DNA from: Rhodocaloribacter litoris | GTDB taxonomy: Bacteria; Bacteroidota; Rhodothermia; Rhodothermales; ISCAR-4553 | Direction: 5' to 3' | Assembly (NCBI RefSeq): GCF_011682235.2 | Contig: NZ_CP076718.1 | Span: forward strand, 2,724,622 to 2,788,621 | DNA: 64,000 bases | Shown: piece after piece, positions 1 to 64,000 of the stretch | Layout of the letters: each line of letters opens with the position of its first letter | Position numbering within the stretch: position 1 is the stretch's first letter | The notes under the pieces: model-generated | The model's input: only the letters and a program-made list of their open reading frames with translations | Database searches by the model: none | What the model was told of the DNA's origin: nothing | Position numbers and translations under genes: made by a program

Positions 1-545
1 CGCTCGACCGGCGGCTGCGGGCGCTGGTGGCGGCCGCCGGCGGGCTGGCGCTGGCCGCCGCCCCGGATGCATTCCTCGTCCTCTGGGCCAGCGCGCGCGG
101 GGTGGAGCTGGCCTGGATGCCGCTGCTGTGGGCGGTGGCGCACGGGGTGCGGAGCATCCTGGCCGGGGTGGGCGGCGAGCTGTCCGACCGCCTGGGGCGG
201 ATGCCGGTGGTGTTCACCGGCTGGGGCGCCCGGGTGGCGATGCTGGTGGCGCTGGCGCTGGCGCCGGTGTCGCCGGCCGGGGCCTGGACGCTGTTCCTGG
301 CCTATGCCGCCACGACGGCCTTCACCGAAGGCGCCGAACGGGCCCTCATCGGCGACGCCGCCGCCGAAGGGGAGAAGGCGACGGCCTTCGGCCTCTACCA
401 CATGCTGGCGGGCCTGCTGGCCCTGCCCGGCGCCCTCCTCTTCGGGGTGCTCTGGGAACGCCTGGGGATGGCCGTGGCGTTCCTCGTCTCCGCCGCCCTC
501 ACCACCCTCGCCGCCGGCACACTCCTGGCCCTCAGCCGCCGGTGA
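1..545 (+). CDS. MFS transporter, C-terminal half (5' end outside window)
   Basis: The reading frame is open from base 3 with no stop or clear start upstream, so the gene begins before the window and only about 180 C-terminal residues are visible. They form hydrophobic helices rich in Ala, Leu and Gly. A cytoplasmic loop with GGELSDRLGRMP matches motif A of the major facilitator superfamily, in the copy that follows the first helix of the second half. This suggests a 12-helix MFS permease of the inner membrane. The substrate cannot be told from this part. The frame ends with TGA immediately before an intergenic repeat array. An in-frame GTG at 27 is internal to a helix and is unlikely to be the true start. 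Confidence 0.8.
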   Translation, partial: LDRRLRALVAAAGGLALAAAPDAFLVLWASARGVELAWMPLLWAVAHGVRSILAGVGGELSDRLGRMPVVFTGWGARVAMLVALALAPVSPAGAWTLFLAYAATTAFTEGAERALIGDAAAEGEKATAFGLYHMLAGLLALPGALLFGVLWERLGMAVAFLVSAALTTLAAGTLLALSRR

Positions 546-550
546 TGCGG

Positions 551-660
551 CAACCGTTCAACCGTTCCACGTTTCAACGTTCCACGTTCCAACGTTCAAC
601 CGTTCAATAACACCCACACACCCACACACCCACACACCCACACACCCATACACCCACACA
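551..660. repeat. Intergenic word repeats and CACCCACA microsatellite
   Basis: Two low-complexity arrays fill the gap between the transporter and ruvA. Bases 551-607 are imperfect repeats of short words such as CAACGTTC, CAACCGTTC and CCACGTTC. Bases 611-660 are about six copies of an 8-base unit close to CACCCACA. The second array runs to within 5 bases of the ruvA start, so no normal ribosome binding site is visible there. The first array shares its words with the run at 1425-1447. Nothing suggests coding. Confidence 0.8.
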
Positions 661-665
661 CGGAA

Positions 666-1271
666 ATGATCACCTACGTCTCCGGCAAGCTCGTCGAGAA
701 GAAACCCACCGGGGCCGTCGTGGACGTGCACGGGCTGGGGTACCACGTGATGATCCCGACCTCGACGTACGAGGTGCTGCCCGCCCCGGGGGAGGCGGTG
801 AAGCTGCACACGCACCACTACGTCCGCGAGGACGCGGTGCAGCTCTACGGGTTTGCCACGAAGGCCGAGCGGGCCGTCTTCGAGGTGATGCTCGGCGTCT
901 CGGGTGTGGGGCCGAAGCTGGCGCTGGCGGCGCTCTCGGCCATGTCGCCGGTGGAGCTACGGGACCGGGTCGTCGAGGGCGACGCGAGCATGCTCACGCG
1001 CATCCCCGGCGTGGGCCGCAAGACGGCCGAGCGCCTGGTGGTGGAGCTGCGCGACCGCCTGGCCCGGCTCGACCTCGAAGGCGTGGGCGTCTCGCCGCTG
1101 GGGGGCGACTCGGAGGTGCTGGCCGCCGCCCGCGCCGACGCGCTGGCCGCCCTGGAGACGCTCGGCCTGAGTCGCGCCGCCGCCGAGAAGGCGCTGCGCA
1201 AGGTTCTCCGCCAGCACCCCGGCCTGCAATCGCCCGACGAGCTGGTACGCCTGGCCCTGCGCGAAAGCTGA
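666..1271 (+). CDS. ruvA: Holliday junction branch migration protein RuvA
   Basis: RuvA binds four-way DNA junctions as a tetramer and loads the RuvB hexameric motor during recombinational repair in the cytoplasm. The 201-residue length is normal. The N-terminal OB-fold domain starts MITYVSGKL and includes GLGYHVMIP. Two helix-hairpin-helix motifs follow: VSGVGPKLALAAL near residue 80 and IPGVGRKTAERLV near residue 115. The C-terminal RuvB-binding domain contains the expected run of Ala-rich helices (ALAALETLGLSRAAAEKAL). The ATG at 666 gives the family's usual N-terminus. No Shine-Dalgarno sequence is present, because a microsatellite reaches almost to the start. RuvB and RuvC are not nearby. 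The call is firm. Confidence 0.97.
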   Translation: MITYVSGKLVEKKPTGAVVDVHGLGYHVMIPTSTYEVLPAPGEAVKLHTHHYVREDAVQLYGFATKAERAVFEVMLGVSGVGPKLALAALSAMSPVELRDRVVEGDASMLTRIPGVGRKTAERLVVELRDRLARLDLEGVGVSPLGGDSEVLAAARADALAALETLGLSRAAAEKALRKVLRQHPGLQSPDELVRLALRES

Positions 1272-1281
1272 GGGGTTCGGG

Positions 1282-1447
1282 GTTGCAGATTGCGGATTGC
1301 AAATTGAAAATTGGGGTGGGCCGACGCCCTCCTCGACGTAATCTGCCATCCGAAACCTGCCATCGGCACGACACAGAATCTGCAACCTGCAATTTGCAAT
1401 TTTCCAACCCCATCCACATCGCCCCAACCTTCAACCTTCAACCTTTC
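1282..1447. repeat. Imperfect inverted repeat of TTGCAGATT/TTGCAAATTG words
   Basis: This is the non-coding gap between ruvA and the RNA methyltransferase gene. Bases 1282-1320 contain the words TTGCAGATTGC, GGATTGC and AAATTGAAAATTGG. Bases 1376-1411 contain the same words on the opposite strand (AATCTGCAACC, TGCAATTTGCAATTTTCC). Together they could form a long imperfect hairpin. Bases 1425-1447 are a direct run of CAACCTT. Word content is much more AT-rich than the surrounding genes. Confidence 0.7.
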
Positions 1448-1497
1448 TCCCTACCCTGACCGCGCCCACATCCACATATCGCTTACGGGAGGGGTGC

Positions 1498-2601
1498 GTG
1501 GCGGCGTGCCCGGGGTGTGCCCACCGGTCGATGACGGCGGCGGAGAGCGCGGCGCAGAAGACCGGCTGGCTCCGCGAGCGCCTGGCGCCGTGGGCGGATC
1601 GGCTCGCCCCGCTGGAGGCCGTGCCGGAGCCACAGCGGTGGGGCTACCGCGAGAACGTGTGCCTGTCCACCGCCTGGGTGGATGGCGTGTGGCACTTCGG
1701 CCTCCGGCGCCGGGATGAGCTGATCCCCATCCCGGACTGCCCCGTGCACGCGCCGCGCGTCCGGGCGGTGGTGCGGAGCCTGGCGCGCGTCCTGCCGCCG
1801 GGGCCGTCCTTCCCCATGGTGTACCTGGTGCAGTCGCGAGCGCAGGTGGTGCTGGTGGTCAAGGCGCGTGCGGTGGAGGCGGCGGACGCGCTGGGGTCGG
1901 TGCTGGGGGAGGCGCTGGCGGGCGCGGGCGTCGAGGGGGTGTGGCTGCACCTGAACCCCTCGGCGGGGCGGCGCGTCTTCGCCAGGCGGGCATGGCGGCT
2001 GCTCTGGGGCGTCCCCCGCTCGCGCGACGCCGACGGGCTCCTCTACGGCCCGGCGGCCTTCAGCCAGCTCCTGCCCGTGCTGCACCGCCGCGCCCTCGAC
2101 GCCGCCGAGGCGTTCCTCGCGCCGGCCCCCGGCACGGCGGTCGTAGACCTCTACTGCGGCACGGGCGCCAGCCTGGTGCGGTGGCTGCGGGCCGGGGCCG
2201 CCGCGGCCGGCGTCGAGCTGGGTGGTGAGGCGGTGGCCTGTGCCCGCGAGAACGCCCCGGACGCCCTGATCCTGCGCGGGGCCTGCGCCCAGCGCCTGCC
2301 GCAGCTCACCGCCTGGGCCGAGGGCCACACCGGCCCCCGGCGGCTCTACGCCAACCCGCCCCGCACGGGCCTCGAGCCCGAGGTGCTCCGGTGGATCGCC
2401 GGCGTCTACCGGCCCGGCCGCCTGGCCTACCTCTCGTGCAGCGCCGGCACCCTCCGCCGCGACCTCGACGCCCTCACCGGCGCCGGCTACCGCGTCGCCC
2501 GCCTCGTCCCCTACGACTTCTTCCCGCAGACCTACCACGTAGAGGTGCTGGCGCTGCTCGAAGATGTGTCTCCTTCTCGCTCACCCACTTACTCCGCGTA
2601 A
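1498..2601 (+). CDS. TrmA/RlmC/RlmD-type RNA (uracil-C5)-methyltransferase
   Basis: Predicted S-adenosylmethionine-dependent enzyme that methylates C5 of a uridine in rRNA or tRNA. Visible motifs are the SAM loop VDLYCGTG (residues 216-223), the NPPRTGL motif (286-292), the catalytic cysteine in YLSC (Cys314), and FFPQTYHVE (341-349), close to the family signature DMFPQTSHVE. Cysteines at 4, 7 and 81 (CPGC and PDCPVH) may be iron-sulfur ligands as in RlmD. The TRAM domain usual at the N-terminus is absent, so the protein is short at 367 residues. The GTG start at 1498 is chosen because GGGAGGGG lies just upstream. The stop is 2 bases before the next start, so the two genes are probably co-transcribed. 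The exact target base is unknown. Confidence 0.88.
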   Translation: MAACPGCAHRSMTAAESAAQKTGWLRERLAPWADRLAPLEAVPEPQRWGYRENVCLSTAWVDGVWHFGLRRRDELIPIPDCPVHAPRVRAVVRSLARVLPPGPSFPMVYLVQSRAQVVLVVKARAVEAADALGSVLGEALAGAGVEGVWLHLNPSAGRRVFARRAWRLLWGVPRSRDADGLLYGPAAFSQLLPVLHRRALDAAEAFLAPAPGTAVVDLYCGTGASLVRWLRAGAAAAGVELGGEAVACARENAPDALILRGACAQRLPQLTAWAEGHTGPRRLYANPPRTGLEPEVLRWIAGVYRPGRLAYLSCSAGTLRRDLDALTGAGYRVARLVPYDFFPQTYHVEVLALLEDVSPSRSPTYSA

Positions 2602-2603
2602 CC

Positions 2604-3122
2604 ATGCGACGCATCGTCTACAGCGTGGCGGCCAGCCTGGATGGCTACATCGCCGGCCCCGGCGGCGAATTCGACTGGATCCCCGACGAGCCGGCCATCG
2701 ACTGGCAGGCGTTCATGGGCCGTTTCGATGCGGTCTTGATGGGGCGCCGGACCTACGAGGTGGTGCGGGCGCAGGGGCCGCCGGGAGGGCTGCCGGCGGT
2801 AGTTTTCAGCCGTACGCTGGACCCGGAGGAGAACCCGGGCGTCACGGTGGTGGAGGCGGACGCGGCCGGCTATGTCCGTACCCTGCGCACGGAGCCGGGC
2901 AAGGACCTCTGGCTGATGGGCGGCGGCCTGTTGTTTCGCAGCCTGCTGGAGGCCGGGCTGGTCGACGCCGTGGAGGTGGGCCTGGTGCCCGTCTTGCTGG
3001 GCCGGGGGCTGCCGCTCCTGCCGGAGACCGCCACGCGCACGCGCCTGCGTCTGGCCGGCGTGCAACGGTATCCGAGCGGGCTCCTGCTGCTGGGCTACGA
3101 CGTTCGGCACGAGGGCGGCTGA
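2604..3122 (+). CDS. RibD C-terminal / dihydrofolate reductase family protein
   Basis: This 172-residue protein has the fold shared by dihydrofolate reductase and the RibD reductase domain, which binds NADPH. The N-terminus RRIVYSVAASLDGYIAG is the family's first strand and loop. LMGRRTYEV (about residues 38-46) and LWLMGGG (about 103-109) match the two nucleotide-binding segments. No deaminase domain is present, so it is not a complete RibD. Stand-alone members have varied or unknown substrates, and I assign no pathway. The ATG at 2604 gives the conserved start and lies 2 bases after the preceding gene. Confidence 0.87.
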   Translation: MRRIVYSVAASLDGYIAGPGGEFDWIPDEPAIDWQAFMGRFDAVLMGRRTYEVVRAQGPPGGLPAVVFSRTLDPEENPGVTVVEADAAGYVRTLRTEPGKDLWLMGGGLLFRSLLEAGLVDAVEVGLVPVLLGRGLPLLPETATRTRLRLAGVQRYPSGLLLLGYDVRHEGG

Positions 3123-3158
3123 AAAAGCGGCCTGTGCCCGGCACGGGGCACAGGCCGC
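3122..3158 (-). terminator. Intrinsic terminator between convergent genes
   Basis: A perfect 13-bp stem (GCGGCCTGTGCCC at 3127-3139 pairing with 3146-3158) has a 6-base loop. Read on the minus strand it is followed by TTTTT (3126-3122). It therefore terminates the minus-strand sulfurtransferase gene and may also stop the plus-strand reductase transcript. Confidence 0.9.
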
Positions 3159-3186
3159 GAGAGGAAAGGGGTGCTCCCGAAGGCCT

Positions 3187-4047
3187 TCAGGCGTGGACGG
3201 CCTCGCCGCGCTCGATGGGGGCGCCGACCAGGTTGCCCCACTCCGTCCACGAGCCGTCGTAGTTTTTCACGTCGTCGTAGCCGAGCAGGTACTTGAGCAC
3301 GAACCACGAGTGGCTGCTGCGCTCGCCGATGCGGCAGTAAGTGATGATCGGCCGGTGGCCGGTGATGCCCGCGTCGGCGTAGATGCGCCGGAGGGTGTCG
3401 GCGTCCTTGAACGTGCCGTCCTCCTCGTTGACGGCCATCGACCACGGGATGTTCGAAGCGCCGGGGATGTGGCCGCCGCGCTGGCAGGTTTCGGGCAGGC
3501 CCGGCGGTGCCAGGATCTCGCCCGTGAACTCGGCCGGGCTGCGCACGTCCACCAGCTCGGCCGCGTGTGCGGCCACCTGTTGCTGCACCTCCGGCAGGAA
3601 GGCGCGGAGCGAGAGGTCCGGCTCGCGGGCCGTGTAGTTCGTCGGCTCGATGTCGGGTACCTCGGTCGTCATCGGCCGGCCTTCCTTGAGCCACTTCTTA
3701 CGGCCGCCGTCCATGAGGCGCACGTCCCGGTGGCCGTAGATCTTCAACTGCCAGAAGGCCCAGGCGGCGAACCAGTTGTTGGCGTCGCCGTAGAGGACGA
3801 TCGTCGAATCCGGGGTGGCGCCGGAGGCGCTGAGGAGCTTCTCCATCTCCTCCTTCGAAACGATGTCCCGCCGCACGGTGTCGCAGAGCTGCGTCTTCCA
3901 GCTCCAGCCGACCGCGCCGGGGATGTGTCCCTGTTCGTAGAGGGACGTGTCGACGTTGACCTCGGCCAGCACCACGCCGGGGTCGTCCTTGTGCTCGGCG
4001 ACCCAGTCGGTGGAGACGAGGACTTCGGGGTGTGCATACTGTGCCAT
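3187..4047 (-). CDS. Thiosulfate sulfurtransferase (tandem rhodanese)
   Basis: Two rhodanese domains fill 286 residues, the normal length for thiosulfate or 3-mercaptopyruvate sulfurtransferases. The N-terminal domain is non-catalytic (about 10-125). The C-terminal domain carries the active-site loop CRIGERSS with catalytic Cys238, followed by NYDGSWTEWGN. This loop closely resembles the actinobacterial CysA thiosulfate sulfurtransferases rather than CGSGVT-type mercaptopyruvate enzymes. The protein lacks a signal peptide and should act in the cytoplasm on sulfane sulfur. The start at 4047 has AAGGAGG 8 bases upstream on the minus strand, which overrides a longer frame beginning at 4170. A strong terminator follows the gene. 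Confidence 0.93.
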   Translation of the reverse strand: MAQYAHPEVLVSTDWVAEHKDDPGVVLAEVNVDTSLYEQGHIPGAVGWSWKTQLCDTVRRDIVSKEEMEKLLSASGATPDSTIVLYGDANNWFAAWAFWQLKIYGHRDVRLMDGGRKKWLKEGRPMTTEVPDIEPTNYTAREPDLSLRAFLPEVQQQVAAHAAELVDVRSPAEFTGEILAPPGLPETCQRGGHIPGASNIPWSMAVNEEDGTFKDADTLRRIYADAGITGHRPIITYCRIGERSSHSWFVLKYLLGYDDVKNYDGSWTEWGNLVGAPIERGEAVHA

Positions 4048-4218
4048 CGCGTTGCCTCCTTGGATATGTGGGGTGATGAGCAAAACACGCCGGAAACTGC
4101 GGGGATCTCCGCGTAAGACGGGCTCCGGCGGGAAAACGTCGGGGCGACCCGGAGGAACGGCAGGCCGCACAAGCTTTCCTCTTTTTCACGAGAGAGGGGT
4201 TTTGAAGATCCGGCGTGC

Positions 4219-5094
4219 TCACGCTTTTTCCGGAACGACGTCGGACGGGACGTGGCGGAGCTTCTCGGGGTTGCGGACGACGTAGATCTGCCGGATGCGC
4301 CCGTCTTCCACATGGAAGGTGAGGACGTTCTCCACGGCGCCCCTGCGCGTCACGAGGAACCCCGGCTGTCCGTTGACCCGGATCGGGTGGACCCGGACGT
4401 CGGGGCCGGCTTTGCGGGCGAGGTTCAGGAAGAAGCGGGCGATGCGGAGTGCGGAGCGGACGGGTTTCAGGGCGGCCGTCACCTTCCCGCCGCCGTCGGT
4501 GTAGAGCACGGCATCCTCGGCCAGCAGATCGAGCAGGCCGTCGAGGTCGCCGTCCTGCACGGCCCGGGCGAAGCGGTCGGCCAGGCGGGCCTGGTCCGGG
4601 GGTGCGGTGTCGAAGCGGGGACGCCCGGCGCGCACGCGGCGCCGCGCCCGGTGGGCGATCTGCCGGCAGTTCACGGCCGTCTTGCCGACCAGCTCCGCCA
4701 CCTCGGCGAAATCGTAGCCGAAGACGTCGTGCAGCAGAAAGACGGCCCGCTCGACGGGCGTGAGGCGCTCGAGCAGCAGCAGGAAGGCCATCGAGAGGGT
4801 GTCGGCCCGTTCGACCCCGGCGTCGGGCGGGGGGTGGTCCGAGGCAAGCAGCGGTTCGGGCAGCCAGGGGCCCACGTAGGTCTCGCGCTGCACCCGCGCC
4901 GAGCGCAGCTGGTCGATGCACAGGCGGGTGACGACGGTGGTGAGGAAGGCCCGGGGGATCGTCACCTCACCCGCCCGTTGCCATCGGAGAAAAGCCTCCT
5001 GCACGACGTCTTCGGCGTCGGCCACGCTGCCGAGCATCCGGTAGGCGAGGCCGAAGAGGTAGGGGCGGTGTTGTTCGAACGTTTCGTGGGTCAT
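4219..5094 (-). CDS. ECF41-family (SigJ-like) RNA polymerase sigma factor
   Basis: Extracytoplasmic-function sigma factor of 291 residues. Region 2 is at about 5-70 (LAYRMLGSVADAEDVVQEAF) and region 4 at about 105-155. A C-terminal SnoaL-like extension of about 120 residues follows. Three ECF41 signatures are present: WLPEP in the linker (77-81), DGGGK (200-204) and NPEKL (275-279). In ECF41 factors this fused extension tunes activity in place of a membrane anti-sigma factor. The gene lies 20 bases downstream of an AhpD-like gene, the usual ECF41 partner, and a matching promoter sits upstream of that gene (5745-5771). The inducing signal is unknown for this group. Confidence 0.95.
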   Translation of the reverse strand: MTHETFEQHRPYLFGLAYRMLGSVADAEDVVQEAFLRWQRAGEVTIPRAFLTTVVTRLCIDQLRSARVQRETYVGPWLPEPLLASDHPPPDAGVERADTLSMAFLLLLERLTPVERAVFLLHDVFGYDFAEVAELVGKTAVNCRQIAHRARRRVRAGRPRFDTAPPDQARLADRFARAVQDGDLDGLLDLLAEDAVLYTDGGGKVTAALKPVRSALRIARFFLNLARKAGPDVRVHPIRVNGQPGFLVTRRGAVENVLTFHVEDGRIRQIYVVRNPEKLRHVPSDVVPEKA

Positions 5095-5114
5095 GGAGCG
5101 TTCCGGGAAGCGGG

Positions 5115-5684
5115 TCAGGCGGTCGGTACGGCCGGCCGGACCTGCCCGTTCCGGGCCGGCGCCGTTCCTTCCAGGTTGAGGTCGGGGAGGCGGCAGGCGG
5201 TGTCGTAGCCCAGGGCGCGTTTGATCACGGGATAGACGCCCCCGGCCGCCAGCGCGTAGCCGAGCTCGATGAGCCCCTCATTGCCGTAGCGGCTCCTGAG
5301 GCGCTCCCGGTGCGGGTCGGGGGCGTCGTCCCGGTGGATGACGGCGCGGGCGAAGGCGAAGGGTTCGGCGAGCACGGTGGGCAGCGCCTCGGGGCGGTTT
5401 TCGAGGATCGACCGAACGTGCTCCGGTGCGATGCCGGCCTGCCGGGCCTGGTTCACGGCGATCTGCACGCAGTCGCCGCAGTCCGCCGCATGGGCGGAGA
5501 CCAGGTGCGCCACGGCGTACACGTTCGGCGGCAGCACGCGCCGGCGCCGGGCCATGGGCATGAAGGCCGCGAAAGCCAGGAAGGCCGGCAGCGACGTGTC
5601 CGCAATGAACTTCAGATAATCCATCGAGGCGCCGAGCCTTTCGGCTTCGGCCTCGAGACGGCGATGAATCCAGCGACGAAGCAT
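5115..5684 (-). CDS. AhpD-like / carboxymuconolactone decarboxylase-family protein
   Basis: Alpha-helical protein of 189 residues in the AhpD/CMD superfamily. The redox pair is CGDC (Cys69 and Cys72) with a nearby His65, as in peroxidase-associated AhpD-like proteins. The start at 5684 has GAGGAGA a few bases upstream on the minus strand, and a longer frame reaching 5981 is rejected. It is the first gene of a two-gene operon with the ECF41 sigma factor. ECF41 loci typically carry such a carboxymuconolactone decarboxylase, an oxidoreductase or an epimerase. The physiological substrate is unknown, and a role in thiol or peroxide chemistry is inference from the CxxC motif. Confidence 0.88.
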   Translation of the reverse strand: MLRRWIHRRLEAEAERLGASMDYLKFIADTSLPAFLAFAAFMPMARRRRVLPPNVYAVAHLVSAHAADCGDCVQIAVNQARQAGIAPEHVRSILENRPEALPTVLAEPFAFARAVIHRDDAPDPHRERLRSRYGNEGLIELGYALAAGGVYPVIKRALGYDTACRLPDLNLEGTAPARNGQVRPAVPTA

Positions 5685-5744
5685 GTTCTCCTCGGACGTC
5701 TGGTTGTCTGAAAACGCAAGGCCCGGGTGAGCCTGCCCCGAAAA

Positions 5745-5771
5745 GACGGGCGAACCCCCGCCGGTGTGACA
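5745..5771 (-). promoter_or_regulatory. ECF41-type autoregulated promoter
   Basis: On the minus strand, TGTCACA (5771-5765) is followed by exactly 16 bases and then CGTC (5748-5745). This matches the published ECF41 consensus TGTCACA-N15/16-CGTC. It lies about 60 bases upstream of the AhpD-like gene start, which is where the promoter of the operon containing the sigma factor should be. Confidence 0.85.
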
Positions 5772-6041
5772 GGCGTCTCCCGGTTTCGACCGATCACGCT
5801 CGCGCTGCGCGCACGCCCGTCCCATGATGCCGGGGTCGCCGGGCCTCCGGCCGGAAAAAACGCACCCGGGGTTGCGCCCGACCGGCCTGTGTCGTTGATT
5901 GCCGTGGATGGGATGAGCCTGGCCGGATGCGGGCATCTTTCTTGTGGCAAAAGAAGGCAGGCCGGCCGGACCGCGAAACATCGCGTTTTGACCGACGAAG
6001 ACACCAGGGAATGTGGGGAGCGGGCGGGCGGGTGCCCCGAC

Positions 6042-6061
6042 CTGTACACGGTGCTGTACAC
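6042..6061. promoter_or_regulatory. Paired CTGTACAC operator-like repeat before the kinase gene
   Basis: CTGTACAC occurs at 6042-6049 and again at 6054-6061, 12 bases apart. Each copy contains the palindrome TGTACA. The pair ends 14 bases before the kinase start codon and could bind a dimeric regulator on one DNA face. No regulator can be named. The rest of the 391-base divergent gap (5685-6075) holds the ECF41 promoter and nothing else I can identify. Confidence 0.4.
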
Positions 6062-6075
6062 TGGCCTGAGCAGCG

Positions 6076-8505
6076 ATGGCAGAAACGATACGGACACCGG
6101 TCTTCCAGCGGTACGACGTTCTGGAGAAGATCGGCAGCGGGAGTATGGGGGCCGTCTACAAGGCCCGCGACGTCCGGCTGGACCGGTACGTGGCGCTGAA
6201 GGTGCTGCCGCCGGGGCTGCGGGATCATCCCGAGTCGCTGGAGCGCTTCAAGCGGGAGGCACGGGTGCTGGCCCGGATGAAGCACCCGGGCGTGGCCTCG
6301 GTCTACGACGCCGACGTGGAGAGCGATTTCCCCTTCATGGTGATGGAGCTGGTCGAAGGGGAGAACCTGGAGCAGGTGTTGCGTGCCCGGGGACCGTTGC
6401 CGGTCGATGAGGTGATCCGGCTGGGCGGGGAGATCGCGGAGGCGCTCGAGCACATCCATTGCCATCGCATCGTGCACCGGGACATCAAGACGGCCAACAT
6501 CGTCATCGGGCCGGAGGGGCGGGCCGTCATCACCGACTTCGGCATTGCCTTCGTGGCGTCGTTGCCCCGGCTTTCGCACGGCACGCTCGGCACGCCCGAG
6601 TACATGAGCCCCGAGCAGGCCGACGGCCGGCCGATGGACGGGCGGTCGGACCTCTACAGTGTGGGGGTGGTGCTCTATGAGTGTCTCACGGGGAAGGTCC
6701 CGTTCGAGCGGGGCGGGGAGAGCCTCACGGCGCTGACCGATCTGTTGCGCCGGATTCTGGAGGAGCCGCCGCCGTCGCTCCGTAGCCGCCGGCCCGAGGT
6801 GCCGGCCTGGCTGGCCGAGGTCGTCGAGCGGTGCCTGGCCAAGAACCCGAACGACCGCTTTGCCCGGGCGGCCGAGCTGGCGGCGGCCCTCCAGCCGCCC
6901 CCGGTGATCGAGGTGCCGGCCACGGCGCCCGCTTCGCCGGTGCCGGCCACGTGGCAGCCCGAGAGCACCGCCTCGGTCCGATCCTCGACGATTCTCATCA
7001 GCCACGCCGAGGCCGTGGAGGCCGTGCGGTTCAGCCCGGACGGGCGCCGCCTGGCCACGGCGTGCAAGGACCGGGCGATCCGTGTCTGGGAGGTGCGGTC
7101 GGGCCGGCTGCTGCGCCTGTTGAAGGGTCCTTCGGCGCTGTCGGTCTCGTTTCGTCCCGGCGGGGTCTACCTGGCCGCCGGCTGCGTCGACGGCGTCGTC
7201 CGCATCTGGGACGTGGAAGGGGAGCGGCTGGTGCAGGCGATCCATGCCCACACGGGGTACGTTCTCTCGGTGGCCTACAGCCCGGCCGGCGACCACCTGG
7301 CCTCGGGGGCCATGGACGGAGCCGTTCACATCTGGCAGGCCCGCACGGGCCGGCTCGTGCGCACGCTCGGCCAGCACACGGGCTACGTGCTTTCGGTTTC
7401 CTTCAGCCCGGACGGCGCCAAGCTGGCCTCGGGCAGCGCCGACGGGGCTGTCCGCCTCTGGGACGTCAAGACGGGCCGGCTGCTGCGCCGCCTCAAGGGA
7501 CACGCCGGCTACATTCCCTCGGTTGCCTTCAGCCCGGACGGGGTGCGGCTGGCCTCCGGGGGTGTCGACGGGGCCGTCCGCCTCTGGGACGTCCGGAGCG
7601 GCCAGCTGTTGCACAAGCTCCAGGGACACAGCGACTGGGTGATGTCGGTTGCCTTCAGCCCGGACGGGGCGCAGCTGGCCAGCGCCGGGCGGGATCAGAG
7701 CATTCGCCTCTGGGATGCCCGGCGAGGTCGCCCGCTGGAGCGGCTCAAAGGGCACACGGGCGCCGTCATGTCGGTTGCCTTCAGCCCGGACGGCACCCGG
7801 CTGGTCTCCGGCAGCACCGACCACACGGCCCGGCTCTGGCATCTGGGGCGGCGCACGTTCCGGCCGGGACGCTGGCTCCGGTGGCTTGCCGTGGTGCTCC
7901 TCCTGGCGGCCCTGGTCGGCCTGGCCCTCTTTTTCGACCGTCTCCCGCTCGACCGGCTGTCCTTCAACCGGGCGGATCTGACCGGCCTCTTCGGCACCCC
8001 GACGGAAAACAACTCGGCTGTTTCTCGGCGGGGTGCCGGCTCCGGGTCGGTGAGGCCGGTCTCCCCCGCGCCGGTTCAGCCGCTGGCGCCCCCCGGCACG
8101 CACACGCCGGGGGGGCAACGGCCGGCATCTTCGTCCGGCCCGGAAACTTCATCCGAGGGGCGGGCTGGTTCCTCCGTGCTTCGCCCGGCCGCGCCACGGG
8201 ATGAGCTGTACGGGCCCGGTGGTCTCGTGCTGGGGCACGGGGGCTACACCCTCGTCGTGGCCGTCGAGACGAACCGGCACCGCGCGCAGGCGCTGGCTGC
8301 CCGCTACCGGGACGACGGCTTCCGCGTGGCCGTCCTGGGGGTGCTTTTCCAGGGCCGTCTTACGTACCGCGTCGTCGTCGGCCAGTTTGCAGGCTGGGAC
8401 GAAGCCGGCGCGGCCCGCCGCCGCCTCGTCCGGGGCGGGACCGTACCCTTCGACACCTGGATCATGCGCCTTCAACCTGCGGAACGCTGGCGCGTAGAGC
8501 GTTGA
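6076..8505 (+). CDS. Ser/Thr protein kinase with WD40 propeller, TM helix and SPOR-like domain
   Basis: An 809-residue receptor-like kinase. The Hanks-type kinase domain covers 13-270: glycine loop GSGSMGAVYKA (20-30), Lys42, catalytic HRDIKTAN (134-141), DFG (154-156) and TPEYMSPE (173-180). Seven WD40 repeats follow (about 308-592), each ending RLWD-like and enough for a closed propeller. One transmembrane helix lies near 603-621. After a Pro/Ser-rich linker, residues about 735-800 (YTLVVAVETNRHRAQALAARY, RVVVGQF) resemble a SPOR domain, a fold that binds peptidoglycan glycan strands. Expected topology places the kinase and propeller in the cytoplasm and the SPOR part outside. Most bacterial cell-wall kinases carry PASTA repeats in that position. 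It opens a cluster with PP2C, FHA and RodA-PBP genes. The SPOR call is by eye. Confidence 0.9.
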   Translation: MAETIRTPVFQRYDVLEKIGSGSMGAVYKARDVRLDRYVALKVLPPGLRDHPESLERFKREARVLARMKHPGVASVYDADVESDFPFMVMELVEGENLEQVLRARGPLPVDEVIRLGGEIAEALEHIHCHRIVHRDIKTANIVIGPEGRAVITDFGIAFVASLPRLSHGTLGTPEYMSPEQADGRPMDGRSDLYSVGVVLYECLTGKVPFERGGESLTALTDLLRRILEEPPPSLRSRRPEVPAWLAEVVERCLAKNPNDRFARAAELAAALQPPPVIEVPATAPASPVPATWQPESTASVRSSTILISHAEAVEAVRFSPDGRRLATACKDRAIRVWEVRSGRLLRLLKGPSALSVSFRPGGVYLAAGCVDGVVRIWDVEGERLVQAIHAHTGYVLSVAYSPAGDHLASGAMDGAVHIWQARTGRLVRTLGQHTGYVLSVSFSPDGAKLASGSADGAVRLWDVKTGRLLRRLKGHAGYIPSVAFSPDGVRLASGGVDGAVRLWDVRSGQLLHKLQGHSDWVMSVAFSPDGAQLASAGRDQSIRLWDARRGRPLERLKGHTGAVMSVAFSPDGTRLVSGSTDHTARLWHLGRRTFRPGRWLRWLAVVLLLAALVGLALFFDRLPLDRLSFNRADLTGLFGTPTENNSAVSRRGAGSGSVRPVSPAPVQPLAPPGTHTPGGQRPASSSGPETSSEGRAGSSVLRPAAPRDELYGPGGLVLGHGGYTLVVAVETNRHRAQALAARYRDDGFRVAVLGVLFQGRLTYRVVVGQFAGWDEAGAARRRLVRGGTVPFDTWIMRLQPAERWRVER

Positions 8506-8565
8506 ACGGGGTGCCGGCCGGTACACCCGCCGCATAGCGTAGAAGGCCATCTCCGAAACTGGACT

Positions 8566-10257
8566 ATGCCCGACGGTATCTCTCCCCCGCTCGACACGGC
8601 CGGTGGCGGTCACGACCGCGGTGTGCTTCTTTCCTGGGTGGACCTGCGCACCGACCCCTATTCGACCGGGCGTGACGGCGAACGCGAGGTCGGTCCCACG
8701 CTGACCCTGCTCTTTGATCCCGAGTCGCCGTACCGGGATCGCATCGGCCATGTCGTCCTGTTCTATCGCAAGCCGACCCACGATCCGAAGCGCCACGAGG
8801 ACTTTGCGGCCGCCGACGCCACGCGGAAGGAGATCGAGCGCCTGGGCGCCCGCCGCCGCATCAAGGTGGAACTCGTTCCCTGGCACGGCGAGGACCCGAC
8901 CGACCATCGCAGCCTGTTCGAGTTCCTGAACCCGCAGGTGACCGAGCTCGGCGAGCGGTTTGCCCGGCAACTGCTGGTGGTCCACATCAGCCCCGGAACC
9001 CCGGCCATGCAGACGGTGTGGGTCCTCATGGCCGAGATGGGGCTGATCCGCCGGCCGTTCGTGGCGGTGAAGAGCCTGCGCCGGGCCCACCGGGCGGGCC
9101 GTCCCGCCGTCGTACCCGTCAGCCTGGACATCCCCACCTTCTACAAAGCGTTCCACCGGGCCCGCCCCATGCACACCGCCCCGACCGAGGTCGGGGAGCG
9201 CGTCCTGTTCGATCCGCACCACTTCGTCTCCGACAAGCTCAAGCGCCTCTACGCCGATGCCCGCCGCTTCGCCCGGTTGAACGTGCCCATCCTCATCCTG
9301 GGCGAGCGCGGCACCGGCAAGACGACCCTGGCCTCGTGGATCCGGAGCAACAGCCCGTTCCGCCAGCCCCAGAAAGACGCTTCGTGGCCGTCGGTGCCGT
9401 GCAGCCAGTACAGCCCCGAGACGATGCGGGCCGAGCTCTTCGGCTACGTCAAGGGTGCCTTCACCGACGCCCGGCAGGATACCGAGGGCCTCCTCCATGC
9501 CGCCGACGGCGACACCCTCTTCCTCGATGAGATCGGCGACATCTCGCGCGACCTCCAGCGCCTGCTCATCCGCGCCCTCGAAGAGAAACGCTTTACCCGC
9601 GTCGGCGCCACCGTGCCCGAAGAGAGTCACTTCCGCCTCATCACGGCCACCAACCTGCCGTGGGACGAACTCCGAAAACGCCTCGACCCCGACTTCCTCG
9701 ATCGCATCAGCGTGCTCGTGCTGGAGGTGCCGCCCCTGCGCCAGGTGCGTGAAGACCTGCCCTGGCTCTGGCGCCGGCTCTTCCAGGAGGCGCTCGCACG
9801 CGCACAGGTGCCCGCCGGGCGGGTCCACCTCGACGCCGCCGGCCACGAGCGCGTCGTCCGCCACCTGTGCCGCCACCCGCTGCCGGGCAACCTGCGTGAC
9901 CTCTTCCGCGTGGCCTATCACCTCATTGCCACCTGTACCGACGAGCCTGATCCTGACCTTGCCGGAGACGACTGCATCGGCTACGCGCTCGAACAGGCCC
10001 TGGGCGGGCACGCCCGTCCCGTCGAACGGGAACGGCTGCCCCGTGCCGTCGCCGCCGCCTTCGCCCAGGACGAACCGCTCGACCCGCTCCTGCCCGACGG
10101 GCAGATCATCCCCACCCGCACCGTCGAGCGTGCCTTCCGCCGCTACCTGGCTGCCGAACTGCGCCGCATCGCCCGCCAGCGCGGCCTCCAGCCGCAGGAC
10201 CTGTGCGACATGACCGACCGCACCCTGCAGAAGTGGGTCAAGGAAGAGGGAGGTTGA
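8566..10257 (+). CDS. CARF-like sensor + sigma54-type AAA+ ATPase (RtcR-like regulator)
   Basis: 563-residue regulator. The N-terminal 200 residues resemble the CARF domain of RtcR, with HISPGTPAM (140-148) at the ligand-loop position of CARF folds. RtcR uses this domain to sense RNA ends. The AAA+ domain (about 215-465) has Walker A GERGTGKT (246-253) and Walker B LFLDEIGD (318-325). The loop that normally contacts sigma54 reads GAFTDA (297-302) instead of GAFTGA, so coupling to sigma54 may be altered. The C-terminal end (RTLQKWVKEEGG) suits a helix-turn-helix. No rtcB or rtcA gene is near. It sits between the SPOR kinase and the lytic transglycosylase in the same direction. Its target genes and ligand are unknown. 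Confidence 0.85.
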   Translation: MPDGISPPLDTAGGGHDRGVLLSWVDLRTDPYSTGRDGEREVGPTLTLLFDPESPYRDRIGHVVLFYRKPTHDPKRHEDFAAADATRKEIERLGARRRIKVELVPWHGEDPTDHRSLFEFLNPQVTELGERFARQLLVVHISPGTPAMQTVWVLMAEMGLIRRPFVAVKSLRRAHRAGRPAVVPVSLDIPTFYKAFHRARPMHTAPTEVGERVLFDPHHFVSDKLKRLYADARRFARLNVPILILGERGTGKTTLASWIRSNSPFRQPQKDASWPSVPCSQYSPETMRAELFGYVKGAFTDARQDTEGLLHAADGDTLFLDEIGDISRDLQRLLIRALEEKRFTRVGATVPEESHFRLITATNLPWDELRKRLDPDFLDRISVLVLEVPPLRQVREDLPWLWRRLFQEALARAQVPAGRVHLDAAGHERVVRHLCRHPLPGNLRDLFRVAYHLIATCTDEPDPDLAGDDCIGYALEQALGGHARPVERERLPRAVAAAFAQDEPLDPLLPDGQIIPTRTVERAFRRYLAAELRRIARQRGLQPQDLCDMTDRTLQKWVKEEGG

Positions 10258-10566
10258 GCCGGCATCGGCGGGAAGGGTCATGGGTGGCCCGCCCGGGGGA
10301 ACCTGGGCCGGTCCGTCGCAGGCATCCGGGTGCCCTGTGCCCGCTCCCGCCGGGGGGGCCCGCGGGTCCGAACGATCCTTCTTGCCGGGGCGACGAGGGA
10401 TTCGCCCCTCCGGCCCTGAAGAGCGGAAAGAACCAGCACGACACGTCTTTTGAGTCCCCCGGGCGGATCCGGTACGCCCTTTGGTGCCTGCCGGGATGAG
10501 CGACACAGGGCTGCCCTGGCCGCGTCATGCGGCCTGCGCGGCCCGGAAACCGGACCTGCCGACGAC
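10258..10566. other. Non-coding gap with one hairpin
   Basis: 309 bases between the AAA+ regulator and the lytic transglycosylase. The frames crossing it give Arg/Pro-rich shadow translations with no recognisable domain. A 7-bp hairpin (GGGGCGA at 10387-10393 with TCGCCCC at 10402-10408) is the only structure seen, and no T-run follows it. No promoter is recognised. Confidence 0.5.
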
Positions 10567-12720
10567 ATGACGATTGCGACCACGTTACCTCGCCCCTTGC
10601 TTTGTCCCTTTGCCCTGCTGGGCAGCCTGCTTTTCCTCGCCGCCTGCGCCAGCACGGGGCCGGGAGGAACCCCCTCGTGGACCGGTGTCACCGAGCGCCC
10701 GGCCACGAAGCACGAGCCGCGTGGCGAGCCACGCGCCGGCGAGCCCGCGGCGCAGAGCCGGGACGACGCGCCGTTGCCGCCTCCGGACGCCACGATGCTC
10801 CGCGCCCGCATCTACGAAGCCATGGCGCGGGTGAGCTATGCCCGGGCCGGCGGCGACCTCGAGGCCGTCGAGGCCGCGCTCGACGAGGCGATGGAGGGCA
10901 TCCGGCAGCTGGCCGCCACCCCCGGCACCCTCGACGATCCCGAGATGCGCGAACTCTACCGCTCCGTCGTCACCGCCTATGAACAGTACTACGGCGTGCC
11001 GGACACGCTCCAGACCGAATACGGCGAGATCTTCGCCTTTCGCGATGCCATGTTCGAGGCCATGAACGCGCTCGACGAGCCGCTCCTCGAAGACGTGATG
11101 CTGCCTCCTGTGACGCCCGCCGCGACGACCATCCCGCTGCACCGCAACCGCCTCGTCGAACAGAGCATCCGTTTCCTGCTCAAGGAACCGGACAGGCACC
11201 TGCACAAGTGGCTCAGCCGGGCCGCCACCTATTTTCCCATGATCGAGCAGATCCTTCGGGAAGAAGGCGTGCCGGACGAGTTGAAGTACCTGGCGATGAT
11301 CGAGAGCGGGCTCAACCCGCGGGCCCGCAGTCGTGCGAGTGCCGTCGGAATGTGGCAGTTCATGTCGGCCACGGGCCGGGCCTACGGATTGCAGGTGACG
11401 CACTGGGTCGATGAGCGGCGCGACCCCGAGAAGTCCACGCGGGCGGCGGCCCGGCACCTGCGTGATCTGTACGAGACGTTCGGCAACTGGCACTATGTGC
11501 TGGCCGCCTACAACAGCGGGGCCGGGCGGGTGCGGCAGGCCATGCGACGGGCCGGCGTCACCTCGGCCCGAGAGACGCCCGTGTGGGAGATCTACCCGTA
11601 CCTGCCGCGCGAGACGCGCAACTACATTCCCATGTTCATGGCCACCGTGATGGTTGCCTCGAACCCCGGGGCGTTCGGTGTGCAGCCGGTCGCGCCCGGC
11701 CCACGCTATGCCTACGACGTAGCCGAGGTCGAGGGGATGCTCGACCTCGGCCTGGTGGCCGAGATGGCCGGCACCGACGTAGAGACGATCCGTGCCCTCA
11801 ACCCCGAGCTGCGGCAGTGGGCCACGCCGCCTTCGAGCACGCCGTACCGCCTTCGCCTGCCTGCCGGCACGCGCGACCGCTTCACCGCGGCCTATGCGGC
11901 CTTGCCCGAGGAACGCCGGCAGAGCGTGGCAATCCACACCGTCCGTCGTGGCGATACCCTGGGCAAGATCGCCCGGCGCTACGACACCACCGTGGCAGCC
12001 ATCCAGGAGGTGAACGGCCTCCGGGGAACGACGATCCAGGTGGGACAGACGCTCCACGTGCCCGTTCGGTACGAAGCCTATGCCGGGGTCACGGCCTCCA
12101 CCGGCGGGCACGTGCAGTACGGGAGCCGCCCGCCGGGCGAGGACGCCACGCCGGTCGTGACGGCTTCCCTCACGGCCGGGGATCGTGCCGCCGGTCCGGC
12201 ACCCGGTGAGGCGGCATCCGAACACCGCACCCGCGTCCGCTACCACGTCCGGCGCGGCGACAACCTGACCGAGATCGCCCGGCGCTACGGCGTCACGGTG
12301 GACGATCTGCAGCGATGGAACGACCTCACCGGCAGCCGCATCTATCCGGGTCAGACGCTCACGGTCTATCCGGGCGAAGCCGGCACGGCGGCCTCCACCG
12401 GCCGGAAGGTCACCTACCAGGTACGGCCGGGCGACAACCTCACCCGGATCGCCGCACGGTATGGCGTCACGGTGGATGACCTGCGGCGGTGGAACGACCT
12501 CCGGAGCGATCACATCCGTGCGGGCCAGCGGCTAACCATCTATGCCGGCGAGCATACCGGCACCGGCGGCCGGTGGATCTCGTACACCGTCCGGCGCGGA
12601 GACACGCTGACCGAGATCGGCCGCCGCTACGGCGCCACACCGGCCGAGCTGCGCAAGTGGAACGCGCTCCGCACCGACCGCCTCCTGGTGGGACAGCGCC
12701 TGGCGATTTTCGTACGCTGA
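10567..12720 (+). CDS. Lipoprotein lytic transglycosylase with four LysM domains (MltD-like)
   Basis: 717-residue envelope lipoprotein that should cleave peptidoglycan glycan strands. A lipobox LAAC places the lipidated cysteine at residue 27, and this fixes the ATG at 10567 over a longer frame. The SLT domain covers about 215-345, with catalytic Glu246 in AMIESGLNP, then GMWQFMSATG and AAYNSGAGRV, as in MltD. Four LysM peptidoglycan-binding motifs follow at about 455-499, 557-601, 615-659 and 672-716, each beginning VRRGD or VRPGD. Four LysM copies is more than E. coli MltD has. The gene lies inside the kinase/phosphatase/RodA-PBP cluster, which suggests coupled regulation of cell-wall synthesis and turnover. 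Confidence 0.93.
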   Translation: MTIATTLPRPLLCPFALLGSLLFLAACASTGPGGTPSWTGVTERPATKHEPRGEPRAGEPAAQSRDDAPLPPPDATMLRARIYEAMARVSYARAGGDLEAVEAALDEAMEGIRQLAATPGTLDDPEMRELYRSVVTAYEQYYGVPDTLQTEYGEIFAFRDAMFEAMNALDEPLLEDVMLPPVTPAATTIPLHRNRLVEQSIRFLLKEPDRHLHKWLSRAATYFPMIEQILREEGVPDELKYLAMIESGLNPRARSRASAVGMWQFMSATGRAYGLQVTHWVDERRDPEKSTRAAARHLRDLYETFGNWHYVLAAYNSGAGRVRQAMRRAGVTSARETPVWEIYPYLPRETRNYIPMFMATVMVASNPGAFGVQPVAPGPRYAYDVAEVEGMLDLGLVAEMAGTDVETIRALNPELRQWATPPSSTPYRLRLPAGTRDRFTAAYAALPEERRQSVAIHTVRRGDTLGKIARRYDTTVAAIQEVNGLRGTTIQVGQTLHVPVRYEAYAGVTASTGGHVQYGSRPPGEDATPVVTASLTAGDRAAGPAPGEAASEHRTRVRYHVRRGDNLTEIARRYGVTVDDLQRWNDLTGSRIYPGQTLTVYPGEAGTAASTGRKVTYQVRPGDNLTRIAARYGVTVDDLRRWNDLRSDHIRAGQRLTIYAGEHTGTGGRWISYTVRRGDTLTEIGRRYGATPAELRKWNALRTDRLLVGQRLAIFVR

Positions 12721-12728
12721 CACACAGG

Positions 12729-12794
12729 GCGTATTGCGTAGTACGTCTTTCGTACAGGCACTTCTGCCCGCCACGACGCACTACGACGTACGCA
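12729..12794. repeat. Intergenic GCGTAGTACG-type inverted word repeat
   Basis: Bases 12729-12746 (GCGTATTGCGTAGTACGT) and 12773-12793 (ACGACGCACTACGACGTACG) share the words GCGTAGT/ACTACG in opposite orientation around a short spacer. The same words occur in the gap at 56151-56224. The element fills most of the space between the transglycosylase and the FHA gene. Confidence 0.6.
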
Positions 12795-12816
12795 CAACGA
12801 AACACCCCTACGAGCC

Positions 12817-13764
12817 ATGGCCGAGAAGCAGCGTCCCACCGCCCGCCAGATCGTCGACGCCGTCGTGCAGGCCATGCACGAGGCCCGGGAACCGCTCGAC
12901 GAAGACCTCATCCTGGTTCCTCCCGTCTTCGACGTGCTCCTGCACCCGTCGGCGTATCAGGACCTCCAGACACTTTTCCCGCGCATCAAGGAGCAGGCCA
13001 AGAAGCGGCTCGACGCCGAGCTCGAGCGGCTCAACCGGCAGCAAGGGGAGCGGCGTCTCTTCCGGCGTCTGCTTCATCAGGTCCTTCGGCTCTTTTCCGC
13101 CGAGCATTACCTCCGGCGTGCCTCCCGGGGCCGGGCACGCTATGAGCGTGCCGGCGAGGCATGGTCCATCGACATCGGCGTGACCGCCGAGCCCGACGCC
13201 GGCATCGACTATCTGGCCGTCGAGACCGATTTCGCCGCGCAGGCCCCGCCGCAGCTGAAGGGGCGCCCGACGGTGAACATCCGCCGCCGTACCCTGGTCC
13301 TCCCCGATGGCCGCCTCGAAACCGTTCTGACAACCGAGCGGCCCGAACGGGGTGCCGGGGGGGACGCTCGGCCGTCGTCCCGTCGTACGACCCGGCACCT
13401 GCCGGTGCCGTTGCCAGTGACCCCTGTCAATGCGCTGGCCCGCCTCACCTACGAAGACGACACCGGGTCGCATGTGGTCTACATGACCACCCCGCGTTTC
13501 CGCATCGGCCGGTACGATGCGACGGGCGACGTCGACCTGCCGCTCCACACCCTGCCCGACGTTTCCCGGGAGCATGCCTGCATCCGGCACGAGGGCCAGC
13601 AGGGGTTTGCCATCAAGGATCTGAGCCGGTTTGGCGTCACGGTCAACGGGAAAAAGATCCCTCCCGGCGAGAAGGGGGATCCGGAGGCCGGCTGGCACCC
13701 CCTGCCTCCGAAGGCCGAGATCGGGCTGGCCAATGCCGTTTTCATCACCTTCGAAGCCCTCTGA
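12817..13764 (+). CDS. FhaA-like protein with C-terminal FHA domain
   Basis: 315 residues. The C-terminal FHA phosphothreonine-binding domain (about 205-315) shows the conserved RIGR (229-232), SREHA (250-254) and SRFGVTVNG (270-278) residues. The N-terminal 60 residues (ILVPPVFDVLLHPSAYQDL and following helices) resemble the DUF3662 domain of actinobacterial FhaA. There is no signal peptide, so it should be cytoplasmic. It lies between the transglycosylase and the PP2C phosphatase. It would be expected to bind phosphorylated targets of the kinase encoded at 6076-8505, by analogy with FhaA, which recruits phosphorylated MviN in mycobacteria. The start ATG follows a short repeat-filled gap without a Shine-Dalgarno sequence. 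The DUF3662 match is by eye. Confidence 0.85.
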   Translation: MAEKQRPTARQIVDAVVQAMHEAREPLDEDLILVPPVFDVLLHPSAYQDLQTLFPRIKEQAKKRLDAELERLNRQQGERRLFRRLLHQVLRLFSAEHYLRRASRGRARYERAGEAWSIDIGVTAEPDAGIDYLAVETDFAAQAPPQLKGRPTVNIRRRTLVLPDGRLETVLTTERPERGAGGDARPSSRRTTRHLPVPLPVTPVNALARLTYEDDTGSHVVYMTTPRFRIGRYDATGDVDLPLHTLPDVSREHACIRHEGQQGFAIKDLSRFGVTVNGKKIPPGEKGDPEAGWHPLPPKAEIGLANAVFITFEAL

Positions 13765-13767
13765 GCC

Positions 13768-13863
13768 ATGCTGACGACCCTCTTGCATTACCTCTTTCTG
13801 ATGCTGTTGCTCACGTTTGCCGCCCGCCTGTTGCACGTCCACCGCCCGGACCGGCATCCCTGA
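13768..13863 (+). CDS. 31-residue single-helix membrane peptide
   Basis: A 32-codon frame fits exactly between the FHA gene (3 bases upstream) and the PP2C gene (9 bases downstream). It encodes MLTTLLHYLFLMLLLTFAAR followed by LLHVHRPDRHP: one hydrophobic helix and a short positively charged tail. It may be a membrane microprotein of the signalling operon. I do not recognise a family, and there is no Shine-Dalgarno sequence, which is also true of its neighbours. The tight packing and the clear helix argue for a real gene; the short length means chance cannot be excluded. Confidence 0.5.
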   Translation: MLTTLLHYLFLMLLLTFAARLLHVHRPDRHP

Positions 13864-13872
13864 CCTCCGGCC

Positions 13873-14853
13873 ATGTATACCCCGTCCCATATCCTTTCTG
13901 CGGCCTCTCCGGTGAGCGGGTTTCGGGCCTTCGGGGCCACCGACCCGGGGCGGGAGCGCGAGCACAATGAGGACTGTTTCATCTGCGAGCCGGCATGCGG
14001 CCACTTTGCGGTGATCGACGGGGTGGGGGGCTATGCGGCCGGGGAGGTGGCCGCTGCGCTCGCCCGGGACCTCATAGCGGCGCAGCTCCGCCGGGGGACG
14101 GGTACGCCCGGGGAGCGGATCCGCCAGGCCATCGTCGCCGCCAACCGGGTCATCTACCAGCAGGGCCGCAGCCACCCGGGCCGCCGGGGCATGGCCTGCG
14201 TGCTCACCGTCGCCGTCGTCGAGGATGGCTTCGTCACCGTCGGGCACGTGGGCGACACGCGCCTGTACGTGATCCGTCGGGACGGTATCACCAAGGTAAC
14301 CCGCGACCACTCCGTCGTAGGCCTCCGCGAAGACCGGGGCGAGCTCAGCGAGTGGGAGGCTATGCTCCATCCCCGGCGCAACGAGATTCTCCGGGACGTC
14401 GGGTCGGTCTGGTGGGCGCCGGAGGATGAAGCGTGGGTCGATCTGTATCGTTTCCCCTTTTTGCCGGACACGGCTCTGCTCCTGTGCTCGGACGGCCTGA
14501 CGGACCTGGTGCCCAGTGACGTGCTCCGGCAGACGGTGCTGGCTCATGCCGGGCATCCCGGGCGAAGTGTAGCGGCCCTCATCGACCTGGCGAACCGGGC
14601 CGGCGGGTATGACAACATCACGGTGATCGTGGTGGAGGGGGAAGCGTTTGCGCCGGGCTCCCTGCCGGACGCTCCTTCGGATGGGCCGGAAGGACATGAC
14701 GCGCCGCCGGTGGAGGCCGGCATCCGGAAGGTGCACACCGGTTCGTTGCGGCTGCCACCCCCTGTGTGGCCGGCCGGGGCCACGTTGCTCCTGGTGGTCT
14801 TGTTCTGGTTGTTCTGGCGGGTATGGGATGCCGTGCAGCACGCGGGTCCGTGA
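13873..14853 (+). CDS. PP2C-family (PstP-like) protein phosphatase with C-terminal TM helix
   Basis: 326 residues. The metal-dependent Ser/Thr phosphatase domain (about 15-255) has the motifs REHNEDCF (Asp34), VIDGVGGY (Asp49), GHVGDTRLYV, CSDGLTDLV and GYDNITVIVV, so all main metal ligands are present. A linker and one hydrophobic helix near the C-terminus (TLLLVVLFWLFW) anchor it to the membrane with the catalytic part in the cytoplasm. Mycobacterial PstP has the same layout and reverses PknA/PknB phosphorylation, though PstP also has an outer domain that is missing here. The neighbours are FHA and RodA-PBP genes, so it probably opposes the SPOR kinase. Confidence 0.93.
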   Translation: MYTPSHILSAASPVSGFRAFGATDPGREREHNEDCFICEPACGHFAVIDGVGGYAAGEVAAALARDLIAAQLRRGTGTPGERIRQAIVAANRVIYQQGRSHPGRRGMACVLTVAVVEDGFVTVGHVGDTRLYVIRRDGITKVTRDHSVVGLREDRGELSEWEAMLHPRRNEILRDVGSVWWAPEDEAWVDLYRFPFLPDTALLLCSDGLTDLVPSDVLRQTVLAHAGHPGRSVAALIDLANRAGGYDNITVIVVEGEAFAPGSLPDAPSDGPEGHDAPPVEAGIRKVHTGSLRLPPPVWPAGATLLLVVLFWLFWRVWDAVQHAGP

Positions 14854-14935
14854 TGTACGAAGCCGGAGCACCCGCCCGTAGCGGTGTCCGGCGGATGTGG
14901 CCCGGCCCGTCTCACCCTGAATCCTGCGGTTTTTC

Positions 14936-17900
14936 ATGGGAACGCATCGGCGCATCGATACCGCTGCGGTCCGGGTTCTGCGAATGCGCATGCAGGAACG
15001 GCGCCTGTTGCTGGCGGCCTCGCTCCTGGTGGCCTTCGGGCTGTTGCTCACGTACCGGGCGAAGACCCGTGCCTTCGAGCAGGTCGAGGCGCTGCTGGCC
15101 GCCGGAGAGGTTGTGAACCTGAACGCGCTCGAGAGCAGCCGTGCGCTGATGCCGGCCCTGGCGGTCGTCTTTCCGGATCCGGATGACCGCCGCGTCGTTG
15201 CCGGGCATATCTATACCTACGTGCTCCGGAACCGGAAGCCCTGGTTCCTTGGCGATCCGGTGCCGAACGTAGGATTCCTGAACACGGCCGCGCTCGATCT
15301 TCCGGCTCGCCTGGCCGAACAGGGCGGGCCGGTGTTGCGCGAGCGACTGGCGCGCAGCCGGGCCCGTCTCGGCCTGGCGCCCGACGGCCGGGTGAGCGGG
15401 GATTCGGTCCGTACGGTGCACGCCGCCGCCGGCCCGCTGCGTCTCGAAGGACGGGTCGTCGATGAGACGGGAGCACCCATGGCCGGGGTGGCGGTCACGC
15501 TACGAGGCACGCGCGCGGCCGACACCCGTACCGGTCCGGACGGCCGTTTCCGCTTCGAGGGGTTGCAGCCGGGGGACAGTCTCGTGATGCGCCCCGTGGC
15601 GCGCTATCTAGCCTTCACACCCGTGCGGTACGCTCCGCTCTCCGGAAACGGGGAGCACACGTTCCGGGCCCGCCCGCATCGCCTGCCCCTCTTCGAAGAG
15701 GCCGCGGCGTTTCAGCGGCTCAAGCCGCGCCTCGTCGTGCGTGCGCCGGCCGGGTATGCCCGCCGGTTTGCCGGGCTCACGCTGCTCTATTTCGCCGTTT
15801 TCTATGGACTTCATCTTTTCTGGTTCAGACGTCGTTTTGCCGGCGACCCCGTGCTCCTGCCGGTGCTCCATCTGCTCACCGGGCTGGGCTTCATGCTCAT
15901 GCTGAGCCTTCCGGATCCGCTGCGTGACCTCATGCGGGCACAGGGGTTCGTCACGGGTGTGGTGGCCGGCGGGTTGTTGCTCGGAGTGGTCAGCCAGATG
16001 GATTTCCAGGACAAACGGTGGCGCAGTCATACGTTCGCATGGCTCGGGACGGGCGGGATCCTGGCTGCCCTGCTCTATTGCTTCGGTACCGGGCCGGCCG
16101 GTAGCGGGGCTCGGATCAACCTTGTGCTCCCGGTGGTGGGAAGCGTGCAACCGGTCGAGCTCATCAAACTCTGCCTGGTCCTTTTTCTGGCCGGCTATTT
16201 CGCCCGGAACTGGGAATTTCTGCGCAGTCTCCGGCAGCGTGAAGGCCTGCCGCGCCTCCTGCACCGGTTCGATATGCCCCGCCTTCGCGATGTGCTCCCG
16301 GTTGTGGCCGGCGTGCTGTCGGCGCTGCTGATCTTCTTCGCCCTGCAGGACATGGGGCCGGCGCTCGTGCTCACCTGTACCTTTCTGGTGCTCTACGGCA
16401 TCGTGCGCAGCCGCTGGGCGGCCGTTCTCACGGGTTTTGCCGTGCTTGCCGGCGTCTTCTGGTACACCTACAGACTGGAGGTCGTGCCGGTGGTGGCCGG
16501 CCGCATCGAGATGATGCTCTCGCCCTGGGAAAACTTCGTCCGTGGGGGGGAGCACCTGGCCCATGCATACTGGGCGATGGCCACCGGCGGCGTGACGGGG
16601 CAGGGGATCGGGCAGGGGTATCCAGGCTACATCCCGGCGGCACATACCGACATGGTGCTCCCTGCTCTGGGAGAGGAGCTCGGCCTGGCCGGGCTGCTCG
16701 CGGTGTTCGCTCTGTACCTGGTGTTCCTGTGGCGGGCTTTTCGGATCGCGCTCGGCGCACGCGGCGTCTACAGCCTCTTTCTTGGCCTCGGCGTGGCACT
16801 GCTGATCCTCTTTCAGGTGCTTTTCATCGCCGGGGGAGCCTTCGGTCTGATCCCGCTCTCGGGCGTGGTGACCCCGTTCCTCAGCTACGGGAAGTCGTCG
16901 ATAGTGGTGCACTGTGCGCTGGCCGGCATCCTGATGAGCCTCTCGGCCCATCCCGGCACGGAGATCCAGCGCTCGGCACAGCAGGCAAGCTTCGGGCGCC
17001 CCGTCCACTACGTGACCGCCGCGGCGTTTGTGCTCTTCGCCGTGCTCGGTGCCCGGGCCGCGTACATCCAGGGCGGGCAGGCCGACGCCTGGGTGCTTCG
17101 CCCGGCACTCGTCCCCCGCGAGGACGGCGAGCGGGCCTACGTCTACAACCCCCGCCTGCTCGAAGCCCGGCAGCTTCTCACGCGCGGCACCATCTACGAC
17201 CGCAACGGCCTGCCGCTGGCCAGCAGCCGGTGGGACGAGATCGAGCGATTCCGCACCGTGTACGAGCAGCTCGGCGTGCAGGTCGACCGGCTCAACCGGA
17301 CGGATCCCCGCTACTATCCCTTCGGGGCGCTCACCTTCTACCTGCTCGGCGACATCCGGACCCGCGTGAAATGGGGTGCCACGAACAGCCTCTACGCCGA
17401 GCATGCCTTCCTTTCTTACCTGCGGGGATACGACAACCGCCCGGAGGCCGTCGAAAAGCCGCGGAGCCGGGCGGGCGGGACGGCCACCATCGTTCGGTAT
17501 GATTATTCGGAACTGACCGCGCTCGTCCGGCACGGGACGCGCAGCCCGGAGGCCCGGGCCCTCCTTCGCCGCAACCGCGATCTTTACCTGACCGTCGATG
17601 TGCGGCTGCAACAACGGGTGGCCGAGATTCTGGCCGAACGGGCGCCGGCAGGCAAGGTGGCCTCGGCGGTCGTGCTCGATGCCGCCACGGGGGATGTGCT
17701 GGCGTCGGTGACCTACCCGCTGCCCGACCTCAGCCGCCCGGCCGCCGTGCACCGGGATCCCGCTTTCTTCGACCGCGGGTTCGGGCAGGGCGCCAAGCCC
17801 CCCGGCTCTACGTTCAAGCTGGTGACGGCGATGGCCGCCCTGCACCGGGACCGCGACGCCCTGTACCGGACGTACGAGATCCATGCCTTCGACCGCTACG

Positions 17901-18607
17901 CCCGGCGCAACGAACCCACCGGGCGCGTGGATCTGGCGCGGGCCCTCATCGCCTCCTCGAACGTCTATTTCGCCCGCCTGGCCCGTGAGGTCGTCGGGGT
18001 CGATTCGCTGCTGGCGATGATGGAACCGTTCGGCTTCCGGGTGGGCGGGTACGGCCGGTCGTACGCGGCCCGGCGGGCCCTGCTGCTGGAGCCGGATAAC
18101 CTGCGGCAGGCCGGCTTCGGACAGGGGCCGGTGACGGCCAGCCCGCTGGAGGTGGCCCGGGTGGCGGCGGCCATCGCCAACGACGGGGCCCTGCCTCCGG
18201 TGCGGTGGGTCCGCCATCCCGACACGGCGCGGCGGCCCGTGCGCTACGTCCTCCTGCCCCCGGATGCCCGCATCCTCGCCCGGATCATGCGCCGCGTCGT
18301 CACCGACCGGGAAGGGACCGCCCGCGCCCTGCGCGATCTCTCGGTGCCGATCGCTGGAAAGACGGGCACGGCCGAGGAGAAGAAGACCGTCGTGCGGGAC
18401 GGCAGGCCGGTGCGGATCACGCTGAACCATGCGTGGTTTACCGGCTTCGCGCCCTATCATGAACCCGGCACCGGGCGTGGCCCGCGGATCGCCGTGGCCG
18501 TGCTCGTGGAGGAGGGAGGCGCCGGCGGCCGGGTGGCCGCCCCCATCGCCGGTGCCATCGTGGAGGCCGCCGCCGACCTCGGCCTCATCCGCCGTGACGA
18601 ACAATAA
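14936..18607 (+). CDS. RodA/FtsW (SEDS) - class B penicillin-binding protein fusion
   Basis: A 1223-residue single polypeptide combining a SEDS peptidoglycan glycosyltransferase and a transpeptidase. An N-terminal helix (about 22-40) leads to an outer region with a carboxypeptidase-regulatory-like fold (about 165-245). SEDS helices run from about 275 to 670, with PVELIKL (406-412), AHTDMVLPALGEELG (569-583) and LSYGKSSIV (649-657). The usual SEDS form of the last motif is SYGGSS, so Lys replaces Gly. A further helix (about 692-710) precedes the penicillin-binding part. This has STFK (Ser958, Lys961), SSN (1007-1009) and KTG (1142-1144), all the catalytic residues. In most bacteria RodA and PBP2 are separate partners. 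Neighbouring FHA, PP2C and kinase genes suggest phospho-control. The start could also be the ATG 16 codons later. Confidence 0.93.
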   Translation: MGTHRRIDTAAVRVLRMRMQERRLLLAASLLVAFGLLLTYRAKTRAFEQVEALLAAGEVVNLNALESSRALMPALAVVFPDPDDRRVVAGHIYTYVLRNRKPWFLGDPVPNVGFLNTAALDLPARLAEQGGPVLRERLARSRARLGLAPDGRVSGDSVRTVHAAAGPLRLEGRVVDETGAPMAGVAVTLRGTRAADTRTGPDGRFRFEGLQPGDSLVMRPVARYLAFTPVRYAPLSGNGEHTFRARPHRLPLFEEAAAFQRLKPRLVVRAPAGYARRFAGLTLLYFAVFYGLHLFWFRRRFAGDPVLLPVLHLLTGLGFMLMLSLPDPLRDLMRAQGFVTGVVAGGLLLGVVSQMDFQDKRWRSHTFAWLGTGGILAALLYCFGTGPAGSGARINLVLPVVGSVQPVELIKLCLVLFLAGYFARNWEFLRSLRQREGLPRLLHRFDMPRLRDVLPVVAGVLSALLIFFALQDMGPALVLTCTFLVLYGIVRSRWAAVLTGFAVLAGVFWYTYRLEVVPVVAGRIEMMLSPWENFVRGGEHLAHAYWAMATGGVTGQGIGQGYPGYIPAAHTDMVLPALGEELGLAGLLAVFALYLVFLWRAFRIALGARGVYSLFLGLGVALLILFQVLFIAGGAFGLIPLSGVVTPFLSYGKSSIVVHCALAGILMSLSAHPGTEIQRSAQQASFGRPVHYVTAAAFVLFAVLGARAAYIQGGQADAWVLRPALVPREDGERAYVYNPRLLEARQLLTRGTIYDRNGLPLASSRWDEIERFRTVYEQLGVQVDRLNRTDPRYYPFGALTFYLLGDIRTRVKWGATNSLYAEHAFLSYLRGYDNRPEAVEKPRSRAGGTATIVRYDYSELTALVRHGTRSPEARALLRRNRDLYLTVDVRLQQRVAEILAERAPAGKVASAVVLDAATGDVLASVTYPLPDLSRPAAVHRDPAFFDRGFGQGAKPPGSTFKLVTAMAALHRDRDALYRTYEIHAFDRYARRNEPTGRVDLARALIASSNVYFARLAREVVGVDSLLAMMEPFGFRVGGYGRSYAARRALLLEPDNLRQAGFGQGPVTASPLEVARVAAAIANDGALPPVRWVRHPDTARRPVRYVLLPPDARILARIMRRVVTDREGTARALRDLSVPIAGKTGTAEEKKTVVRDGRPVRITLNHAWFTGFAPYHEPGTGRGPRIAVAVLVEEGGAGGRVAAPIAGAIVEAAADLGLIRRDEQ

Positions 18608-18812
18608 CCGGCCGGCGGCTTATGTTTATGCCGGATTTCGGAGTGCCGGTGGTGCCCGGCGGCGTTCGGATGACGGGGCCGCCCGGCATCGGGGCGGGAT
18701 CCTGCACCGCGAAGCCCCGGCACGACGGACCTCATTCCGTTGAAACGGTTTAAAGTACGGGAGTTGACGGGATCTTCGACATCTGCACACGTTCATCCAT
18801 CCACGCCTGACC

Positions 18813-20183
18813 ATGGAACCCGCGAACGCACAGCTCACGCACCGGGCCCGCGTGGGCGATGCCCTCGATCTGTTGCACCGGGTGCTCCATCCCTATATCG
18901 AACGCGAGATGCGGGCGGTCTACGGGGACCGGTGGGAACGCGAGGCGCGGGGTGTGTTGCACGGCAAGCCGATTGAGACGTGGGATACGAGTGACCTGCT
19001 CACCCTCCTTTACACGAAGTTCCATCCGGTCTTTCGCGACATCGGTCACGAGGGGCGGAGCTGGGTGAGCCTGCTCCGGGAGATTCGCAAGAAGTGGGCG
19101 CACCAGGGGACGCTCTCGCTCGATGAGACGCGCCGCACGCTGGAGACGGCGATCCTGCTCTTGCGGGCCATCGGTGCCGAGCCCGAGGCAGAGCGGCTGG
19201 AACCGCATGTGCTGGACCTGATGCGGTCCGAGCTGGAGGAGCGCCTGGCGCCGGGCGAGGACGCGGCCTGGATGGAGAAGGCGCGGGAGGCTATCGAGGC
19301 CCGGAAGGAGGCGGTCGGCCGGAGCCGGGACCGCACCCCCGGGGAAGGGGTCCGTGCGCTCTGGGAGGCCGGCGTCCGCCGGATCCGGACTCTGTTCCAT
19401 CGCCCGCCCTCGGAGCCGCTAGAAGTGCGCCGCACCCTCCTCGACGCCATCGAGCACGCCGCCGAGCCGTACCGGCGCGACTTCCCCTTCAACCGGCTCG
19501 TCGTGCACGTCTGTGTGCCGGACGAGCGCACCCGGCAGCGCTACGAGGCGGCGCTGGAGCGGCAGCGTGAACCTTTTGCCGTGGCCGTCCTGCGTCGCCT
19601 GGCCGATGCCCGCATCCCCGTGCCGGCTAGCCTGCACGTGAGCTGGCGCTTTCATCGTACCCCGCCGAAGAAACTCGAAGCCGCGTTCGAGGCCGTGCCC
19701 TACCACATCGAGTGGCAGCGGCGCCGTCCGGCCGGCACCGCCACGTTGAAGGTGCTCCGGGGGCGGGCGCACAAGGAGCAGTACGTGATCCGGGGCGGTG
19801 CGCCCGTCACACTCGGGCGGCAGGCCGAGGTCACCGACGCGCGCGGGCGGGTCGTCTGGCGCAACGCCGTCGCGTTCCTCGACTACGAGGACGACCGGCT
19901 GACCGAGGAGGAACGCGAGGTGCATGCCACCATCTCCCGCGTCCATGCCCGCATCGAGTACGACGAGACGGAAGATGCCTTCCGGCTCTACGACGCGCAG
20001 AGCACCTGCGGGACGTCCGTCGTGCGCGAGGGCTTTCTGGTGCCGTTCCAGGTGCGGCAGCAGCCCGTGCCCCTGCAGGACGGCGATCTCATCTATCTGG
20101 GCAAGGCCTGTCTCCGGTTCAACCTGGGCCGTCCTTCGGGACGGGCGCCGCGCCGGGGCCGCCCGCCGCGTTCCGCTACCTGA
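18813..20183 (+). CDS. Swt1-type HEPN domain + FhaA-like region + FHA domain protein
   Basis: 456 residues in three parts. Residues about 15-125 match the Swt1-type HEPN domain. They include RSWVSLLREI and the RxxxxH motif RKKWAH (Arg92, His97), the catalytic signature of HEPN ribonucleases. A middle region (about 210-315, FNRLVVHVCVPDERT and following) resembles the FhaA N-terminal domain. The C-terminal FHA domain (about 325-440) has VTLGRQ, ISRVHARIEY and STCGTSV. No signal peptide is seen. An FHA module tied to a possible RNase suggests phosphothreonine-controlled RNA cleavage or scaffolding; this is inference. It closes the cluster that begins with the SPOR kinase. Whether the HEPN part is active is not known, since some HEPN domains only bind. 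Confidence 0.78.
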   Translation: MEPANAQLTHRARVGDALDLLHRVLHPYIEREMRAVYGDRWEREARGVLHGKPIETWDTSDLLTLLYTKFHPVFRDIGHEGRSWVSLLREIRKKWAHQGTLSLDETRRTLETAILLLRAIGAEPEAERLEPHVLDLMRSELEERLAPGEDAAWMEKAREAIEARKEAVGRSRDRTPGEGVRALWEAGVRRIRTLFHRPPSEPLEVRRTLLDAIEHAAEPYRRDFPFNRLVVHVCVPDERTRQRYEAALERQREPFAVAVLRRLADARIPVPASLHVSWRFHRTPPKKLEAAFEAVPYHIEWQRRRPAGTATLKVLRGRAHKEQYVIRGGAPVTLGRQAEVTDARGRVVWRNAVAFLDYEDDRLTEEEREVHATISRVHARIEYDETEDAFRLYDAQSTCGTSVVREGFLVPFQVRQQPVPLQDGDLIYLGKACLRFNLGRPSGRAPRRGRPPRSAT

Positions 20184-20322
20184 CGAGCACCACCGGCCGG
20201 GCGGCGACGAACGCCCCCGCCTCGATCCGGTACCGGGAGCGATCCGGCCGTTCGGCAGGAGCAGAGTGCCCGCCACGACACACGCGAGGGCGGAGAGGAT
20301 CGGACGGCTCCACCCACCCGGC

Positions 20323-20808
20323 TTACTCCGGCGTCAGCTCAACGACGTACGTTGGGGTTGCCGCCCGCAGCCCGACCCAGTTCTCCGCGACGGCCCCCAG
20401 CGCCAGGCTGCGATAATCGCCGGGTGGGGCGGCCGACCAGGTGCCGGAAAGCTCGGCCCGGGGACAGGACGCCGAGACGGGTTCGAGCACGGGACTCCGG
20501 CGTACCGCACCGGCTGCGGCAACCGTCTGGTACGTCACGCCCAGTTGCACCCGCCGCAATCCCTCGGGATCCGAAGCCACATACGTCACCTCCACGGGCG
20601 TCGAGGCCACCGCCCGGAACGTTCGTGCCGGGTCCGACCCGGCCAGCGTATGGGTGACCCGCCTGCCCGTCGCCGCGTCGGTGAAGGAGACCTCCAGCCG
20701 GAGAACCGGCGGTGTCTCGTCCTCCGACGGCCGGGGCAGGCAATGCTCCGGGGTGCATCCCGGCCCCATCGCCACGAAGAGCAACAGGCTGATCGAAAGA
20801 ACACGCAT
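20323..20808 (-). CDS. Putative lipoprotein of unknown function
   Basis: 161 residues from the ATG at 20808 (a GTG one codon earlier is also possible). The N-terminus MRVLSISLLLFVAMGPGC has a hydrophobic segment ending in a cysteine at residue 18, consistent with lipoprotein processing. The mature part is beta-strand-like (VLRLEVSFTDAATG, PVEVTYVASDPEG, LGVTYQT) and ends VVELTPE. I do not recognise a family. It is the only minus-strand gene between 6 and 28.8 kb and is convergent with the HEPN-FHA gene, so it is probably a separate transcription unit. Confidence 0.6.
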   Translation of the reverse strand: MRVLSISLLLFVAMGPGCTPEHCLPRPSEDETPPVLRLEVSFTDAATGRRVTHTLAGSDPARTFRAVASTPVEVTYVASDPEGLRRVQLGVTYQTVAAAGAVRRSPVLEPVSASCPRAELSGTWSAAPPGDYRSLALGAVAENWVGLRAATPTYVVELTPE

Positions 20809-21199
20809 CACATCGGCACGTCAACCTGCGAGATACGTTTCCCCCTCTCGCTACCTGCCGTTGCCACGTGTGCGGGGCGGCCGGGCCATCCCGCGGTTTC
20901 ATGGGGTCCATCTCCCCCGGTCCGGTCATGAAGGGGAGCGGCATTCTCTGGCCGCCGGTGGCCCGTCACGTGCATCCTGTCCCCGTCGGCGTGACAGGTA
21001 GCCGTTCCGTCTCTTCTTCGGGAAACATCGTTCCCCTTTCGGAGATCCTTCACAGGCGGGAAATGCACGCCTGCCCTGCGTGCGGGACCTCCGCGATGTG
21101 CTTTAACCAAAGCTTCTTCCGATAAGTCCCTTCGGAGCAATAACTTTACGTCTTTCGAAAAGACGGTCTTCGGACCACGTTTGATAGAGGATCCGGATT
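20809..21199. other. Divergent intergenic region with leader hairpin
   Basis: 391 bases between the minus-strand lipoprotein and the DUF2760 gene. No convincing frame is present. A perfect 7-bp hairpin with a 3-base loop (CGTCTTT at 21149-21155 with AAAGACG at 21159-21165) lies 35 bases before the DUF2760 start, in its probable leader. A smaller stem (CAGGCG with CGCCTG) lies near 21054-21074. Promoters for both genes should be here, but none matches a consensus well. Confidence 0.4.
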
Positions 21200-21844
21200 A
21201 TGGAAAAGAAATCCAGCTTTGCCCTGCAGAGCCTGCTGGCGGTTCTGATCCTGAATGCGCTGCTGCTCGTGACGATTTACGTGATCGGGGGAGAGGCGCT
21301 GGCCGGGAAGGCGCCCCTGGTCTTTGGCCTGGGCGGTATACTGACGCTGGTGCTGTGGTTCGTGGTGACGCGGCTGGCCCGTCGCCTGGAAGGAGCTTCC
21401 CCGAAGGAGGGGGCAGCGCGGGCGCCGGCCGAACGCCCCGCGCCCGCGCTGCCGGAGCAACCTGCCGAGGCGGCGGCCCTCCAGCTCCTTGCCATCCTCC
21501 AGCGCAAAGGCCGCCTGCTCGACTTTCTCCAGGAGGATCTGAGTGCCTACGGTGACGCCCAGATCGGCGCGGCCGTGCGGGCCGTCCACGAGGGCTGTAA
21601 GAAGGCGCTCGAGGAGCACGTCTCGCTGGTGCCCGTGCTCGACCGGCCCGAGGGCAGCCCGGTCACCGTCGAGCCGGGCTTCGACGCCCGGGCCATCCGG
21701 CTCACGGGCAACATCACCGGTGCGCCGCCGTTCAAAGGCACGCTCCGTCACCGGGGCTGGCGCGTCGAGCGGATCGAGCTGCCGACGCTGATGCACGCGC
21801 AGGACCGTGTGGTGGCGCCCGCCGAGGTGGAAGTCGGCACCTGA
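21200..21844 (+). CDS. DUF2760 domain protein with two N-terminal TM helices
   Basis: 214 residues. Two hydrophobic helices (about 8-30 and 38-60) are followed by an Ala/Pro linker. The DUF2760 domain then runs from about 95 to 210 and is recognised by RLLDFLQEDLSAYGDAQIGA, VHEGCKKAL, PGFDARAIRLTGNITG and PFKGTLRHRGWRV. DUF2760 genes commonly precede Hsp70-like genes in bacteria, as here: two Hsp70-like genes follow after 152 bases. The protein probably anchors or partners these chaperone-like ATPases at the membrane. That role is inferred from context, and no biochemical function is established to my knowledge. Confidence 0.85.
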   Translation: MEKKSSFALQSLLAVLILNALLLVTIYVIGGEALAGKAPLVFGLGGILTLVLWFVVTRLARRLEGASPKEGAARAPAERPAPALPEQPAEAAALQLLAILQRKGRLLDFLQEDLSAYGDAQIGAAVRAVHEGCKKALEEHVSLVPVLDRPEGSPVTVEPGFDARAIRLTGNITGAPPFKGTLRHRGWRVERIELPTLMHAQDRVVAPAEVEVGT

Positions 21845-21996
21845 GATCTGCCGGCACCTGGTTCGGGGGGGATGCGGGCCCCGGGAAGTAAAGCCCGGGG
21901 GTGCCTCTCATCCCCCTGTGTCTTCGGGGCGAGGACGATCCGTTTGCTTCCTTTCCCGCGCCCCCGCCAGGCCCGTAAACCCTTTCCGAACGTACC

Positions 21997-23837
21997 ATGA
22001 GCGATCCCAGATACATCGTCGGCATCGACCTGGGCACCACGCACTGTGTGGTGGCCTACACCCGTGCCGCGCCGGAGGCGCTGGAACGGCCCGAGATCCG
22101 GCTGTTCGAGATCCCGCAGGTGGTGAGTCCGGGCGAGGTGCAGGCCCGTCCGCTTCTGCCCTCGTTTCTGTTCCTGCCCGGCCCGCACGACGTGCCCGAG
22201 GGCGGTCTGGCGCTGCCCTGGAAGCCGGACGCCGGCGAGGCGGTGGGGGAATATGCCCGCGAGCGCGGGGCCGAGATTCCGAACCGGCTGGTGGCCTCGG
22301 CCAAGTCGTGGCTCTCGCATACGGGGGTCGACCGTACCGCGCCCATCCTGCCGTGGGATGCCCCCGGGGATGCCCGCCGCGTCTCGCCCGTCGAGGCCGC
22401 CACGCGCTACCTGGCCCACATCCGGGAGGCCTGGAACCACGTCATGGCGGCCGGCGACCCGCAGGCCCGCCTCGAAGAGCAGGAAGTTTATCTGACCGTT
22501 CCCGCCTCCTTCGACGCCGTCGCCCGGGAGCTGACGGTGCAGGCCGCCCGGGCCGCCGGGCTGGAAAAGCTGACGCTCCTCGAGGAGCCCCAGGCTGCCT
22601 TCTACGCCTGGCTCGAAGCCCGGGGCGATGCCTGGCGCGAGGAGGTCCACGTCGGCGAGTCCATCCTCGTCTGCGATGTCGGCGGTGGCACCACCGACTT
22701 CAGCCTCATCGAGGTCGTCGAGGAAGACGGTAACCTGGACCTGCGCCGCGCCGCCGTCGGGGATCACATCCTCCTCGGCGGGGACAACATGGACCTGACG
22801 CTGGCCTACGCCGTCCGGGCCCGGCTGGCGCAAGAGGGCACCCGCCTCGACAACTGGCAGTTCCGGACGCTGGTGCACGGCTGCCGGAAGGCCAAGGAGC
22901 ACCTGCTGGGCCATCCGGACCTGGAGGCCGTGCCGGTCGTCATCCCCGGGCGAGGCTCCGCCCTCATCGGCGGCACCATCCGCACCGAGCTGACGCGGCA
23001 GGAGATCGAGGCGATCCTGGTGCAGGGCTTCTTCCCCGAGACGCCGCCGGACGCTTTCCCCGAGCGCAGGCCGAAGGTCGGGATGCGCGAGATGGGCCTG
23101 CCCTACGAATCCGACCCGGCCATCACCCGGCACCTGGCCTACTTCCTCCACCGGCAGGTGGCCGGGAACGGCGAGGCGGGCGTCGCCTTCCCCTCCGCCG
23201 TGCTTTTCAACGGCGGGGTGATGAAGGCCGGGTCGCTGCGCGAGCAGGTGCTCCGCGTGCTCCGGCAGTGGAGCAGCAACGACGCCCTGCGGGCCCTTCC
23301 GTCGGTGGACCTGGACCAGGCCGTGGCCATCGGTGCGGCCTACTACGGGCTGGCGCGGAAGGGGCGCGGCATTCGCATCCGTGCGGGTACGGCCCGCTCC
23401 TATTACATCGGCATCGAGAGCGCCATGCCCGCCGTGCCCGGTATCCCCGCGCCGATGAAGGCCCTGTGCGTGGTTCCCTTCGGTATGGAGGAGGGCACCG
23501 AGGCCGACATCCGGGGCCGGGAGTTCGGCCTCGTCGTCGGCGAGCAGGCCGTCTTCCACCTGCTGGCCTCGAACACGCGCAAGACGGACCCGCCCGGCGA
23601 GATCATCGAGGACTGGGACGGCGAGCTGGCCGAGGTCATCACCATGGAAACGACCCTTCCGGCCACCGACGCCGAGGGCGGCGGCACCGTCCTGCCCGTG
23701 TGGCTCCACAGCAAGGTCACCGAGATCGGCACGCTCGAGCTCTGGTGCGTGGCCCGCGACGGCGACCGGCGGTGGAAGCTGGAGTTCAACCTCCGCGACG
23801 TACCGCAGGAAGCCGGTGGCCCGGCCGAGCAGCACGG

Positions 23838-23841
<4 letters not shown>
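21997..23841 (+). CDS. Hsp70-family ATPase (first of a pair)
   Basis: 614 residues with the Hsp70/actin ATPase fold. The phosphate-1 loop is GIDLGTTHCVVAY (9-21), phosphate-2 is VCDVGGGTTDFSL (about 224-236), and the later VLFNGGVMKAG segment is the adenosine-motif region. The C-terminal about 130 residues do not look like the DnaK substrate-binding domain with its LLLDV linker, so this is not a housekeeping DnaK. No dnaJ or grpE is adjacent. The gene overlaps the next one by 4 bases (ATGA), implying translational coupling. It may act with its neighbour and the DUF2760 protein as one complex; this is inferred from the operon. Confidence 0.9.
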
Positions 23842-26678
<2,837 letters not shown>

Positions 26679-26783
26679 CCGGCCGGCGGGAGAAAGATCC
26701 CGGGTGCCGGGTTGACACCCGCTTTCGTACACCGCATCTTCGGCGTCAGCATCGGCCGGCGCCGGAAATCAACAACCGGGTTT

Positions 26784-27107
26784 ATGTCCTGGATCAAACA
26801 CGTCCTTCTCGACCTGGCCGTCACCGTCGTCATCATCATCGCCGTCCTCACGGGACAGGCTTGGGCGCGGTGGCTCGTCTGGATCTACACGCCGTTCATG
26901 CTCCTGCTGAAAGTCGTGGCCGTCTTCGGGGCGGGGTTGACCGCGCAGGTGAAACGGGCCGGTGCCGGGGTGCCGGAGTGGTTCTACCACCTCCTCTATG
27001 CGATCAACGTGGGGGTGTTGCTGGCCTTCGGCTGGTGGCTCGTCGGGGCCGGATGGGCGCTCATCTGGGGTCTTTCGGTGCTCGCCGAGCGGCGTGCCCG
27101 CCGGTGA
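26784..27107 (+). CDS. Small membrane protein, unknown family
   Basis: 107 residues from the ATG at 26784; a TTG at 26712 would add 24 residues that look non-coding. Three hydrophobic helices are visible: VTVVIIIAVLTGQ, WLVWIYTPFMLLLKVVAVF and LLYAINVGVLLAFGWWLV. It is probably an inner-membrane protein. It lies 105 bases after the Hsp70 pair and 16 bases before rqcH, in the same direction, so it may be transcribed with either. I assign no function. Confidence 0.6.
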   Translation: MSWIKHVLLDLAVTVVIIIAVLTGQAWARWLVWIYTPFMLLLKVVAVFGAGLTAQVKRAGAGVPEWFYHLLYAINVGVLLAFGWWLVGAGWALIWGLSVLAERRARR

Positions 27108-27123
27108 TGCGCCCGCGCGAAGC

Positions 27124-28785
27124 ATGCTCACCAGCTATTTCACCCTGAAAGCCCTTGTGCGGGAATGGGCGCCGGACCTCGTCGGGTGCGTCGTCGGAGA
27201 TGCGTTTTCGCAGGTACGGGACGAGCTGACGCTGGCGCTGGCCCGGCCCGGTCGGGAATGGATGCTCCGGATCTCGGTGCAGGGGCCGCGACACTACCTG
27301 TTCCGCACCGAAGGTTACAGCAAGGCCCGCCGGAACGTCGCCACGCTCTTTGAGGAGGCTTTCGGCCGGCGGGTGACGGCGCTGCGCCTGGCCGAACGCG
27401 ACCGGATGCTCTACCTTGACCTCGAAGAGGGACTGCACGTTCAGGTGATGCTCTTCGGTCCCCACGCCAACGTCTTCCTCGTCGAGGCCGGGGGAAGCGT
27501 GCGTGAAGCGTTTCGAGCCGACGCCGAATGGTCGGGGCAGCCCGCGCCGGCACCGCGCCCGGCGCCCGTGGTAGACACGTTCGGCGCCTTCGAGGCCCGC
27601 TGGCGTGCGGACCGGAAGACGACCGTGCAGGCCGTGGCCGCCGCCTTTCCCCTGCTCGACCGCACGCTGGCCGCGGAGGTGGTCTTCCGGGCCGGCGTGA
27701 CGGCGCCCGCTCCCGCCGCCTGCACCGGCGCCGACCGCCGTGCTCTCTTTGCCGCCGGTGTGGACCTGCTTGCCGCCCTGGAGACGCCCGCCCCCCGGGT
27801 CTACCGGCGCGGTCGTTCGCCCGAGGCGTTTGCCCTCGTCCCCCTCCACCACCTCGACGCCCGTGACGACCTCACCGCCGAGCCGTTCGACACGGTCGAC
27901 GCGGCCGTGCGGGCCTTCGTTCGCCGGAGCCTGGCCGAGGCCCGCTTCCGGGCGGCGTACGAGCCGCTCGAGAAGGCCCTGGCGGCGGCCCGCGACCACT
28001 ACCGGACGAGTGCCGAAAAGATGCTCGAAGAGCTTGGCCGCGAGAGCCGCGCCGACCGGTACGAGCGCTGGGGCCATCTGCTCATGGCCCATCCCGGTGC
28101 CGTTCCTCCCGGTGCCGGGCGCGTCACCCTTCCCGATCTCTTTGCCGGCGGTACGCCCGTGACGATCCCCCTCGATCCGGCCCGCAATGCCGTCGAGAAT
28201 GCACAGCGGTACTACGAAAAAGCCCGGCGGACGCGGCAGGCTCGCCTGCATGCCGAGGAGCGCATGGCCGAGGCCGAGCGCCGCGCTGCCGAGGCCGGGG
28301 CCCTGCTCGGGCGTCTCCGCCGCCTCCAGACGTATGCCGACGTCGAGCGCTTCAAGAAGGAAGAGGCCGCCCGGCTGGCGCGTTTTCTCTCGCCCGGACA
28401 GCAAGAGGCGGATTCCTTTCCCTTCCGCCGTTTCCCGCTCGGGGGCGGCTACGAGGTGTGGGTCGGCAAGAACGCCCGGCAGAACGACGAACTCACGTTC
28501 CGCCACGCCCGGAAGAACGATCTGTGGCTGCACGCGCGGGGGGTCCCCGGCTCGCACGCCATCCTTCGCCTGCCCGGCCGCCAGGCCCGCCCCGGCCGCG
28601 ACCTGCTCGAACGTGCCGCCGGCATTGCCGCCTACTTCAGCAAGGCCCGGAGCAGCGGGCTCGTCCCCGTCATCGTCACCGAGCGCAAGTACGTGCGCAA
28701 GCCGAAAGGTGCCCCGCCCGGCGCCGTCGTCGTCGAACGCGAAGAGGTACTGCTCGTCGAGCCGAAACTGCCGGGCACGCCATGA
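27124..28785 (+). CDS. rqcH: RqcH / NFACT-family ribosome-associated quality control protein
   Basis: 553 residues. The NFACT-N domain comes first, then a central helical coiled region (about 330-430), and the C-terminal NFACT-R (DUF814) domain with RKNDLWLHARGVPGSHAIL. RqcH/Rqc2 proteins bind obstructed 50S subunits and add C-terminal alanine tails to stalled nascent chains. The Asp-Arg pair required for tailing in Bacillus RqcH appears to be Asp93-Arg94 (AERDRM), judged by eye. The ATG at 27124 gives the conserved start MLTSYFTLKAL. The gene is cytoplasmic and stands alone in function among its neighbours. Confidence 0.93.
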   Translation: MLTSYFTLKALVREWAPDLVGCVVGDAFSQVRDELTLALARPGREWMLRISVQGPRHYLFRTEGYSKARRNVATLFEEAFGRRVTALRLAERDRMLYLDLEEGLHVQVMLFGPHANVFLVEAGGSVREAFRADAEWSGQPAPAPRPAPVVDTFGAFEARWRADRKTTVQAVAAAFPLLDRTLAAEVVFRAGVTAPAPAACTGADRRALFAAGVDLLAALETPAPRVYRRGRSPEAFALVPLHHLDARDDLTAEPFDTVDAAVRAFVRRSLAEARFRAAYEPLEKALAAARDHYRTSAEKMLEELGRESRADRYERWGHLLMAHPGAVPPGAGRVTLPDLFAGGTPVTIPLDPARNAVENAQRYYEKARRTRQARLHAEERMAEAERRAAEAGALLGRLRRLQTYADVERFKKEEAARLARFLSPGQQEADSFPFRRFPLGGGYEVWVGKNARQNDELTFRHARKNDLWLHARGVPGSHAILRLPGRQARPGRDLLERAAGIAAYFSKARSSGLVPVIVTERKYVRKPKGAPPGAVVVEREEVLLVEPKLPGTP

Positions 28786-28858
28786 ACGGGGCGCACCGCT
28801 TCGTCCGCCGACGTGTGGTGGGCGACGCCACCGGTTTTTCGGGGGACGACGGCCCCAC

Positions 28859-31084
28859 TCAGGGCACGAGGACGAAAGGGCGGCTCACGGTAGCTGTGGG
28901 GGTGCGGACGTGAACCCAGTAAACGCCCGCCGGAAGGCCGCGAACCTGCCAGCGGAGAGTACGTGACCCGGCAGGGAGCAGGGCGTCGAGCAGGACGGCA
29001 CGGGTGCGACCGAGCACGTCGAAGACGAGCACGTGGACCGGCGTGGGCCGGGGCACATCGAGGGTGAGTGTGACGACCTCGTGCACGGGATTCGGGTAAA
29101 GCTGCACCGCTAGCGGTGGCGGCGGCGGTACGGGATCTACCGGGAGGGATGTGTCCGGACCGGGCCGGACCACGGAGAGGCCGGCCTGTGTGGTCGTCCA
29201 CACTCGGTTTCCTCCTGGTTCCACCCAGAGATCCGTCACGAACGGGTGGAGGAGACCTTGGGCCAGTCCCAGCCGGTAGCGTTGTTCTCCGTTCTCCAGG
29301 TTGAAGACGGCGATGCCTGCATCCGGATCATGGACGGCTCCGAAGGCGACCCATACTTCGTTGCCCCGTACGGCCAGCCGGCGACCCGGATGCGGGATGG
29401 AATGCTCGATGGAGCGCGAGGACGGGTCGAGGAAAAGCAGGCGGTTGCCGGCGAGTACGAGGCGCGAGCCGGCCCGTGCCAGGTCGTCGAGCCGGGTGAG
29501 GTCCGGCACGGTGTCGAGGGGAATGTGCAGATCCGGTGTGAGAGAGGCGGAAGCCACGTGGACGAGCCCGAGGTGCTCTTTCTGGGCACCGCTACCCACG
29601 CTATACCCCACCCAGACGCCGGAGGCATCGTCGGCGAGCGCTTCGACGAACGGTTCGACGTCGGTGCCGGCGATCTGGCGCAGAGAGATCGGCGTCGTCC
29701 GGAGGGCGGTATCGACGTGATGGAGCCGGCCATCGGCCACGCACCAGAGGTGAGCGTCCCGGATGTGGAGCCGGCGGACGTCGTAGCCCTCGAGCAGGTG
29801 CAGGTTCGGGGTGAGGGTGGCCCGGTCGAGGCGGTGGAGGCCCTGGCTGGTACCGACCCAGAGCGCTTCTCCCTGGAGTCCGAGGGCCCGCACATCATAG
29901 CCCTGCACGGCAAGGGTGTCGGTCCGTGCCACGAGGGACAGGGTGGTCGTATCGAGGGCCACGAGGTGCCCTGCGGCCCCGGCATAGACGCGGTTCCCGT
30001 TTCCTGTCACCCCCTGGGTAAAACGTGAAGGCAGCAGCGGGGAGGCAATGGGTTGCAGCGCCATCGTGTTCCGATCCACCTCGAACAGGTCCGCTCCCCG
30101 GCCGAGGTACAGGCGGTCTCCGACGAGAGCCAGCCAGGCGGGGAGGGTCGAGGGGGAAAAGGGAGAGGAGAGCGTGACGGTCGCCGTGCCGGTCTCGATC
30201 CGGGCCAGGTGTTCGTCGGTTCCTTCCGAGACGATGGCCCACAGTACAGAGCCATCCGGCTCGAGCGTAGAGACGACGCCTTCGATCTCGGGCAACCGGG
30301 TAAAGGTGCCCGTGGCGGGCGTGAAGCGGAACAGGCCACGCAAGCCGCCCACCCAGAGCGTGTCGTTCACCCGGGCGAGGGCGTAGAAGTTGCTGCTGTC
30401 TGAGGTGGCATCAATGCGGTAGAGCGTGAGGGTGCCGGTGGCCGTGTTCAGATGGTTCAGGCCGCCTCCGCGCAGGTCGGGGTTGGGGCCGCCGACCAGA
30501 TCTGCTTCCCCGGTGGCAATCCAGAGCCCGTTCGTGTCGGCGACGAGGTCGAGCACGTCGTCTTCGCCCAGCCCGTCGGCTACGTGCCAGGCACGAAGTA
30601 CGGAGCCGGAGGCCGGATCGAGTTCGAAGAGTCCCTCATCGGTGCCGGCATAGAGCACCTGTGGCCGGGGCAGGACGCTGTGCACGGTGCGTTCGTTCAA
30701 CGAAGGGGCCCAGGCCGCGGCGCGTCCGGTGGTGAGGTTGATGCGGTTGAGGCCGTGCCCGAAGGTGCCGACCCACAGCAGCGCGGCGTTCCCGGGATCG
30801 GGCCATACCCCGCGTACGGCGAAGGTCGTCAGGCCCTGGGCCGGCGTGAAGCTACTCCAGGAATCCGACGCCGGTGCGTACCGGAAGACGCCGCCGGTGC
30901 TGGCGATCCAGAGCGAAGCCGGGGAGCCGGTTCCAGGGGCAAGCCCGCGTACCTCCAGAGCCGGTATGTTGTAGACGGCCGGCGTCGCTGTCTGCGCCCG
31001 CCCGGGGGGCGGTACCATCAGGGTGACGAGCCAGAGCACGGGCCACCATGCCGGGGGTCGTAATGGGTTGTCCAGCACGATCAT
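28859..31084 (-). CDS. Secreted beta-propeller protein with T9SS sorting domain
   Basis: 741 residues. A signal peptide (LWLVTLMVPPPGRAQ region) is followed by many propeller blades of the two-component-regulator type, recognisable by recurring LWVGT, LWIAT and GLNRINL-like segments, such as WVGTFGHGLNRIN. The last about 80 residues form a type IX secretion C-terminal domain: LYPNPVHEVVTLTL, VFDVLGRTRAVLLD and LPAGVYWVHV. It should be exported through the outer membrane by T9SS and attached or released. There is no enzymatic motif. It is convergent with rqcH, 73 bases apart. Binding partners are unknown. Confidence 0.87.
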   Translation of the reverse strand: MIVLDNPLRPPAWWPVLWLVTLMVPPPGRAQTATPAVYNIPALEVRGLAPGTGSPASLWIASTGGVFRYAPASDSWSSFTPAQGLTTFAVRGVWPDPGNAALLWVGTFGHGLNRINLTTGRAAAWAPSLNERTVHSVLPRPQVLYAGTDEGLFELDPASGSVLRAWHVADGLGEDDVLDLVADTNGLWIATGEADLVGGPNPDLRGGGLNHLNTATGTLTLYRIDATSDSSNFYALARVNDTLWVGGLRGLFRFTPATGTFTRLPEIEGVVSTLEPDGSVLWAIVSEGTDEHLARIETGTATVTLSSPFSPSTLPAWLALVGDRLYLGRGADLFEVDRNTMALQPIASPLLPSRFTQGVTGNGNRVYAGAAGHLVALDTTTLSLVARTDTLAVQGYDVRALGLQGEALWVGTSQGLHRLDRATLTPNLHLLEGYDVRRLHIRDAHLWCVADGRLHHVDTALRTTPISLRQIAGTDVEPFVEALADDASGVWVGYSVGSGAQKEHLGLVHVASASLTPDLHIPLDTVPDLTRLDDLARAGSRLVLAGNRLLFLDPSSRSIEHSIPHPGRRLAVRGNEVWVAFGAVHDPDAGIAVFNLENGEQRYRLGLAQGLLHPFVTDLWVEPGGNRVWTTTQAGLSVVRPGPDTSLPVDPVPPPPPLAVQLYPNPVHEVVTLTLDVPRPTPVHVLVFDVLGRTRAVLLDALLPAGSRTLRWQVRGLPAGVYWVHVRTPTATVSRPFVLVP

Positions 31085-31664
31085 CGGAGCGAAACAGGTG
31101 ATCTCGATCGTTTAAGATCCGAAAAAAATTCGGCTTGCGGGAGGGTCGGGCGACATTTCGTCGCGCAACGGATTTAACGGGGTTATGGTATGTGGGATTG
31201 AAATTACATTTTTAAATATTGTGAGAATTGGACGGGAGTACGCTTTTTGTGAGACAAAATTGTTGGAGTAAGTAATTGATAATGAAGTCGTTGTGGGCGT
31301 GTTGCTTTAAGGGGGAGGATTCGGCAGGAGCTCGTCCCGGGGGGTTGACTTTCTTTTTGAAGATTTATTTCCTGAATGCAACCGCCGATACCATAAGGTT
31401 TTGGACGTCGGATATCGGGCTGCCCCTCCGTGTAGTGAGTTGGTTTCTGCAGGGTGGACCTGGTTTAGGGTAGTCTTTTCGCAGAGACGGAATTCATGTT
31501 TAGCCCGGGCAAAGAATGGGTCGTTTGCAAAGGAGTCTGGCCCATTTTGGTTGTTTCCGAGTCCCTTCCACTCGTGTCGGTCCTTCGAGTAACGGCGTTT
31601 TGCGCGGAGCAGGGTTTCCGTTGAGTCGTGCTCGTTTTTTCTGGTTAACCCCCTTCACCCAGAC
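31085..31664. other. AT-rich divergent intergenic region
   Basis: 580 bases between the divergent propeller and subtilase genes. The stretch from about 31120 to 31420 is much richer in A and T than the rest of the window, with runs such as TTTTTAAATATT. It should hold the promoters of both genes. A TTGACT at 31345-31350 has no good partner element. Short frames here (for example 31276-31473) look non-coding. Nothing else was recognised. Confidence 0.5.
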
Positions 31665-34600
31665 ATGGTTATTGCTATGGTTTGTCGGTACGATTTCCTG
31701 CAGAGGATCGGGCTGGTCTTATTTGCCGGACTGCTGTGGTCCGTAGCTTTTTCCGCCTCGGCCCAGCCCGTCGATGGTGTGGTCACCATCAAGCTCAATG
31801 AGACGGCGGCTCAGTCTATGGCGCTCGGCAAGAGCGGTGGTGTGGCCACGACCGGGCTTGCCTCGCTCGACCAGTTGAACGCCCGCTACCAGGCGGTGCA
31901 GATGGAACGCATCTTCCGGCTGGCCGGAAAACACGAGGCGAAACACCGCCAGTATGGGCTGCATCGCTGGTACCGGGTCAAGTTCTCGGCAGCGATGGAC
32001 CCGGAAGCGGTAGCCGCCGCGTATGCCCTCGATCCCAACGTCGAGAAGGCGTCTCCGGTGTACCAGAAGGAGATGCACGGCCGCTTCGTCCGGGGGGCGT
32101 TGCCGGGTGAGCCGGCCGCGCTCCTGGATACGTTCGTGCCGAACGATCCGCGGTATGCGGAGCAATGGCATTACAACAACACAGGCCAGGTGGAAGGCAG
32201 CACCCCGGATGCGGACATCAACCTGCCCGAGGCCCATGCCCTCACGACCGGTTCTTCCGACGTCATCGTGCAGGTGGTCGACTCCGGCATCGATCTGAGC
32301 CATCCGGATATCATCGACAACCTCTGGGTCAACCCGGGCGAGATTCCGGACAACGGCATCGACGACGACAACAATGGCTACGTAGACGACGTCTACGGCT
32401 ACAACTTCGCCGACGACACGAACGACCCGAGCATCGTCAACCCGGCCGATGTCACCAACTCGCACGGTATGCACACGAGCGGGACGATTGCGGCCCGGTC
32501 GAACAACGGAATCGGGGTGGCCGGTGTGGCCGGCGGCGACGGCTCGGCCGGAAGCGGGGTGCGGATCATGACCGCGGTGACGTTCGGGGCCAACGTGGAC
32601 GGATTCGCTGAGGCCATCGTCTACGGCGCCGATAACGGCGCCGTCATTTCGTCGAACAGCTGGGGCTACACGTTGCCCGGTGTGTTCGAACCGGCCGTGC
32701 TGGATGCGATCGACTATTTCGTCGCCGAGGCCGGTCAGTTCCCCGGTGCCCCGATCGTCGGGGGGCTCTTCATCAACTCGGCCGGCAACTCGAACAGTGA
32801 CCTGGATTACTACCCCGGCTTCTATCCGGCTTCCGTGGCCGTGGCCGCCACCGATTTCGGCGACCGCCGTGCGTCCTACTCCAACTACGGGGACTGGGTA
32901 GACATTGCGGCGCCAGGTGGCGACATCCCGCCCGTGGGGTCCATCGAAGAGTACGTCACGCACCCGGCCGGGGTGTTGAGCCTGCTCCATTCCTCGCAGT
33001 TCGGTGGCTACGGCTTCTTCGACGGCACCTCGATGGCGGCGCCTCACGTCTCGGGGGTGGCGGCGCTGGTTGCCTCGTACATGCCGGGCATGACGGCGGC
33101 CGAAGTGCGCGCGCTGCTCGAACTGTCCGGGCGCGACGTGAGCGCGCTCAACCCGGGCTTCCATATCGGCAAACGCGTCGATGCGTTCAATGCCTTGCAG
33201 GGACCGGATGAGATCCCGCCGGCTCCGGTGACCGACCTGGCCATCGTCGCGGAGATGGCCTCGACGATCGGCACGTCGGTCACGCTGACCTGGACCGCCG
33301 TCGGCGACGACGGGACGGACGGTACGGCGGCCCGGTACGACCTGCGCTACAGCACGGCCGGGCCCATCGATGCCTCCAACTTTGACGACGCGACGCCCGT
33401 GACAGGCCTTCCGGCACCGCAGCCCGCCGGCTCCACCGAAACCTTCACAGCGACCGGCCTGCCTTTCAACACGGAGATGTGGTTCGCCCTCGTCGTCGAG
33501 GACGAGTTCGGGAACCGCTCGGATGTCTCGAATTCGCCTTCCACCGTGACGGACGCCGGGCCGCAATACAGCTTCACCCCGGAGGAAGTCGAGGTGGAAC
33601 TGCTCGTCGGGGAGAGCACGACGGAGACGGTGACGCTGGCCAACAACGGAGATACCGACCTGACGTTTTCCTTCCTCGGCTTTGCTTCGCTCAGCCTGAC
33701 GCAGGCCCCGGGAGCTACGCTCAACGACACGAGCGCGCCCGTTGCCGACGCCACCCATGCCAAAGGGAACGATGCGTTCGGCGGCGTGGGGCATCCGGTG
33801 CTGATGGGCGCCGGCGGGCCGGACGGCTTCGGCTACAACTGGATCGACAGCAACGAGCCGGGCGGTCCGGTCTATGACTGGCTCGACATCTCCGGCGTCG
33901 GGGATCCCCTCAGCCTGACCGACGAATCCACCGCATCCGTGTCGTTGCCCTTCGCCTTTTCCTTCTACGGCACCGAATACACGAGCGTCAACGTGGTCTC
34001 GAACGGCTATCTGACGTTCAACGCAGGCGGGAGCGACTTCTCCAACGACCCCATCCCCAGCACGGCGACGCCCAACAACCTGATCGCGCCTTTCTGGGAT
34101 GACCTGAACCCCGGAGCCGGTGGGACGGTCCACACCTACTACGACGCGGCGAACGAGCGCTTCATCGTGCAGTTCACCGATGTGCCGCACTATATCTCCT
34201 CCAACGGGACGTATACCTTCCAGGCCATCCTGTACCGTAACGGTACCTTGCTCTTCCAGTATGAGGAACTGGGTAACGTGACCAGTGCAACGGTGGGTGT
34301 TGAAAATGCCACCGGTGAGGATGGCCTGCAGGTGGTCTTCAACGCACCGTATCTGACCGAGGAGCTGGCCGTGGCGATCCAGTATGCCCCGCCTTACCTG
34401 TCCCTGAGCCCGTCTGCCGGGACGGTGCCGGCCGGTGGCAGTGTGGCGCTCAACGTCGGCTTCGACGCCGGCGACCTGGAGACGGGCATTTACACCTTCC
34501 CGCTGGAAGCGCTCATCACACAGAGCGGTTCCACCGCCCTGGCGACTCTCCCCACCACGCTGAACGTCACGGGCGAGCCTTTCCCGTTCGTGGTTTCGCC

Positions 34601-37600
34601 GGAGACCATCGAGGCGTCGCTGGCGACGGACGAACAGACCACGCGCACCTTGCGTATCGAAAACCCGACAGAGGAGGCGCAGAGCTTCCACCTGGAGGTT
34701 CGCGGCGCGGCAGGGACGGCGCCGGCGTTCGTGCCGCTGCTCCAGAACCGGGAGGACTGGATGGCCCGGCAGGCCCGTGCCGCCGCCGGTGAGTACCCGC
34801 GCGGATCGGCGGCTCCCTCGGCCGGATTGCCCCCAGCCTCCGCAACCACGGGCACGGCGCCGGTGAACCTGACTTCGGCGCTCGGCGTCATGGCCTACAG
34901 TACGTCGGTCTTCGGAGATCAGTCCGGCAGCTTCGTCTCCTTCGATCTCGGCGTGCCCGACGTGCTGACCGAACTGGGCGCTTCGCCCCTGGCCTTCGCC
35001 GGCGACTTCGCCTTCGGCCAGCAGGATCGCTTCCTGGTCATCACGACCGACAACCTCTTCCATTCCGTCTCAACGACCGACGGTTCCATCACCACGCTGG
35101 GGGTGGCCCAGCCCGCCACCACCTCGGAAACCTGGACGGAGCTGGCCAGCGATCCGACCACGGGCACCCTCTACGGAAGCACCTACAGCTCGGCCACGGC
35201 CACGTCCTACCTCTACACCCTCAACCCGACCACCGGCGAGGCCACCCTGGTGGCCCCGATCAGCGGGGCACAGCTGATCATTGCCATCGCCATCAGCGCG
35301 AACGGGCAGATGTGGGGGCATGAGATCGTCAATGACGTCCTGGTCAAAATCAATAAGAACACTGGTGTTGCCACGACCGTGGGGCCGACCGGCTTCGATG
35401 CCAACTATGCCCAGGGCATGGACTTCGACCTGACGACGGGACGCCTGTACCTGGCAGCCTACAACAACGCACTCAGTCGGGGTGAACTGCGCATCGCCGA
35501 CACGAGTACCGGGCTGACGACGCTCGTCGGTACCCTTGGCAGCGGGGATGAACTCGGCTACCTGGCCCTTGGTAGTGTGGGCTTCGTCCGTCCCAACCTG
35601 ATTGCGGGTACCCTGCCAGCCGGGCAGCATGTGGACATCCAGCTGCTGTTGGATGCTACCGGCCTGTTCGAAGGTACCTACGACGCTTCCGTGGCCGTCG
35701 TGGCCAGCGTCGCCGGGGATCCGGAGCAGGTCGTGCCGGTCTCCCTGACGGTCGATGCCGATCCGGACGTGGCCGTCAACCCGGAGGCCCTCGATTTCGG
35801 CGAGCTCTTCGTCAACGCCAGTGCCACGCAGAACTTCCTGCTCATCAACGAAGGCCGGGCCGCGTTGACGGTGAATCTCTCCGTCGATCATCCAGCCTAC
35901 ACGCTGGGCAGCGAGACGGACCTGGTACTGTTTGCGGGGGAGTCGCGCGTGATCCCGGTGACGTTTACCCCCACCGAGGTGGGAGAGGCCGGAGCCACGA
36001 TCACCATCACGAGCGACGACCCCGACGAGCCAACCGTCGAGGTGGCGCTCACCGGGACCGGCATCCCGGCCCCGGTGCTGGAGCTGACCCCCTCAGCATT
36101 CAACACGCAGGCCTATCCCGGGCTGACCTATACACAGACGCTCACCATCACCAACGCCGGCGGCAACCCGCTCACCTTCGTCGGGGCCGAGACGAACGTC
36201 GTCACTCCCGGTGCTACCTTCGGCGGCAGCCCCTTCTTCAGCGAGAACTTCGATGCCGGTATCCCCGGTACCTGGACGGTCGTCGACAACGAGGGGACCG
36301 GCATCACATGGGCTACCAGCGCCGACTGGGGTGAGGGCAACTACACCGGCGGGCAAAACCTGGCCGCCATGGTGTGCAGCGACTGTGCCGGACCGGGCGA
36401 GTACGATACGGAACTGCGCACGCCGGAACTGACCGCTCCCACCAACAACGTGGTGCTCACCTACCGGGCCAACTACCAGAACTTCGCCAACCTCGACTTC
36501 CTCGACGTGGATATCAGCACGGATGGAGGGACGAGCTGGACCACCGTGTTGAGCTGGAACGAGGATCATGGGGGATTCTTCGGCACGCCCGGTGAGAATG
36601 TCACGATCGACCTGAGCCCCTATGTGAGTGCGGGAGAAACGTTCATCGTGCGCTGGCACGCCTACAACCCCAATTCGGGAGACTGGGACTGGTACAGCCA
36701 GATCGACGACGTGGCCTTCCTGTCCCTGTACGAGTGGTTTACCTTCGACCCGCAGCAAGGCGAGGTGCAGCCGGGCGAAAGCCTGGACCTGACGCTCTCC
36801 TTCAATGCGACCGGCCTGGTGCCGGGCGTCTATCGCCTCGACCTGCTCTTCAGCACCAACGACCCGGTGCAGCCCACGGCGGTCGTGCCCGTTACCTACA
36901 CGGTCGTCGAGGGACTTAGTGTAGCCACTCCGGATGCCGAGGTGCATCCCAATGAGGTGTTTGAACTGCCCCTTTCGGTTAACAGCGTCGACTTCCTGGG
37001 AGTCGAGTCGTACGAGTTCCAGATATCGTTTGACCCGGCGCTGCTGGAGGTGCAGGACGTGCTCACCGAAGGCACGCTGAGTGAAGGGGCCAGCCTGGCC
37101 GTCAACACCACGGTGCCGGGGCAGCTCATCGTGGCCGCTTTTGCGCCGGTGGGCACCGAAGGCACCACGGATCCGGTGCTGTTCAGCTTCCAGGGCGAAG
37201 GTACGCTCGTGCGCCTGCAGTTCCGGGCCAAAGAGGCGCTGGGCGATGCCGGCCTCACGCTCGATCACATCCTCTTCAATGAGGGCGCTCCGGCTGGCAG
37301 CGGGACGCTCGGCACGGTGACCGTCGTGCCGCTCTACGGAGATGCCTCGCTGAACCTGGAGATTTCGAGCTTCGATGCGGCCCTGACGCTGCAGCACGTC
37401 GCCGGCCTGGTGTCGCTGAACGAGGCCGCACAGGTGGCTGCCGATGTGACCGGCAACGGGGATGTCAGCGCTTTCGATGCTTCCTGGATCGCCCGCTATG
37501 TCGTCGGGGTGGTGGACGAGTTCCCCGTGACGGCATCCGGCAAAGGCGCTGCCGCGGTGGCGGCCAACCTGGCCTGGGGCGACCTGACGCAGGATCCCCG

Positions 37601-38213
37601 CACGGGCCATACTCTGCTGCCGCTCCGGCTGGAAGAGGCCGCCGGCCCGGTGACGGCCCTCGAAGTGGTGGCGCCGTTTGACGCCGACGTGATCGCCCTG
37701 GAGCAGGTGGAGGCTCAGCTGCCGGAGGGATGGCAAATGGCCCACCACGTGGACGAGGCCGGGCGGTTGCACCTGGCCATGGCCGGTGCGTCGGCTCTGC
37801 CGGTGGGCGAGGTGGCCACGCTGGTGCTGCGCTGGCAGAACCCGGTTGCCACGGCCTCCATCAACCTGTCGGCCAGCAGCCGCATCAACGAGGAGGCCTG
37901 GCAGCAACTGGCGGCCGATCTGAGCCTCCCGCCCGAGACGTTCGACCTGGCACAGAACTACCCCAACCCCTTCAGCACGTCCACCACCTTCCGCTATCAG
38001 CTACCCGAGACGGCATCCGTACGGCTGACCATCTACAACGTTCTCGGTCAGGTCGTCCGGGTCCTGGTAGAGGAGGAGCAAAAGGCCGGGCGCTATGAAG
38101 TGGTGTGGGATGGGCGAGATCGAACCGGTGCCCGCGTTGCAAGCGGTATGTACTTCTACCGCTTCGAGGCCGGATCATATACCCAGACCCGGCGCATGAT
38201 GCGGGTCAAGTAA
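31665..38213 (+). CDS. Giant secreted subtilase (S8) with cohesin-, dockerin- and T9SS-type domains
   Basis: 2182 residues. A signal peptide (GLVLFAGLLWSVAFSASAQ) and a propeptide precede the S8 protease domain (about 195-505). Its catalytic triad is Asp206 (VVDSG), His267 (SHGMH) and Ser456 (GTSMAAP), with oxyanion Asn375. Next come a fibronectin-III-like domain (about 515-625), several beta-rich modules, a choice-of-anchor/HYDIN-like domain (about 1365-1475) and an outer MAM-like region (about 1525-1690). A cohesin-like domain (about 1750-1890) is followed by a dockerin-like pair of helices with calcium-type loops (GDASLNLEISSFDA and VTGNGDVSAFDA, about 1890-1955). The C-terminal T9SS signal starts at about 2094 (NYPNPFSTSTTFRY). 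It is probably a cell-surface or released protease. Confidence 0.92.
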   Translation: MVIAMVCRYDFLQRIGLVLFAGLLWSVAFSASAQPVDGVVTIKLNETAAQSMALGKSGGVATTGLASLDQLNARYQAVQMERIFRLAGKHEAKHRQYGLHRWYRVKFSAAMDPEAVAAAYALDPNVEKASPVYQKEMHGRFVRGALPGEPAALLDTFVPNDPRYAEQWHYNNTGQVEGSTPDADINLPEAHALTTGSSDVIVQVVDSGIDLSHPDIIDNLWVNPGEIPDNGIDDDNNGYVDDVYGYNFADDTNDPSIVNPADVTNSHGMHTSGTIAARSNNGIGVAGVAGGDGSAGSGVRIMTAVTFGANVDGFAEAIVYGADNGAVISSNSWGYTLPGVFEPAVLDAIDYFVAEAGQFPGAPIVGGLFINSAGNSNSDLDYYPGFYPASVAVAATDFGDRRASYSNYGDWVDIAAPGGDIPPVGSIEEYVTHPAGVLSLLHSSQFGGYGFFDGTSMAAPHVSGVAALVASYMPGMTAAEVRALLELSGRDVSALNPGFHIGKRVDAFNALQGPDEIPPAPVTDLAIVAEMASTIGTSVTLTWTAVGDDGTDGTAARYDLRYSTAGPIDASNFDDATPVTGLPAPQPAGSTETFTATGLPFNTEMWFALVVEDEFGNRSDVSNSPSTVTDAGPQYSFTPEEVEVELLVGESTTETVTLANNGDTDLTFSFLGFASLSLTQAPGATLNDTSAPVADATHAKGNDAFGGVGHPVLMGAGGPDGFGYNWIDSNEPGGPVYDWLDISGVGDPLSLTDESTASVSLPFAFSFYGTEYTSVNVVSNGYLTFNAGGSDFSNDPIPSTATPNNLIAPFWDDLNPGAGGTVHTYYDAANERFIVQFTDVPHYISSNGTYTFQAILYRNGTLLFQYEELGNVTSATVGVENATGEDGLQVVFNAPYLTEELAVAIQYAPPYLSLSPSAGTVPAGGSVALNVGFDAGDLETGIYTFPLEALITQSGSTALATLPTTLNVTGEPFPFVVSPETIEASLATDEQTTRTLRIENPTEEAQSFHLEVRGAAGTAPAFVPLLQNREDWMARQARAAAGEYPRGSAAPSAGLPPASATTGTAPVNLTSALGVMAYSTSVFGDQSGSFVSFDLGVPDVLTELGASPLAFAGDFAFGQQDRFLVITTDNLFHSVSTTDGSITTLGVAQPATTSETWTELASDPTTGTLYGSTYSSATATSYLYTLNPTTGEATLVAPISGAQLIIAIAISANGQMWGHEIVNDVLVKINKNTGVATTVGPTGFDANYAQGMDFDLTTGRLYLAAYNNALSRGELRIADTSTGLTTLVGTLGSGDELGYLALGSVGFVRPNLIAGTLPAGQHVDIQLLLDATGLFEGTYDASVAVVASVAGDPEQVVPVSLTVDADPDVAVNPEALDFGELFVNASATQNFLLINEGRAALTVNLSVDHPAYTLGSETDLVLFAGESRVIPVTFTPTEVGEAGATITITSDDPDEPTVEVALTGTGIPAPVLELTPSAFNTQAYPGLTYTQTLTITNAGGNPLTFVGAETNVVTPGATFGGSPFFSENFDAGIPGTWTVVDNEGTGITWATSADWGEGNYTGGQNLAAMVCSDCAGPGEYDTELRTPELTAPTNNVVLTYRANYQNFANLDFLDVDISTDGGTSWTTVLSWNEDHGGFFGTPGENVTIDLSPYVSAGETFIVRWHAYNPNSGDWDWYSQIDDVAFLSLYEWFTFDPQQGEVQPGESLDLTLSFNATGLVPGVYRLDLLFSTNDPVQPTAVVPVTYTVVEGLSVATPDAEVHPNEVFELPLSVNSVDFLGVESYEFQISFDPALLEVQDVLTEGTLSEGASLAVNTTVPGQLIVAAFAPVGTEGTTDPVLFSFQGEGTLVRLQFRAKEALGDAGLTLDHILFNEGAPAGSGTLGTVTVVPLYGDASLNLEISSFDAALTLQHVAGLVSLNEAAQVAADVTGNGDVSAFDASWIARYVVGVVDEFPVTASGKGAAAVAANLAWGDLTQDPRTGHTLLPLRLEEAAGPVTALEVVAPFDADVIALEQVEAQLPEGWQMAHHVDEAGRLHLAMAGASALPVGEVATLVLRWQNPVATASINLSASSRINEEAWQQLAADLSLPPETFDLAQNYPNPFSTSTTFRYQLPETASVRLTIYNVLGQVVRVLVEEEQKAGRYEVVWDGRDRTGARVASGMYFYRFEAGSYTQTRRMMRVK

Positions 38214-38231
38214 GGCCGAGCCCTGTGCCTG

Positions 38232-38267
38232 CCGGGGTACGTGGAACCCGGTTTCCGCGTACCCCGG
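38232..38267 (+). terminator. Terminator-like hairpin after the subtilase gene
   Basis: A perfect 10-bp stem (CCGGGGTACG at 38232-38241 with CGTACCCCGG at 38258-38267) has a loop that can itself pair (GGAA with TTCC). It lies 18 bases after the subtilase stop. No T-run follows, so it may only stabilise the 3' end or act with Rho. Confidence 0.5.
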
Positions 38268-38480
38268 CCCGGCCCCGGGCCGGAGGTCGTACGTGCCTGG
38301 CATTGAGGAAACGTGCCGGGAACCGCGCTAACGACCCGTCAGCACATCGATTCCGTTCGGCTCCGGGATCGGGGAGGCCGCTCGTGTTACACCGGGGGCC
38401 CCACCCGTGAAACGCAGATTCCTCGACGCAACCGGACGAATGACCTGTATCCCTGTTTGCATCCTGAAACGGTGGTGATT

Positions 38481-39506
38481 ATGCGATATGGTTTGTGTGC
38501 GGTATGCGGGCTTGCCCTGCTCGCGTTGAATGTTGTCGGGGTTCGGGCACAGGTTCCCGTTTCCATGCCCCATGTCAGCGGCACGGCCGGTGCTTCGATT
38601 GACGTTCCCGTTCAGGTGGATGCCGATGTTACAGGGCAGGGCATCATCTCCCTGGATGCCGTCATCGGCTTCAACACACCGGACGTCGTGGTGACCTCGG
38701 TTTCCGCCTCGAACAACGGTTTGATGAGTTCATGCCTTTTCACAACCAATCCGGGAGCCAGCAGTATCAATGTCAGCATCGCGTGCACGCATCCCATCTC
38801 GGGAGGACCGGGTACACTTTTCACCCTCACCTTCGATCTGGTCAGTGACACCGATGTCCTGTTCAGCTGGCTCAATTTTACCTCCTTTATGTTTAACGAA
38901 GGATCTCCGGCAGCAAGCACCTCGAACGGCTCCATAACCCTTAACGATGCTCCTTTGCCTGTAGAGCTGACGCGCCTCGAGGCTCGCGTGGATGCCGGAA
39001 CGGTAGTGCTCACCTGGGCAACGGCCTCGGAAGTGAACAATGCCGGCTTCGAGGTGCAACAGGCCGGGCCGGATGGATTTGTGACGCTGGGGTTCGTGGA
39101 AGGGCGAGGTACGCCGCAACACTATGTCTATCGAGTCGATGGGCTGGCACCGGGTGCCTATCGCTTCCGTCTCAAACAGATTGATTTCGACGGAACCTTC
39201 ACCTACTCTCCGGAGGTGGAGGTGAGCGTTGAAACTACCGGAGCGTATGAGTTGAGCCCGCCCCATCCCAACCCTTTCGACACCGCCACGGCCCTGACGT
39301 TGACGGTGGCGCGTACGCAGCCGGTGCGTGCCCTGGTGTTTGACATGACCGGTCGGCGGGTCGCCGTGCTCTATGAGGGCATACTCGAGCAAAACCGGCC
39401 GCATCAACTGCACGTCGAGGGACGGGGGCTGCCCAGTGGGACGTACCTGCTCCAGGTACAGGGAGCCGCTTTTCACACGACCCGGCTGCTGACGCTGATC
39501 CGGTGA
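38481..39506 (+). CDS. Secreted cohesin-like protein with T9SS sorting domain
   Basis: 341 residues. A signal peptide (LCAVCGLALLALNVVGVRAQ) precedes a cohesin-like domain at about 25-155 (ASIDVPVQVDADVTGQGIIS, AVIGFNTPDVVVTSV, LFTLTFDLVSDTD). A beta-sandwich with the T9SS-associated phrase VELTRLEARVD follows, and then the C-terminal sorting domain (PPHPNPFDTATALTL). The ATG at 38481 is chosen for the signal peptide; the frame is open further upstream. It lies directly downstream of the subtilase, which carries both cohesin-like and dockerin-like modules. A physical cohesin-dockerin interaction between the two is possible but is inference. Confidence 0.85.
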   Translation: MRYGLCAVCGLALLALNVVGVRAQVPVSMPHVSGTAGASIDVPVQVDADVTGQGIISLDAVIGFNTPDVVVTSVSASNNGLMSSCLFTTNPGASSINVSIACTHPISGGPGTLFTLTFDLVSDTDVLFSWLNFTSFMFNEGSPAASTSNGSITLNDAPLPVELTRLEARVDAGTVVLTWATASEVNNAGFEVQQAGPDGFVTLGFVEGRGTPQHYVYRVDGLAPGAYRFRLKQIDFDGTFTYSPEVEVSVETTGAYELSPPHPNPFDTATALTLTVARTQPVRALVFDMTGRRVAVLYEGILEQNRPHQLHVEGRGLPSGTYLLQVQGAAFHTTRLLTLIR

Positions 39507-39573
39507 GGGCCGGACAGGAGAGGCCGCCTTGCCCGGTGCTCCATGTGCAGGACGCAGATCACCTCTCGACGGG

Positions 39574-41070
39574 CTAGGCATGCTGCCCGGATGCCACGCC
39601 GGTGGCGGTGCCGTTGAGGGCCGGCCGGGACGTTCCCGCATCCGCTTCGAAGAGCCGGGCGTGCAGCCGCCGGGCCAGGGGTATGGCCTGGGCCTCGTCG
39701 ACGACGAAGCTGAGGTTGAGATCGCTGGCGGCCTGGGAGAGCAGGTAGAGGTGGTGCGCGTCGAAGGCCTCGAAGATCGGGCCAAGCCGGTGCAGGATGG
39801 ACCGGATGTGGCGCCCCACCAGGCTGATGACGGCGCAGGGCAGGATCAGGCGCGGGGTGCAGTAGGCCGCAAGGTCCTCCACCAGCGCGTGGAGGGCCTC
39901 CGGGGCGAGCGTGTTGGCCGCCGGATCCAGCGAGACGGTCACGTTGGATTCGGACGTGGCTACCAGGTCGACGGAAACCCCGTGCCGCTTGAAGACGGCA
40001 AAGACATCGGCGAGGAAGCCGACCTGTTGCCACATGCCCAGCGTCTCCATCGCGACGAGCACCACGCCCTGCTTGACGGCGATGGCCTTGACGTGCGGCC
40101 CGTGATCGCCGGGGTCGGCCGTGACGACGGTGCCGGGCAGTTCCGGCGCCAGGGTGCTGCGCAGGTGCAGCGGGATGCGGTGGCGCCGCACCGGGTCGAT
40201 GCAGGCCGGGTGCAGGACGCGGGCGCCGGTGGTGGCCAGCTCCTGGGCCTCGTCGTAGCCGATCCGTTCGATCAGGCGGGCCGTGGGGACCTCGTGGGGG
40301 TTGGCCGTGAAGAGGCCGGGCACGTCAGTCCAGATCTCCAGGCGCCGGGCCTGCAGGCGGGCCGCGAAATAGGCCGCCGAGGTGTCCGAGCCACCGCGGC
40401 CCAGCAGCACCGTCCGGCCCCCGGCATCGCGAGCGATGAAGCCCTGCGTGACGACGACCCGGGCACCTGTACGGGCCAGGCGCTCGCGCAGGGCCGGGTC
40501 GGGGCTGGCGTCGCAGGTGGCCGAGAGGAAGCGGCGCGTCGCAGGCCAGTGGGCCGGGGTCTCCCGGGCGCGGAGCAGATCCCGCGCGTCCTGCCAGCCC
40601 ACGTCGAGTCCCTGGCGGGCCAGGTAGGCTGCGCCCAGCGTGCTGGACATCAGCTCGCCCCGGGCCATCACCCGGGCGCGGATGCGCGGGCTCGCCTCAC
40701 CCAGCAGGGCGATGCCCGTCAGTAGCTGCTGCAGCCGCTCGAAGTGCGGGGCAAGCAGCGCCGGTCCGTCCACCCCCAGGGCTGCGGCCAGGTCCAGGTG
40801 TCGCCGTTGCAGGGCCTGTAGCCGCTCCGCATGCTCTCCCGCAAGGGCGGCTTCCACCAGCGCGTCGAGCGCGTCGGAGACGCCACGCAGCGCAGAACAC
40901 ACCACCAGGACGCACACGCCTTCGTCCAGCCGTTCCCGCACGATCCGGGCAATGGTCTGCCACCGGTCCGCTTCGGCGACGCTGGTGCCGCCAAACTTCA
41001 GGATGATCCACGGGAGGTCGTTCCCCGTCATCGCCTTGATGGATTCCGCCCCGGAAGGTCCGTACGTCAT
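39574..41070 (-). CDS. lysC: Aspartate kinase
   Basis: About 498 residues. Aspartate kinase makes aspartyl phosphate, the first step to lysine, threonine and methionine. The amino-acid-kinase fold begins WIILKFGGTSV and includes GRGGSDTSAAYFAARL and EIWTDVPGLFTANPHEV. C-terminal ACT domains follow (VLVAMETLGMWQQVGF, VATSESNVTVSLDP) and imply feedback control by an end product. There is no fused homoserine dehydrogenase. The start could be 41070 or the ATG 13 codons later at 41031; neither has a good ribosome binding site. A much longer upstream frame is rejected because it runs antisense through the desulfurase gene. No other pathway gene is adjacent. Confidence 0.94.
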   Translation of the reverse strand: MTYGPSGAESIKAMTGNDLPWIILKFGGTSVAEADRWQTIARIVRERLDEGVCVLVVCSALRGVSDALDALVEAALAGEHAERLQALQRRHLDLAAALGVDGPALLAPHFERLQQLLTGIALLGEASPRIRARVMARGELMSSTLGAAYLARQGLDVGWQDARDLLRARETPAHWPATRRFLSATCDASPDPALRERLARTGARVVVTQGFIARDAGGRTVLLGRGGSDTSAAYFAARLQARRLEIWTDVPGLFTANPHEVPTARLIERIGYDEAQELATTGARVLHPACIDPVRRHRIPLHLRSTLAPELPGTVVTADPGDHGPHVKAIAVKQGVVLVAMETLGMWQQVGFLADVFAVFKRHGVSVDLVATSESNVTVSLDPAANTLAPEALHALVEDLAAYCTPRLILPCAVISLVGRHIRSILHRLGPIFEAFDAHHLYLLSQAASDLNLSFVVDEAQAIPLARRLHARLFEADAGTSRPALNGTATGVASGQHA

Positions 41071-41403
41071 GGAAGGATTGCGGATGGAAAATCGAAAGGT
41101 TGAAAACGGAACGCTTGAGACATCCTTCGTGCCGTTGTGGCAAAAAAGCCGTCTCCGATCCGTGACCCGGCCGGTTACCCGTGACCGGAAGGCAGTACGG
41201 GTTCGGTTAGCCGGGCGACTGAAGAAACGAAGCCGAACCGCCCGTTCCAAAAAAGGCAAAGAATGGATCTGAATGCAACGGATAATGTTGTAAATACAAC
41301 AACCGTGTGTGTACCGATGGTAGCCGTACGATCCGGAGGCCGGGCTGCCGGATGAACTTTGGGCGGCCGTTTCAGTAAGAGGTTGGCGCAGTCTGAGACG
41401 GCG
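41071..41403. other. Divergent gap with word repeats
   Basis: 333 bases between lysC and the cysteine desulfurase gene. Bases 41075-41118 hold AT-leaning words (GGATTGCGGATGG, GAAAGGTTGAAAACGGAACG) akin to those at 1282-1310 and 551-607. A small palindrome, GTTGTAAATACAAC, lies near 41289-41302. The area should contain both promoters, but I cannot place them. Confidence 0.45.
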
Positions 41404-42567
41404 ATGAAGCTTCCCGTTTACCTCGATCACAATGCCACCACGCCGGTGGACCCGGTGGTGCTGGAGCGGATGTTGCCGTTCTTCCGGGAGCACTTCGGCA
41501 ACCCCTCGAGTAAGGGGCATGCCTACGGCTGGGCGGCCGAGGAAGCCGTGACCCAGGCCCGCGAGCAGGTGGCGGAGCTGCTGGGGGCTGCCCCGGAAGA
41601 GATCATCTTCACCGGCGGGGCCACCGAGTCGATCAACACGGCCGTCAAGGGGGCGGCGGAGGTCTATGGCCGGCGCGGCCGGCACGTCGTCACGGTGCAG
41701 ACGGAGCATCCGGCCGTGCTCGGCGCCTGCCGTGCGCTCGAGCGGCGCGGCTTCCGCGTCACCTACCTGCCCGTGGCGCCGGACGGCCGGGTGACGCCGG
41801 AGGCCGTCGCCGAGGCCCTGACGGACGAGACGATCCTGGTGGCGGTGATGTGGGCGAACAACGAGACCGGCGTGCTCCATCCCGTCGAGGAGATCGGCTC
41901 CGTCGTGCGGGCCCACGGCGCGCTGTTCCTGTGTGACGCCACACAGGCCGTCGGCAAGGTGCCCGTTTCCGTGGAGCATGTGGATCTGCTGGCCTGCTCG
42001 GCGCACAAGTTCTACGGGCCGAAGGGGGTGGGTGCGCTCTTCGTGCGGCGCGGCCGGCGGCCTGTGCGCCTGACCCCGCTCCTCGACGGCGGCAGCCAGG
42101 AAGGAGGGCGGCGGGCCGGGACGCTCAACGTGCCCGGGATCGTCGGGATGGGTGCCGCCGCCGTGCGGGCCCGGGAGTTGCTGCCGGAGGAGACCCGTCG
42201 TCTCCAGGGGCTTCGCGACCGGATGGAGGCGGCTTTCTGCGCGGTCCTGCCGGACGTCGTCGTCAACGGGGCCGAAGCGCCGCGCCTGCCGCAGACGGCC
42301 AGCATCACCTTTCGCGGGGTGCGGGCCGCCGATCTCATCGCCCGCCTGCGCACCCTCGCCCTCTCCACCGGCAGTGCCTGCGCCAGCGGGTCCAACCGGC
42401 CCAGCCACGTGCTCAAGGCCCTCGGCCTCTCGGATGAGGACGCCGCCGCTACCCTCCGCTTCAGCCTCGGGCGTTTCACTACCGACGAGGAGGTCCGGTA
42501 TGCCGTCGGGCAGGTCGTTGCGGCGGTGCAGGCCCTGCGCGGCGAGGCCGCCGGGGTGGCACGATGA
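41404..42567 (+). CDS. Cysteine desulfurase (NifS/IscS family)
   Basis: 387 residues. A PLP enzyme that takes sulfur from cysteine for iron-sulfur clusters or thiolation. YLDHNATTPVDP near the N-terminus is the family signature. The PLP lysine is Lys202 in SAHKFYGPKG. The sulfur-accepting cysteine is Cys326 in STGSACASG, in the loop typical of group I (IscS/NifS) enzymes. The ATG at 41404 gives the conserved start, and the 15 upstream codons of the open frame are not conserved in character. No iscU, iscA or thiI gene is adjacent, so its acceptor is unknown. Confidence 0.93.
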   Translation: MKLPVYLDHNATTPVDPVVLERMLPFFREHFGNPSSKGHAYGWAAEEAVTQAREQVAELLGAAPEEIIFTGGATESINTAVKGAAEVYGRRGRHVVTVQTEHPAVLGACRALERRGFRVTYLPVAPDGRVTPEAVAEALTDETILVAVMWANNETGVLHPVEEIGSVVRAHGALFLCDATQAVGKVPVSVEHVDLLACSAHKFYGPKGVGALFVRRGRRPVRLTPLLDGGSQEGGRRAGTLNVPGIVGMGAAAVRARELLPEETRRLQGLRDRMEAAFCAVLPDVVVNGAEAPRLPQTASITFRGVRAADLIARLRTLALSTGSACASGSNRPSHVLKALGLSDEDAAATLRFSLGRFTTDEEVRYAVGQVVAAVQALRGEAAGVAR

Positions 42568-42608
42568 GGAGCGGACGGGCATGAACTTCACAACCAGAGC
42601 AATCACCG

Positions 42609-43199
42609 ATGGAACCGATCGTCAACCGGGTCGCGGAGAGCGACATCGACGTGTATAACCTGGAGGCGTTGTGGGACGGCGGGGAGGTCGTCGAACTGGA
42701 CCTGGCGCCGTTCCTCGTGCAGGGGCTGGTGCTCCGGGAGAAAGTATTCCGGGCACACGTAGCGGAGCACGACTGGGCACGGTATGCGGACAGGCACGTT
42801 GCCGTCCACTGCTCGGCGGACGCCATCGTGCCGGTATGGGCCTACATGCTCATCGCCACGAAGCTGCACGGGGTGGCCCGCTCGGTCGCCTTCGGCCGGG
42901 CGGCGGACCTGATCCGCGACCACTTCACGCGGGCACTCGAAGCCGAGGACTGGTCGCGCTATGAGGATCGCATCGTGGTGGTGAAGGGATGCGGGAGCAA
43001 GGTGGTGCCGGTCAGTGCCTACCTGGTCGCGGTGCAGAAGCTCCAGGCGGTGGCCCGCAAGCTGATGTACGGCGAGCCGTGCTCGTCGGTCCCGCTATGG
43101 CGCCGGCCGGCCGGTGCGGAAACGCCGGCTCGTCCGAGGGCCACGGCCCGTCCCGTCATCCCGCCGCCGGGGGTGCCGGACCGCAGGGAAGAGACGTGA
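42609..43199 (+). CDS. DUF2480 family protein
   Basis: 196 residues. The first about 165 residues match the Bacteroidota DUF2480 family (IVNRVAESDIDVYNLEALW, FLVQGLVLREKVFR, VAVHCSADAIVPVWAYMLIA). The last 30 are a Pro/Arg-rich tail that is probably disordered. It is cytoplasmic with no signal peptide. Family function is not established. In this window it follows the cysteine desulfurase by 41 bases in the same direction. The lineage restriction of the family supports a Bacteroidota/Rhodothermota origin. Confidence 0.85.
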   Translation: MEPIVNRVAESDIDVYNLEALWDGGEVVELDLAPFLVQGLVLREKVFRAHVAEHDWARYADRHVAVHCSADAIVPVWAYMLIATKLHGVARSVAFGRAADLIRDHFTRALEAEDWSRYEDRIVVVKGCGSKVVPVSAYLVAVQKLQAVARKLMYGEPCSSVPLWRRPAGAETPARPRATARPVIPPPGVPDRREET

Positions 43200-43298
43200 C
43201 CCCGGCCGGAACGCGATCGCCTGTTTCTCTCCTGTTGCGGAATGCGGCATTCGTTCCCGAAAATCAACGCTCCTTTTCCACATCGCGGGGCACGCATT

Positions 43299-44648
43299 AT
43301 GCACAGGATCACCCTGTGGACGGCCGGGCTGTTGCTGGGGCTGTTCACGACCGCCTGCACGAGCGGGGAGCGCCCGGCCGGCGAGGTGGCCGGGGAAGAC
43401 CCCGAAGCGCGACGGGCCTGGTTCCGGGAGGCACGCTTCGGGATGTTCATCCACTGGGGCGTCTACAGCGTCCTCGGCCGGGGCGAGTGGGTGATGGAGA
43501 ACGAAAGGATGACGGTCGAGGCATACGAAGAGCTGCCGCCCCGGTTCAACCCGACCGGCTTCGATCCGGCCGCGTGGGTCCGTATCGCAAAAGAAGCCGG
43601 CATGCGATACATCACCATCACCGCCAAACACCACGACGGCTTCGGCATGTGGGATTCGGCCGTGAGCGACTACGACATCGTCGACCGGACGCCCTACGGA
43701 AAGGACGTGCTCAAGATGCTCGCCGATGAATGTGAAAAACAGGGGCTCAGGCTCTTCTTCTACTACTCACACCTCGACTGGCACCATCCCGACTATTACC
43801 CCCGTGGAAAGACCGGACGGCACAGTGCCCGGCCGGATAGCGGCGACTTTGACCGGTACCTCGACTATGTGAATGCGCAGATTGCCGAACTGGCCGGAGG
43901 CGCCTATGGCAAGGTCGCCGGCTTCTGGTTCGACGGCTGGTGGGACCAGCGCCGGGAAGAGGGCCACACCGGCAGCACCGAGACGCTCGTGGACTGGCGG
44001 CTGCAGGAGACGTATGACCTCATCCACCGCCTGCAACCGCAGGCGCTCATCGCCAACAACCACCACGTCATGCCTTTTCCCGGGGAGGACATCCAGATTT
44101 TCGAACGGGACCTGCCGGGCCGGAACACGACGGGCTTCAACGCCGCCGGGATCGGCCGGCTGCCCCTGGAAACCTGCGAAACGATCAATCATTCGTGGGG
44201 CTACAACCGGGACGACCGCAACTTCAAGAGCGTGAGAGAACTGATCCACTACCTCGTTCGCGCCGCCGGGCACGACGCCAACCTCCTGCTGAACGTCGGC
44301 CCGACGCCGGAGGGCACCTTCCAGCCGGAGGTCGTCGAGCGGCTGCGGGCCATGGGAGCCTGGCTGCGCAAACACGGCGAGACCATCTATGGCACGCGCG
44401 GTGGCCCGATGGCCCCGCAGGCGTGGGGCGTCACGACGCGCACGGACCGCCGCGTCTTCGTCCATGTGCTGCAATCCGATGCCCCGGCCCTGCTGACTTT
44501 GCCCGGCACCGCCGGGCTTGAGGTCCGCCGGGCCGTTCTCTTCGGCACCGGCACGCCCGTCCCGTTTACGGACGAAAGCGGTGACGTGCAGCTGCAGCTT
44601 CCGTCCACCCGCGATTCGCTGGATACGATCGTCGTGCTGGAGGTGTAG
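43299..44648 (+). CDS. Alpha-L-fucosidase, glycoside hydrolase family 29 (lipoprotein)
   Basis: 449 residues. A lipoprotein signal ends FTTAC with the lipidated cysteine at residue 20, which supports the ATG at 43299. The GH29 barrel shows RFGMFIHWGVYS (about 46-57), HHDGFGMWDS (111-120) and the nucleophile Asp212 in GFWFDGWW. It should hydrolyse terminal alpha-L-fucose from glycans by a retaining mechanism, at the cell surface or in the periplasm. A short beta-domain ends the protein. No fucose transport or catabolic genes are near, so the substrate polymer is not known. The DUF2914 gene begins 3 bases downstream. Confidence 0.93.
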   Translation: MHRITLWTAGLLLGLFTTACTSGERPAGEVAGEDPEARRAWFREARFGMFIHWGVYSVLGRGEWVMENERMTVEAYEELPPRFNPTGFDPAAWVRIAKEAGMRYITITAKHHDGFGMWDSAVSDYDIVDRTPYGKDVLKMLADECEKQGLRLFFYYSHLDWHHPDYYPRGKTGRHSARPDSGDFDRYLDYVNAQIAELAGGAYGKVAGFWFDGWWDQRREEGHTGSTETLVDWRLQETYDLIHRLQPQALIANNHHVMPFPGEDIQIFERDLPGRNTTGFNAAGIGRLPLETCETINHSWGYNRDDRNFKSVRELIHYLVRAAGHDANLLLNVGPTPEGTFQPEVVERLRAMGAWLRKHGETIYGTRGGPMAPQAWGVTTRTDRRVFVHVLQSDAPALLTLPGTAGLEVRRAVLFGTGTPVPFTDESGDVQLQLPSTRDSLDTIVVLEV

Positions 44649-44651
44649 TCC

Positions 44652-45914
44652 ATGAATGCGTCCCTGGCACGGCGGCGGGACGGTGCATTGCCTGCTGCGA
44701 ACCCCGTGGACTTCCCGGGCAGCCCTTCGCGCCTTTGCCCGATGAGTGTTTCCTCCCGGAAAGGTCGTCTTCGGCGGGTGCTCGCGGTGCGCGGGCAGCG
44801 CTGGCTCCGACGGGCACGGCGGTTGCCCCCGGCCCGCCGGCTGGAAGCCTTCATCGCCCGGCACCGGCGCTCCATGCCGGTGGTCTTTTTCTTTGGCGGG
44901 GTAGCCTGGGACCTGCTCACGCTCTACCGTATCGACGCCGTCTTCGACAACATCCTGCTCTTCACCTACCTCGTGCTGGTCGGGGCGCTCATCCTTACCG
45001 GTGCCCTGGTCACGTATGGCGGCTTGCGCGAAACCTGGGCGGTTCGCTACAGCCACTGGTATCCTTCCGCCATCCAGTTTTTCATGGGCGCGCTCTTCAG
45101 CGCCTACGTGGTTTTTTACGGCCAGAGCGCTTCGCTCACCGAAACCGCCTTTTTTCTCGTCCTGCTCGTGGCGCTGCTCGTCGGGAACGAGTTCGTGCAC
45201 CGGCGCACGGCCAACCTCTACCTGCTGCTTTCCCTCTATTTCCTGTGCGTCTTCGCCTTCTTCACCTTCTTCATCCCCGTGGTGGTGAAGCGCATGGGCT
45301 ACGGCATCTTCCTGGCCAGCGGGCTGCTCAGCGTGGCCGTGACCGGCGGGATGATCGCGTTTTTCGTCTGGCAGCGCGTCTTCCGGAGGCGCGAGGCGCT
45401 GTATGCGACGGGCCTGGTGACGGCGCTGTTCGTACTGATGAACGTGTTCTACGTGCAGAACTGGATCCCTCCGGTGCCGCTGGCCCTGCGCGACGGCGGC
45501 GTCTATCATTACGCCGGCCGCCAGGGAGACGCCTTCCTCCTGCGCTACGAAAAGCCGCCATGGTACCGTTTCTGGGTCGAATCGGATCAGCCGTTCCGGT
45601 ACGTCGAGGGGGACACGGTCTATTGCTTCACCGCCATCTTCGCCCCCACGCGGCTCAAGACCGAGGTGTATCACGCCTGGGCCTACTTCGACCCGGCGCG
45701 GGGAGGGTGGGTCGAGACGGACCGCATCGGGTACGAGCTCGTCGGCGGGCGGGACAACGGCTACCGCGGCGTGACGCGCAAGCGGCGCGTGTGGCCCGGC
45801 CGGTGGCGCGTCGAGGTGGTCACCGGAGAAGGACGGGTCCTCGGGCGGATTCGCTTCGACATCGTGCCCGCCGCCGAGCCCGTACGGGCGTGGGAAGAGG
45901 TCCTGTACCGTTGA
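44652..45914 (+). CDS. DUF2914 membrane protein
   Basis: 420 residues from 44652, or 390 from the ATG at 44742, which would drop a low-complexity N-terminus. About seven transmembrane helices occupy the first two thirds (MPVVFFFGGVAWDLL, NILLFTYLVLVGALILTGAL, LLLSLYFLCVFAFFTFFI and others). The C-terminal about 110 residues form a soluble DUF2914-like domain (VEGDTVYCFTAIFAP, GYRGVTRKRRVWPGRWRVEV, GRVLGRIRFDIV). It probably lies in the inner membrane with the C-terminal domain in the periplasm. The function is unknown. It is coupled to the fucosidase gene by a 3-base gap. Confidence 0.8.
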   Translation: MNASLARRRDGALPAANPVDFPGSPSRLCPMSVSSRKGRLRRVLAVRGQRWLRRARRLPPARRLEAFIARHRRSMPVVFFFGGVAWDLLTLYRIDAVFDNILLFTYLVLVGALILTGALVTYGGLRETWAVRYSHWYPSAIQFFMGALFSAYVVFYGQSASLTETAFFLVLLVALLVGNEFVHRRTANLYLLLSLYFLCVFAFFTFFIPVVVKRMGYGIFLASGLLSVAVTGGMIAFFVWQRVFRRREALYATGLVTALFVLMNVFYVQNWIPPVPLALRDGGVYHYAGRQGDAFLLRYEKPPWYRFWVESDQPFRYVEGDTVYCFTAIFAPTRLKTEVYHAWAYFDPARGGWVETDRIGYELVGGRDNGYRGVTRKRRVWPGRWRVEVVTGEGRVLGRIRFDIVPAAEPVRAWEEVLYR

Positions 45915-46040
45915 ACCAGGATATTTTCATGTTGAAACATTATTTGTTGTAACGCATTGCACCCCGCTAACGGTAACGTGGAGGGCGGCCGCGATACAGA
46001 CCGCGTACGATTTGAAACCGCAACCATCAACGGAGACATG

Positions 46041-46643
46041 ATGAAGCACCGCACACACTTCCTGCTCTTGCCGGTCCTTGTAGCCGTGCTGCTGCTGGCC
46101 GGCTTTGTGAACGACCGGCCGAAAGCCGTCTACAAGGCCGATCTCGCGCACTCCTACGTGGGGTTCCAGGTGCGTCACCTGGGCGTGAGCAACGTCAAGG
46201 GACGCTTCAAGGAATATGACGTCACCCTGGAGATGGAGGGGACGGACCTGCGCACGCTCAAGGCCAGCGGCACGGTCAACGTCAACAGCATCGACACCGG
46301 CATCGAGCGCCGGGACAACCACCTCCGCTCGCCGGACTTCTTCGAGGTGGAGACGTTCCCCACGATCACATTCGTGAGCAAGGAGGTCCGCAACATCGAC
46401 GGCAACGCGTTCGAACTCGTCGGGGACCTGACGATCAAGGACGTGACGAAGGAGGTGATGCTCGAGGCCGAGTTCCTGGGCACGGCCAAGATGGGCGACT
46501 CCGAGCGGGCCGGCTTCACGGCCGAGACGACGATCAACCGCAAGGACTTCAACCTGACGTGGGACCGGCTGACGGAGGCCGGCGGCCTGGTCGTCGGGCA
46601 CGACGTGAAGCTCGTGCTGGAGATCGAGGCGATCAAACAGTGA
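46041..46643 (+). CDS. YceI-family periplasmic lipid-binding protein
   Basis: 200 residues. A signal peptide (FLLLPVLVAVLLLAGF) is followed by the YceI lipocalin-like barrel: YKADLAHSYVGFQVRHLGVS at the start, then GIERRDNHLRSPDFFEVETF, which is the family signature. YceI proteins bind polyisoprenoid or other long lipids in the periplasm. Two adjacent ATG codons (46038 and 46041) are available; GGAG at 46032-46035 spaces better to the second. A strong terminator follows, so this is the end of a transcription unit. Confidence 0.92.
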   Translation: MKHRTHFLLLPVLVAVLLLAGFVNDRPKAVYKADLAHSYVGFQVRHLGVSNVKGRFKEYDVTLEMEGTDLRTLKASGTVNVNSIDTGIERRDNHLRSPDFFEVETFPTITFVSKEVRNIDGNAFELVGDLTIKDVTKEVMLEAEFLGTAKMGDSERAGFTAETTINRKDFNLTWDRLTEAGGLVVGHDVKLVLEIEAIKQ

Positions 46644-46668
46644 GGACGAGCGGTTTTCCGATTTCCGG

Positions 46669-46706
46669 GCCGGTGCGGCGTTTCGCTTGTCGCACCGGCT
46701 TTTTTT
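46669..46706 (+). terminator. Intrinsic terminator after the YceI gene
   Basis: GCCGGTGCG (46669-46677) pairs perfectly with CGCACCGGC (46691-46699) and is followed by seven Ts (46700-46706). It lies 25 bases after the YceI stop and is a classical Rho-independent terminator. Confidence 0.95.
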
Positions 46707-46788
46707 GTGGCGTGGAAGGTGAGAGGGGGCAGGTCGGGTGGGGGCCGCCCGCAGGGCGCCGAGGGATGCCTCCACGAGGCCGGAATGG

Positions 46789-48069
46789 CTATTCGCTTTC
46801 GGGATGCGGCTCCGGCACGGCAGGCCGGGGCACGGGCGGCGGGTCCGGTTTCCCATTCGTGCGGACCGTTACCACCGGGAGCGAGGTCGACGCCGGTTTC
46901 GTACGGATGGAAGGTTTTGCCGTTTGCTCCCGTTGCCGGCGGCGCCGTTTCCGGCGCCATCGGGGGAACCAGACGAGGAAGCCCGTGACCGGCAACGTGG
47001 CCGTCAGCAGGCTGGCGAAGAAGGCCAGCAGGCGGCCGGGCAGGCCCAGGATGGCGCCGGTGTGGATGTCGTAGTTCATCCGCAGCAAGCGGTCGCCCGC
47101 GTTGCCCTCCTCGAAGCGCTCCTCGGCGATTTCGGCGCCCGTGGCGGGGTCGTACCAGCGCTCGATGCGGCGGTAGAAGGTGCCCTCGTCCGGGTAGACC
47201 TGCACCTCGAAGGCGGCGCGCTCGTGCAGCGGCTCGTAGACGACCACGCCGTGGGCCTCCGGGTAGGCGGCGGTCAGCTCCCGGTAGACGGCGTCCAGCG
47301 TGCCGACGGCCTCCTCCGGTGCCGTCGGCTGCGCGGCCATCGGCCGCACCTCCTCCGGCAGCGCCTCGCCCCCGGTGGCGAGGCGGTAGACGCCCTCCTT
47401 GACCCATTCGAACGAGATCACCAGCCCCGTCAGCGCGATGAAGACGACCACCCAGGAGAGGTAGAACCCGATCACGCTGTGCAGGTCGTAGGTGAGCCGC
47501 TTCGGGCTCAGGCCCCAGGTGATCGTGAAGCGCGAGCGCAGGCCCTTCCGCGTGGTCAGCACCTTGCGGTTGGCCGGAAACCACAGCACCAGCCCGCTCA
47601 GCAGCAGCACCACGAACACCAGCGTGGCCGTGCCGACGACGATGCGCCCGATCTCGTGCGGCAGCAGCAACGTCGTGTGCAGGTGGACGACGATCGACCA
47701 GAACGTGTCGTGGTAGTCGAAGTGCTCCAGCACCTCGCCGGTGTAGGGGTGCACGTAGGCCCCGATCCAGTGCTCGGGATCCTGCCTGTCCCAGGCCCAG
47801 ACCTGGTGGGTGCGGGCCGGATCGGTGTAGCTGATCAGCATCATGCCGTAGCCGGGGCCGATCGTGGCGCGTACCTGCTCGAAGGCCTCACTCGGCGGCA
47901 GCTTGGGGGCCGCCACGGGCTCGACGAACCGCACGTCCCGGTCGAAGACATCCAGCAGCTCCTCCTCGAAGACGTAGAGGCAGCCGGTGATGGCGACGAT
48001 GAACACGATGAGGCCCGAGCCGAGGCCGAGCCAGAGGTGGAGCTTGCCGATGAACTGTCGCAGGGTCAT
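46789..48069 (-). CDS. PepSY-associated TM helix protein (probable siderophore reductase type)
   Basis: 426 residues with four transmembrane helices: GLGSGLIVFIVAITGCLYVF near the N-terminus, TATLVFVVLLLSGLVLWF, FYLSWVVVFIALTGLVI and LLAFFASLLTATLPVTGFLVWF. Large periplasmic loops containing PepSY repeats lie between them. Conserved histidines near the helices (HLHTTLL, YDLHSVIG, DIHTGA) are candidate heme ligands, as in FoxB-type siderophore reductases. It lies 82 bases downstream of a siderophore receptor gene in the same direction, which supports a role in releasing iron from imported siderophores. The C-terminus is Arg/Pro-rich. The start at 48069 gives MTLRQFIGKLHLWLG. Confidence 0.87.
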   Translation of the reverse strand: MTLRQFIGKLHLWLGLGSGLIVFIVAITGCLYVFEEELLDVFDRDVRFVEPVAAPKLPPSEAFEQVRATIGPGYGMMLISYTDPARTHQVWAWDRQDPEHWIGAYVHPYTGEVLEHFDYHDTFWSIVVHLHTTLLLPHEIGRIVVGTATLVFVVLLLSGLVLWFPANRKVLTTRKGLRSRFTITWGLSPKRLTYDLHSVIGFYLSWVVVFIALTGLVISFEWVKEGVYRLATGGEALPEEVRPMAAQPTAPEEAVGTLDAVYRELTAAYPEAHGVVVYEPLHERAAFEVQVYPDEGTFYRRIERWYDPATGAEIAEERFEEGNAGDRLLRMNYDIHTGAILGLPGRLLAFFASLLTATLPVTGFLVWFPRWRRKRRRRQREQTAKPSIRTKPASTSLPVVTVRTNGKPDPPPVPRPAVPEPHPESE

Positions 48070-48151
48070 GGAGCGGGGGGGGTGACGGTGGAGGGGACCG
48101 GCGGAACGGACGCGCCCTCCGCCGCCGGAGGCGACGGAGGGCCGTCGGGTG

Positions 48152-50497
48152 TCAGAAGCGGTAGCCGACGCGCAGGCGGAAGGTGCGCGGGGGCTCGAGC
48201 TGCCAGTAGTAGACGTTGCCCCAGCGGGTGCCGGTGTAGAGCGTGGCATCGAGCAGGTTGCCCAGGTTCAGCGCGGCGCTGAAGCGCTCGTTCTGCCAGG
48301 AGATCGCACCGTCGAGGCGGAAGTAGTTGGGGAGGCGTTCCTGGCTGCCGGCCGCCGCCCAGTTCGAGGTGCGGTCGAGCTGCCAGCGGTAGCCCAGGCC
48401 CAGCCCCAGCCCGCGCAGCGCGCCGTGCCGCAGGCGGTAGGAGAGCCATCCGTTGGTGATGTGCCGCGCCCCGCCGAAGCGATCGCCGATGCGGCTGGCG
48501 TCGGTATCCTTCGTGATGGTGGCATCGGTGAGGGCATAGTTCAGCACGAGGTCCAGCCCGGGGGCCAGGCTCCCGCGCAGGTCCACCTCCACCCCCTGCG
48601 TCTGCGTCTCGCCCAGCTGGATCGAGAAGTTGGGATTCTCCGGGTCCGCCGTGAGCACGTTCGTCTTGCGGATGCGGTAGACCGCCAGCGTCGAGGTCCA
48701 TTGCCCGCCCAGCCAGTCGTGCTTGAGGCCGGCTTCCAGGTTGTGGCCGCGGATGGGCCGGAAGGGCGTGCCGTCGGCCCCGGCACCGGCCTGCGGCAGG
48801 TACGCCTGATCGTAGAGGCCGTAGAGGCTCGTGCCCGCCACGGGCGAGACGCTCAGCCCCAGGCGCGGGGTGAAGACCTGCTCGTGGACGTCGTTGTCCC
48901 GCGAGTCCGTGAAGCGGCCGGCCAGCGTCAGGCGGATCCGATCCTTCAGGAAGCGCGCCTCGTCCTGCACGTACAGCGCCGTGTGGCTCTGGGCGATCGT
49001 GTAGTTGGCGCGGTTTCGGAGGCTCTGCGTCTGGTCGAACTGCGGGATGCTCTCGGCCGGCAGGCCGTAGGTGGGATGGTAGATGTTGAAGGGCACGTCC
49101 GCGCCGAGGATGCCGTACTGGCCGAACTCGGCCAGGTAGTCCTTGTCGGCCAGATCCAGGCCGGCCAGCAGGCGGTGCGAGACGGCGCCGGTGGCGAACT
49201 CGCCGTTGAGGTAGATCTGCCCCAGCCGGTTCTCCAGGTGGCTGTCCCAGAGGCCGTAGCTGCGCTGCATGTCCCCGTCTTCGGTCAGGGAGGCCACCCA
49301 GAGGAAGGATCCGTTGACGCGGTAGTCGAAGTAGGCGAGCTGGGCCGTCAGGCGCCAGGCGTCGCTGAAGCGGTGCGTCAGCGTGACGAACGCGTTGTGG
49401 TCGTCGATGACGGTGGGGTCGATGGACGGGTCGGCGGCGGTGAAGTCCTCGGGCACCGCCCCCACCTCGAAGCCGTTGGCCGAGAACTGGTAGACCGAGC
49501 CGGGGCTGAGCAGCCGGGCCTGCTGGTAGGTGTACTCCGCCGTCAGCGCCGTGCGCTCGTCGAACCGGTAGGTGAGCACCGGGGCGACGGCATAGCGGTG
49601 CTGGAAGTCGTGCTTGATGAACGACTCGTTCTGCTGCGCCACCAGGTTGAGGCGGTAGAGCAGGCGGCCGCTGCGGTCCACCCGCCCGTCGAGGTCGAGC
49701 GTGGTACGGTAGAGGTTGAAGCTGCCCACGGTGACGTCGACGGCCCGGCGCGTCTGGCCGGTGGGCTTCTTCGTCACCACGTTGTAGAAGCCGGCCGGCT
49801 CCCCGTTGGCCATCATGAACCCGGCGGGGCCCTTGACGAATTCGATGCGCTCGATCAGGGCGGCATCCTCGGAGAGCGGACCCCAGTTGGAGGCCACGTT
49901 CATGCCGTTACGGAAGGCCGGGATGCGGGCGCCACGCATGTGGACGCGGGTGAACTGCGCCCAGTGCTCGGCTTCGGACGCGCCGCTCACGTTGCGAACC
50001 ACCCCCTCGCGCATGTTCAGGATCTGCTGATCCGCCAGCAGGTCCGCCGTGACGACCTGGATGTTCTGGGGCAGCTCCAGCAACGGCGTCATCAGCCGCA
50101 GCGAGGCCGAAGCGCGGCTGACGCGGTAGGTGTCGGTGCGGTCGGCAACGGTGATCTCGTCGAGCGTGGCGATGGTCTCCCGCAGCGTGATCGTGGGGAG
50201 GACCGTCACCTGGCCGGCCTGCACCACGACGGGCACGGTGCGGGTCTCCAGCCCGACGAAAGACACCACGAGCTCATAGGCGCCGGGCGGCACGCCCCGC
50301 AGCTCGAACGCCCCCGTGGAGTCGGTCGTGGTACCCAGGCGGGTACCGCGCAGGCCGATGTTGATGAGCTCGACGGGCCGGCCGTCGGCCGAGACGACGT
50401 GCCCTCGTATCGAGCCGGTTTCTTCCTGCGCCCAGAGCGAAGAAGGGCTGAGCACCGCGAAAAGCAGTGTGACGAGCAGTAACGTTGATCTATACAT
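48152..50497 (-). CDS. TonB-dependent siderophore receptor
   Basis: 781 residues. A signal peptide (STLLLVTLLFAVLSPSSLWAQ) precedes a carboxypeptidase-regulatory-like beta domain (about 25-105: GSIRGHVVSADGRPVELINI). The plug domain (about 125-235) has LPQNIQVVTADLLADQQI and IERIEFVKGPAGFMMANGEP. The beta-barrel ends FRLRVGYRF, with the usual terminal aromatic residue. The plug segment is characteristic of FhuA/FpvA-type siderophore receptors. It should import ferric siderophores using TonB energy. It heads an operon with the PepSY gene. A metalloregulator-like palindrome 70 bases upstream (50567-50585) suggests iron repression. The longer frame to 50605 is rejected. Confidence 0.94.
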   Translation of the reverse strand: MYRSTLLLVTLLFAVLSPSSLWAQEETGSIRGHVVSADGRPVELINIGLRGTRLGTTTDSTGAFELRGVPPGAYELVVSFVGLETRTVPVVVQAGQVTVLPTITLRETIATLDEITVADRTDTYRVSRASASLRLMTPLLELPQNIQVVTADLLADQQILNMREGVVRNVSGASEAEHWAQFTRVHMRGARIPAFRNGMNVASNWGPLSEDAALIERIEFVKGPAGFMMANGEPAGFYNVVTKKPTGQTRRAVDVTVGSFNLYRTTLDLDGRVDRSGRLLYRLNLVAQQNESFIKHDFQHRYAVAPVLTYRFDERTALTAEYTYQQARLLSPGSVYQFSANGFEVGAVPEDFTAADPSIDPTVIDDHNAFVTLTHRFSDAWRLTAQLAYFDYRVNGSFLWVASLTEDGDMQRSYGLWDSHLENRLGQIYLNGEFATGAVSHRLLAGLDLADKDYLAEFGQYGILGADVPFNIYHPTYGLPAESIPQFDQTQSLRNRANYTIAQSHTALYVQDEARFLKDRIRLTLAGRFTDSRDNDVHEQVFTPRLGLSVSPVAGTSLYGLYDQAYLPQAGAGADGTPFRPIRGHNLEAGLKHDWLGGQWTSTLAVYRIRKTNVLTADPENPNFSIQLGETQTQGVEVDLRGSLAPGLDLVLNYALTDATITKDTDASRIGDRFGGARHITNGWLSYRLRHGALRGLGLGLGYRWQLDRTSNWAAAGSQERLPNYFRLDGAISWQNERFSAALNLGNLLDATLYTGTRWGNVYYWQLEPPRTFRLRVGYRF

Positions 50498-50566
50498 GGG
50501 TTTGAGGAGGGTGTCTGGTTGGATGAAAGGAGGCAAGCGGGGCCGAACCGCCCGGCCTGATTTACT

Positions 50567-50585
50567 AATTAGACTAAATCTAAAT
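50567..50585. promoter_or_regulatory. DtxR/MntR-like palindrome upstream of the siderophore receptor
   Basis: TTAGACTAAATCTAA (50569-50583) is an inverted repeat TTAGA-N5-TCTAA in an AT-rich island. With flanks it reaches 19 bases with one mismatch. It resembles DtxR/IdeR-type iron or manganese operators more than a Fur box. The site lies about 70 bases upstream of the receptor gene and 170 bases upstream of purQ on the other strand. Confidence 0.5.
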
Positions 50586-50757
50586 AGTGTGAGGAGGTCT
50601 CGCAATCAGGGGGCGTCAAGGTTTCGTGAAGGTGGGGGGCCGTCGTTCCCGGCGGCAGGCCGGCCCCGCTATAATTTGCCATGAAGGCGGCGGGGAACTC
50701 CCGGGCGTACCGTATTTTAGAGGCAGGGCATCCCCTTCACCGACCCGCGTGTTTTCG

Positions 50758-51465
50758 ATGAGCGTTTCTTTTGGTGTGATCGTCTTCCCCGGCTCCAACT
50801 GCGACCACGACGCCTACCACGTGGCCCGGCACGTGATGGGGCAGGAGGCGCGGTTCATCTGGCACAAGGAGCCCCGCGTGGGCGACGTGGATGTGGTGAT
50901 CGTGCCCGGCGGCTTTTCCTACGGCGACTACCTGCGGGCCGGCGCCATCGCCCGTTTTTCGCCGGTGATGAAGGACGTGGTACGGTTCGCGCGGGACGGC
51001 GGGCTTGTCATCGGCATCTGCAACGGCTTCCAGATCCTGTGCGAGAGCGGGCTGCTGCCGGGCGCGCTGATGCGCAACGCTTCGCTGCGGTTCGCCTGCA
51101 AAGACGTGCACCTGCGGGTGGAGCAGGCCGAGACGCCGTTCACGAACGCCCTCACGCCCGGGCAGGTTGTGCGTATCCCCATCGCGCACGGCGAGGGCAA
51201 CTACTATGCGAGCGAGGAGGTGCTGGACCGTCTCGAAGCGAACGGGCAGGTCGTCTTCCGCTACTGCGACGCCGGCGGGAACGTCACGCCGGAGGCCAAC
51301 CCGAACGGTTCGGCGCGCAACATCGCCGGGATCGTGAACGAGCGGCGCAACGTGCTGGGGATGATGCCGCACCCGGAGCGGTGCGCCGAGGCGATCCTGG
51401 GCAACGAGGACGGGGCGCTGCTCTTCCGCTCGCTCGTGCGGCACTTCGTCGAGGCGCAGGTATAG
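50758..51465 (+). CDS. purQ: Phosphoribosylformylglycinamidine synthase, glutaminase subunit PurQ
   Basis: 235 residues. PurQ supplies ammonia from glutamine to PurL in step 4 of purine synthesis. The class I glutaminase triad is visible: Cys88 in GICNGFQIL, and the His/Glu in MMPHPERC near the C-terminus. [16 protein letters not shown] is the family signature. The presence of a separate PurQ implies the small PurL plus PurS system, but neither gene is in this window. The ATG at 50758 gives the normal N-terminus ([16 protein letters not shown]); the frame is open for 44 codons upstream without family resemblance. It is convergent with the MgtC-like gene. Confidence 0.95.
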
Positions 51466-51490
51466 CCCGGGCGGTGCGTGGTGCCCGGCC

Positions 51491-52780
51491 TCAGGCCAGC
51501 AGACCCACGCCCAGGGTGACGGCAGCGACGAGAACCAGGCCGGGCAGGATCGCCTTGCCCAGGTTACGGTGGCCCATGCCCAGCACCAGGCCGCCTTTGA
51601 CCAGGGTGTTCGAGACGGTCGCCAGGACGATGGACCGCGCGGCGGTATCGTGCGCAAGGGTGTTCTGCCGGGAGAGTTCGGCCATGGAGAGGGTGATCGC
51701 GTCCACGTCGGCCACGCCCGAGACGATGCTGGAGAGGTACACGCCGGTGCTGCCCAGGTACATCTGCGCGGCGTTGGCGACGAGCAGGATCAGGGCGTAG
51801 AGCAACCCGAAGGTGATGGCGGGGCCGAGTTCGAAGGGGTTCTTGAGGTTGTCCTGCTCTTCCTGCGGCCCGCGGGGGGCGGCGGCGTAGAAGAAGAGAT
51901 AGGCGGCGTATGCGAGCGCGGTGGCCGCTCCGGCCGTCATGGGGAGCCAGAGCGTGCGGAGCAGGGCGGTGTTCACCACGGCCACCTCCACCAGCACCCG
52001 GAAAAACATGATGGTCCAGGCCAGCAGGATCGCCACGGCGAAAGAGCGGGCGAGCGCGGGTGCGTCGCCGCTGCGCTGGGCGAAGGTGAGCGTGACGGCG
52101 GTGCTGGAAGCCATTCCCCCGAGCAGGCCCGTCAGCCCCACCCCGCGCCGGGGCCCGACGAGCTTGATGAGCACGTAGCCGAGGAAGCTGATGCCGGAGA
52201 TGAACACCACCATCAGCCAGATCTTGTAGGGCACCAGCACATCGAACGGCGGAGGGCCGTACCCGGTGCGCGGCAGCACCGGCAGCACGATGGCCGAGAT
52301 GACGGCGAACTTGAGCGTGGCGTAGACGTCCTCCCGCGAGAGGTTGCGGGTGAAGGAGCGGGTCTGGAGCTTGACGGCCAGTATCACGGTCGTGGCTACC
52401 CCCAGCGCTGCCGCCAGGACGAGGTGGTTCCAGTAGCAGAGCATGCCGGCCAGCAATACGAGCAGGACGGCGATCTCGGTGGTCATGCCGGCCGCTCCTT
52501 CGCGTGCCTGGATGAAATAGGCCACCGTAAGCAGCACCCCTACGACGAGCAGCACCACGCCCAGGACGAGCATCGTCCCGGTGAGCTCGGCCACGAGCGG
52601 GGTCGTGCAGCCGAGCAACCCCAGCAGGGCAAACGTCCGCACGCCGGCAAACAGTTCCGGCGTTCCGCGCTTCGGATGCTCCTGGACATAGGCGTATTCG
52701 CGCTGAAGCCCCACCAGCAACCCGATCACGAGGGCGGCGCCGAAACGGGTGAGCAGGTCGAGCGGTTCGAGGTTTTCCAT
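51491..52780 (-). CDS. MgtC/SapB-family membrane protein with DUF4010 domain
   Basis: 429 residues and about 12 transmembrane helices. The N-terminal about 140 residues carry the MgtC/SapB signature ([31 protein letters not shown]). The remainder corresponds to DUF4010 ([36 protein letters not shown]). It is an inner-membrane protein. MgtC homologues are linked to magnesium limitation, but the long DUF4010 form has no settled function. The start at 52780 precedes the conserved region by about 10 residues. An upstream frame to 53041 has no family resemblance. It is divergent from the rhomboid gene. Confidence 0.88.
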
Positions 52781-52991
52781 CGGGCATTCGGTTGGGTTCC
52801 CCGGAAGAAAAGCGTGGCTCCGCCGAGAGTCAACCGGGGATCGCTTCGGAGGGTGACGGTGTGTGCCGGTATCGCGGCGGGATCGGAGGGGGCCGCATCG
52901 GCTGGCCGAAGGCGCCTGAACCCCCGCCTGTGCTCGGGCGTAGACAGGCGCACCCTGCAGGCTCCGTCCTTTCTCGTCAACCGGAGGCAAG

Positions 52992-53612
52992 ATGACCGAC
53001 TTCTCCGCCGCGCCCGTCACCCTGTTCCTGCTGGTGGCCAACGTGCTCGTCAGCGGCTATGCGCTGTTCTCCGATCCGGGGCTGATCGACCGGCTGGCCT
53101 TCAAGCCGCGTCGCATCCTCGACGGGAAGGAATATTACCGGCTGATCACGGGCGGTTTCGTTCACGTGGGGCTGGGGCACCTGGCCTTCAACATGATCAC
53201 GCTGTATTTCTTCGGCCCATACCTGGAGGTGCTGCTCGGGTCGGTGCGGTTTCTGCTGATCTATTTCGGTGCCGAGCTGGCCGCCCACGGGCTTTCGCTC
53301 TGGATGCACCGGGGCCACCCGCAGTATGCCGCTGTGGGAGCTTCCGGGGCGATCAGCGGCATTGTCTTCGCCTACTGCCTGTTCAACCCCTTCAGCCAGA
53401 TCGGGCTGTTTTTTGCGATCTGGATTCCGGCATGGGCGTTCGCCGTCGGGTTCGTGGTGTTGTCCATCGTGGCGATGGGGCGGCGGGCGCCGGGCGAGAC
53501 GGGCGGGCTGGCGCACGAGGCGCATCTGGGCGGGGCCGTCGGCGGGCTGCTGCTGACGATCCTGCTCGAGCCCCGCGCCCTGCCGATCTTTCTCAGCCAG
53601 CTGGGTGTTTGA
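52992..53612 (+). CDS. Rhomboid-family intramembrane serine protease
   Basis: 206 residues with about six transmembrane helices. The catalytic dyad is Ser118 in GASGAISG and His178 in AHLGG, and the first-loop HLAFNM segment (His63, Asn67) is the rhomboid oxyanion/gating motif. It should cleave membrane-spanning substrates within the lipid bilayer. The conserved GGFVHVGLGHL segment precedes it. It is a short, six-helix bacterial type. The substrate is unknown. The gene is followed after 178 bases by a bidirectional-looking hairpin at 53791-53817. Confidence 0.93.
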   Translation: MTDFSAAPVTLFLLVANVLVSGYALFSDPGLIDRLAFKPRRILDGKEYYRLITGGFVHVGLGHLAFNMITLYFFGPYLEVLLGSVRFLLIYFGAELAAHGLSLWMHRGHPQYAAVGASGAISGIVFAYCLFNPFSQIGLFFAIWIPAWAFAVGFVVLSIVAMGRRAPGETGGLAHEAHLGGAVGGLLLTILLEPRALPIFLSQLGV

Positions 53613-53695
53613 ACGTCCCGTGAAGCTTCCGTTATTGATCCAGGGACATTAACGGTATATTAACGAAGGAAAGGCCGCTGGTCCGTTATTGGTTC

Positions 53696-53725
53696 TTGCC
53701 TGTTTGCAGAAGGAGCCGTATCTTG
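53696..53725 (+). promoter_or_regulatory. Bacteroidota-type promoter candidate TTG-N20-TATCTTG
   Basis: TTG (53696-53698) and TATCTTG (53719-53725) are 20 bases apart, close to the Bacteroidota sigmaA pattern (TTG, then TAnnTTTG). The promoter before the right-edge TonB receptor (62692-62721) has the same layout. It would start a transcript of about 85 nt ending at the hairpin 53791-53817. Two copies of CCGTTATTG (53629-53637 and 53683-53691) flank an ATTAACG direct repeat just upstream. Confidence 0.4.
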
Positions 53726-53790
53726 GGGCACCTCATGCGGCCTGGGCACCTCCTGGCAGGTCGCTCCGTCGCGTCATGACATGGGCAACC

Positions 53791-53817
53791 AAAAAGCTCG
53801 GCTCGGCCGGGCTTTTT
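53791..53817. terminator. Bidirectional intrinsic terminator
   Basis: AAAAAGCTCGGC (53791-53802) pairs with GCCGGGCTTTTT (53806-53817) with one G-U pair and a 3-base loop. The run of five Ts on each strand suits termination in both directions. On the plus strand it can end the rhomboid transcript or a short RNA begun at about 53732, and it insulates the large RNA downstream. Confidence 0.8.
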
Positions 53818-53906
53818 GCGCCGGGGCCTCTCCTTTCATCGTACGCCCCGGGCGGGTGTGGATATCTTTGTGCATCGTTTGTGGATTAAAACCCGCCGTT
53901 CGTGGC

Positions 53907-53935
53907 TTGACTTCCCTCGCCCGCCGCGATATACT
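53907..53935 (+). promoter_or_regulatory. Near-consensus sigma70 promoter of the large RNA
   Basis: TTGACT (53907-53912), a spacer of exactly 17 bases, and TATACT (53930-53935) form the best sigma70-type promoter in the window. An AT-rich GATTAAAA lies about 20 bases before the -35 element. A start is expected near 53942, directly before a 5-bp hairpin. Confidence 0.75.
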
Positions 53936-53941
53936 GCTCTC

Positions 53942-54740
53942 AGTGCCTGACGGCACGGTTCCTTGACGCGATGGAGTCTCTGGGCTGCATGAGGTCGGCC
54001 CGCAGCGGGTCGGAAGACCCGGCGGGGCCGATGCGACGCCCCGGGAAGCGGCGTGGAAGACGGGCCTCCGGGCCGGTCGGAAGCGGTCGCTTTTCGGATG
54101 CCGGTGCAGGCCCCGGCCGGACGGGCCTACTGTGTTGCTGCTGTCACGACAGCGGGGCGCAGAGGTACGAACCAGGCGGGGTGCCATCTCACGTACCGGC
54201 ATGGCACGGCGCGGGCGAACCGGGAGCGCTCCGGCGTTCCGGTGATCGCCGCACCGGGGCCGGCGAGACCCCGGCGGCCGTGCATCGACCCCGGCGAACA
54301 CCGGGGAGGATGGCGGCACGACCGATGCCCTGTATCGCCTTCGATCCCACAGGCACCGGTTCTTCCGGTGGCCGGGACGAGGCGCACGGCAGGGCATGCT
54401 ACCGTGGCAGCGATGCCGCGGGAATCGGGTCGGGCGCTTCGGCAGCGGGCAGGTAGCAGCGGGAAAGGCACGCCGCAAGGCCCCTTTCCGGCACGATGCC
54501 TGTCCGAAACCGTGGCGGGCCGAAATCCATATAGACCCGTGGTTCCACGTCGTGTGCCCATGCGGCGTGGATAGGCGTCCCGGCGACCACCGGGGGCGCG
54601 GAAACCCACCCCGTCGATCAGACGGGAGAGACGGGCCTCCCGGCTGGTTTGGAATGGACACCCCGGTGATCCATCGAACCAGGGGAGGCCGTCGCGTCGA
54701 GGAAATAGCTGGCAAGCTGCCCGCGGGGGCGGCTTTTTTT
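53942..54740 (+). ncRNA. Large (about 800 nt) highly structured RNA, family not recognised
   Basis: A protein-free region bounded by a sigma70 promoter and an intrinsic terminator. CCTTGACGCGA (53961-53971) pairs with TCGCGTCGAGG (54692-54702): 11 bp with one G-U, closing the molecule on itself. Inside are many exact local helices. Examples are CGGGTC-GGAA-GACCCG (54006-54021, GNRA loop, on an outer stem 53995-54003/54022-54031), GGCC-TCCG-GGCC (54063-54074, UNCG loop), GGCA-GCGA-TGCC (54406-54417, GNRA loop), 54254-54259/54269-54274, 54289-54294/54301-54306 and 54354-54359/54365-54370. Longer-range helices are ATGCCCTG/CAGGGCAT (54325-54332/54390-54397), GCTACC/GGTAGC (54398-54403/54452-54457), and a two-part 13-bp stem at 54635-54649 with 54677-54689. 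GGTACG/CGTACC (54164-54169/54192-54197) and GTGCCA/TGGCAC (54181-54186/54202-54207) interleave, as in a pseudoknot. Frames crossing the region give no protein-like sequence. Motifs of tmRNA, RNase P RNA, SRP RNA and group II introns were not found. Confidence 0.72.
54716..54740 (+). terminator. Intrinsic terminator of the large RNA
   Basis: GCTGCCC (54716-54722) pairs with GGGCGGC (54727-54733), with one G-U pair and a 4-base loop, followed by seven Ts (54734-54740). It begins 13 bases after the 3' strand of the closing helix and ends 27 bases before the glycosyltransferase start. Confidence 0.85.
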
Positions 54741-54767
54741 GTTTTGCGCAACGCCCCGGGGTGCGAC

Positions 54768-55427
54768 GTGGACCGCCCGGCTCCCCTCACCGCCGTCGTC
54801 ATCAACTACCAGACGCCCGACCTGCTGGAGACGGCGGTGCGTTCCTTCCATCGCGCCTATCCGGTCGTCCCCCTCCTGGTCATCGACAACGGCTCGCGGG
54901 ACGATTCGCGGGCCCGCATCGAGGCCCTCGGGCAGGAACTCGGGCCCGTCCTCACACCGCTCCTGCTCGAGGAGAACATCTACCACGGCCCGGCCATGCA
55001 CCGGGCGATGATGCACCTCCAGACGCCGTACGTCTATTTCTTCGACAGCGACACCGAGACGAAGCGCCCGGGTTTCCTCGAAGCCATGCAGGCCCGGCTC
55101 GAAGCCGACCCGATGCACTACGGCGCCGGGAAGGTGGTGCGGGTGAACCGCCGCGGGTTTGCCGATCCGAAGGGGACGATCCCGGTGCTCGCCAGCGCAC
55201 ACATGCTGCTCCGGCGCGCGGTGTACCTGCAACTCCCGCCGTTCATCCACCACGGCCTGCCCGTGCTGAAGAACTGTGCCGCCGCCGCCGAGCGGGGCTA
55301 CCGGCTGGTGGATTTCCCCATCGAGGACTACGTGACGCACTTCGGGCGAGGAACGGCCCGGCGGTACGGCTACGGGCTCGGCCTGCGTAGCCGGCTGGAC
55401 TACCTGCTCAACAAGCTCGGGCTGTGA
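54768..55427 (+). CDS. Family 2-like glycosyltransferase
   Basis: 219 residues from a GTG at 54768, which has GGGG about 6 bases upstream. The GT-A fold is visible from the first strand: LTAVVINYQTPDLLETAV, then LLVIDNGSRDDS and the metal-site FFDSDTETKRPGF (DSD). A C-terminal helix-rich part includes HMLLRRAVYLQL. It probably transfers a sugar from a nucleotide donor in the cytoplasm. There is no membrane helix, and the acceptor is unknown. A longer frame starting at 54396 would run through the RNA terminator and the structured RNA and is rejected. No other glycan gene is adjacent. Confidence 0.82.
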   Translation: MDRPAPLTAVVINYQTPDLLETAVRSFHRAYPVVPLLVIDNGSRDDSRARIEALGQELGPVLTPLLLEENIYHGPAMHRAMMHLQTPYVYFFDSDTETKRPGFLEAMQARLEADPMHYGAGKVVRVNRRGFADPKGTIPVLASAHMLLRRAVYLQLPPFIHHGLPVLKNCAAAAERGYRLVDFPIEDYVTHFGRGTARRYGYGLGLRSRLDYLLNKLGL

Positions 55428-55435
55428 CGTTCACG

Positions 55436-56134
55436 TTAGCCCCCGAACGTGTCCAGGTGGGCGAGAAGGTCGTGCCAGTCGTGGAAGCGGAAGACATACT
55501 CGTCGCGGCGGTCGTCGGTGGTGTACCAGGCGACCTGCCAGCCGGCGCGGCGGGCACCCTCCACGTCGGTATGGTACGAGTCGCCCACGTAGAGGATGGC
55601 TTCCGGGGCGGTGCCGGCCCGGCGGGTGGCCTCTTCGAAGAGCTTCGGGTGCGGCTTGAGGTAGCCCACCTCCTCACTGATGACGATCACCTGTGCACGG
55701 TCGCGAAGGTCGGGGAACCGGTCCAGCTTGGCGTGCTGGATCTCGGCAAAGCCGTTCGTGAGGAGGCCCACGGGGAAGCGGTCGGCGACGGCGTGGAAGG
55801 CCGTCGCGGCCCCGTCGAGGAACGACCAGTGTTCGGCATAGCGGGCCAGGTAGTGCTCGCCCAGCGCGTCCGGGTCGAGGGTGGTGAGGCCGAGTGTGGC
55901 CAGCGTGCGGGCGAAGCGCAGGTGCTGGACGTCCTCCCGGGTGAGGCGACCGGCGGCGTAGTCTCGCCAGAGTGCGGCGTTGTGGGTGTGGTAGGTGGCC
56001 TGGACGTGCGCGAGCGGGTGCGGCGCGAAGGCCGCCCGGTGGGCCGCGTACACGTCGGCCAGCGCCCGTGCCTCGGCCCGGCGGTGGTCGAGCAGCGTGT
56101 CGTCGAGATCGAAGTAGACGAAGCGGACGGGCAT
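55436..56134 (-). CDS. HAD-superfamily phosphatase (YjjG-like)
   Basis: 232 residues. HAD motif I is FDLDDTLLD (nucleophile Asp9, acid Asp11), motif II is LLTNG, motif III is the Lys in GYLKPHP, and motif IV is VGDSYHTDVEGA. The helical cap between motifs I and II has the size seen in YjjG-type nucleotidases, which act on pyrimidine nucleoside monophosphates. Phosphoglycolate-phosphatase-like activity is an alternative, so the substrate is uncertain. It is cytoplasmic. It is convergent with the glycosyltransferase, 8 bases apart. Confidence 0.88.
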   Translation of the reverse strand: MPVRFVYFDLDDTLLDHRRAEARALADVYAAHRAAFAPHPLAHVQATYHTHNAALWRDYAAGRLTREDVQHLRFARTLATLGLTTLDPDALGEHYLARYAEHWSFLDGAATAFHAVADRFPVGLLTNGFAEIQHAKLDRFPDLRDRAQVIVISEEVGYLKPHPKLFEEATRRAGTAPEAILYVGDSYHTDVEGARRAGWQVAWYTTDDRRDEYVFRFHDWHDLLAHLDTFGG

Positions 56135-56144
56135 GGGGGTGGCG

Positions 56145-56224
56145 TGGTGTGTAGTGCGTAGTGTGTAGTGCGTGGTGGGTAAAGATCGAGTTCTACGAAA
56201 TACGGACTACGAAATACGCACTAC
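56145..56224. repeat. GTAGTGCGT / ACGAAATACG word repeats
   Basis: Bases 56151-56173 repeat GTAGTGCGTAGTGTG, and bases 56194-56224 contain TACGAAATACGGACTACG followed by CACTAC, the same words inverted. This fills the 91 bases between the HAD gene start and the acyltransferase stop. It is similar in style to 12729-12794. Confidence 0.6.
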
Positions 56225-56225
56225 A

Positions 56226-57362
56226 TCAGAGCGCCTTCTCGTACATCGCGTACTCCTTGTCCACGACGCCGCCGAGGGCTTCGAGGGCGTTGATGAGCAC
56301 CCGGTTGGTGTCCAGCACCCAGCTCATCTCGCAGGCCACGTAGCCCCGTCGTTGCCCGCGGACGACGGTTTCATGGATCAGCAGGGCATCGAGCCCGCGC
56401 CCCTGGTATTTCTTACGCACTCCCATGAGCGGCATACGGATCTCCTTGAAGGCGTGAAGCCAGTCGTAGGCCAGCAGCTTGAGCAGCCCGGTGGGGAAAA
56501 GACGGCCGTCCGGCAGGTTGACCAGGGCCTCGTTCAGGTTCGGCAGCGAGACGACGAAGGCGATCGGCTCGCCGTCGTCTTCGAGGAGGTAGACCAGTTC
56601 CGGGTCGACGATCTGCTTCAGGTCCCTGGCCAGGCGGGCGAACTCGCGCTCGGTCATCGGCACGTGGCCCCAGTTGTCGGACCAGGCGTCGTTGTAGATG
56701 TCGAGCACGGCGTGGGCGTCTTCGTCGAAGCGCGACATGTCCAGCGTGCGCAGCGTGATGGTGGGGTTGCGCCGTCGCACGAGGGCCACGCCGCGCTCCA
56801 GCTTGTCCGTCCGGACGAACTTCTGGTGGGCATAGTAGGCCCACATGGTCATGGCCCGGCTGAAGCCGTAACGTTCGAGGTAGTCGACGTAGTAGGGCGG
56901 GTTGTAGGGCATCAGGATTGAGGGCCGGCGGTCGAAGCCGCGCACGAGCAGGCCGGCGGTGTCGTTGAGCGACGGGTTGGCGGGGCCGCGCACGCCGGTC
57001 ATCCCCTGTGCCCGGAGCCAGGCTTCGGCGGCGTCGAAGAGGGCCTCGGCGACCTCGTACCGTTCCACGCACTCAAAGAAGCCGAAGAATCCGTTGCCAT
57101 CGGCGTATTTCTTCAGGTGCATGCCGTTGACGATGGCGGCGATGCGGCCGAGGACCTGCCCGCCGGCGTCTTCGGCCAGGAAAAGCTGCATCTTCCCGTG
57201 CTCAAAAAAAGGGTTTTTTCTGGGATGGAGCGTTTTGGCCACGTCCATCCGGAGCGGGGGGACCCAGTACCGGTCGCCCCGATAAAACGTGTACGGGAAG
57301 TCGATGAAGCGCTTGCGGTCGCGCCGGGTGTGGACGGGACGGACGGAGAAGGGGGTCGTCAT
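56226..57362 (-). CDS. GNAT-fold acyltransferase, candidate bacterial ceramide synthase
   Basis: 378 residues. GNAT-like acyltransferase features are at the C-terminal half (VYLLEDDGEPIAFVVSLPNL, RKKYQGRGLDALLI, YVACEMSWVLDTN). The first 180 residues form a family-specific region (FYRGDRYWVPPLRMDVAK, GPANPSLNDTAGLLV). The gene lies 36 bases downstream of serine palmitoyltransferase in the same operon. The Caulobacter ceramide synthase is a GNAT-type acyltransferase encoded near spt, so this protein may acylate the sphingoid base. That assignment rests on context and fold, not on a diagnostic residue. The ATG at 57362 is preferred to a TTG two codons earlier. Confidence 0.72.
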   Translation of the reverse strand: MTTPFSVRPVHTRRDRKRFIDFPYTFYRGDRYWVPPLRMDVAKTLHPRKNPFFEHGKMQLFLAEDAGGQVLGRIAAIVNGMHLKKYADGNGFFGFFECVERYEVAEALFDAAEAWLRAQGMTGVRGPANPSLNDTAGLLVRGFDRRPSILMPYNPPYYVDYLERYGFSRAMTMWAYYAHQKFVRTDKLERGVALVRRRNPTITLRTLDMSRFDEDAHAVLDIYNDAWSDNWGHVPMTEREFARLARDLKQIVDPELVYLLEDDGEPIAFVVSLPNLNEALVNLPDGRLFPTGLLKLLAYDWLHAFKEIRMPLMGVRKKYQGRGLDALLIHETVVRGQRRGYVACEMSWVLDTNRVLINALEALGGVVDKEYAMYEKAL

Positions 57363-57398
57363 ACGCAACCGGAGCCGGGGGGGAGCGAGCGGACCGGT

Positions 57399-58688
57399 TC
57401 AGAAGGCGCCGTTGGACGGGATGACGCCGTGCTTGCGGCCGACGCGCTGGAAGGCTTCGAGGATGAAGTCGAGCTCTTCGTCCGTGTGGGTGGCCATGTA
57501 GGAGGTACGCATGAGCGACTGGCCCTGCGGCACGGCCGGCGGCACCACGGCGTTGACGAAGACGCCCTCTTCGAGCAGGTCTTTCCAGAAGCGGAAGCAC
57601 GTCTTCAGGTCGCCCACGACGACGGGGATGATCGGCGTCTGGCTCGTCCACACGTTGAAGCCGAGCCGGCGGAAGCCTTCGCGCATGTAGTCCGAGATTT
57701 CCCACAGGCGCCGGACGCGCCACGGCTCGGCCTCCAGGATGTCGAGGCATTTGAGCACGGTGGCCACGTTGGCCGGCGGCATCGAAGCGCTGAAGATATG
57801 GGCCGAGCTGTTGTGACGGATGTATTCGATTACTTCGCGGTCTCCGGTGACGAAGCCGCCGAGGGAGGCGAAGCTCTTCGAGAAGGTGCCGGTGGTCAGG
57901 TGGACCTCCTGTTCGAGGCCGAAGTGGGCGGCGCTGCCGCGTCCGCCGGGGCCGACCACGCCGACGGCGTGGGCATCGTCGAGCATGAGGGCCGCACCGA
58001 ACTCTTCGGCCAGCGCCAGCAACTCCGGCACCCGGGCCAGCGTGCCGCTCATCGAGAAGACGCCGTCGGTGACGATGAGTTTACCGGCCTCGGGCCGCTG
58101 GCGCTGCGCCTTTTCGAGGAGCATGCGCAGGTGCTTGAGGTCGTTGTGGCGGTAGCGCCAGGTCTCGGCCAGGCTCACCTGGGTGCCGGCGACGATGCAG
58201 GCATGGTTGTCCTTGTCCGAGAAGATGATGTCTCCCTTGCCGGCGATGGCCTGGATGACGCCCTGGTTCGTCATGTAGCCGGTGGAGAAGAGCACGGCGG
58301 CTTCGCGCCCCATGAACCGGGCCAGACGCGCTTCGAGCTCGAGGTGCAGGTCGAGCGTGCCGTTGAGAAAGCGGCTGCCGGTACACCCGGTCCCGTATTG
58401 CTCGATGGCCCGCTGGGCCGCCTCCTTCACGCGCGGGTCGGAGAGCAGGCCCAGGTAGTTGTTCGAGCCGGCCATGATGACTTCCCGCCCGTTGATGATG
58501 GCGCGCGTGCCGTCGTTCCGCTCGATGGCGCGGAAGTAGGGATACAGGTCCGCCGCCTTGACCTGGGCGTACAGCTCGGTCGGCTCGAAGAAGCGATAGC
58601 ACTTGTCGAACAGGGACGGGGCGGGCTTGACGGGAGGCGAGACTTCCTCCGCAGCGGTGTCTGGCTTGCGATAGCCTTCAGGCGTCAT
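57399..58688 (-). CDS. Serine palmitoyltransferase (alpha-oxoamine synthase family)
   Basis: 429 residues. A PLP enzyme that condenses serine with an acyl-CoA in the first step of sphingolipid synthesis. GSNNYLGLLSDPRVKEAA is the family N-terminal signature. The PLP lysine lies in TTGTFSKSFASLGGF, and VTDGVFSMSGTLA and LDDAHAVGVVGPGG contain the conserved Asp and His. The N-terminal extension (FFEPTELYAQVKAADLYPYF) is typical of Bacteroidota Spt rather than KBL or BioF. No kbl-tdh pair or biotin gene is adjacent. The gene leads a two-gene operon with a GNAT acyltransferase. Confidence 0.9.
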   Translation of the reverse strand: MTPEGYRKPDTAAEEVSPPVKPAPSLFDKCYRFFEPTELYAQVKAADLYPYFRAIERNDGTRAIINGREVIMAGSNNYLGLLSDPRVKEAAQRAIEQYGTGCTGSRFLNGTLDLHLELEARLARFMGREAAVLFSTGYMTNQGVIQAIAGKGDIIFSDKDNHACIVAGTQVSLAETWRYRHNDLKHLRMLLEKAQRQRPEAGKLIVTDGVFSMSGTLARVPELLALAEEFGAALMLDDAHAVGVVGPGGRGSAAHFGLEQEVHLTTGTFSKSFASLGGFVTGDREVIEYIRHNSSAHIFSASMPPANVATVLKCLDILEAEPWRVRRLWEISDYMREGFRRLGFNVWTSQTPIIPVVVGDLKTCFRFWKDLLEEGVFVNAVVPPAVPQGQSLMRTSYMATHTDEELDFILEAFQRVGRKHGVIPSNGAF

Positions 58689-59062
58689 CGGCTTGCCTCA
58701 CGAAAATGGGACGAAACGGTAAACCAGGACAACGACCACAGGAGCCGGGGTAACGAAAAGGTTAACCCGCTGAATATACGGCTTCTCCGGATATTATATG
58801 TGCAGACCCGGCAAATCACGTCAAAAAAAACAGTTTGCGATGGACAGGTGTTAAAAAAAGAATCATGTTGGCGCTTATTGTGCTAAAATAATTAGTTTCT
58901 GTGTCGTCAATGCAATAATTTGGCAATGAAACCGCGCCTGTCCGGGGGAAGGGGCGGGCAGGCGCGGCGGCGTAAGGCAGCGTGAAATGCGGGCTGCAAA
59001 ATGTTTGTTCCCCGGTGTTTGGGGGAGAAGCTTTTCGCGCAGAAGGTTCACGATAAAAGGGT
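58689..59062. other. AT-rich upstream region of the sphingolipid operon
   Basis: 374 bases between the SPT start and the DUF5683 stop, both on the minus strand. The right-hand half contains the hairpin 58932-58967. The left half is AT-rich (runs of A at 58823-58830 and 58853-58859). On the minus strand TATAAT (58797-58792) lies 21 bases from TTGACG (58824-58819), too far for a standard sigma70 promoter. No gene is seen. Confidence 0.45.
58932..58967 (-). terminator. Hairpin downstream of the parAB-DUF5683 genes
   Basis: CCGCGCCTG (58932-58940) pairs perfectly with CAGGCGCGG (58959-58967), with an 18-base G-rich loop. On the minus strand it is followed by TTTCATT, a weak T-run. It lies about 95 bases after the DUF5683 stop. 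Confidence 0.55.
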
Positions 59063-59731
59063 TCAGAAGGTTACGCGCAGGGTGGCGGTCATGCCGGCGG
59101 GTTGCACGGCGGGGTGCAGGCGAAGCGTCAGGTCTTCGCCGACGTCGAAGTCGAAGAGGTGGGCGCTGACGTAGGCGTCGAGGATCTGCAGGCCGTAGGC
59201 CAGGCCGAGGGCCAGGATGGTCAGATCCCGGTTGCGGCGCAGGTTGTCCCGCCGTGCCCGCAGGGGGGCCGAAGAGATGGGCCCGAAGCGGGCGGCGAGC
59301 CGGTTGTAGGCGTCCTCGAACTCGGCCCGGGGGTTTTCGTCGAGCTGGCCGCTTTCGACCAGTTCCTGAAAGGCCTTGTACTGAAAGGCCTGCCGGTAGA
59401 GGATATATTCGTCGTGCAGGTTGAGGGCGGTCCAGGTGAGGAAGCCGAGGCCGCCGTAGACGATGGGGAGCTTGTAGTATTGCCGGTTATAGATCTGGCC
59501 CCAGCCCGGCAGGACGGCGGCGCGCCAGAGGGCCCCGCGCGGCGAGTGGGATTCCGGGGTGGCGCTCGTGTCTGCGAGGGCCTGGGCGCGGGCGGGCCGG
59601 GCGGTGAGCGCCGGCACCAGCAGCATCACGGCGGCGAGGATTGCCCACGCCGGAGACCGCCGGGGCGCACGCCGGTTCGTACGCCGGCTTTCCTCGGAGC
59701 AGCCCGCCGGCATCGAAGCACGGCACATCAT
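59063..59731 (-). CDS. DUF5683 domain protein (exported)
   Basis: About 222 residues. After an Arg-rich start, a signal-like segment (WAILAAVMLLVPALTARPARA) precedes the DUF5683 domain: GALWRAAVLPGWGQIYNRQYYKLPIVYGGL contains the family's conserved region, and ILALGLAYGLQILDAYVSAHL and the C-terminal LRVTF follow. DUF5683 proteins are common in Bacteroidota, often next to parAB, and probably lie in the envelope. The start is uncertain: ATGs at 59731, 59728 and 59713 are in frame. Longer frames overlap parB and are rejected. It lies 58 bases downstream of parB. Confidence 0.8.
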   Translation of the reverse strand: MMCRASMPAGCSEESRRTNRRAPRRSPAWAILAAVMLLVPALTARPARAQALADTSATPESHSPRGALWRAAVLPGWGQIYNRQYYKLPIVYGGLGFLTWTALNLHDEYILYRQAFQYKAFQELVESGQLDENPRAEFEDAYNRLAARFGPISSAPLRARRDNLRRNRDLTILALGLAYGLQILDAYVSAHLFDFDVGEDLTLRLHPAVQPAGMTATLRVTF

Positions 59732-59789
59732 GCGGGGGGTTGATGACCGGAAGGCCCGGACGCTGCGGGTTGGACAGGCCTCCGGGCGG

Positions 59790-60743
59790 CTAGGGGAGGA
59801 GCAGCTCGACCAGGCGTTCCAGGTCTTCGTCCGAGTAGAAGGCGATCTCGATGCGGCCGCCCTTGCTGCCCCGTTTGATTTGCACCTGGGTGCTGAGGTG
59901 TTTGCGCAGCCGGTCGGTGAGGGCCTGCAGCTGCAGGGCGTCGCGGTCCGGCGGTGCCGGTTCGGGCGGCCTGGGCGGGCTGCCGCCGGCCTCCCGTGCC
60001 TGCGACTGGTGCCAGGCCCGCACGCGCTCTTCGACCTCGCGCACCGACAGGCCCTGTTCGAGCACGGCGTTGAGCAGGCGCCGCTGCACCGCCTCGTCTT
60101 CGACATTGACGAGGGCGCGGGCATGGCCCACCGTGATCGAGTTGTCGCGCAGGGCGGCCTGCACCGGGGGGGGCAGCTTCAGCAGGCGCAGGAAGTTGGC
60201 CACCGTCGAGCGGTTCTTCGACACCTTCTGCGCCACCTGTTCCTGCGTCAGGTTGCACTCTTCGATCAGGCGCTGGTAGCCCAGGGCGACCTCGATGGGG
60301 TTGAGTTCCTCCCGCTGGACGTTTTCCACCAGGGCCATCTCCAGCATGGCTTCGGTGTCCGCCTCGCGGACGTAGGCCGGGATGCGCTTGAGCCCGGCGC
60401 GGCGGGCGGCCCGCAGGCGGCGTTCCCCGGAGATGACTTCGAACCGTCCGTTGCCCATCGCCCGCACGGTGATCGGCTGGATGATGCCCAGCTGTGCGAT
60501 CGAATCGGCCAGCTCGTTGAGCGCGGTTTCGTCGAAATCCTTTCGCGGCTGGTAGGGGTTGGGGCGGATGTGGTCGATCTCGATGTCGGCCACCCGGCCC
60601 AGGTAGCGATACCGGTCCTCGAAATTGTAGAGACGGCTTTTGGGCAGTTCCCCCCCTTCCTGCACGTTGGGCGCCTCTTCGGCCTGTGTAGAAGGCAGCA
60701 GGGCGTTCAGGCCTCTACCGAGCGCAGCTTTTCTGGAACCCAT
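59790..60743 (-). CDS. parB: Chromosome partitioning protein ParB
   Basis: 317 residues. ParB spreads from parS sites as a CTP-dependent clamp and loads SMC. The start KAALGRGLNALLP holds the short ParA-stimulating segment. IRPNPYQPRKDFDE and GERRLRAARRAGL form the N-terminal CTPase domain with the GERR motif. The helix-turn-helix follows at LTQEQVAQKVSKNRSTVANF. A C-terminal dimerisation segment ends the protein. It is 61 bases downstream of parA. No clear parS site is in the window. Confidence 0.96.
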   Translation of the reverse strand: MGSRKAALGRGLNALLPSTQAEEAPNVQEGGELPKSRLYNFEDRYRYLGRVADIEIDHIRPNPYQPRKDFDETALNELADSIAQLGIIQPITVRAMGNGRFEVISGERRLRAARRAGLKRIPAYVREADTEAMLEMALVENVQREELNPIEVALGYQRLIEECNLTQEQVAQKVSKNRSTVANFLRLLKLPPPVQAALRDNSITVGHARALVNVEDEAVQRRLLNAVLEQGLSVREVEERVRAWHQSQAREAGGSPPRPPEPAPPDRDALQLQALTDRLRKHLSTQVQIKRGSKGGRIEIAFYSDEDLERLVELLLP

Positions 60744-60804
60744 AGACGATGTTTTGTCGAGACGATGAAAAAAATGGGGCGACGTCGGTCCTCACGGTGA
60801 GGCA

Positions 60805-61683
60805 CTACAGCGCGAACCCGTTGGCCGGGGTGGACGATGCGTACGACCCGTCGCGGCCGTTGTGGCGCACGCCCTGCCCGGAGGCTTCTTCCTTGATTTC
60901 CTCGTAATGTTGAAGGTAGCGCTGGTTGTTCTTCAGAATCTCGCGGGCGAGCGCGATGTAGTTGCGCGCGCCGATGGAGGTGGCGTCGTAGAGCAACACG
61001 GGTTTGCCGAAGCTGGGAGCCTCCGAGAGCCGGACGTTGCGTTGTACGATGGTCTTGAACACCTTGTCGCCGAAGTAGCGACGCACCTCGCTGGCGACCT
61101 GGTTCGAAAGCCGCAGCCGCGTGTCGAACATGGTCAGCAGCACGCCTTCGAGTTCCAGTTCGGGGTTCAGGTGCTGCCGGACGATTTTGATGGTGTTGAG
61201 CAACTGTCCCAGTCCCTCCAGCGCGAAGTATTCGGCCTGCACCGGAATCAGGACCGAGTTGGCGGCTGTCAGTGCGTTGAGCGTCAACAGGCCGAGCGAC
61301 GGCGGGCAGTCGATCACGACGAAGTCGTACTTCCGCCGGGTGCGGACCAGCGCGTTCTTGAGGATCCGCTCGCGTTCGAGCACGTCGATCATCTCGATCT
61401 CGGCACCGACCAGGTTGATGTGGCTGGGCACCACATCCAGGAACGGCATCTCGGTGGGGCGGATGGCGTCCTCGATGGTCGTGTCGCCGATGAGCACCTC
61501 GTAGGTGGAAGCCGTTACGGTGCGGGGATCGATGCCAATGCCCGAGGTACAGTTGGCCTGGGGGTCGAAGTCGAGCAGGAGGGTCGGATGCTCGGTGGCC
61601 GCCAGCGAGGAGGCCAGGTTTACCGACGTCGTGGTCTTTCCGACACCGCCTTTCTGATTCGCAACTGCTATGACCTTTCCCAT
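60805..61683 (-). CDS. parA: Chromosome partitioning ATPase ParA
   Basis: 292 residues. The deviant Walker A motif KGGVGKTT near the N-terminus, [11 protein letters not shown], and the Walker B-region [12 protein letters not shown] define the ParA/Soj family. ParA moves ParB-parS complexes over the nucleoid by an ATP-driven cycle. A Lys- and Gly-rich C-terminal tail ([15 protein letters not shown]) is unusual and probably disordered. The ATG at 61683 gives the standard N-terminus [13 protein letters not shown] longer frame to 61788 is rejected. Confidence 0.96.
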
Positions 61684-61844
61684 TCGATCGTCCGGGGTTC
61701 GATGTGTGGGCTGGGCTTCGAAGGAAGCGCGGCGCTTGGAGGAGGGTTTCGCAGTGTAGCTCCGACGCAGGCTGCACAAATACCGCAATGTATAAAGAAA
61801 CCGGCGGCCAAGCCAGTATGATCCGGTGAAAATCCGGAAAGCGA

Positions 61845-61874
61845 CACGAGCCGCTCCGTCCGGAGCGGCTCGTG
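61845..61874. terminator. Strong hairpin in the parA-dinB-like gap
   Basis: CACGAGCCGCTCC (61845-61857) pairs perfectly with GGAGCGGCTCGTG (61862-61874) with a 4-base loop. It lies 151 bases downstream of the DinB-like gene, on whose strand a T-rich CGCTTTCCGGATTTTC follows. The remaining part of the 342-base gap (61684-62025) holds the parA promoter region; no gene was found in it. Confidence 0.6.
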
Positions 61875-62025
61875 GGGAGACGGGCCTTCGGCGAGCGGCG
61901 CCGGCGAGACGTCCCTGTCTGATGTGCGTTATCGCGCGGGAAAGGGCTGGCCCGGGCAGGTCACCCGCTCTCGGCCGCGTGCAACGGATCCCTGACGCGG
62001 ACGGCCCGGTCGCCGTGCGGCTGGT

Positions 62026-62559
62026 TTACATCGACGAGGGCGGCACGATCCCGTTGAGGCGCATATAGGTGACCAGGTTGCCGTAGTGCTCGTAGTTGTG
62101 CGCGGCGTTGAAGGCCAGGATGGCCGAGGCCGCCATCTTGCGCCCGAACAGGTCCCGCATCTGGCTGCCCTCGGCGTCGGTCAGCCTGGCGTAGACGCCC
62201 GTGCAGTAGTCGAAGCCATCCTTCAGCGCGGCGAGGATCGCGTCGCGGGTGGTGGCCGTCTCCTCGTAGTTCCGGGTGTTGGGGTTGGCTTCCCCGGCTG
62301 CCGTGGCGCAGAAAAAGAACTGGGCGTTGGCCACGTGGGCCAGGATCTGTCCGGCGGTCCGCACTTCGTCGGTGGGCCGGTAGGCGTACATCTTCTCGTC
62401 GAGCATCTCGGCCGTCTTCAGGAGGTTGGTGACGGTGATGTCGTGCAGGCCCTTGAGGGAGGTGATGACGGGGTTTTCCGGAGGGGTGGCTTCCTGGGCA
62501 TGGAGGCGGGCTGGCGGCAGGAGCACCAGCAGCAGGGTCAGCAGCGCGAGCGGTTTCAT
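62026..62559 (-). CDS. Secreted DinB-fold protein
   Basis: 177 residues. A signal peptide (LALLTLLLVLLPPARLHAQ) is followed by a four-helix DinB/YfiT-type bundle. The usual three metal histidines fit His in ILAHVANAQFF and two in AAHNYEHYGNL near the C-terminus. DinB-fold proteins include metal-dependent thiol transferases, but most have unknown substrates. Export is unusual compared with cytoplasmic family members. The ATG at 62559 is chosen for the signal peptide. Confidence 0.82.
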   Translation of the reverse strand: MKPLALLTLLLVLLPPARLHAQEATPPENPVITSLKGLHDITVTNLLKTAEMLDEKMYAYRPTDEVRTAGQILAHVANAQFFFCATAAGEANPNTRNYEETATTRDAILAALKDGFDYCTGVYARLTDAEGSQMRDLFGRKMAASAILAFNAAHNYEHYGNLVTYMRLNGIVPPSSM

Positions 62560-62691
62560 GGGAGGCAGGGGATTGGTGTGAGGAACGGTGCCTTCGAGCG
62601 CACAAGGTAACCGATGGGCCGCCGGGATCAAAGCCGGCTGTCGTTATTGGCCCAACCTGGCTTTTTCCGGGCAGGGCATTTCAGATTCCAC

Positions 62692-62721
62692 TTGTATGAC
62701 ATGTTACTTATTTTTATATTG
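62692..62721 (+). promoter_or_regulatory. Bacteroidota-type promoter TTG-N20-TATATTG
   Basis: TTG (62692-62694) is followed by 20 bases and TATATTG (62715-62721) within an AT-rich stretch 46 bases upstream of the TonB receptor start. The spacing equals that at 53696-53725. A start near 62728 would give a leader of about 40 nt. Confidence 0.55.
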
Positions 62722-62766
62722 CACGTGAAAGCCCTTTTCCCGGATTCCCATCGTCGCATCACCATC

Positions 62767-64000
62767 ATGAAGTGGCCCGTCTTGCTGCTCTTGCTGCTCC
62801 TTGGAGCGGTTGCGCCTGTCCATGCCCAAACGGGTAAGATCGCCGGATACGTGCGTGACGCCGACACGGGAGATCCCCTGCCCGGTGTCAACGTCGTCCT
62901 GGAGGGTACCCTCAGGGGAAGTGCGACAGACATAGATGGCTACTATGTCATCTTGAACGTGCCACCGGGCGAGTATGCGGTCACGGCTTCTTTTCTGGGG
63001 TATCAACCGGTAACCAAGACCGGGGTGGAGGTCAACACGGGGCGGACGACGGAACTGGATTTCACCCTTGCCGTGGCGACCGTGGAGCTGGGCGAGGAGG
63101 TCATCGTGAGTGCAGAGCGGCCCGTCATCGACCCCGAGCGCATCGCCTCGAGCGAGATCATACAGCTCGACGAAGTGACCGTCTCGCCGGGGGTCTACGA
63201 CCTTGCCGACGTCCTCGACCTTACCGTGGACGTCACCGACGGGCACTTCCGGGGTGGCCGGACGGGCGAGGAGATCTATCTGCTCAACGGGATCAACATC
63301 ATCAATCCCATTAACAACAGCCGGGCTTTTCAGCCGTCGGCTATGGGGATCGAAGAGGTTGAAGTGATCACGGGCGGATTTCCGGCCGAGTACGGCAATG
63401 CGCAGAGCGGCGTCGTCAACATCGCGCTGCGCGAGGGGAACGCCCACCGGTGGGAAGGGGAAGCGTCGGTCCGCCTCCGCGCCCCGGGCCGGAAGCATTT
63501 CGGGCCGGGCGTCTTTGATGCCGATGCCCACGCCTACATACAGGCCTTTGACAGCGTTGAAGAATGGGCGGGCGACAGCGGCGAAGGCGAGTACTACAAT
63601 TTCATCGGATACGGCTTCGGCAACATTTACGGGGCGGACTCCGTGCAGGCTGCCCGGATTGCCTACGAACTCTGGCGTCAGGCGCGGGAGGAACTCAACA
63701 GCACCTACGGTCAGGGGATCGACAGCGACGTGCAGGTGGCGCTCGGAGGTCCGCTCACCTCCTGGGCCAGGACGTTTCTCGCCACCCGGTTCGAAAGCAC
63801 CTGGCCGGTGTTTCCGTACGACCGCCCGCTCGAGTCGCAACAACTGCTGGGCAACGTCACCTTCGGCCTGGGAGGGGGGACGAGCCTGCGCCTGGCCGGG
63901 GCCTACAGCTATGCCGAGGAGCTTCAGGCGAGCAGCAGCTTCTGGAACTGGCTCTGGGACCGGGCCATCGGCCTGGCTCCGGTACAGGAAAGGACCTTCG
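62767..64000 (+). CDS. TonB-dependent receptor, N-terminal part (3' end outside window)
   Basis: An open frame of 411 codons that runs past the right edge without a stop. The signal peptide is MKWPVLLLLLLLGAVAPVHA. A carboxypeptidase-regulatory-like domain follows (about 23-105: IAGYVRDADTGDPLPGVNVV). The plug domain (about 115-230) includes YLLNGINIINPINN and VEVITGGFPAEYGNAQSGVV. The barrel starts near residue 235. The plug form GGFPAEYGNAQSG is typical of the outer-membrane receptors with an OAR-like plug that are common in Bacteroidota. The substrate cannot be told. An antisense frame across this region is a shadow. Confidence 0.93.
   Translation, partial: MKWPVLLLLLLLGAVAPVHAQTGKIAGYVRDADTGDPLPGVNVVLEGTLRGSATDIDGYYVILNVPPGEYAVTASFLGYQPVTKTGVEVNTGRTTELDFTLAVATVELGEEVIVSAERPVIDPERIASSEIIQLDEVTVSPGVYDLADVLDLTVDVTDGHFRGGRTGEEIYLLNGINIINPINNSRAFQPSAMGIEEVEVITGGFPAEYGNAQSGVVNIALREGNAHRWEGEASVRLRAPGRKHFGPGVFDADAHAYIQAFDSVEEWAGDSGEGEYYNFIGYGFGNIYGADSVQAARIAYELWRQAREELNSTYGQGIDSDVQVALGGPLTSWARTFLATRFESTWPVFPYDRPLESQQLLGNVTFGLGGGTSLRLAGAYSYAEELQASSSFWNWLWDRAIGLAPVQERTF

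Follow-up and report, generated by a model that had tools for sequence, protein, structure and literature searches.

A single reading frame joins a SEDS module to a class B PBP

We analysed a window of 64,000 nucleotides from Rhodocaloribacter litoris, whose genome is a single 4.5 Mb contig. At 14936-18607 lies an open reading frame that starts with ATG and runs for 1223 codons with zero internal stops (Table 1). The first-pass annotation had read both a SEDS glycosyltransferase and a class B penicillin-binding protein (PBP) in this one 1223-residue protein, and the uninterrupted frame with Pfam matches to both families bears this out. The order of parts is a transmembrane segment (TM), a periplasmic part with a CarboxypepD_reg domain, a TM, a ten-TM SEDS module, a short linker, one TM and the class B PBP, with TMs assigned by hydropathy and AF2 models. 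By the same means, the SEDS C terminus and the PBP N terminus are both placed in the cytoplasm, and the topology therefore permits the fusion. The outer carboxypeptidase-regulatory-like domain proposed earlier was matched in Pfam at residues 170-215, its periplasmic side following from the topology. We considered this domain as a defining part of the fusion family and rejected it, as it is missing from relatives G008 and G006 and from most Acidobacteria.

Table 1. Features of the fusion locus and its flanking genes, in window positions.
Feature	Position	Strand	Basis
Ser/Thr kinase-WD40-TM-SPOR protein, ~6.4 kb upstream of fusion	6076..8505	+	Pfam; same order in G008
SLT lytic transglycosylase, four LysM, same gene run as fusion	10450..12720	+	Pfam
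FHA-domain protein, upstream of fusion	12817..13764	+	Pfam
PP2C-type phosphatase directly upstream of fusion, hydrophobic C-terminal segment	13873..14853	+	Pfam; segment by sequence
Single-chain SEDS glycosyltransferase-class B PBP, 1223 aa	14936..18607	+	ORF, Pfam, homologues
Extra N-terminal TM (res 24-42)	15005..15061	+	hydropathy; helix at same place in AF2 model
Periplasmic insertion (res 43-277)	15062..15766	+	Pfam; periplasmic side from topology
CarboxypepD_reg domain (res 170-216), within insertion	15443-15583	+	Pfam, 1.7e-11
Second extra TM (res 278-296), ahead of SEDS core	15767..15823	+	hydropathy, AF2 model
SEDS module, 10 TM (res 306-672)	15851..16951	+	Pfam FTSW_RODA_SPOVE; AF2 model
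PL2 motif ARINL replacing canonical RWxDLG, Trp missing	16109..16123	+	alignment
Catalytic Asp D572 (E. coli RodA D262, FtsW D297), in PL4 HTD (HTD at 570)	16649..16651	+	alignment
SYGKSS (res 650-655), K653 = FtsW G381	16883..16900	+	alignment, motif location
Short cytoplasmic linker (res 673-689, ~17 residues), SEDS TM10 to PBP TM	16952..17002	+	hydropathy, alignment
PBP TM (res 690-708)	17003..17059	+	hydropathy, AF2 model
PBP pedestal region (res 709-880), GTIYDRNG motif	17060..17575	+	sequence, AF2 model
Transpeptidase domain (res 910-1210; S958xxK, S1007SN, K1142TG)	17663..18565	+	Pfam 6.7e-38, motifs
HEPN_Swt1-FHA protein directly downstream of fusion	18813..20183	+	Pfam

Is the joined frame maintained? 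The independently assembled relative G001 (L046) carries the same fusion at 71% identity. Because dN/dS against this relative is ~0.21 for the SEDS half (dN 0.19, dS 0.89) and ~0.26 for the transpeptidase half (dN 0.18, dS 0.69), both halves are under purifying selection. In the same comparison, the linker between them is far looser than either half.

Each half adopts the fold of its family

The FTSW_RODA_SPOVE profile (PF01098) matched residues 342-672 at 4e-53. Modelled alone with AF2 (58 sequences), the SEDS half reached pLDDT 93 and pTM 0.93, and the model aligned to FtsW (8p1u_A) with Z 37.6 over 343 residues. Scores against the NCBIfam equivalogs ftsW (166 versus a cut-off of 337.5 bits) and rodA_shape (138 versus 336.7) fell below threshold.

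The second half has a transpeptidase domain with SxxK, SxN and KTG and has no GT51 domain, which makes it a class B PBP; the STFK, SSN and KTG motifs are intact as first described, at residues 958, 1007 and 1142. The pbp2_mrdA equivalog scored 165 bits, below its cut-off of 455, and the 1223-residue protein gave no Pfam match to PBP_dimer. For the comparison with the RodA-PBP2 complex suggested in the first-pass annotation, the halves were taken singly, the SEDS half matching RodA (Z 31-33) and the transpeptidase half PBP3 (Z 38). The full-length AF2 model has pTM 0.62, and we make no claim from it about how the halves are placed relative to each other; a fold search with it returned matches to the transpeptidase half alone, and among the matches listed no solved chain aligned over both halves.

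The SEDS active site departs from the canonical one in PL2 and at the FtsW G381 position

An alignment of the SEDS halves was used to look for loss of catalytic residues. The main clade of fusions retains the Asp of HTD and the equivalents of FtsW Q147, R246 and G371; those of E150 and K153 are nearly always retained, with E150 replaced by Ala in G001 and K153 by Arg in some members. The PL2 tryptophan is usual in SEDS glycosyltransferases, though not strictly defining. It is missing (RodA W102, FtsW W138) in the window protein and throughout the clade, where RWxDLG has become (R/K)(V/I)NL; whether it was deleted or replaced varies with the alignment. Unfused SEDS proteins can lack it too: two Bacteroidota RodA-type proteins (L157, L169) have Ile, and it is also missing in Lachnospiraceae pairs. 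E. coli FtsW W138A does not complement (PMC8765783), and RodA W102A has reduced activity (PMC10449877).

The altered motif SYGKSS, singled out in the first-pass annotation, is real in that K653 stands where FtsW has G381, a site at which G381V and G381D are dominant-negative (PMC8765783). It is not outstanding: the 24 main-clade rows have K (10), G (6), N (6) or R (2) here, and some ordinary SEDS genes of fusion-carrying genomes encode Arg (L149), Ser (L160) or Leu (L153, L165) at this site. The second Gly of SYGGSS is thus not strictly invariant in the SEDS family. We rejected the idea that SYGKSS is unique or inactivating, and it is no sign of a dead or a novel enzyme. Loss of the PL2 Trp, which the first-pass annotation did not mention, is the more striking departure. 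Both changes are clade features that alone do not show functional loss, because both sites also vary in ordinary SEDS proteins. Changes at P196 and R243 in the main clade are common to unfused Actinobacteria and Bacillota pairs. The idea that K653 compensates for the lost FtsW R243 was dropped, as unfused pairs with Gly at 381 share the Val at the R243 site.

The fusion family is patchy and spans several phyla

Single-frame homologues, 35-71% identical to the window protein, extend beyond its own family to others of the same order, to further Bacteroidota, to Acidobacteriota and to one Verrucomicrobiota (Opitutaceae) metagenome-assembled genome (MAG). The search of related genomes that had been proposed was fruitful: six other genomes among 60 relatives carry a one-frame fusion, namely G001 (71% identity), G008 (65%), G006 (49%) and G004, G018 and G028 (~45%), the last with a second, more distant copy. 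The distribution is patchy, with fusions in 7 of 114 genomes of the order and 11 of 296 of the phylum. In Acidobacteria, the phylum of one holder, 6 of 199 genomes gave a match at E 1e-60, two of the six being weak or partial. No relatives of the fusion were found in the viral contigs searched.

All 23 main-clade rows cluster in the SEDS tree with support of 100, and in the transpeptidase tree the main clade lies entirely on one side of a 100/100 branch. Fusions from Lachnospiraceae and Thermoleophilia fall among unfused pairs in the SEDS tree, which forces at least four changes of state; both trees are midpoint-rooted and do not give the direction of change between fused and unfused. In each tree the Opitutaceae row falls with one from Acidobacteriota, a grouping that fits gene transfer or MAG contamination. 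Our literature search, with most subscription journals outside its coverage, returned no description of the main clade. A family with this outer addition and these neighbouring signalling genes thus appears to be undescribed, though SEDS-PBP fusions as such are known.

Kinase, phosphatase and FHA genes accompany the fusion

PP2C, SEDS, class B PBP and Ser/Thr kinase genes are linked at 6076-20183 of the window and in homologues, the window kinase lying 6.4 kb upstream of the fusion; this kinase is likely the partner of the fusion. The first-pass annotation had overlooked this signalling context. Its C-terminal part holds SPOR only, with no PASTA repeats found, and two Spirosoma kinases gave no PASTA match either. 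With SPOR in place of PASTA, the WD40-TM kinase is possibly a wall-sensing one. Two further groups of genes were noted nearby: a sigma-54 activator AAA protein upstream of the fusion (8566-10257), whose unassigned N-terminal region may be a sensor, and, at 21200-26678, a DUF2760 protein with two Hsp70-like proteins after it, of which the second carries DUF3731.

An FHA gene next to the fusion is kept across phyla. Gene order in G008 is the same as in the window, and Acidobacteria with enough flank mostly show FHA-PP2C-kinase-fusion-FHA. A Spirosoma oryzicola plasmid (unnamed7, L182:2631-13187) carries the whole cassette, FHA-PP2C-kinase-kinase-fusion-FHA, with the fusion annotated as FtsW/RodA/SpoVE family; WP_232563956.1 is a Spirosoma homologue of the window protein. 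Not every member has the kinase beside the fusion: in G004, G018 and G028, only the FHA neighbours are retained. Separately, PP2C and SEDS-PBP share one 1384-aa frame in G008 (L022:14262-18416) with no stop between them, a possible phosphatase-polymerase-transpeptidase fusion in which an internal ATG could still begin a separate protein.

The fusion is predicted to be an additional synthase

In the genome that holds the window, an FtsW-like SEDS gene lies at 2207888 and a RodA-like one at 1528635, both separate from the fusion. Class B transpeptidase genes are present at 1556849 and, close to the FtsW-like gene, at 2213655, and two more genes encode a transpeptidase domain; the FtsW-, RodA-, FtsI- and PBP2-like names are based on position and tree. 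All 13 holder genomes searched (13/13) encode ordinary SEDS proteins as well as the fusion. Because every holder checked has them, the 1223-residue protein is predicted to be an additional, accessory synthase. Two genomes, G380 and G386, each contain two long fused-size frames; in each, a further SEDS match falls within a long frame (G380:C168:47893-48942, 1263 aa; G386:C32:4818-5897, 1213 aa), which perhaps reflects two fusions per genome.

Proposed activity of the single-chain enzyme

What does the fused protein do? We favour an active, accessory bifunctional peptidoglycan synthase, probably switched by the neighbouring kinase, PP2C and FHA proteins; we infer the activity, regulation and cellular role, and give this reading a probability of roughly 0.7. 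The SEDS module, with D572 as its base, would polymerise lipid II, and the nascent strand would be cross-linked by the class B transpeptidase tethered to it, through S958. The geometry would be that of RodA-PBP2 and FtsW-FtsI, but the fusion would lock the stoichiometry at 1:1. The enzyme would add to the ordinary FtsW-FtsI and RodA-PBP2. The membrane Ser/Thr kinase, PP2C phosphatase and FHA proteins nearby would probably act as the switch, by analogy with pstP-rodA-pbpA-pknB of Actinobacteria. An active synthase is supported by the maintenance of the fused clade, the purifying selection on both halves, the retained catalytic Asp, Gln and Arg and transpeptidase triad, and the matching folds; artificial fusions of RodA to PBP2, arranged in this same order, are active (PMC6207328; PMC10449877). 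Against it stand the clade-wide PL2 Trp loss and the Lys at a position where G381V and G381D in FtsW are dominant-negative and, as regards the proposed switch, the lack of an adjacent kinase in some members.

These two departures, at sites that are both sensitive in FtsW, could potentially be explained by a SEDS half that no longer polymerises and instead acts as a scaffold or binds lipid II, so that only the transpeptidase works. We regard this as unlikely, given that the catalytic Asp and the Q147, K153 and R246 equivalents are almost always retained, that the SEDS half is under purifying selection, that the Trp is also missing in L157, L169 and the Lachnospiraceae pairs, and that some ordinary SEDS proteins have R, S or L in place of the second Gly. 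Slightly less probable still is a SEDS half active on a modified acceptor or donor, or on another undecaprenyl-linked substrate, with the PL2 and SYGK changes reflecting a retuned substrate pocket. The changes are indeed clade-wide and lie in loops lining the lipid II sites of RodA (PMC10449877), but the attached class B transpeptidase with its intact triad implies ordinary peptidoglycan strands, and several of the altered sites vary in unfused SEDS-PBP pairs too. The joining of two genes by assembly or sequencing error, the artefact feared at the outset, has a negligible probability, since the same fusion occurs in single frames from independent assemblies of several phyla, a finished Spirosoma plasmid included, and chance or mis-assembly is excluded as the origin of the fused frame.

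The clade shows natural loss or alteration of sites found essential in E. coli FtsW (W138 and G381), and this would limit models of the SEDS mechanism if the enzyme proves active. In a natural fusion the ratio is set at 1:1 and no binding step is needed, making the coupling of polymerisation and cross-linking tractable; the structural work considered here used engineered fusions. The signalling genes linked to the fusion (kinase, phosphatase and FHA), in one case on a plasmid, suggest a portable unit for regulated wall synthesis. More tentatively, and with the odds against it, these genes may form a horizontally spread phospho-signalling cassette that acts on a dedicated single-chain synthase. 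With its SEDS site retuned (PL2 Trp absent, second Gly variable), this would be an extra enzyme for a special mode of growth or repair, controlled by a kinase that senses the wall through SPOR.

Comparison with known systems

The fusion shares the SEDS fold, the class B transpeptidase, the catalytic Asp and the SxxK, SxN and KTG motifs with the RodA-PBP2 and FtsW-FtsI complexes (8tj3, 6pl5, 8p1u, 8bh1). Unlike them, it is one chain with two extra N-terminal TMs and a periplasmic insertion, without the PL2 Trp or a PBP_dimer Pfam match, and is an extra copy in its genome.

The fusion had been presented as standing alone against a normal two-protein complex, a contrast that is not supported in that form. 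Single-ORF SEDS-PBP fusions exist, with reference to the Rhodococcus RHA1 genome (Nygaard et al. 2023, PMC10449877), and separate ones occur in Lachnospiraceae and Thermoleophilia. The latter likewise have SEDS then PBP in one ORF, but they occupy separate places in the SEDS tree, and their sampled frames (894-1033 aa) leave no room for the large periplasmic insertion. The Atopobium parvulum structure 4jbf, because its transpeptidase chain is numbered 523-949, suggests the transpeptidase half of another natural fusion.

Linkage of pstP, rodA, pbpA and a PASTA kinase is known (PMC6554272). The Actinobacteria pstP-rodA-pbpA-pknA-pknB locus and similar Bacillota pairs likewise have SEDS before PBP, with PP2C, Ser/Thr kinase and FHA genes; many unfused pairs of both groups sit between PP2C and kinase genes, and they also carry an extra N-terminal TM region like that of the fusion. 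The midpoint-rooted tree does not establish these pairs as sisters of the fusion clade. The Actinobacteria locus has two genes and a PASTA kinase, whereas the window has one fused gene and a kinase with WD40 and SPOR.

Follow-up and report, generated by a model that had tools for sequence, protein, structure and literature searches.

The window analysed here, a stretch of 64,000 nucleotides from the genome of Rhodocaloribacter litoris, encodes a protein of 456 amino acids (18813–20183, ATG start; the genes of its cluster described below lie on the same + strand) in which an N-terminal HEPN domain of the HEPN_Swt1 family is fused, via a middle domain, to an FHA domain. Within a conserved cell-wall cluster that comprises a Ser/Thr kinase, a PP2C phosphatase, a first FHA protein (FHA1), and a SEDS-PBP fusion, it represents the second FHA protein (FHA2). 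The domains and gene types involved are all known, but the literature searched contained neither the fusion nor its cell-wall-cluster setting. A preliminary description of this DNA had likewise known of no characterization of the combination of HEPN and FHA, and the closest fusion on record joins a PIN RNase domain to FHA (PMC7159879). In our preferred reading, whose chances we put a little short of even, the protein would be a phosphorylation-steered HEPN RNase that serves a cell-envelope kinase cluster and is possibly coupled to RNA-damage sensing. Its observed basis consists of the domains, motif conservation, synteny, purifying selection, and the co-occurrence of the HEPN-FHA gene with an RtcR-like gene, while RNase activity, control by phosphorylation, an envelope signal, and the RtcR link are what we infer.

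The identity of the two named domains is almost certain. The Pfam model HEPN_Swt1 (PF18731) matched residues 17–121 with 90.1 bits (curated cut-off 27.5; E=1.5e-25), and the FHA model (PF00498) matched residues 371–430 with 34.6 bits (cut-off 20.7; E=2.5e-8), which bears out the preliminary description of a Swt1-type HEPN domain with the motif RKKWAH next to an FHA domain. Based on the Pfam match, relatives that align across residues 8–145, and an AlphaFold2 model, the HEPN domain was delimited to residues 8–135 (18834–19217). It is followed by a variable linker (residues 136–197), the middle domain (approximately residues 198–312; 19404–19748), and the FHA domain (residues 313–440; 19749–20132), which has a long insert and contains, in addition to a sufficient profile score, the family residues G335-R336, S375-R376-x-H378, and G400-T401. 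The gene is the sole HEPN_Swt1 gene of the genome and one of its four FHA genes. The conserved middle domain, which goes beyond the preliminary description, resembled no known family in Pfam or in a comparison with the N-terminus of FHA1. An FhaA_N-like nature of this domain was considered and rejected, as there was no Pfam match and hhalign against the FhaA_N-type N-termini of FHA1 gave E=0.13; judging from the sequences, the FhaA-like protein of the cluster is FHA1, not the HEPN-FHA protein.

An AlphaFold2 model of the first 150 residues, computed from an input alignment of five viral-contig relatives and one orthologue, is all helical with a pLDDT of 86. The preliminary description had expected a fold search to return HEPN, and the top five rows of VIA-align with this model were indeed all HEPN structures, namely the C-terminal domain of yeast Swt1 (4pqz, Z 8.1), AbiF-ncRNA (8vz6, Z 7.5), Csm6 (4rgp, Z 7.4), A. 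fulgidus HEPN (2hsb, Z 7.3), and a HEPN-MNT toxin (8xeh, Z 7.0), although, for a helical bundle, Z scores of 7–8 are modest and values under 13 count as weak. Foldseek alone returned no match under 0.001 for the HEPN model, its best rows being mostly globins, and a PDB sequence search gave no matches. A full-length AlphaFold model built from two sequences (pLDDT 54) was discarded. Taken together, the 90-bit sequence match and the VIA-align ranking make the HEPN assignment almost certain.

The HEPN-middle-FHA architecture occurs in 3 of 114 Rhodothermales genomes from two families: the window's own genome (G000), a genome of the same family (G001; protein 73% identical), and a genome of another family of the order (G008; 61%). 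Both domains are intact in the two orthologues; an internal stop in the G008 orthologue was considered and rejected, the protein being an intact ORF of 424 amino acids. In all three genomes the gene lies directly behind the SEDS/transpeptidase fusion gene. Three genomes of family f4 encode the middle and FHA domains in the same cluster position without HEPN, and HEPN-less FHA2 proteins are also found in this place in more distant families of the phylum; an older FHA2 protein therefore either gained the HEPN domain or lost it. Among 13 orthologous proteins, G-R and H of the FHA domain are invariant and S-R is kept in 12, while G-T is kept in the three HEPN-bearing proteins. One f4 genome (G028) has an additional, divergent HEPN-middle-FHA protein of 566 amino acids with the motif RHDHAH, whose HEPN_Swt1 match (E=7e-6) is just below the cut-off and whose FHA part escaped Pfam and was recognized by alignment with FHA2. 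Its gene is flanked, together with FHA1 and PP2C genes, by three caspase-domain (Peptidase_C14) genes (L112 on contig C44: 466–1851, 6008–8017, and 8058–9323). Apart from matches to the FHA region, HEPN-FHA proteins of this divergent type were found in no other genome of the order (114) or phylum (394). A plasmid scan gave no full-length HEPN-FHA protein, its matches covering HEPN or other parts and less than 80% of the query. Given that other phyla were sampled solely via pattern scans of plasmids, viral contigs, and species genomes, the fusion may occur more often than these counts suggest.

The R-x4-6-H motif of HEPN RNases is present as RKKWAH at residues 92–97 of the window protein (Arg92, 19086–19088; Lys93, 19089–19091; His97, 19101–19103) and as RKRWAH and RKTWAH in the two orthologues. 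The preliminary description had singled out Arg92 and His97, and these two residues are invariant in all 10 aligned Swt1-type sequences (3 FHA-linked and 7 DUF499-type). The residue following the catalytic Arg, which had not been commented on, is Lys in all three FHA-linked proteins versus Asn in the seven DUF499-type proteins compared; in HEPN RNases this position is mostly N, D, or H, which is typical and not absolute, and it plays a part in KEN-domain catalysis (PMC3710099). Because Lys93 replaces the usual Asn/Asp/His, RNase activity of the HEPN domain is predicted as probable, not certain. The Lys shared by all three members could instead indicate that the HEPN domain no longer cuts and has become a module for RNA binding or pairing that connects the FHA protein either with RNA or with itself, in which case the protein would be a cell-wall regulator, as are other FHA proteins from clusters of this type. 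HEPN domains thought to bind RNA and not to cleave it are known, including those of eukaryotic Swt1 and part of MtlR (PMC3710099), and the HEPN-less orthologues in the same cluster place also fit such a role. However, the decisive Arg and His are invariant over 58–73% overall identity, and the divergent G028 protein keeps R-x4-H as well. In addition, HEPN is the best conserved region of the protein, with identities to the two orthologues of 84% and 74%, as compared with 80% and 58% for FHA, 70% and 57% for the middle domain, and 50% and 37% for the linker, and its dN/dS of 0.16–0.32 against them indicates purifying selection. We regard a non-cutting HEPN domain as somewhat unlikely and retain the RNase reading.

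Farthest upstream among the cluster genes described here is a transmembrane Ser/Thr kinase (6076–8505) composed of a kinase domain, a WD40 propeller, a transmembrane helix, and a C-terminal SPOR domain (Pkinase E=1.1e-50, SPOR E=7.7e-10, and WD40 matches, with HRD and DFG motifs visible). After an RtcR-like activator gene come a lytic transglycosylase with SLT and four LysM domains detected by Pfam (10567–12720, with the start at 10450 in the ORF list; syntenic in G001 and G008), FHA1 (12817–13764) with an FhaA_N-like N-terminus (Pfam FHA 1.2e-9, FhaA_N 0.0011; 4.9e-6 for FhaA_N in the orthologue at L062), a PP2C phosphatase of the Stp1/PstP type (13873–14853), and a fusion of SEDS (FtsW/RodA) with a class B PBP transpeptidase (14936–18607), identified by Pfam. 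In G008, the phosphatase is itself fused to the latter in a single ORF of 1384 amino acids (L061:8262–12416), so that a single polypeptide combines phosphatase, glycan polymerase, and crosslinker. The SEDS-PBP protein of the window contains a CarboxypepD_reg insert in its N-terminal part; the SEDS-PBP fusion is sporadic in the order, with strong matches in 7 of the 60 genomes searched. The order of the cluster is preserved in G008 and split over two contigs in G001, where the RtcR-like gene is preceded by a FabH-like gene, not the kinase gene. All families examined at the level of genes have SEDS-PBP directly upstream of the FHA2 gene; this order is kept in G001, in G008, in f4, and in another three families of the phylum, and genes for PP2C, FHA1, or a kinase are close by. 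More distant clusters of the phylum also contain kinase, PP2C, SEDS-PBP, and FHA2. Neither a sigma70 promoter nor a terminator was found on the coding strand between SEDS-PBP and the HEPN-FHA gene. Farther downstream (21200–26678) lie a DUF2760 gene and, after it, a pair of Hsp70-like genes, of which the second contains DUF3731; they were considered as part of the system and rejected, being unmatched in the retrieved orthologous regions. SPOR domains of other proteins bind bare peptidoglycan glycan, and the known targets of bacterial cell-wall kinases include wall enzymes as well as some RNA-binding proteins. The link to protein phosphorylation that the preliminary description had drawn from the FHA domain gains from this context, as the cluster also encodes the Ser/Thr kinase, the PP2C phosphatase, and FHA1, and control of the HEPN-FHA protein by phosphorylation appears slightly favoured.

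The gene following the kinase (8566–10257) encodes a CARF-AAA(sigma54)-HTH activator whose best NCBIfam model is RtcR (E=6.2e-52). This model aligns from residue 79, within the N-terminal domain, whereas nearly all other listed models of sigma54 activators align from about residue 187 or later, and an RtcR-type CARF domain (about 8617–9165) thus precedes AAA and HTH. Its score is 177 bits against an equivalog cut-off of 650, and it is also below the Pfam RtcR cut-off, which is exceeded by a 51% identical paralogue in G008 that matched the CARF region of E. coli RtcR in a single BLASTP comparison (E=2e-8). This paralogue (L085:8173–9831) is located beside HsdM/HsdS-like type I restriction-modification (R-M) genes and an AAA ATPase gene, an instance of the R-M neighbourhood already described for RtcR-like proteins that do not belong to the Rtc system (PMC4012209). 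The RtcB gene is more than 1.1 Mb away from the RtcR-like gene in G000 and absent in G008, so rtcBA is not its neighbour. Proteins of approximately 330 amino acids that combine an RtcR-like CARF region with an uncharacterized C-terminal part were also observed in other families of the phylum (L103, L104, L105, and L108).

A complete RtcR-like gene of this kind is present in 3 of the 114 genomes of the order, which are precisely the three HEPN-FHA genomes, and in all three it is directly upstream of the LysM-FHA1-PP2C genes. These are not three independent cases, since the identities of the window SEDS-PBP protein (65–71% to G008 and G001 versus 44–49% to f4 and f6) suggest that they may reflect one event in one lineage. 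It is nearly an even chance that shared descent alone explains the proximity of the two genes, that they do not work together, and that the RtcR-like protein controls genes elsewhere, an explanation that competes solely with the RtcR part of our preferred reading. All three co-occurrences may trace to one acquisition, sigma54 promoters in the cluster are at chance level (60 matches versus 64 expected), and G008 has its second RtcR-like copy elsewhere. On the other hand, the position directly upstream of LysM-FHA1-PP2C in every case speaks against mere shared descent, and the pairing of RtcR and HEPN RNase recurs in unrelated CoCoNuT systems (PMC11090510). By analogy with the latter, a functional link between the RtcR-like activator and HEPN-FHA may exist, although we consider it rather doubtful.

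The same genes might also be viewed as a defence or programmed-death system, in which the kinase reads phage attack or envelope breach, the HEPN RNase halts the infected cell, and the RtcR-like protein is a defence regulator. The nearest HEPN_Swt1 relatives are found in plasmid DUF499/DUF1156 restriction-type loci, and on a Chlorohelix plasmid (L072, 7995–14892) the gene of a HEPN_Swt1 protein lies downstream of a DUF1156 gene, with TIR-domain and Ser/Thr kinase genes beside it. The R-M neighbours of the G008 paralogue, comparable to those of the RtcR-like proteins in PMC4012209, the three caspase-domain genes around the divergent G028 protein, and the existence of PIN-FHA effectors in conflict systems (PMC7159879) point in the same direction. 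However, the window cluster has no other defence gene, PADLOC detecting nothing in it beyond weak phosphatase- or ATPase-type matches, and the cell-wall genes that accompany HEPN-FHA are conserved over a wider part of the phylum, so a defence role seems improbable.

If the preferred reading of a phosphorylation-steered RNase is followed through, the membrane kinase, with SPOR outside and the kinase domain and WD40 propeller inside, would phosphorylate Thr residues on itself, FHA1, or SEDS-PBP, and PP2C would reverse these marks. The FHA domain would bind phosphothreonine and thereby place, pair, or release the HEPN domain; in other HEPN RNases, the active site is formed between two HEPN copies. 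The HEPN domain might then cut RNA, perhaps tRNA or mRNA, and slow translation upon envelope disturbance. HEPN RNases typically cleave RNA independently of metals. As they leave 2′,3′-cyclic phosphate RNA ends (PMC3710099), such ends could be read by the RtcR-like activator of the cluster, which would create a feedback or damage-response loop. Lys93 in place of Asn, the HEPN-less clusters of other families, the modest VIA-align and non-significant Foldseek values, the possible single origin of the co-occurrence, the chance-level sigma54 promoters, the FabH-like gene in place of the kinase gene in G001, and the lack of RtcB in G008 count against this working, and the complete circuit, from a peptidoglycan-sensing kinase and PP2C marks through an FHA-switched HEPN RNase to the sensing of cyclic-phosphate ends, is unlikely to hold in full. 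If true, an RNase fused to the phosphothreonine reader of the cluster would provide a direct route from envelope signals to RNA cleavage. Moreover, an RtcR-like sensor of broken RNA and a likely RNase in one cluster outside restriction systems would make RNase-to-CARF feedback of the CoCoNuT type testable in a smaller setting.

Several known systems share parts of this arrangement. The Swt1-like/Ava_2192 HEPN proteins (Anantharaman 2013, PMC3710099) belong to the same HEPN subfamily, with about 34–41% identity over the domain and an R-x-x-WAHQ motif; they accompany a DUF499 AAA ATPase in restriction-type loci and have Asn after the Arg, whereas the window protein has Lys, a middle domain and FHA, and a cell-wall cluster as its setting. 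The actinobacterial fhaA-fhaB-pstP-rodA-pbpA-pknA-pknB locus (PMC6554272) likewise clusters kinase, PP2C, FHA proteins, SEDS, and class B PBP, and includes an FHA protein that begins with an FhaA_N-like region, as FHA1 does. The window cluster differs in that SEDS and PBP are joined in a single chain, WD40 and SPOR take the place of PASTA in the kinase, and FHA2 carries an RNase-type domain. The activator has the CARF-AAA-HTH order of RtcR (PMC7790460, PMC4012209), but it is far under the equivalog cut-off, not beside rtcBA, and groups with the RtcR-like proteins of R-M loci. In CoCoNuT type IV restriction systems (PMC11090510), for which feedback of this kind was proposed, an RtcR homologue lies upstream of, and in the same direction as, an operon with a HEPN RNase, and a kinase and PP2C (TerY-P) are often present. 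This parallel to the pairing of the RtcR-like and HEPN-FHA genes is suggestive, although the window cluster lacks the McrBC-type GTPase, helicase, and coiled-coil proteins, and its HEPN domain is fused to FHA. The nearest precedent is provided by the PIN-FHA effectors of vWA-MoxR ternary conflict systems (PMC7159879), which likewise have FHA and an RNase domain on a single polypeptide; there, the RNase domain is PIN and the setting a vWA-MoxR system, whereas the window protein joins HEPN to FHA within a cell-wall cluster.

Follow-up and report, generated by a model that had tools for sequence, protein, structure and literature searches.

A large structured RNA of Rhodothermales and a small RNA predicted to bind it

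A large noncoding RNA gene

The window analysed here is a 64,000-nt stretch of the Rhodocaloribacter litoris genome (contig NZ_CP076718.1, positions 2,724,622 to 2,788,621); coordinates are those of the window, and the features located in it lie on the forward (+) strand. It is well supported, by homologues, folding z-scores and the lack of an Rfam match, that positions 53942-54740 encode a large noncoding RNA absent from Rfam. We place its start from the promoter and its end at the terminator. The promoter, at 53907-53935, consists of a -35 element (TTGACT, 53907-53912), a 17-nt spacer and a -10 element (TATACT, 53930-53935), as the original prediction for this DNA had read it, and almost every homologue has it at the corresponding position. 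It is followed by a 5' hairpin (GUGCC UGAC GGCAC, 53943-53956) that is conserved in alignment A1, and then by the near-invariant 5' strand of a closing helix, P1 (53959-53971). Its 3' strand (54692-54704) is an exact complement over 13 bp, so that the helix of 11 bp originally noticed between 53961-53971 and 54692-54702 is exact and also slightly longer than thought. A hairpin that we call C (54544-54571, with the loop UGCCCAU at 54555-54561) and a terminal hairpin adjoining P1 (GGCCUCCC/GGGAGGCC, 54634-54690) complete the recognisable structure. P1 directly precedes the terminator, a hairpin with a T-run at about 54714-54738 where an intrinsic terminator had indeed been predicted, and a T-run terminator also lies 3' of P1 in most homologues.

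The RNA folds much more stably than its composition would suggest, with an MFE of -481.6 compared with -407.7 (sd 5.0) for dinucleotide shuffles (z = -14.8). The mean folding z-score was -7.9 in 12 relatives and -0.5 in flanking control segments. The arms of the terminal hairpin change together across loci (GAACCUC/GAGGUUC, GGCCUCCAA/UUGGAGGCC, UGGCCCUG/CAGGGCCA and GGCCUUU/AAAGGCC). The stem of the C hairpin is wholly different between families, while its loop, UGCCCAU, is retained except where a small RNA described below changes too. Conservation thus covers the two ends and one hairpin, that is, the promoter, 5' hairpin, P1, C hairpin, terminal hairpin and terminator. Members differ in length, between about 0.4 and 1 kb, and their middle parts cannot be aligned; even the nearest relative (G001) aligns with the query only at positions 1-137 and 600-837, with no alignment in between. 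The proposal of a large noncoding RNA with a gene of its own holds, given the homologues, the covarying helices and the lack of a conserved protein frame, but the length is not fixed at 800 nt. Most of the dozen nested helices that accompanied that proposal fall within the non-alignable middle. So do two interleaved 6-bp helices (54164-54169/54192-54197 and 54181-54186/54202-54207), which exist as exact complements and make up a candidate pseudoknot.

A comparison with the 4227 Rfam models gave no match above the gathering threshold in the window or in six homologous loci, and relaxed thresholds returned only chance-level matches. The large RNA is not a divergent RNase P RNA, as a normal RNase P RNA is present elsewhere in the genome. 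The three longest open reading frames overlapping it have no Pfam match and the middle is conserved in neither length nor frame, in keeping with the earlier view that no protein-like frame crosses the region. As to a type I toxin-antitoxin system, in which one RNA encodes a small toxic protein, the check covered chiefly these three frames and the length, which varies among members. The large RNA is long, highly structured and noncoding, with its own predicted transcription unit, which is the kind of RNA to which OLE, GOLLD and ROOL belong.

A small RNA gene upstream

The stretch of about 330 nt between a rhomboid gene and the large RNA contains a second conserved gene, for a small RNA of about 90 nt with its own terminator (53729-53817). 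It lies about 0.2 kb upstream of the large RNA on the same strand and is preceded by a promoter (TTGCCT-N17-TATCTT, 53696-53724) whose TTGC...TATCTT spacing is conserved across loci. We aligned the small RNA across 52 loci, among which it is about 90-120 nt long, begins near ACCUCAUGC and ends in a terminator. The order of its parts is ACCUCAUGC-N-GCCUGGA, a hairpin, CUCAGUCGCG, a linker with AUGGGCA and the terminator; one segment, GUCGCG, is similar to the 3' strand of P1. With a covariance model built for the small RNA (R2), the gene is found in all 56 genomes that carry the large RNA, at no less than 39 bits, and the other matches of the model are terminator-like noise of at most 33 bits. 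Transcription of both RNAs is predicted from sequence and energy.

In two genomes (G014 and G055), a 2-kb cassette of two genes is situated between the small and large RNA genes, and both RNAs are kept, indicating that the two are separate genes. Loci L115 and L121, from two related genomes, have an insertion between the RNA genes, at about 0.1-2.3 kb upstream of the large RNA. One of its genes encodes an AAA-ATPase-like protein of about 410 aa and the other a protein of about 215 aa, and the insertion resembles a defence cassette.

Elements upstream of the two genes

Upstream of the small RNA, an exact 9-bp repeat, CCGTTATTG, occurs at 53629-53637 and again at 53683-53691, just before the -35 element. 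It is conserved in nearly all homologues: the nearer copy is found at about -46 in most of the 52 loci and the second at about -97 to -129 in 38 of them. No copy turned up in a 400-kb sample of the rest of this genome. The repeats are likely the binding site of a regulator.

The spacer between the two RNA genes contains different elements, namely three DnaA-box-like sites (TGTGGATAT, TGTGCATCG and TGTGGATTA; 53857-53888). Such sites, called by consensus match only, occur 92 times in 54 homologous spacers, where 4.7 would be expected from shuffles, and they form an array in 50 of these spacers. They are phased at 11-12 nt, at about -97, -85, -73, -62 and -51, so that the array ends just before the -35 element of the large RNA. 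This position suggests that transcription of the large RNA follows DnaA activity or the replication cycle. As the upstream elements of the two genes differ, the two seem to be under separate control.

The boxes, together with a parB gene 5 kb away, raised the idea that the locus is the chromosomal origin, oriC. We reject this, as dnaA lies 454 kb from the locus in this genome (G000) and 730 kb away in G008, and the GC-skew minimum is far from the locus in G034 (the minimum in G000 is too broad to decide alone). Two dnaA-like genes were seen in five genomes (G024, G034, G058, G029 and G013), a feature not evidently associated with the presence of the two RNAs.

Distribution in the order Rhodothermales

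Homologues were sought by BLASTN and then with a covariance model, the route that the original prediction had proposed, and covariation is present among them. BLASTN matched 44 of 99 related genomes. With few exceptions the match involved the first 140 nt (the promoter and 5' block), and in some genomes it involved the last 240 nt. With a covariance model built on the 5' block (R1), the large RNA was found in 56 of 114 genomes of Rhodothermales, in essentially one copy per genome. Applied to 394 genomes of the phylum, R1 gave real matches in Rhodothermales only. Two marginal matches elsewhere in the phylum were rejected as members, since they match the 5' hairpin alone. In L071 (about 1501-1527, minus strand) and L073 (about 1501-1520), both from distant members of the phylum, the 5' hairpin GTGCCTAACGGCAC is followed by (A/T)GTT and the rest of the RNA is absent. 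We also scanned named genomes with a DNA pattern, which occurred in MAGs named as Rhodothermales, Rhodothermia and 'Bacteroidetes' and in the cultured Roseithermus sacchariphilus. Pattern matches in other phyla scored at most 22 bits with R1 or were not reported by it, and were discarded; viral contigs had no match to the pattern.

In most carriers the same rhomboid gene precedes the large RNA by 300-550 nt, and the RNA is followed by HAD, GNAT and aminotransferase genes; this constant neighbourhood indicates vertical inheritance. Four non-carriers have kept the neighbourhood (G075, G013, G072 and G032); in these, the rhomboid gene is followed directly by HAD, with neither RNA. Both RNAs are present in 56 of 56 carriers, and both are missing where the surroundings of a non-carrier are comparable. 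Whole clades of the order lack the pair, so it must be dispensable. It is absent from the genomes that we take to be Rhodothermus (G017, R. marinus DSM 4252) and Salinibacter (G013). These are the best-known genera of the order, which may be why the pair was missed.

No Cas or other associated protein gene was found at the locus, where the neighbours are rhomboid, glycosyltransferase, HAD and GNAT genes. The glycosyltransferase gene (family 2; 54768-55427), between the large RNA and HAD, is missing in some lineages. G066 (L087) has two copies of the HAD and GNAT-like genes that follow the RNA.

Pairing between the two RNAs

The three segments in which the large RNA is most conserved all have a complement in the small RNA. 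We call them site B (GCGACUGA), site A (GCAUGAGG) and site C, the apical loop UGCCCAU. Site B in the window (CGCGAUGGAG, 53967-53976) overlaps the 5' strand of P1 by 5 nt, and its complement in the small RNA, B' (CUCCGUCGCG, 53764-53773), resembles the 3' strand of P1. Site A (UCUGGGCUGCAUGAGGU, 53979-53995) is complementary to A' (ACCUCAUGCGGCCUGGG, 53730-53746), and the loop of the C hairpin to C' (AUGGGCA, 53781-53787). Across loci, the sites on the large RNA read UCUAGGC-U-GCAUGAGGU (A), CGCGACUGAG (B) and UGCCCAU (C).

Compensatory changes are seen at all three sites. At site B, a U-A pair is replaced by G-C on both sides in this window (AUGGAG with CUCCGU). At site A, L098, L100 and L110 have GAAG with CUUC, and L113 and L108 have ACAUG with CAUGU. 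At site C, UGUCCAU is matched by AUGGACA in L110, GCUCAU by AUGAGC in L119 and L097, and UCCACG by CGUGGA in L098 and L100, and in families f10 and f12 the site is gone from both RNAs. Over the 31 distinct rows of our alignment of the pairing (A3), 96.1% of cells pair in a 23-pair intermolecular structure, a figure that leans towards pairing, as best complementarity was used in part to register the partners of sites B and C and some hand correction was made in a few rows. Slid registers pair in only 29-46% of cells. Both-sided changes occur in 9 of the 23 pairs, compared with 1.6 in shuffles, none of 500 of which reached 9. Pairing was stronger between cognate partners (786) than between permuted ones (772.1, sd 3.1; maximum 785 of 2000). 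The strong conservation of the 5' block leaves many A and B pairs unvaried, and 6 of the 16 pairs of helix 1 are invariant.

Plain duplex energies compared with mononucleotide shuffles did not clearly set the real pairing apart from GC-rich shuffles, and we used cofolding with dinucleotide shuffles in place of this calculation. Cofolding of the 5' segment with the small RNA gave a mean ddG of -23.2 kcal/mol, compared with -9.1 for shuffled small RNAs, and 50 of 52 loci fell below every shuffle. When the full-length RNAs were cofolded, all P1 pairs were lost in 7 of 7 loci, at a ddG of -7 to -27 kcal/mol; such thermodynamic cofolding takes no account of tertiary structure, proteins or co-transcriptional folding. 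In all, binding between the two RNAs is very probable, and comparison supports both of them and their pairing well, as it does their co-occurrence and the box array. The original prediction had captured the large RNA but lacked the small partner, the DnaA-box-like array and the use of the 5' block as a predicted small-RNA site.

A possible strand-exchange switch

We propose that the locus encodes a two-RNA system, and think this account probably right as a whole. The large RNA would close on itself through P1, and the small RNA, transcribed separately just upstream, would bind it in trans at three places: over 8-10 bp at site B, over about 16 bp at site A and through a loop contact at the C hairpin. 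Sites B and A adjoin on the large RNA, with their complements on either side of the hairpin of the small RNA, so that the two helices and this hairpin would form an intermolecular three-way junction. Since the 5' strand of P1 ends with 5 nt that also belong to site B, binding and full closure of P1 should be mutually exclusive. Given this overlap and the complete replacement of P1 in cofolding, we infer that the small RNA probably acts as a strand-exchange trigger, moving the large RNA between a closed, free form and an open, bound one. Conservation of both alternative pairings is the usual sign of a switch, and a switch is what the two RNAs may form. The DnaA-box-like sites would add a further layer: transcription of the large RNA, and with it the ratio of the two RNAs, would follow DnaA activity and the replication cycle. 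Our reading of the switch and of DnaA control draws on sequence and calculated energy. The most specific version, a chromosomal switch made only of RNA, in which a dedicated small RNA opens P1 and the supply of large RNA is tied to DnaA and the replication cycle, is tentative and on balance doubtful.

The main rival is a permanent structural role for the small RNA, as one subunit of a stable two-piece RNA or RNP that does not switch. Perfect co-occurrence, a three-point contact that includes a loop-loop site and very favourable hybrid energies would all suit such a particle, and related large RNAs make RNA-only complexes with conserved intermolecular contacts (PMC12286853). We nevertheless think it rather unlikely, as the complementarity to P1 has been retained although the bound form would break P1, and as the separate promoters and different upstream elements suggest separate control. 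It seems improbable that the small RNA regulates mRNAs, with the large RNA as a decoy (sponge). Small RNAs with a single-stranded 5' seed do often target mRNAs, and the sites on the large RNA are near-perfect enough for a sponge. However, GGCTGCATGAGGT of site A is unique in the genome, where matches with up to two mismatches are no more frequent than for a reversed-pattern control; the small RNA coevolves with the large one, at three sites; and 400-1000 nt of structure would be superfluous in a sponge.

Two further explanations were considered. The DNA might act chiefly as a control locus bound by DnaA, in the manner of datA or DARS, in which the RNAs matter only as transcription through the locus. 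A phased array in most homologous spacers and a parB gene nearby would fit this, but it leaves the covarying RNA helices and the intermolecular covariation unexplained, and the position relative to dnaA varies; we regard it as very improbable. Still harder to credit is that the region is merely a GC-rich intergenic stretch, structured without function or else coding. High GC does yield long chance reading frames and stable folds, yet the z-scores of 13 members are controlled for dinucleotides, promoters and terminators are conserved, the overlapping frames lack Pfam matches and the joint absence elsewhere is clean. The compensatory changes within helices and between the two RNAs refute this explanation as far as sequence goes.

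Relation to known RNAs

The nearest known RNAs in size and style are OLE, GOLLD and ROOL, and the nearest in principle are RNA I and RNA II of ColE1. Like the large RNA described here, OLE, GOLLD and ROOL are hundreds of nucleotides long, with elaborate structures and independent noncoding genes. They form homo-oligomers, for which intermolecular RNA contacts with covariation have been reported (PMC12286853). The large RNA differs from them in having no Rfam match, in its hosts and in that its conserved contact is with a dedicated second, small RNA rather than with another copy of itself.

In ColE1, an RNA of about 100 nt binds a structured noncoding RNA of several hundred nucleotides and alters its folding, thereby controlling plasmid copy number. 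Here too a small RNA would bind a large one, with refolding predicted by cofolding only. Unlike in ColE1, the small RNA is encoded on the same strand, at a separate upstream locus, pairs through three discontinuous segments and belongs to a chromosome, hundreds of kb from dnaA; it is therefore not an antisense RNA of the ColE1 type, which is encoded on the opposite strand and fully complementary. The pair also recalls crRNA and tracrRNA, two separately made noncoding RNAs joined by base pairing, but the locus has no Cas gene. With datA and DARS of E. coli it shares a cluster of DnaA-box-like sites in a noncoding region off the origin, although here two conserved RNA genes flank the putative sites. 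We know of no described system in which a chromosomal large noncoding RNA has a dedicated, coevolving small RNA partner, and found no description of either RNA in Rfam or in the literature searched (open-access papers only). The suggestion that the large RNA was undescribed has thus held up, and the pair appears to be new as a system.

Large structured bacterial RNAs are few and their roles mostly unknown. The one described here comes with a built-in handle, in that covariation reveals its partner, its binding sites and a predicted conformational change, all of which mutation and compensatory mutation can test. If the link to DnaA is true, it would tie a large noncoding RNA to the control of replication or the cell cycle.
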